Shown one piece after another: positions 1-9,724 of a stretch of 9,724 bases of DNA. The notes beneath the pieces were generated by a model. It was not told where the DNA came from. It was given only the letters and a program-made list of their open reading frames with translations, and searched no databases. The position numbers and the translations under genes were made by a program. Position 1 is the first letter of the stretch; the number at the start of each line of letters is the position of its first letter. Source of the DNA: Defluviitaleaceae bacterium (GTDB lineage Bacteria; Bacillota_A; Clostridia; Lachnospirales; WQUN01); contig WREB01000024.1 of NCBI GenBank assembly GCA_009779525.1, positions 1 to 9,724 on the forward strand, read 5' to 3'.

Positions 1-440
1 AAGGGCCCGGCGTTGACGACGTCCGATATGTCGAGGAGTTCGACGTTTGTTTCGGGGAAGTCGGCGACCGGCCCGTAGACCGAGGGTTCGCCGTCTTCGT
101 CCTCCGGTTCGTACGGGATGTATTCAAATTTGACCCCGTACGCCTCGTAGTCCTCATCAAAGTTGTCGGCGAGCCATCCGTGCTCGATCAATTCCGGCCC
201 GCCGACGTTTACGCGGTAAATAACCGTTTCGACGAGCTCCGCGACTATTGATTCGTCCTCTTCGGGTTCGGGCGTCGGCGCGGGAGTAGCGGTCGGCTGT
301 GGCGTGGGCGTCGCGGTGGGCGCCGCCGTGGGAGAAGGAGTCGGATTTTCGTCCGCGCCGCCCCCGCCGCATCCGGCCGAAGCCAAGCTCATGGCGAGGC
401 CTATCGCCGCCGCCAAAATCATCGTTTTTTTCAAAAACAT
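1..440 (-). CDS. Lipoprotein with Pro/Thr-rich stalk and malectin-like domain (partial, C-terminus off the window)
   Basis: The frame read leftward from the ATG at 440-438 stays open to the window edge, giving 146 residues. Residues 1-23 form a signal peptide with a Lys pair at 4-5 and a hydrophobic core. It ends in S-A-G-C, so Cys24 is the likely lipidated residue; the usual Leu at -3 is Ser here, so the lipobox is slightly off consensus. A Gly run is followed by a low-complexity Thr/Pro/Ala stalk (about 32-59), then an acidic stretch. From about residue 74, YRVNVGGPE followed by GWLADNF closely resembles the opening of malectin/malectin-like carbohydrate-binding domains, which often sit in cell-surface proteins. 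A weak Shine-Dalgarno (AAAGAG, complement of 450-455) lies ten bases before the start. The gene is divergent from the ATPase operon. Its likely role is surface binding of a glycan or of peptidoglycan-associated sugar, inferred from the fold only. The malectin assignment is moderately sure; the lipoprotein call is firmer. Confidence 0.78.
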   Translation of the reverse strand, partial: MFLKKTMILAAAIGLAMSLASAGCGGGGADENPTPSPTAAPTATPTPQPTATPAPTPEPEEDESIVAELVETVIYRVNVGGPELIEHGWLADNFDEDYEAYGVKFEYIPYEPEDEDGEPSVYGPVADFPETNVELLDISDVVNAGP

Positions 441-467
441 TAAATCACGCTCTTTCGTTTGATATAG

Positions 468-492
468 GGACGCGACCCGGCGGGCCGCGTCC
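468..492 (-). promoter_or_regulatory. Hairpin in the putative 5' leader of the lipoprotein gene
   Basis: GGACGCG (468-474) pairs with CGCGTCC (486-492). After one mismatch, CCC (476-478) can pair with GGG (482-484) around a three-base loop. The hairpin lies between the candidate leftward promoter and the ribosome site of the lipoprotein gene, so it would be in the 5' leader of that mRNA. No T-run follows on either strand, so it does not look like a simple terminator. Any regulatory role is a guess. Confidence 0.35.
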
Positions 493-513
493 GCATACGC
501 TTCTTCTGTAGAT

Positions 514-543
514 AATATATCATACCGTTTTGCCCGCGCGCAA
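514..543 (-). promoter_or_regulatory. Candidate sigma-70-type promoter for the lipoprotein gene
   Basis: On the minus strand, TTGCGC (543-538) is followed after 18 bases by TATATT (519-514), inside the most AT-rich stretch of the divergent region. The -10 box is five of six to consensus and the -35 box only three of six. Transcription from here would give a leader of roughly 65-70 bases containing the hairpin at 468-492. The AT-rich run offers other -10 registers, so the exact boxes are uncertain. Confidence 0.35.
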
Positions 544-586
544 TTGAGCGGTTTTGCCAATCGTCCCTTAGTTTCGCGGCCAAAGC

Positions 587-615
587 TTGAACGCCGCGCC
601 ACGCGGGGTTATAAT
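587..615 (+). promoter_or_regulatory. Strong sigma-70-type promoter driving the ATPase-oxidoreductase operon
   Basis: TTGAAC (587-592), a 17-base spacer, and a perfect TATAAT (610-615). The expected transcription start is about seven bases past the -10 box, at 621-622, which is the first base of the ATG at 622 or its neighbour. The mRNA would therefore have no leader. It is the best promoter match I saw in the window, and it sits where an operon promoter is needed. Confidence 0.72.
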
Positions 616-621
616 CCTGCG

Positions 622-1302
622 ATGCAAACCGCAGGAATTAAAAGGCTAACTATTTTCGCGGGCCACTACGGAAGCGGGAAAACGCTCGTCGCGGTCAACT
701 ACGCGCGGTATTTGAAGCAACATTATGACCGCGCGGCGCTTTTCGATCTGGACATCGTCAACCCGTATTTCCGCGCGGCAGATTTCAATGAGATTTTGCG
801 CGGAAGCGGAATCGAATGCGTGAGTTCGCCGTTCGCCAACACAAGCGTCGACATTCCCGCGCTGCCCGCCGGCATAAACAGGATCTTCGACGACCCGGGG
901 TTAGCCGCGGTCATAGACATAGGCGGCGACGACAGGGGGGCGACGGCGCTCGGAGGCCACGCGGAAAGAATCGCACGCGAGGATTACGAAATGCTTCTCG
1001 TGGTTAACGTTTTCCGCCCGCAATCGCGCAACATTCACGAGATTTTACAAATTAAAAACGATATTTCGCTATCATCGCGGCTCCCCTTCACGGGCATAAT
1101 AAACAATGCCAACCTCGGCGCGTCGACTTCACTTGAGGATATTTACGAAAGCATTCCGTTAATCGAAGAAGTTTCGGCAATTACGGGCCTACCGGTGAAA
1201 TTCGCCTCGATGGCCCGAAGCCTTTGCGAAACCGGCCGCATGGAGCGAAGCGACGTTTTTCCGATGGACATAACCGAGCATTTTAAATGGGAGTTGAGAT
1301 AG
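622..1302 (+). CDS. ParA/MinD-like (SIMIBI-class) P-loop ATPase heading the oxidoreductase operon
   Basis: This is a cytosolic 226-residue nucleotide-binding protein. Walker A is GHYGSGKT at 14-21. DLDIVNPYFR (42-51) fits the switch I region, and VIDIGGDD (97-104) fits Walker B/switch II of ParA/MinD/CooC-like ATPases. The signature lysine of the deviant Walker A (second position of GKGGxGKT) is His15 here. The frame is open back to a TTG at 544, but that stretch contains the promoter, and homology-like sequence begins just after the ATG at 622, so 622 is chosen. No Shine-Dalgarno precedes it; translation is probably leaderless. The stop at 1300-1302 abuts the ATG of the ferredoxin-like gene. 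Genes of this type commonly precede 2-oxoacid:ferredoxin oxidoreductase genes in Clostridia, but their role is not established as far as I know. A maturation or assembly factor, by analogy with other SIMIBI metallochaperone ATPases, is a hypothesis only. Confidence 0.9.
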   Translation: MQTAGIKRLTIFAGHYGSGKTLVAVNYARYLKQHYDRAALFDLDIVNPYFRAADFNEILRGSGIECVSSPFANTSVDIPALPAGINRIFDDPGLAAVIDIGGDDRGATALGGHAERIAREDYEMLLVVNVFRPQSRNIHEILQIKNDISLSSRLPFTGIINNANLGASTSLEDIYESIPLIEEVSAITGLPVKFASMARSLCETGRMERSDVFPMDITEHFKWELR

Positions 1303-1509
1303 ATGGCCGTCGTAACCGTAAACGAAAACATATGCCAGGGCTGCGGGCTTTGCGTTAACGCGTGTCCGAAGAAGATCGTCGAGCTTATCAAGGGTAGGCT
1401 CAACGCGCGCGGCTTTCACCCAGCGGGCGTAACTAAACCCGAAGCCTGCACAGGTTGCGCGTTTTGCGCCGTAATGTGTCCGGATGTCGCGATTATGGTC
1501 GAGAAATGA
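1303..1509 (+). CDS. 2x[4Fe-4S] ferredoxin-like delta subunit of 2-oxoacid:ferredoxin oxidoreductase
   Basis: A 68-residue protein with two full CxxCxxCxxxCP motifs: Cys11, 14, 17, 21 and Cys49, 52, 55, 59. It should hold two [4Fe-4S] clusters and carry electrons from the TPP-bearing catalytic subunits to external ferredoxin. Two such motifs in a small protein next to alpha, beta and gamma genes match the delta (VorD/KorD/PorD-like) subunit. The ATG follows the upstream stop with no gap. A GGGAG site at 1289-1293, inside the end of the ATPase gene, is nine bases away, so the two genes are probably translationally coupled. The alpha-subunit gene starts 14 bases after the stop. It could be called simply a 4Fe-4S ferredoxin, but its place in the operon favours a dedicated subunit. 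Confidence 0.93.
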   Translation: MAVVTVNENICQGCGLCVNACPKKIVELIKGRLNARGFHPAGVTKPEACTGCAFCAVMCPDVAIMVEK

Positions 1510-1511
1510 TT

Positions 1512-1519
1512 GGGGGAAG
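1512..1519 (+). promoter_or_regulatory. Ribosome binding site fixing the VorB start
   Basis: GGGGGAAG ends four bases before the ATG at 1524. The reading frame is open further upstream to an ATG at 1455, but that start lies inside the ferredoxin-like gene and has no comparable site. MPDKVLMKGNEA from 1524 matches the usual beginning of this subunit. Confidence 0.6.
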
Positions 1520-1523
1520 CCGT

Positions 1524-2576
1524 ATGCCTGACAAAGTCTTGATGAAGGGTAACGAGGCGATCGCGGAGGCGGCGGTCGCCGCCGGGTGCCGCCATTATTT
1601 CGGCTACCCGATCACCCCGCAAAACGAGATCGGCGCGTACATGTCGAAGCGCCTGCCCCAAATAGGCGGGGTTTTTTTGCAGGCGGAGAGCGAGATCGCG
1701 GCGATAAACATGGTGCTGGGCGCTTCGGCCGCGGGCAAACGGGCGATGACGACAAGCAGCAGCCCGGGTGTCGCGCTTAAGGGCGAGGGGCTTTCGTACA
1801 TGGCCGGCTGCGACCTTCCGGCGGTAGTCGCCAACGTGCAGCGCGGCGGGCCGGGGCTCGGAAGCATCCAGCCGTCGCAGGCGGATTATTTTTTGGCGAC
1901 GCGTTCCGCCGGGCACGGCGATTTCCGTATGATCACGCTTGCGCCGGGCGGCGTGCAGGAAATGTTCGATCTCACGTACGAGGCGTTTTGGCTCGCGGAC
2001 AGGTACCGCGTCGCCTGCATGATCCTCACGGACGGCGTGCTCGGGCAGATGATGGAGCCGGTCGCATTTTACGCGAAGCCGGAAAGGGAGCTGCCCGCGA
2101 AGGACTGGGCCGTCACCGGGACCGGGGGGAAACGCGGCAACAACGTCGTCAACTCGCTTTTCATGGAGCCCGAGGAGCTCGAGCGCGTCAATCTCGAACG
2201 CTACGCGCGCTACGGGCAAATCGAGGAGGACGAACCGCGCCACGAACAATACATGACCGAAGGCGCCGAAATTATAGTGACCGCGTACGGCGCCGCCTCT
2301 CGCGCCGCCAAAAACGCGGTGGACGCGCTTCGGGGCGAAGGCGCGAAGGTGGGCCTGATCAGGCCCGTGACGCTGTGGCCGTTCCCTAAGAAGGCGTTTT
2401 TAAATTTGGCGAAAAGCGCCAAGGCTTTTTTAACGGTCGAGATGAGCATGGGCCAAATGATAGACGACGTTAGGCTTTCGATCGAATGCCTGCGGCCGGT
2501 GACGCTTTGCTCGCGCGTGGGCGGAGTCGTGCTTCAACCGGGCGACATCATAGAAAAAGTAAGGGAATTGCTTTAA
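1524..2576 (+). CDS. vorB: 2-oxoacid:ferredoxin oxidoreductase alpha subunit, VorB type (3-methyl-2-oxobutanoate)
   Basis: A 350-residue cytosolic subunit. With the beta, gamma and delta subunits it catalyses the CoA-dependent oxidative decarboxylation of a 2-oxoacid to acyl-CoA and CO2, reducing ferredoxin. The N-terminal pyrimidine-binding domain shows MKGNEAIAEAA (7-17), GYPITPQNE (27-35), QAESE (53-57), the TTSSSPG stretch (76-82) and RGGPGLG (107-113). ILTDGVLGQMMEP lies in the middle, and the C-terminal part (from about 245) fits the transketolase-C-like domain. This pattern and the 350-residue length recall the VorB group (branched-chain 2-oxoacids from Val, Leu, Ile). Separating VorB from 2-oxoglutarate (KorA) enzymes by eye is less certain, so the substrate is tentative. 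The gene lies between the delta and beta genes, with a 46-base gap before beta. No truncation or missing motif is visible. Confidence 0.92.
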   Translation: MPDKVLMKGNEAIAEAAVAAGCRHYFGYPITPQNEIGAYMSKRLPQIGGVFLQAESEIAAINMVLGASAAGKRAMTTSSSPGVALKGEGLSYMAGCDLPAVVANVQRGGPGLGSIQPSQADYFLATRSAGHGDFRMITLAPGGVQEMFDLTYEAFWLADRYRVACMILTDGVLGQMMEPVAFYAKPERELPAKDWAVTGTGGKRGNNVVNSLFMEPEELERVNLERYARYGQIEEDEPRHEQYMTEGAEIIVTAYGAASRAAKNAVDALRGEGAKVGLIRPVTLWPFPKKAFLNLAKSAKAFLTVEMSMGQMIDDVRLSIECLRPVTLCSRVGGVVLQPGDIIEKVRELL

Positions 2577-2610
2577 CGAAAATAATTTCCGGTTTATCCT
2601 GAAATCATAG

Positions 2611-2616
2611 AAGGAG
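2611..2616 (+). promoter_or_regulatory. Consensus ribosome binding site of the beta subunit
   Basis: AAGGAG with a six-base gap to the ATG at 2623. It is the best Shine-Dalgarno match in this operon and fixes the start in a 46-base spacer that otherwise holds only a small imperfect hairpin (2585-2605, five paired bases, one mismatch, then two more pairs). Confidence 0.7.
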
Positions 2617-2622
2617 CCTGTC

Positions 2623-3372
2623 ATGGCCGTTGTGTTTAAAAAACCCGAAGCGCTGTCACAAACGCATATGCGTTACTGCCCGGGCTGCGGGCACGGTATC
2701 ATTCACCGCCTTGTCGCCGAAGCGATCGACGAAAACGGCGCGTTAAGCAAAACAGTCGGGGTCGCACCGGTCGGCTGCTCGGTTTTCGCGTACGAATACT
2801 TCAGCTGCGACATGGTGCAGGCCGCGCATGGGCGCGCGCCGGCAGTCGCGACGGGAATAAAGCGCGCCAGCCCCGACAGCCTCGTCTTCACCTACCAGGG
2901 CGACGGCGACCTCGCCGCCATCGGCTGCGCCGAAACGGTGCACGCCGCGGCGCGCGGCGAAAACATCACGATCATATTCGTCAACAACGCCGTTTACGGC
3001 ATGACCGGCGGGCAGATGGCGCCGACGACCCTCAAGGGCCAGGTTACGCAGACTTCGCCCTACGGCAGGGACGAATCTAGCGCCGGTATGCCGATCAGGG
3101 TTTGCGAGATGCTCGCGACGCTAGAGAGCGCGTACTATATCGAGCGCGTCTCGATCGATTGCGTCAAAAGCGTAATGGCCGCAAAAAAGGCGATATCAAA
3201 GGCGTTCAGGTACCAAGCCGAAAAAAGGGGCTTTACGCTGATTGAGGTCGTCTCAAACTGCCCGACGTACTGGGGCGTAAGCCCGGTCGAGTCGCTCGAC
3301 TTTATCCGCGACAAGATGCTTCCCTATTATCCGCCGGGCGTCTTCAAAGATAAGGCCGGTGGCGCGGCATGA
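2623..3372 (+). CDS. 2-oxoacid:ferredoxin oxidoreductase beta subunit, thiamine-pyrophosphate binding (VorA/KorB type)
   Basis: A 249-residue subunit that binds TPP and the proximal [4Fe-4S] cluster. CPGCGHG at 19-25 gives Cys19 and Cys22; Cys52 (in APVGCS) and Cys213 (in SNCP) complete the usual four cluster ligands. HGRA is at 69-72. The TPP/Mg motif runs from GDGD (93-96) to NN (121-122), followed by VYGMTGGQMAPTT, which is typical of 2-oxoacid:ferredoxin oxidoreductase beta subunits. The length fits the short-beta enzymes made of separate subunits. Its stop overlaps the start of the gamma gene (ATGA at 3369-3372), so the two are translationally coupled. Gene names vory (vorA, vorC, korB) between organisms, so no symbol is given. 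All catalytic residues appear intact. Confidence 0.93.
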   Translation: MAVVFKKPEALSQTHMRYCPGCGHGIIHRLVAEAIDENGALSKTVGVAPVGCSVFAYEYFSCDMVQAAHGRAPAVATGIKRASPDSLVFTYQGDGDLAAIGCAETVHAAARGENITIIFVNNAVYGMTGGQMAPTTLKGQVTQTSPYGRDESSAGMPIRVCEMLATLESAYYIERVSIDCVKSVMAAKKAISKAFRYQAEKRGFTLIEVVSNCPTYWGVSPVESLDFIRDKMLPYYPPGVFKDKAGGAA

Positions 3373-3908
3373 AGCGCGTATTAATTTCTGGCTTCGGCGG
3401 CCAGGGCATCCAGTTCGCCGGCAAGTTTTTAGCCAACGCCGCGATGATTATGGGCATGGAAGTGACGTACTTCCCGTCCTACGGCCCCGAAACCAGAGGC
3501 GGGGCGTCGTTTTGCCATATAATCATATCGGACGCCGCAATCGGGTCGCCCGTGGTGGTCGTCCCCGACATACTTTTTTGCCTAAGCCTGCCCGCGCTCG
3601 AAAAGTTCGAGGCAACACTTGCGCCGGGCGGCGTTGTATACGTCGACGATTCGCTGATAAACCGGAAAGTCTGCGGGATCCCTGACAATTCGGCGGCCGT
3701 CTACATCCCGGCGACCAGGCTCGCGTTCGAGCATGGCCTCGAGGGGCTCGGCAACATGATAATGGTCGGCGCTTCCATATGCCGCGACGCGATCTGCGAT
3801 AAAAAAATCGTCGGCGAAGCGATGGGCCGCGTCATATCGGCGCGTAAACGTGACATGTACGAGGCTAACATCAAGGCGATAGAAATCGGCTTCGGCTTTA
3901 TTAAATAA
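3369..3908 (+). CDS. 2-oxoacid:ferredoxin oxidoreductase gamma subunit
   Basis: A 179-residue catalytic-domain III subunit. GFGGQGI at 8-14 and PSYGPETRGG at 36-45 are the signature motifs of the gamma (VorC/KorC/PorC) family, which contributes to CoA binding and the subunit interface. Its start overlaps the beta stop by four bases. With it the operon encodes all four subunits expected of a heterotetrameric enzyme. The last codons (G-F-G-F-I-K-stop) have a near-identical DNA copy 82 bases downstream, outside the gene; see the repeat entries. No usual intrinsic terminator follows. Confidence 0.93.
   Translation: MKRVLISGFGGQGIQFAGKFLANAAMIMGMEVTYFPSYGPETRGGASFCHIIISDAAIGSPVVVVPDILFCLSLPALEKFEATLAPGGVVYVDDSLINRKVCGIPDNSAAVYIPATRLAFEHGLEGLGNMIMVGASICRDAICDKKIVGEAMGRVISARKRDMYEANIKAIEIGFGFIK
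3888..3908 (+). repeat. Direct repeat copy 1: 3' end of the gamma-subunit gene
   Basis: The last seven codons of the gamma gene, including its stop, match 3970-3990 at 20 of 21 positions (T/C at 3902 against 3984). Similarity continues loosely for about ten bases beyond the stop if one base is inserted. Encodes G-F-G-F-I-K-stop. Confidence 0.75.
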
Positions 3909-3931
3909 TTAAACAAGACTGAGCCGCTGTC

Positions 3932-3953
3932 ATTGCGGCCCCCGAGCCGCAAT
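3932..3953. repeat. Palindromic (REP-like) element in the post-operon spacer
   Basis: ATTGCGGC (3932-3939) and GCCGCAAT (3946-3953) form a perfect 8-bp stem around a six-base loop. GCCGC at 3923-3927 can instead pair with GCGGC at 3935-3939, so two exclusive folds exist. The form of an ATTGCG... stem followed by AATCTC resembles dispersed intergenic palindromes seen in many bacterial genomes. No T-run follows, so it is not a textbook terminator, though it could protect the 3' end of the mRNA. Confidence 0.5.
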
Positions 3954-3955
3954 CT

Positions 3956-3971
3956 CCCGGGTTAAACCCGG
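3956..3971. repeat. Short palindrome, first copy of a shared 16-base motif
   Basis: CCCGGGTTAAACCCGG contains an inverted repeat (CCGGGTT / AACCCGG). It differs at one base from 6323-6338, which follows the first ligase gene. Two copies, both in intergenic DNA just past a gene end, suggest a dispersed repeat family. Confidence 0.55.
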
Positions 3972-3990
3972 CTTCGGCTTTATCAAATAA
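3970..3990 (+). repeat. Direct repeat copy 2: displaced copy of the gamma-gene 3' end
   Basis: Matches 3888-3908 at 20 of 21 bases but lies in the spacer, out of frame with the gamma gene. The palindromes at 3932-3953 and 3956-3971 lie between the two copies, the latter overlapping this copy by two bases. This fits insertion of a palindromic element with local duplication, or unequal recombination. It is not a gene. Confidence 0.7.
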
Positions 3991-4022
3991 ATTAACGAAA
4001 CACCGCGAAGGTAGGCGATCAT

Positions 4023-4580
4023 ATGGCGTCAGGCGTAAACCGCGAAATAGGCGAGCGCATCAAGGGCGTCCGCGAACTGAGCGAAATAAGCGTATCGGAG
4101 CTGGCGAACCGGGTCGATTCGACCGAAGGCCAGCTTTCGCGCTACGAATCCGGCGAGGACGACATCCCGCTAAGCGTGCTTCATAAAATTTCCGTCGAGT
4201 TTGGGATGGACGTCACAGAGCTTTTGGTCGGCGAGGCCGCGAAGCTTTCGACCTACTCCGTCATACGCAAGGGAAGGGGAATCGGGGTCGACAGGCGCGA
4301 GGCGTATCATTACAAGGCGCTTGCCTACAACTTTTCGCACAGGAAAGTCGACCCCTACCTAGTTACGATTCCGGTAAAGCCCGACGACGAGCCCCTTTTG
4401 CCCAACACGCACGGCGGGCAGGAGTTCCACTACTGCATCAAGGGCTCGTTCGTCATAAAAATAGACAGGCACGAAATCACGGTCCGCGAAGGCGACGCGA
4501 TCTATTTCAACTCCGAATGCCCGCACGCGATGAAAGCGCTTGGCGGGGCCGACGCGCAAGTGCTTGTGATCGTGATATGA
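4023..4580 (+). CDS. XRE-family transcriptional regulator with C-terminal cupin sensor domain
   Basis: A 185-residue cytosolic DNA-binding protein. The N-terminal helix-turn-helix spans about 7-70, with the pattern SVSELANRV..TEGQLSRYESG. A cupin (about 110-185) follows: His130 and Glu134, then Gly141, make motif 1, and GDAIYFNSECPH (157-168) makes motif 2 with His168. The first His of classical cupin motif 1 is Asn128 here, so metal binding may be partial or the pocket may bind a ligand directly. XRE-cupin regulators usually sense small metabolites and control adjacent catabolic genes. AAGGTAGG (4008-4015) lies seven bases before the ATG. It is followed after 70 bases by an acyl-CoA synthetase gene, its most likely target. 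The ligand is unknown. Confidence 0.92.
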   Translation: MASGVNREIGERIKGVRELSEISVSELANRVDSTEGQLSRYESGEDDIPLSVLHKISVEFGMDVTELLVGEAAKLSTYSVIRKGRGIGVDRREAYHYKALAYNFSHRKVDPYLVTIPVKPDDEPLLPNTHGGQEFHYCIKGSFVIKIDRHEITVREGDAIYFNSECPHAMKALGGADAQVLVIVI

Positions 4581-4597
4581 GGGGCAAATACAAGTAA

Positions 4598-4632
4598 GCC
4601 GCGCCGCGCCAAGTTGCGCGTCGACGCGCGGC
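4598..4632. promoter_or_regulatory. Inverted repeat and 14-base palindrome between regulator and ligase (candidate operator)
   Basis: GCCGCGC (4598-4604) pairs with GCGCGGC (4626-4632). Inside the right half is a perfect 14-base palindrome, GCGCGTCGACGCGC (4616-4629). It lies in the 70-base gap between the XRE-cupin gene and the ligase gene. It could be an operator for a dimeric regulator, an RNA hairpin that tunes expression of the ligase, or GC-rich chance. No T-run follows. Confidence 0.35.
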
Positions 4633-4650
4633 GTCCATGGGAGCGGCGAA

Positions 4651-6321
4651 ATGGGATTCATCCATAGATTTTGCGAAACAGAATTTTCTTCCCACGAAGA
4701 CTTCTACGAAAATTTCAAGCTGGAAATGCCCGAGCGTTTCAATTTCGGCTACGACGTGGTGGACCGCCTCGCCGCCTTGCAGCCGGACAAGACCGCGCTC
4801 GTATGGTGCAACGACCGCGGGGACGCCAAAACAATGAGCTTCGCGGACATAAGCCGGGTAAGCGACAAAATGGCAAACGCGCTAAAATCGCTTGGCGTCG
4901 GGCGCGGCGACATGGTCATGACGATGCTCAAGCGCCGTATCGAATACTGGCCGTTCGCTATAGCCGCGCATAAGATCGGCGCGGTGCTGATACCGGCGAC
5001 GCACATGCTGACCGAAAAGGACCTGGCGTACAGGATCGAGGCGGCGGGCATAAAAATGACGCTGACGGTCGAGGACGGCCCGCTCTGCGGCTACATCGAC
5101 GACGCCCAGCAAAAGACCGGCGATGTGCTTAGGGTTAAGGCGCTGCTATTCGGGAAACGCGAGGGCTACGTTAACTTCACGGAACTTTTCGAAAGCGCGC
5201 CGGAGACATTCGCCAGGCCCGCGTCCTACGATTTGCCCGGCGCGCGCGAAATGATGCTCATATACTTCACCTCGGGCACGACCGGAATGCCCAAGATGGC
5301 CGCGCACGACTTCCTTTACCCGCTCTGCCACCTAACCACCGCGAAATTTTGGCACGGGCTCGATTCGTCCGACCTCCACCTTTCGATCGCGGACACGGGT
5401 TGGGCGAAGGCGTCGTGGAGCCTCATATACGGCCAGTGGATCTGCGAGGCCGCCGTCTTCGTGTACGACTACGACGGCAAGTTCCAGCCGGCGGACCATC
5501 TGGCGCTTATCGACAAGTACAAAGTGACTTCGTTTTGCGCGCCGCCCACGTCCTACAGGTTTTTGATCAAGGAAGACATATCAAAATATTCCCTAAAGTC
5601 GCTGAAAAAATGCACGACCGCCGGCGAACCGCTTAACCCCGAGGTCTACAGGCGCTGGCTTGAGGCGACCGGCGTGATGATCCGCGAGGGGTTCGGCCAA
5701 TCCGAAAGCGTCGTGATGGTCGCGACCACCGTCTGGACGAAGCCCGTCCCGGGCTCGCTCGGGATGCTAATGCCCGAAACCGGGACGACGGTGCAAGACG
5801 AGCACGGCGACGAATGCGAGCCGGGCGAAGAGGGCGAAATCTGCGTCCGCGTCCCGGACGAGACAAACCGGCCGATAGGCCTGTTCATGGGCTACTACCG
5901 CGACGAAGAAAAAACGCGCGCAGTTTGGCGCGACGGGATATACCACACCGGCGACGCGGTATGGCAAAACGAGGACGGCTACGTTTTCTTCAAGGGGCGA
6001 AACGACGACATCATAAAAAGCTCCGGCTACCGCATCGGCCCGTTTGAAGTCGAATCCGCGCTGCTCGAGCATCCGGCGGTGCTGGAGTCGGCGGTGACCG
6101 CGGTCCCCGACGCCGACAGGGGCGCGAGCGTCAAGGCGACGATCGTGCTGACAAAAGGGTACGAGCCTTCCGACGCGCTAATAAAAGAGCTGCAGGACCA
6201 CGTCAAAAAAGTGACGGCGCCGTATAAATACCCGCGCATAATCGAATTCGCGGACGAGCTGCCGCGGACGATAAGCCAAAAGATCCGGCGGAAAGAAATC
6301 CGCGAGCGCGACTCGATCTGA
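4651..6321 (+). CDS. AMP-forming acyl-CoA synthetase (acetyl/medium-chain acyl-CoA synthetase-like)
   Basis: A 556-residue ligase that activates a carboxylic acid with ATP to acyl-AMP and transfers it to CoA, releasing AMP and pyrophosphate. ANL-superfamily motifs appear in order: YFTSGTTGMPK (205-215), DTGWAKASW (248-256), TAGEPLNPEV (323-332), EGFGQSE (346-352), HTGD (432-435), GRNDDIIKSSGYRIGPFEVE (449-468), and the C-terminal lysine motif at 537-547. DTGWAK and the overall length point to the acetyl/medium-chain (ACSM-like) branch and away from FadD. Lys544 is kept, but the residue before it, normally Gly, is Gln543. Start chosen from GGGAG (4639-4643) seven bases before the ATG. It follows the XRE-cupin regulator and probably is controlled by it. 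The substrate is not decided by sequence; short or branched acids linked to the upstream oxidoreductase are plausible. Confidence 0.93.
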   Translation: MGFIHRFCETEFSSHEDFYENFKLEMPERFNFGYDVVDRLAALQPDKTALVWCNDRGDAKTMSFADISRVSDKMANALKSLGVGRGDMVMTMLKRRIEYWPFAIAAHKIGAVLIPATHMLTEKDLAYRIEAAGIKMTLTVEDGPLCGYIDDAQQKTGDVLRVKALLFGKREGYVNFTELFESAPETFARPASYDLPGAREMMLIYFTSGTTGMPKMAAHDFLYPLCHLTTAKFWHGLDSSDLHLSIADTGWAKASWSLIYGQWICEAAVFVYDYDGKFQPADHLALIDKYKVTSFCAPPTSYRFLIKEDISKYSLKSLKKCTTAGEPLNPEVYRRWLEATGVMIREGFGQSESVVMVATTVWTKPVPGSLGMLMPETGTTVQDEHGDECEPGEEGEICVRVPDETNRPIGLFMGYYRDEEKTRAVWRDGIYHTGDAVWQNEDGYVFFKGRNDDIIKSSGYRIGPFEVESALLEHPAVLESAVTAVPDADRGASVKATIVLTKGYEPSDALIKELQDHVKKVTAPYKYPRIIEFADELPRTISQKIRRKEIRERDSI

Positions 6322-6340
6322 CCCCGGGTCAAACCCGGGG
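6322..6340. repeat. Perfect hairpin abutting the ligase stop codon; second copy of the 16-base palindrome
   Basis: CCCCGGGT (6322-6329) pairs with ACCCGGGG (6333-6340) around a three-base loop, starting on the base after the TGA. The 16 bases at 6323-6338 match 3956-3971 with one difference. Without a following T-run it is not a standard intrinsic terminator, but so strong a stem could still stabilise the mRNA end or cause partial termination before the BTAD regulator. Confidence 0.55.
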
Positions 6341-6384
6341 CCGGCCCGCGACGGCAAAATAAAAATTCGGCAGGGAATGCTTCC

Positions 6385-7560
6385 ATGATAGAAATTACCG
6401 CGCTCGGAAACTTCGTCGTATCGATCAACGGTAAAAACGTTTCCGAATATTTCAGGCATACCAAAAAACTTTTGCACCTTTTCGGCCTGATCCTTTTAAA
6501 CCGCGGCAAGCCGACGCCGACAGAGACGATCCGCGAGGCGGTATGGGGCGACGGCGAAGAAAGCGACGCAAAGAAGGCGTTGCAAAACCTGGTGTACAGG
6601 CTTCGGGCGCTCTTTATCGAAAACGGGATACCGGACGTCCTAATTTACCAAAACAAAACCTACAGCCTTAACGAAAGCCATCCGTTTTCAGCCGACATCT
6701 ACAGATTCGAGGACGCCTGCCAAAATGCGCGCCACGCTTCGGCGGACGAATCTTCGCGAATCAAATATTTAAGCGAGGCGTGCGGGCTTTACGGCGGGCC
6801 GCTCATCTTCGGCCAGATCATTGACGACAGGCACGCGCTCGCCGCGGCCGACAGGTACAAGCGCATGTACATAGATTCGGTATGCGCCCTCGGCGACATC
6901 TACCGCGAAGCGAAGGATTACGAAAAGCTTTTTGCGGTCTGCGAGAAGGCGGTCCGCCTCGAGCCGACGGACGAATCCGTCTGCCTCCGATTCGCGGAGG
7001 GGCTAAACGCAAACGGAATGCATTCGCAGGCGATCCATCTGATCGAAAATTTCCAGGAAATAAGCTACCGCGAAACCGGAAAGACATTGTCCGAAGCGTT
7101 GGGCCAAATCTATAAGCAGATCGACGGGGCCAAGCAGACCGAGAAGCACGACGCCGTCTTCGTCATGAACGAGCTTATGGAGCTCAATACGCTCGAAAAG
7201 GCGATGTACTGCGGCTTCGACGTCTTCAAGGATATCTTCCGCTACGAAACGCGCCAGGCAAAGCGCCGCGGGTATGTCGTTACGTTGATTTTGATCGAGA
7301 CCCACGGGGCGAACGGCTGCGAGCTGCCCGCGAGGGTATTGACCAAGGCGAAAAAAAGCCTGAACGAATGCTGCATGCTGACGCTGCGCAGAGGAGACGT
7401 CTTTTCTAGCTATTCGAAGTCGATCACGGCGGTTTTGATAATCGCCGGAAGCGAAATGGACGCAAACGTCGTGATAAGCAGGATCCGCGACATGTTCTAC
7501 GAACGCTTTAAGATAGATAGGGTATACCTGCGCTTCGAGCGGCAGGTCTCCATTCCCTGA
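6385..7560 (+). CDS. BTAD-domain (SARP-like) transcriptional regulator with degenerate GGDEF-like C-terminus
   Basis: A 391-residue protein. Residues 1-98 form an OmpR/PhoB-type winged helix (ITALGNFVVSINGK, then ...TETIREAVWGD...ALQNLVYRLR). Residues about 100-245 are an all-helical bacterial transcriptional activation domain with TPR-like repeats (YLSEACGLYGGPL, ...YREAKDYEKLFAVCEKAVRLEP). The tail (about 278-374) has the layout of a GGDEF domain: FDVFKDIFRYETRQAKRRG, VVTLILIETH, LRRGDVFSSYSKSI, VLIIAGSEMDANVVISRIR. The GGDEF signature itself is replaced by SSYSKSI (341-347), so no diguanylate cyclase activity is expected and the tail may bind a ligand or partner. AGGGA (6372-6376) lies eight bases before the ATG. 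The gene sits between two ligase genes and is a likely activator of the fusion gene 25 bases downstream. The domain calls are by pattern, the GGDEF-like one least sure. Confidence 0.88.
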   Translation: MIEITALGNFVVSINGKNVSEYFRHTKKLLHLFGLILLNRGKPTPTETIREAVWGDGEESDAKKALQNLVYRLRALFIENGIPDVLIYQNKTYSLNESHPFSADIYRFEDACQNARHASADESSRIKYLSEACGLYGGPLIFGQIIDDRHALAAADRYKRMYIDSVCALGDIYREAKDYEKLFAVCEKAVRLEPTDESVCLRFAEGLNANGMHSQAIHLIENFQEISYRETGKTLSEALGQIYKQIDGAKQTEKHDAVFVMNELMELNTLEKAMYCGFDVFKDIFRYETRQAKRRGYVVTLILIETHGANGCELPARVLTKAKKSLNECCMLTLRRGDVFSSYSKSITAVLIIAGSEMDANVVISRIRDMFYERFKIDRVYLRFERQVSIP

Positions 7561-7585
7561 AAATAAACCAAACGGAGCGATAAAA

Positions 7586-9724
7586 ATGAAAATTGCGTTT
7601 TCCACCCTCGCCTGCCCCGAGGAAAGCTGGCAGGACATATATTCGATCGCGAAGGACGCCGGGTTCGACGGCATAGAGATGCGCGGGCTTGGCAAAAACG
7701 TGTTCGCGGCTAGGGGCCTCGTCGCGTCGGAAGCCGCGATCGACGGCGCGAGGGACAAGCTGAAGGCGATCCGCATATCGATACCGTGCTTCTCCTCTGA
7801 CTGCTGCCTCGGCGACGCGGACAAAACCGAAGAAAACCGCGCCCTCGTCCTCGAATACATCGAGTGGGCGCGCAGGTTCGGCTCCGATTTCGTGAGGGTG
7901 CTGGGCGACCGCGACGTCTATCCGGCGGGGGACATCGACGACGAGCTTGTGATAAGCCAGCTGCGCGAACTGTCACAAGCCGCGGAGCATAGCGGCGTGA
8001 CGCTTCTGATCGAGACGAACGGCGCCTACGCCGAAACTAGCCGCCTAAGAAAGCTGCTGGAGGCGGTCGCAAGCGACTCGGTCGGCGTGCTATGGGACAT
8101 CCACCATCCCTACCGGGTCTTCGGCGAATCGCCCGAAACGACGGTGCAAAACCTCGGCGCGTACATTAAGTACGTCCACGCGAAGGATTCGGTGATCGAA
8201 AACGGAAAGCCCTCCTACCGGCTGATGGGCGAAGGGGACCTGCCGGTCCGCGAAATGATGATGGCGCTGCGCTCGATCAACTACGAGGGCTACGTCTCGC
8301 TCGAATGGGTAAAGCGGTGGGCGTCCGAGCTCGAGGACGCGGGTATAGTTTTCCCGCATTTCGTGAACTACATGAAGCAGTACCTAGGCAGGCCGGCCGC
8401 GCAGGGCGCGCTTTTCGACAACGACGCCAAGACGGGCAAATACATATGGGAAAAAGAAACGCTAATCGACCTCACATTCCCGCAGCTGCTGGACCGCATC
8501 GCGGACGAATTCCCCGACCAGTACGCCTTCCGCTACACCACGCTCGACTACGCGCGCACGTACAGGCAGTTCAACCAGGACGTCAACGCGTTCGCAAGGG
8601 CCTTATCTTCGCTTGGGGTCAAGCGCGGCGACAAAGTTTCGGTATGGGCGACCAACGTGCCCGAATGGTACATAACGTTTTGGGCGACGGTTAAAATCGG
8701 CGCGATACTCGTGACCGTAAACACCGCGTACAAGATACACGAGGCGGAATTTTTGCTGCGCCAGTCCGACACGCACACGCTGGTCATGATCGAAAGCCAC
8801 AAAGATTCCGACTACGCGTCCACCGTGCGCGAAATATGCCCGGAACTTTTGACGCGCGGCGCGGGAGAAGCGCTCCACGCCAAGCGCCTGCCGTTCCTTC
8901 GAAACGTGATAACGGTCGGGTTTAAAATGCAAGGCTGCCTGACCTGGGACCAGGCCATGCGGCGCGAAACCGAAACGCCCGCCGAATACGTATACCAGCG
9001 CATGGCGCTGATAAGCCAGCACGACGTCTGCAACATCCAGTACACATCCGGCACGACCGGCTTCCCCAAAGGCGTCATGCTCACGCACCACAACGTAATC
9101 AACAACGGAAAGAACATCGGCGACAGGATGGATTTTTCGACCGCCGACAAACTGATGATACAAGTCCCGATGTTCCACTGCTTCGGGCTGGTGCTTGCCA
9201 TGACCGCCGCCGTCACGCACGGCTCGACCATGTGCCCGCTGCCGCACTTCTCGCCGAAGCAATCGCTCGACTGCGTCAATAAAGAAAAAATAACCGCGTT
9301 CCACGGAGTCCCGACTATGTTCATCGCGATGATGGAACACGAAGACTTCGCCAAAACAGACTTTTCAAGCGTGCGCACGGGAATAATGGCGGGAAGCGTC
9401 TGCCCGCCCAAAGTCAGGCGCGACGCGATGGAAAAAATGAACATGACCGGACTTACCGTCGTGTACGGACAAACCGAATCCTCCCCGGGCTGCACGATGA
9501 ACCGCATGGAAGACCCGATAGACGAAAGGCTTACGACCGTCGGCCGCGCGCTTCCGGGCGCCGAATGCAAGATCGTCGACATCCATACGGGGCTTGACCT
9601 ACCCGACGGCGCCGACGGTGAATTCGTCGCGCGCGGCTATAATATAATGAAGGGATACTACAAAATGCCCGAAGCCACCGCAAGCGTCGTCGACGAAAAC
9701 GGCTGGCTGCACACGGGCGACCTG
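7586..9724 (+). CDS. Fusion of xylose-isomerase-like TIM barrel and AMP-forming acyl-CoA ligase (partial, C-terminus off the window)
   Basis: One uninterrupted frame of 713 codons to the window edge. Residues 1-267 are a sugar-phosphate isomerase/epimerase-type TIM barrel (IolE/IolI/AP-endonuclease-2 superfamily) with the expected metal ligands Glu143 (LIETNG), Asp171 (WDIHH), His198 (HAKD) and Glu240 (LEW). A linker of about 25 residues follows. From about 294 comes an ANL adenylating ligase: YTSGTTGFPKG at 486-496, YGQTES at 627-632, HTGDL at 709-713. The window ends at that motif; by family some 120-150 residues, including the catalytic C-terminal lysine, should follow. The ligase half differs clearly from the ligase at 4651 and looks more like FadD-type medium/long-chain acyl-CoA ligases. 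GGAG (7574-7577) lies eight bases before the ATG. A barrel acting on a sugar, inositol-like or hydroxy-keto acid whose product is then activated as a CoA ester is a hypothesis. Confidence 0.92.
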   Translation, partial: MKIAFSTLACPEESWQDIYSIAKDAGFDGIEMRGLGKNVFAARGLVASEAAIDGARDKLKAIRISIPCFSSDCCLGDADKTEENRALVLEYIEWARRFGSDFVRVLGDRDVYPAGDIDDELVISQLRELSQAAEHSGVTLLIETNGAYAETSRLRKLLEAVASDSVGVLWDIHHPYRVFGESPETTVQNLGAYIKYVHAKDSVIENGKPSYRLMGEGDLPVREMMMALRSINYEGYVSLEWVKRWASELEDAGIVFPHFVNYMKQYLGRPAAQGALFDNDAKTGKYIWEKETLIDLTFPQLLDRIADEFPDQYAFRYTTLDYARTYRQFNQDVNAFARALSSLGVKRGDKVSVWATNVPEWYITFWATVKIGAILVTVNTAYKIHEAEFLLRQSDTHTLVMIESHKDSDYASTVREICPELLTRGAGEALHAKRLPFLRNVITVGFKMQGCLTWDQAMRRETETPAEYVYQRMALISQHDVCNIQYTSGTTGFPKGVMLTHHNVINNGKNIGDRMDFSTADKLMIQVPMFHCFGLVLAMTAAVTHGSTMCPLPHFSPKQSLDCVNKEKITAFHGVPTMFIAMMEHEDFAKTDFSSVRTGIMAGSVCPPKVRRDAMEKMNMTGLTVVYGQTESSPGCTMNRMEDPIDERLTTVGRALPGAECKIVDIHTGLDLPDGADGEFVARGYNIMKGYYKMPEATASVVDENGWLHTGDL

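What the first reader, a model, noticed from the sequence alone, without database searches (positions are those of the whole stretch)
7586..9724. TIM-barrel isomerase fused to an acyl-CoA ligase in one frame
A complete xylose-isomerase-like barrel with Glu143/Asp171/His198/Glu240 is joined, without stop or frame change, to an adenylating ligase with intact core motifs. The barrel family normally works on sugars, inositols or hydroxy-keto acids; the ligase family makes acyl-CoA. I know no characterised enzyme that combines them. Both halves look active, so the fusion may channel an isomerised acid straight to activation, which would mark an undescribed catabolic step. That the pairing is functional is inference.
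Basis: partly seen in the sequence, partly recalled or inferred. Interest (0 to 1): 0.82.

Follow-up and report, generated by a model that had tools for sequence, protein, structure and literature searches.

The report
Clostridial TIM-barrel / acyl-CoA ligase fusion
A protein in which a sugar-isomerase-like barrel is joined to an enzyme that attaches coenzyme A to acids belongs to a widespread protein family of anaerobic Clostridia, whose two halves also tend to occur together as separate genes.

Summary
In detail: one open frame, 7586-9724, joins a complete xylose-isomerase-like barrel to an AMP-forming acyl-CoA ligase, cut only by the contig end. It is no one-off. About 100 of 391 Clostridia genomes sampled carry it (98 by open frames of at least 600 residues; ligase half confirmed in the 50 read). 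Other Clostridia have the halves as separate genes, adjacent (ligase, then barrel) in 10 of 39 genomes. A ligase orthologue occurs in 34 of those 39 and in 0 of 34 genomes with no or weak barrel match, not corrected for kinship. Trees of both halves separate fused from split forms; both occur in one taxonomic family. So the pairing is very likely functional, though not strict. The metal site and four further residues shared with the dehydratase AsbF are intact in 104 of 105 distinct close fusions. In a second fusion lineage (21) the barrel diverges while the ligase stays 65-69% identical to the window; seven lost three of four metal ligands. Channelling thus cannot be universal, and some barrels look like pseudoenzymes. 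The substrate is unknown; some neighbours (2-oxoacid:ferredoxin oxidoreductase, second acyl-CoA synthetase, acyl-ACP thioesterase, Amidohydro_2) point to organic- or fatty-acid metabolism.

The parts
7586..8446 (+). N-terminal AP_endonuc_2 / xylose-isomerase-like TIM barrel (residues 1-287, including the start of the linker)
8012..8014 (+). codon of Glu143, predicted metal ligand
   Evidence: E-D-H-E set intact in 104 of 105 distinct group I fusions
8096..8098 (+). codon of Asp171, predicted metal ligand (WDxHHPYR motif)
8177..8179 (+). codon of His198, predicted metal ligand (HxKD motif)
8303..8305 (+). codon of Glu240, predicted metal ligand
8453..9724 (+). AMP-forming acyl-CoA ligase half, cut by the contig end; the missing C-terminal domain with its lysine motif is present in full-length relatives
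   Evidence: Pfam PF00501, 310 bits; relatives carry PF13193 and the GKxxKYKM motif
9044..9073 (+). ligase ATP-binding loop TSGTTGFPKG
   Evidence: sequence; all ten positions invariant in 56 aligned relatives
4651..6321 (+). second AMP-forming acyl-CoA synthetase (MbcS/acetate-CoA-ligase-like, below those cut-offs), same strand
   Evidence: Pfam, NCBIfam; homologues directly upstream of the fusion in L013, L015, L028 and, in the split form, beside the barrel in L110
4023..4580 (+). HTH (XRE-like)-cupin regulator directly upstream of the second synthetase
   Evidence: Pfam; a homologue is the immediate neighbour of the synthetase at 20 of 24 synthetase genes in the fetched regions, window included
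1455..3908 (+). 2-oxoacid:ferredoxin oxidoreductase, three genes (VorB-type alpha, beta, gamma)
   Evidence: VorB model 515.2 bits, cut-off 399; same order in L028, on the same fetched region as barrel or ligase in L118, L145, L159
6385..7560 (+). BTAD/TPR transcriptional-activator-like gene, ends 25 bases before the fusion
   Evidence: Pfam PF03704 E 1e-9; absent at this place in L028

Best explanation
The window carries a member of a Clostridia-wide protein family made of two enzymes of one pathway. Shown: the fusion is conserved; both sites are intact by sequence in this clade; the halves co-occur, and are sometimes adjacent, as separate genes in other Clostridia. Inferred: the barrel binds one divalent metal through E143/D171/H198/E240 and uses R104, H174, K200 and Y211 to hold a small oxygen-rich, probably carboxylate-bearing substrate, on which it does metal-assisted proton transfer (isomerisation, epimerisation or dehydration). 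The ligase adenylates a carboxylic acid with ATP and passes it to coenzyme A. Most likely the two act on successive intermediates or on two inputs of one pathway of organic- or fatty-acid metabolism. The fusion keeps them together; strict tunnelling is not needed.
For: Conserved architecture. Site conservation: E-D-H-E plus R-H-K-Y in 104 of 105 distinct group I fusions; in 40 true split barrels E-D-H-E in 39, the 40th being incomplete, and R-H-K-Y in 30 (its 41 rows include L077, a cut fusion). Split-ligase orthologue in 34 of 39 split-barrel genomes against 0 of 34 with no or weak barrel match. Ligase and barrel adjacent in 10 of the 39, by coordinates. One taxonomic family of 14 genomes: 7 intact fusions, 1 fusion with broken frame (G428), 1 barrel at a contig edge that is fusion-like (74% to a fused barrel, 47% to a split one; G426), 2 with both split halves adjacent, 1 split ligase cut by a contig edge (G424), 1 split ligase without a barrel found (G425), 1 with neither. 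Ligase tree: fused and split on two sides of a branch, support 100; the barrel tree agrees, 99. AsbF is the best PDB profile match (E 4.6e-11); 8 of its 11 active-site residues as listed in PMC9324987 (passages seen) align with identical residues here. In G135, one of the five genomes without the ligase, the barrel gene has an internal stop.
Against: 5 of 39 split-barrel genomes lack the ligase orthologue, G425 has a split ligase without a barrel found, and in 5 of 5 tested genomes with both a fusion and a lone barrel there is no separate ligase for the lone barrel. Group II fusions lose barrel residues but keep the ligase. Neighbourhoods are mostly not conserved; a same-strand neighbour lies within 100 bases upstream in 10 of 78 and downstream in 18 of 70 loci. 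The class-level co-occurrence is not corrected for kinship: distant paralogous ligases are also commoner in barrel genomes (22 of 39 against 5 of 34 at E <= 1e-60, counted). No substrate is known.
Confidence: 0.6

Rival explanations
1. The barrel is chiefly a structural or regulatory domain of the ligase (for example sensing a metabolite or aiding assembly); its chemistry is ancestral and dispensable.
For: In 21 group II fusions the barrel is 29-38% identical to the window barrel while the ligase is 65-69% identical. 12 of 21 have lost at least one metal residue; 7 have N, R and A/S in place of D171, H198 and E240, yet all 21 keep E31, W170, E181, D201, G215 and G217. Six group II genomes had a single match to the barrel profile, among them G320 of the seven most decayed, so no second copy was seen to take over there.
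Against: In group I and in the split genes the metal site is almost invariant, also in free-standing barrels, which have no ligase attached. 9 of 21 group II fusions keep the metal set, one of them (L186) all eight residues.
Confidence: 0.22
2. The barrel is a true 3-dehydroshikimate dehydratase and the ligase activates the protocatechuate made, giving an aryl-CoA.
For: Best PDB profile match is AsbF; R104, E143, D171, H174, H198, K200, Y211 and E240 match AsbF active-site residues. Two-domain dehydroshikimate dehydratases are known (QuiC1 and QsuB, start of an abstract; a barrel-dioxygenase fusion, 5hmq). The best PDB sequence match of a related ligase half (L009) is a feruloyl-CoA synthetase (8weu/8wev).
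Against: AsbF Y70, H144 and F211 are not conserved (72, N145, E205). Structure scores do not separate AsbF from Art22 or IolI (Z within 1). The closest curated profile of the ligase is a fatty acid CoA ligase family, and an acyl-ACP thioesterase gene lies beside the split ligase in 5 of 19 regions.
Confidence: 0.1
3. Assembly artefact or chance in-frame join of two unrelated genes.
For: The window is a lone contig of 9724 bases.
Against: The same fusion in 79 of 80 loci kept, including named isolates of Sporomusa and Anaerobacterium.
Confidence: 0.01

Closest known systems
AsbF-type 3-dehydroshikimate dehydratase (PDB 3dx5)
   Same: Same fold and metal set; 8 of 11 listed active-site residues identical; best PDB profile match
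   Different: 20% identity over the structural alignment; H144, Y70, F211 replaced; AsbF carries no ligase
IolI / tagatose-3-epimerase / FrlC / IolO group of PF01261
   Different: The split barrel L110 scores far below curated cut-offs: 57.9 bits against 305 for FrlC, 43.8 against 300 for IolO
Fatty acid CoA ligase family (NCBIfam PRK12583; resemblance to ACSF2 is recalled, not tested)
   Same: Best profile over the whole ligase half
   Different: Below its cut-off of 832: 482 (window, cut), 708.8 (fusion L009), 822.2 (split L110); the fusion also carries the barrel
QuiC1 / QsuB-type barrel-dioxygenase fusions (a barrel/4-hydroxyphenylpyruvate-dioxygenase fusion is PDB 5hmq)
   Same: A PF01261-type barrel as N-terminal half of a fused enzyme
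   Different: Partner there is dioxygenase-like, here an acyl-CoA ligase

Membership tests
PF01261 AP_endonuc_2 (xylose-isomerase-like TIM barrel) | Profile score above gathering threshold | tested here: met
   102.3 bits, cut-off 31.1
PF01261 AP_endonuc_2 (xylose-isomerase-like TIM barrel) | E-D-H-E metal quartet | tested here: met
   present in the window and in 104 of 105 distinct group I fusions; metal binding itself not tested
AsbF-type 3-dehydroshikimate dehydratase | All 11 listed active-site residues | tested here: not met
   8 of 11 aligned identical; Y70, H144, F211 differ (mapped by eye on the printed alignment)
AsbF-type 3-dehydroshikimate dehydratase | Conversion of 3-dehydroshikimate to protocatechuate | not testable with these tools
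   needs an assay
IolI/IolE/Hyi/OtnI or sugar 3-epimerase equivalogs | Curated NCBIfam cut-off | tested here: inconclusive
   Split barrel L110: best FrlC, 57.9 against 305; for window and L009 only ligase models filled the 25 rows shown
AMP-binding (ANL) acyl-CoA ligase | PF00501 with TSGTTG loop and TGD motif | tested here: met
   310 bits, cut-off 29.9; sequence
AMP-binding (ANL) acyl-CoA ligase | C-terminal domain PF13193 with catalytic lysine | tested here: inconclusive
   beyond the contig end in the window; present in full-length relatives
NCBIfam PRK12583 fatty acid CoA ligase family | Curated score 832 | tested here: not met
   482 (window, cut), 708.8 (L009), 822.2 (L110 split)
VorB family 2-oxoacid:ferredoxin oxidoreductase (neighbour 1455-2576) | Curated score of PRK07119 | tested here: met
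   515.2 bits, cut-off 399

The most novel reading that the evidence does not exclude
An undescribed two-enzyme module of anaerobic Clostridia, a metal-dependent barrel hydro-lyase or isomerase paired with an acyl-CoA synthetase, which opens a new route from a polyol or keto acid to an acyl-CoA, and whose fused form has, in one lineage, turned the barrel into a catalytically dead regulator of acid activation.
Probability: 0.3. Interest if true: 0.78.

Novelty: new variant of a known kind. Interest (0 to 1): 0.6.

Why it matters
A common protein of anaerobes carries only generic source names such as 'AMP-binding protein' or 'fatty-acyl-CoA synthase' in the listing. The fused, split and decayed forms make a natural experiment: they suggest that the two activities belong together, offer strains in which each half can be deleted alone, and offer a graded series from enzyme to likely pseudoenzyme in one fold. 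Finding the substrate could add an acid-activation route to anaerobe metabolism.

Tried and rejected
Conserved operon as guide to function: 80 fusion loci share few neighbours and most fusions stand alone. Stand-alone barrels near purL or near uppS-cdsA-dxr-rseP-ispG (both named by eye from the sequence, no call) or near 6-phosphogluconate dehydrogenase were judged incidental, since each set is confined to a few similar loci.

dN/dS of group II barrels: synonymous sites are saturated, no group II barrel pair under dS 1.5, so no value. Indirectly, the seven most decayed barrels are still 75% identical by median.

Literature: searched combinations of the domain names and the neighbours. Searches listed none; the 1, 4 and 4 papers are, by title and start of abstract, on other subjects. 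Open-licence PubMed Central only, so absence is weak.

My first ORF caller took antisense frames at L050, L051, L060 and L063, so one search's 77 of 81 understates conservation and one search's distances are wrong there; the counts used are those. 14 of 119 group I rows are repeats of the same gene. L122 (G135) fell out of the split-barrel set because its barrel has an internal stop.

Amidohydro_2 as an obligatory third part: strong matches also occur in genomes without the barrel, such as G028 and G063.

Correction made on checking: I had read all discordant genomes of the G289 family as contig-edge cuts. The sequences show that G425 really has a split ligase with no barrel in the 726 bases after it.

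Full report
WHAT IS THERE. The frame 7586-9724 is open from ATG to the end of the window (713 codons). It matches PF01261 (residues 21-245) and PF00501 (303-692). The window is the whole contig of this protein (longest contig 9724), so the missing C-terminal part is a limit of the sequence. Most listed relatives have 834-861 residues and PF13193; their C-terminal GKxxKYKM motif is in the alignment.

HOW COMMON. A search restricted to the barrel half, with candidate lengths set by the whole protein, gave 2510 proteins at E <= 1e-3, of which 120 were listed, almost all with both domains. In 391 genomes drawn from the class of Anaerobacterium (G001), 223 matched the barrel profile. Counting that listing, 79 genomes hold a close (group I) match in a long open frame, 77 of them at least 600 residues, and 21 hold a more divergent (group II) match with frames of 673-858. 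So about 100 of 391 by frame length; weaker matches were not all listed. I read 29 of the 79 and all 21, and the ligase half is present in each.

SPLIT FORMS. About 44 of the listed genomes have only a stand-alone barrel in a frame of roughly 270-330 residues. I fetched 40 stand-alone barrel regions, some from genomes that also have a fusion. In 8 of 40 a stand-alone ligase (552-568 residues, 49-53% identical to the window's ligase half) lies just upstream on the same strand. By coordinates the pair is adjacent in 10 of the 39 genomes tested. The order, ligase then barrel, is the reverse of the fusion.

CO-OCCURRENCE. The split ligase was searched in 80 chosen genomes. Of 39 with a split barrel and no fusion, 33 have an orthologue at E < 1e-200 and one (G249) has it in two pieces on two contigs: 34 of 39. 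G372, G140, G135, G241 and G049 do not; the barrel of G135 has an internal stop. Of 34 genomes with no barrel or only weak matches (E above 1e-7), 0 have it; their best match is a 40% partial paralogue. In 7 fusion genomes the match is the fusion itself; five of these also carry a lone barrel and no separate ligase. The control is imperfect: distant paralogous ligases are also more frequent in barrel genomes (22 of 39 against 5 of 34). A tighter test is one taxonomic family of 14 genomes, with unclear cases read directly: 7 have intact fusions; G428 has a fusion with broken frame; G426 has a fusion-like barrel running off a contig; G289 and G423 have both split halves adjacent; G424 has a split ligase running off a contig; G425 has a split ligase and no barrel found; G341 has neither.

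TREES. Ligase tree (75 rows): 27 split ligases against 48 fused, support 100. Barrel tree (89 rows): the 40 true split barrels form one group at 99; the single exception, L077, is a fusion cut at a contig end. This fits one fusion or fission event. The root was not determined, and group I was sampled (27 of 119 rows).

DECAY. The 21 group II fusions form one group in both trees (96 and 99). Their ligase halves are 65-69% identical to the window, their barrels 29-38%. Nine of 21 keep the metal set, and L186 keeps all eight residues. Seven (L195-L201) have E-N-R-A/S in place of E-D-H-E and lose R104, H174, K200 and Y211. Their stem is 2.03 changes per column in the barrel tree against 0.46 in the ligase tree; the barrel tree warns that a long branch meets them there. 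Conserved fold residues and open frames argue for a retained, non-catalytic role; dN/dS could not be measured.

LIGASE. Closest curated model is PRK12583, fatty acid CoA ligase family, just missed by the split form (822 against 832) and missed by the fusion L009 (709). That it resembles ACSF2-type medium-chain synthetases is recalled, not tested. In 19 split-ligase regions, an acyl-ACP thioesterase gene lies beside the ligase in 5 (three of the five checked by Pfam).

SURROUNDINGS. In the window the genes read as real from 544 to the end lie on the + strand: a nucleotide-binding protein, a three-gene VorB-type oxidoreductase, an XRE-cupin regulator, a second acyl-CoA synthetase, a BTAD regulator, the fusion. 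L028 has the same order without the BTAD gene. The oxidoreductase was found with the barrel or ligase in 3 further fetched regions, L118, L145 and L159, and in no other of the regions L101-L180. The regulator-synthetase pair flanks the split ligase-barrel pair in L110. The second synthetase family is in 33 of 39 split-barrel genomes (G049 the weakest, 2e-186), 7 of 7 fusion genomes and 5 of 34 others. Amidohydro_2 genes lie beside the barrel or ligase in 8 of 39 and one gene away in 2 more (coordinates; Pfam) but also occur without them.

READING. The fusion is a genuine two-domain protein, and the co-occurrence of its halves says they very likely share a pathway. Acid activation by the ligase is well founded by family; metal-dependent chemistry by the barrel is well founded for group I; their being successive steps is inference. 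Obligatory channelling is contradicted by split forms and by group II.

Noticed in passing
L195-L201 (group II fusions): Barrel domain with three of four metal ligands replaced while the attached ligase stays about 65% identical to the window: likely pseudoenzyme.
   Followed up: partly
L013, L015, L028: The fusions nearest the window in the ligase tree come from assembled genomes titled Dehalococcoidia (termite gut by recall of the isolate names), yet group among Clostridia sequences: mislabelled bins or gene transfer.
   Followed up: no
window 6385-7560: BTAD/TPR activator-like gene between the second synthetase and the fusion, not at this place in L028.
   Followed up: no
L177 (G028), also open frames of 764-787 residues: Second acyl-CoA synthetase in an open frame about 200-230 residues longer than usual, perhaps fused to an XRE-cupin regulator.
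   Followed up: no
L143, L144, L152, L157, L158: Acyl-ACP thioesterase gene beside the split ligase.
   Followed up: partly
L122 (G135), about 7980-8777, minus strand: Split barrel gene with an internal stop in a genome where no ligase orthologue was found.
   Followed up: partly
L060, antisense to the fusion: An 844-residue open frame runs antisense along the fusion gene; taken as a composition effect.
   Followed up: no
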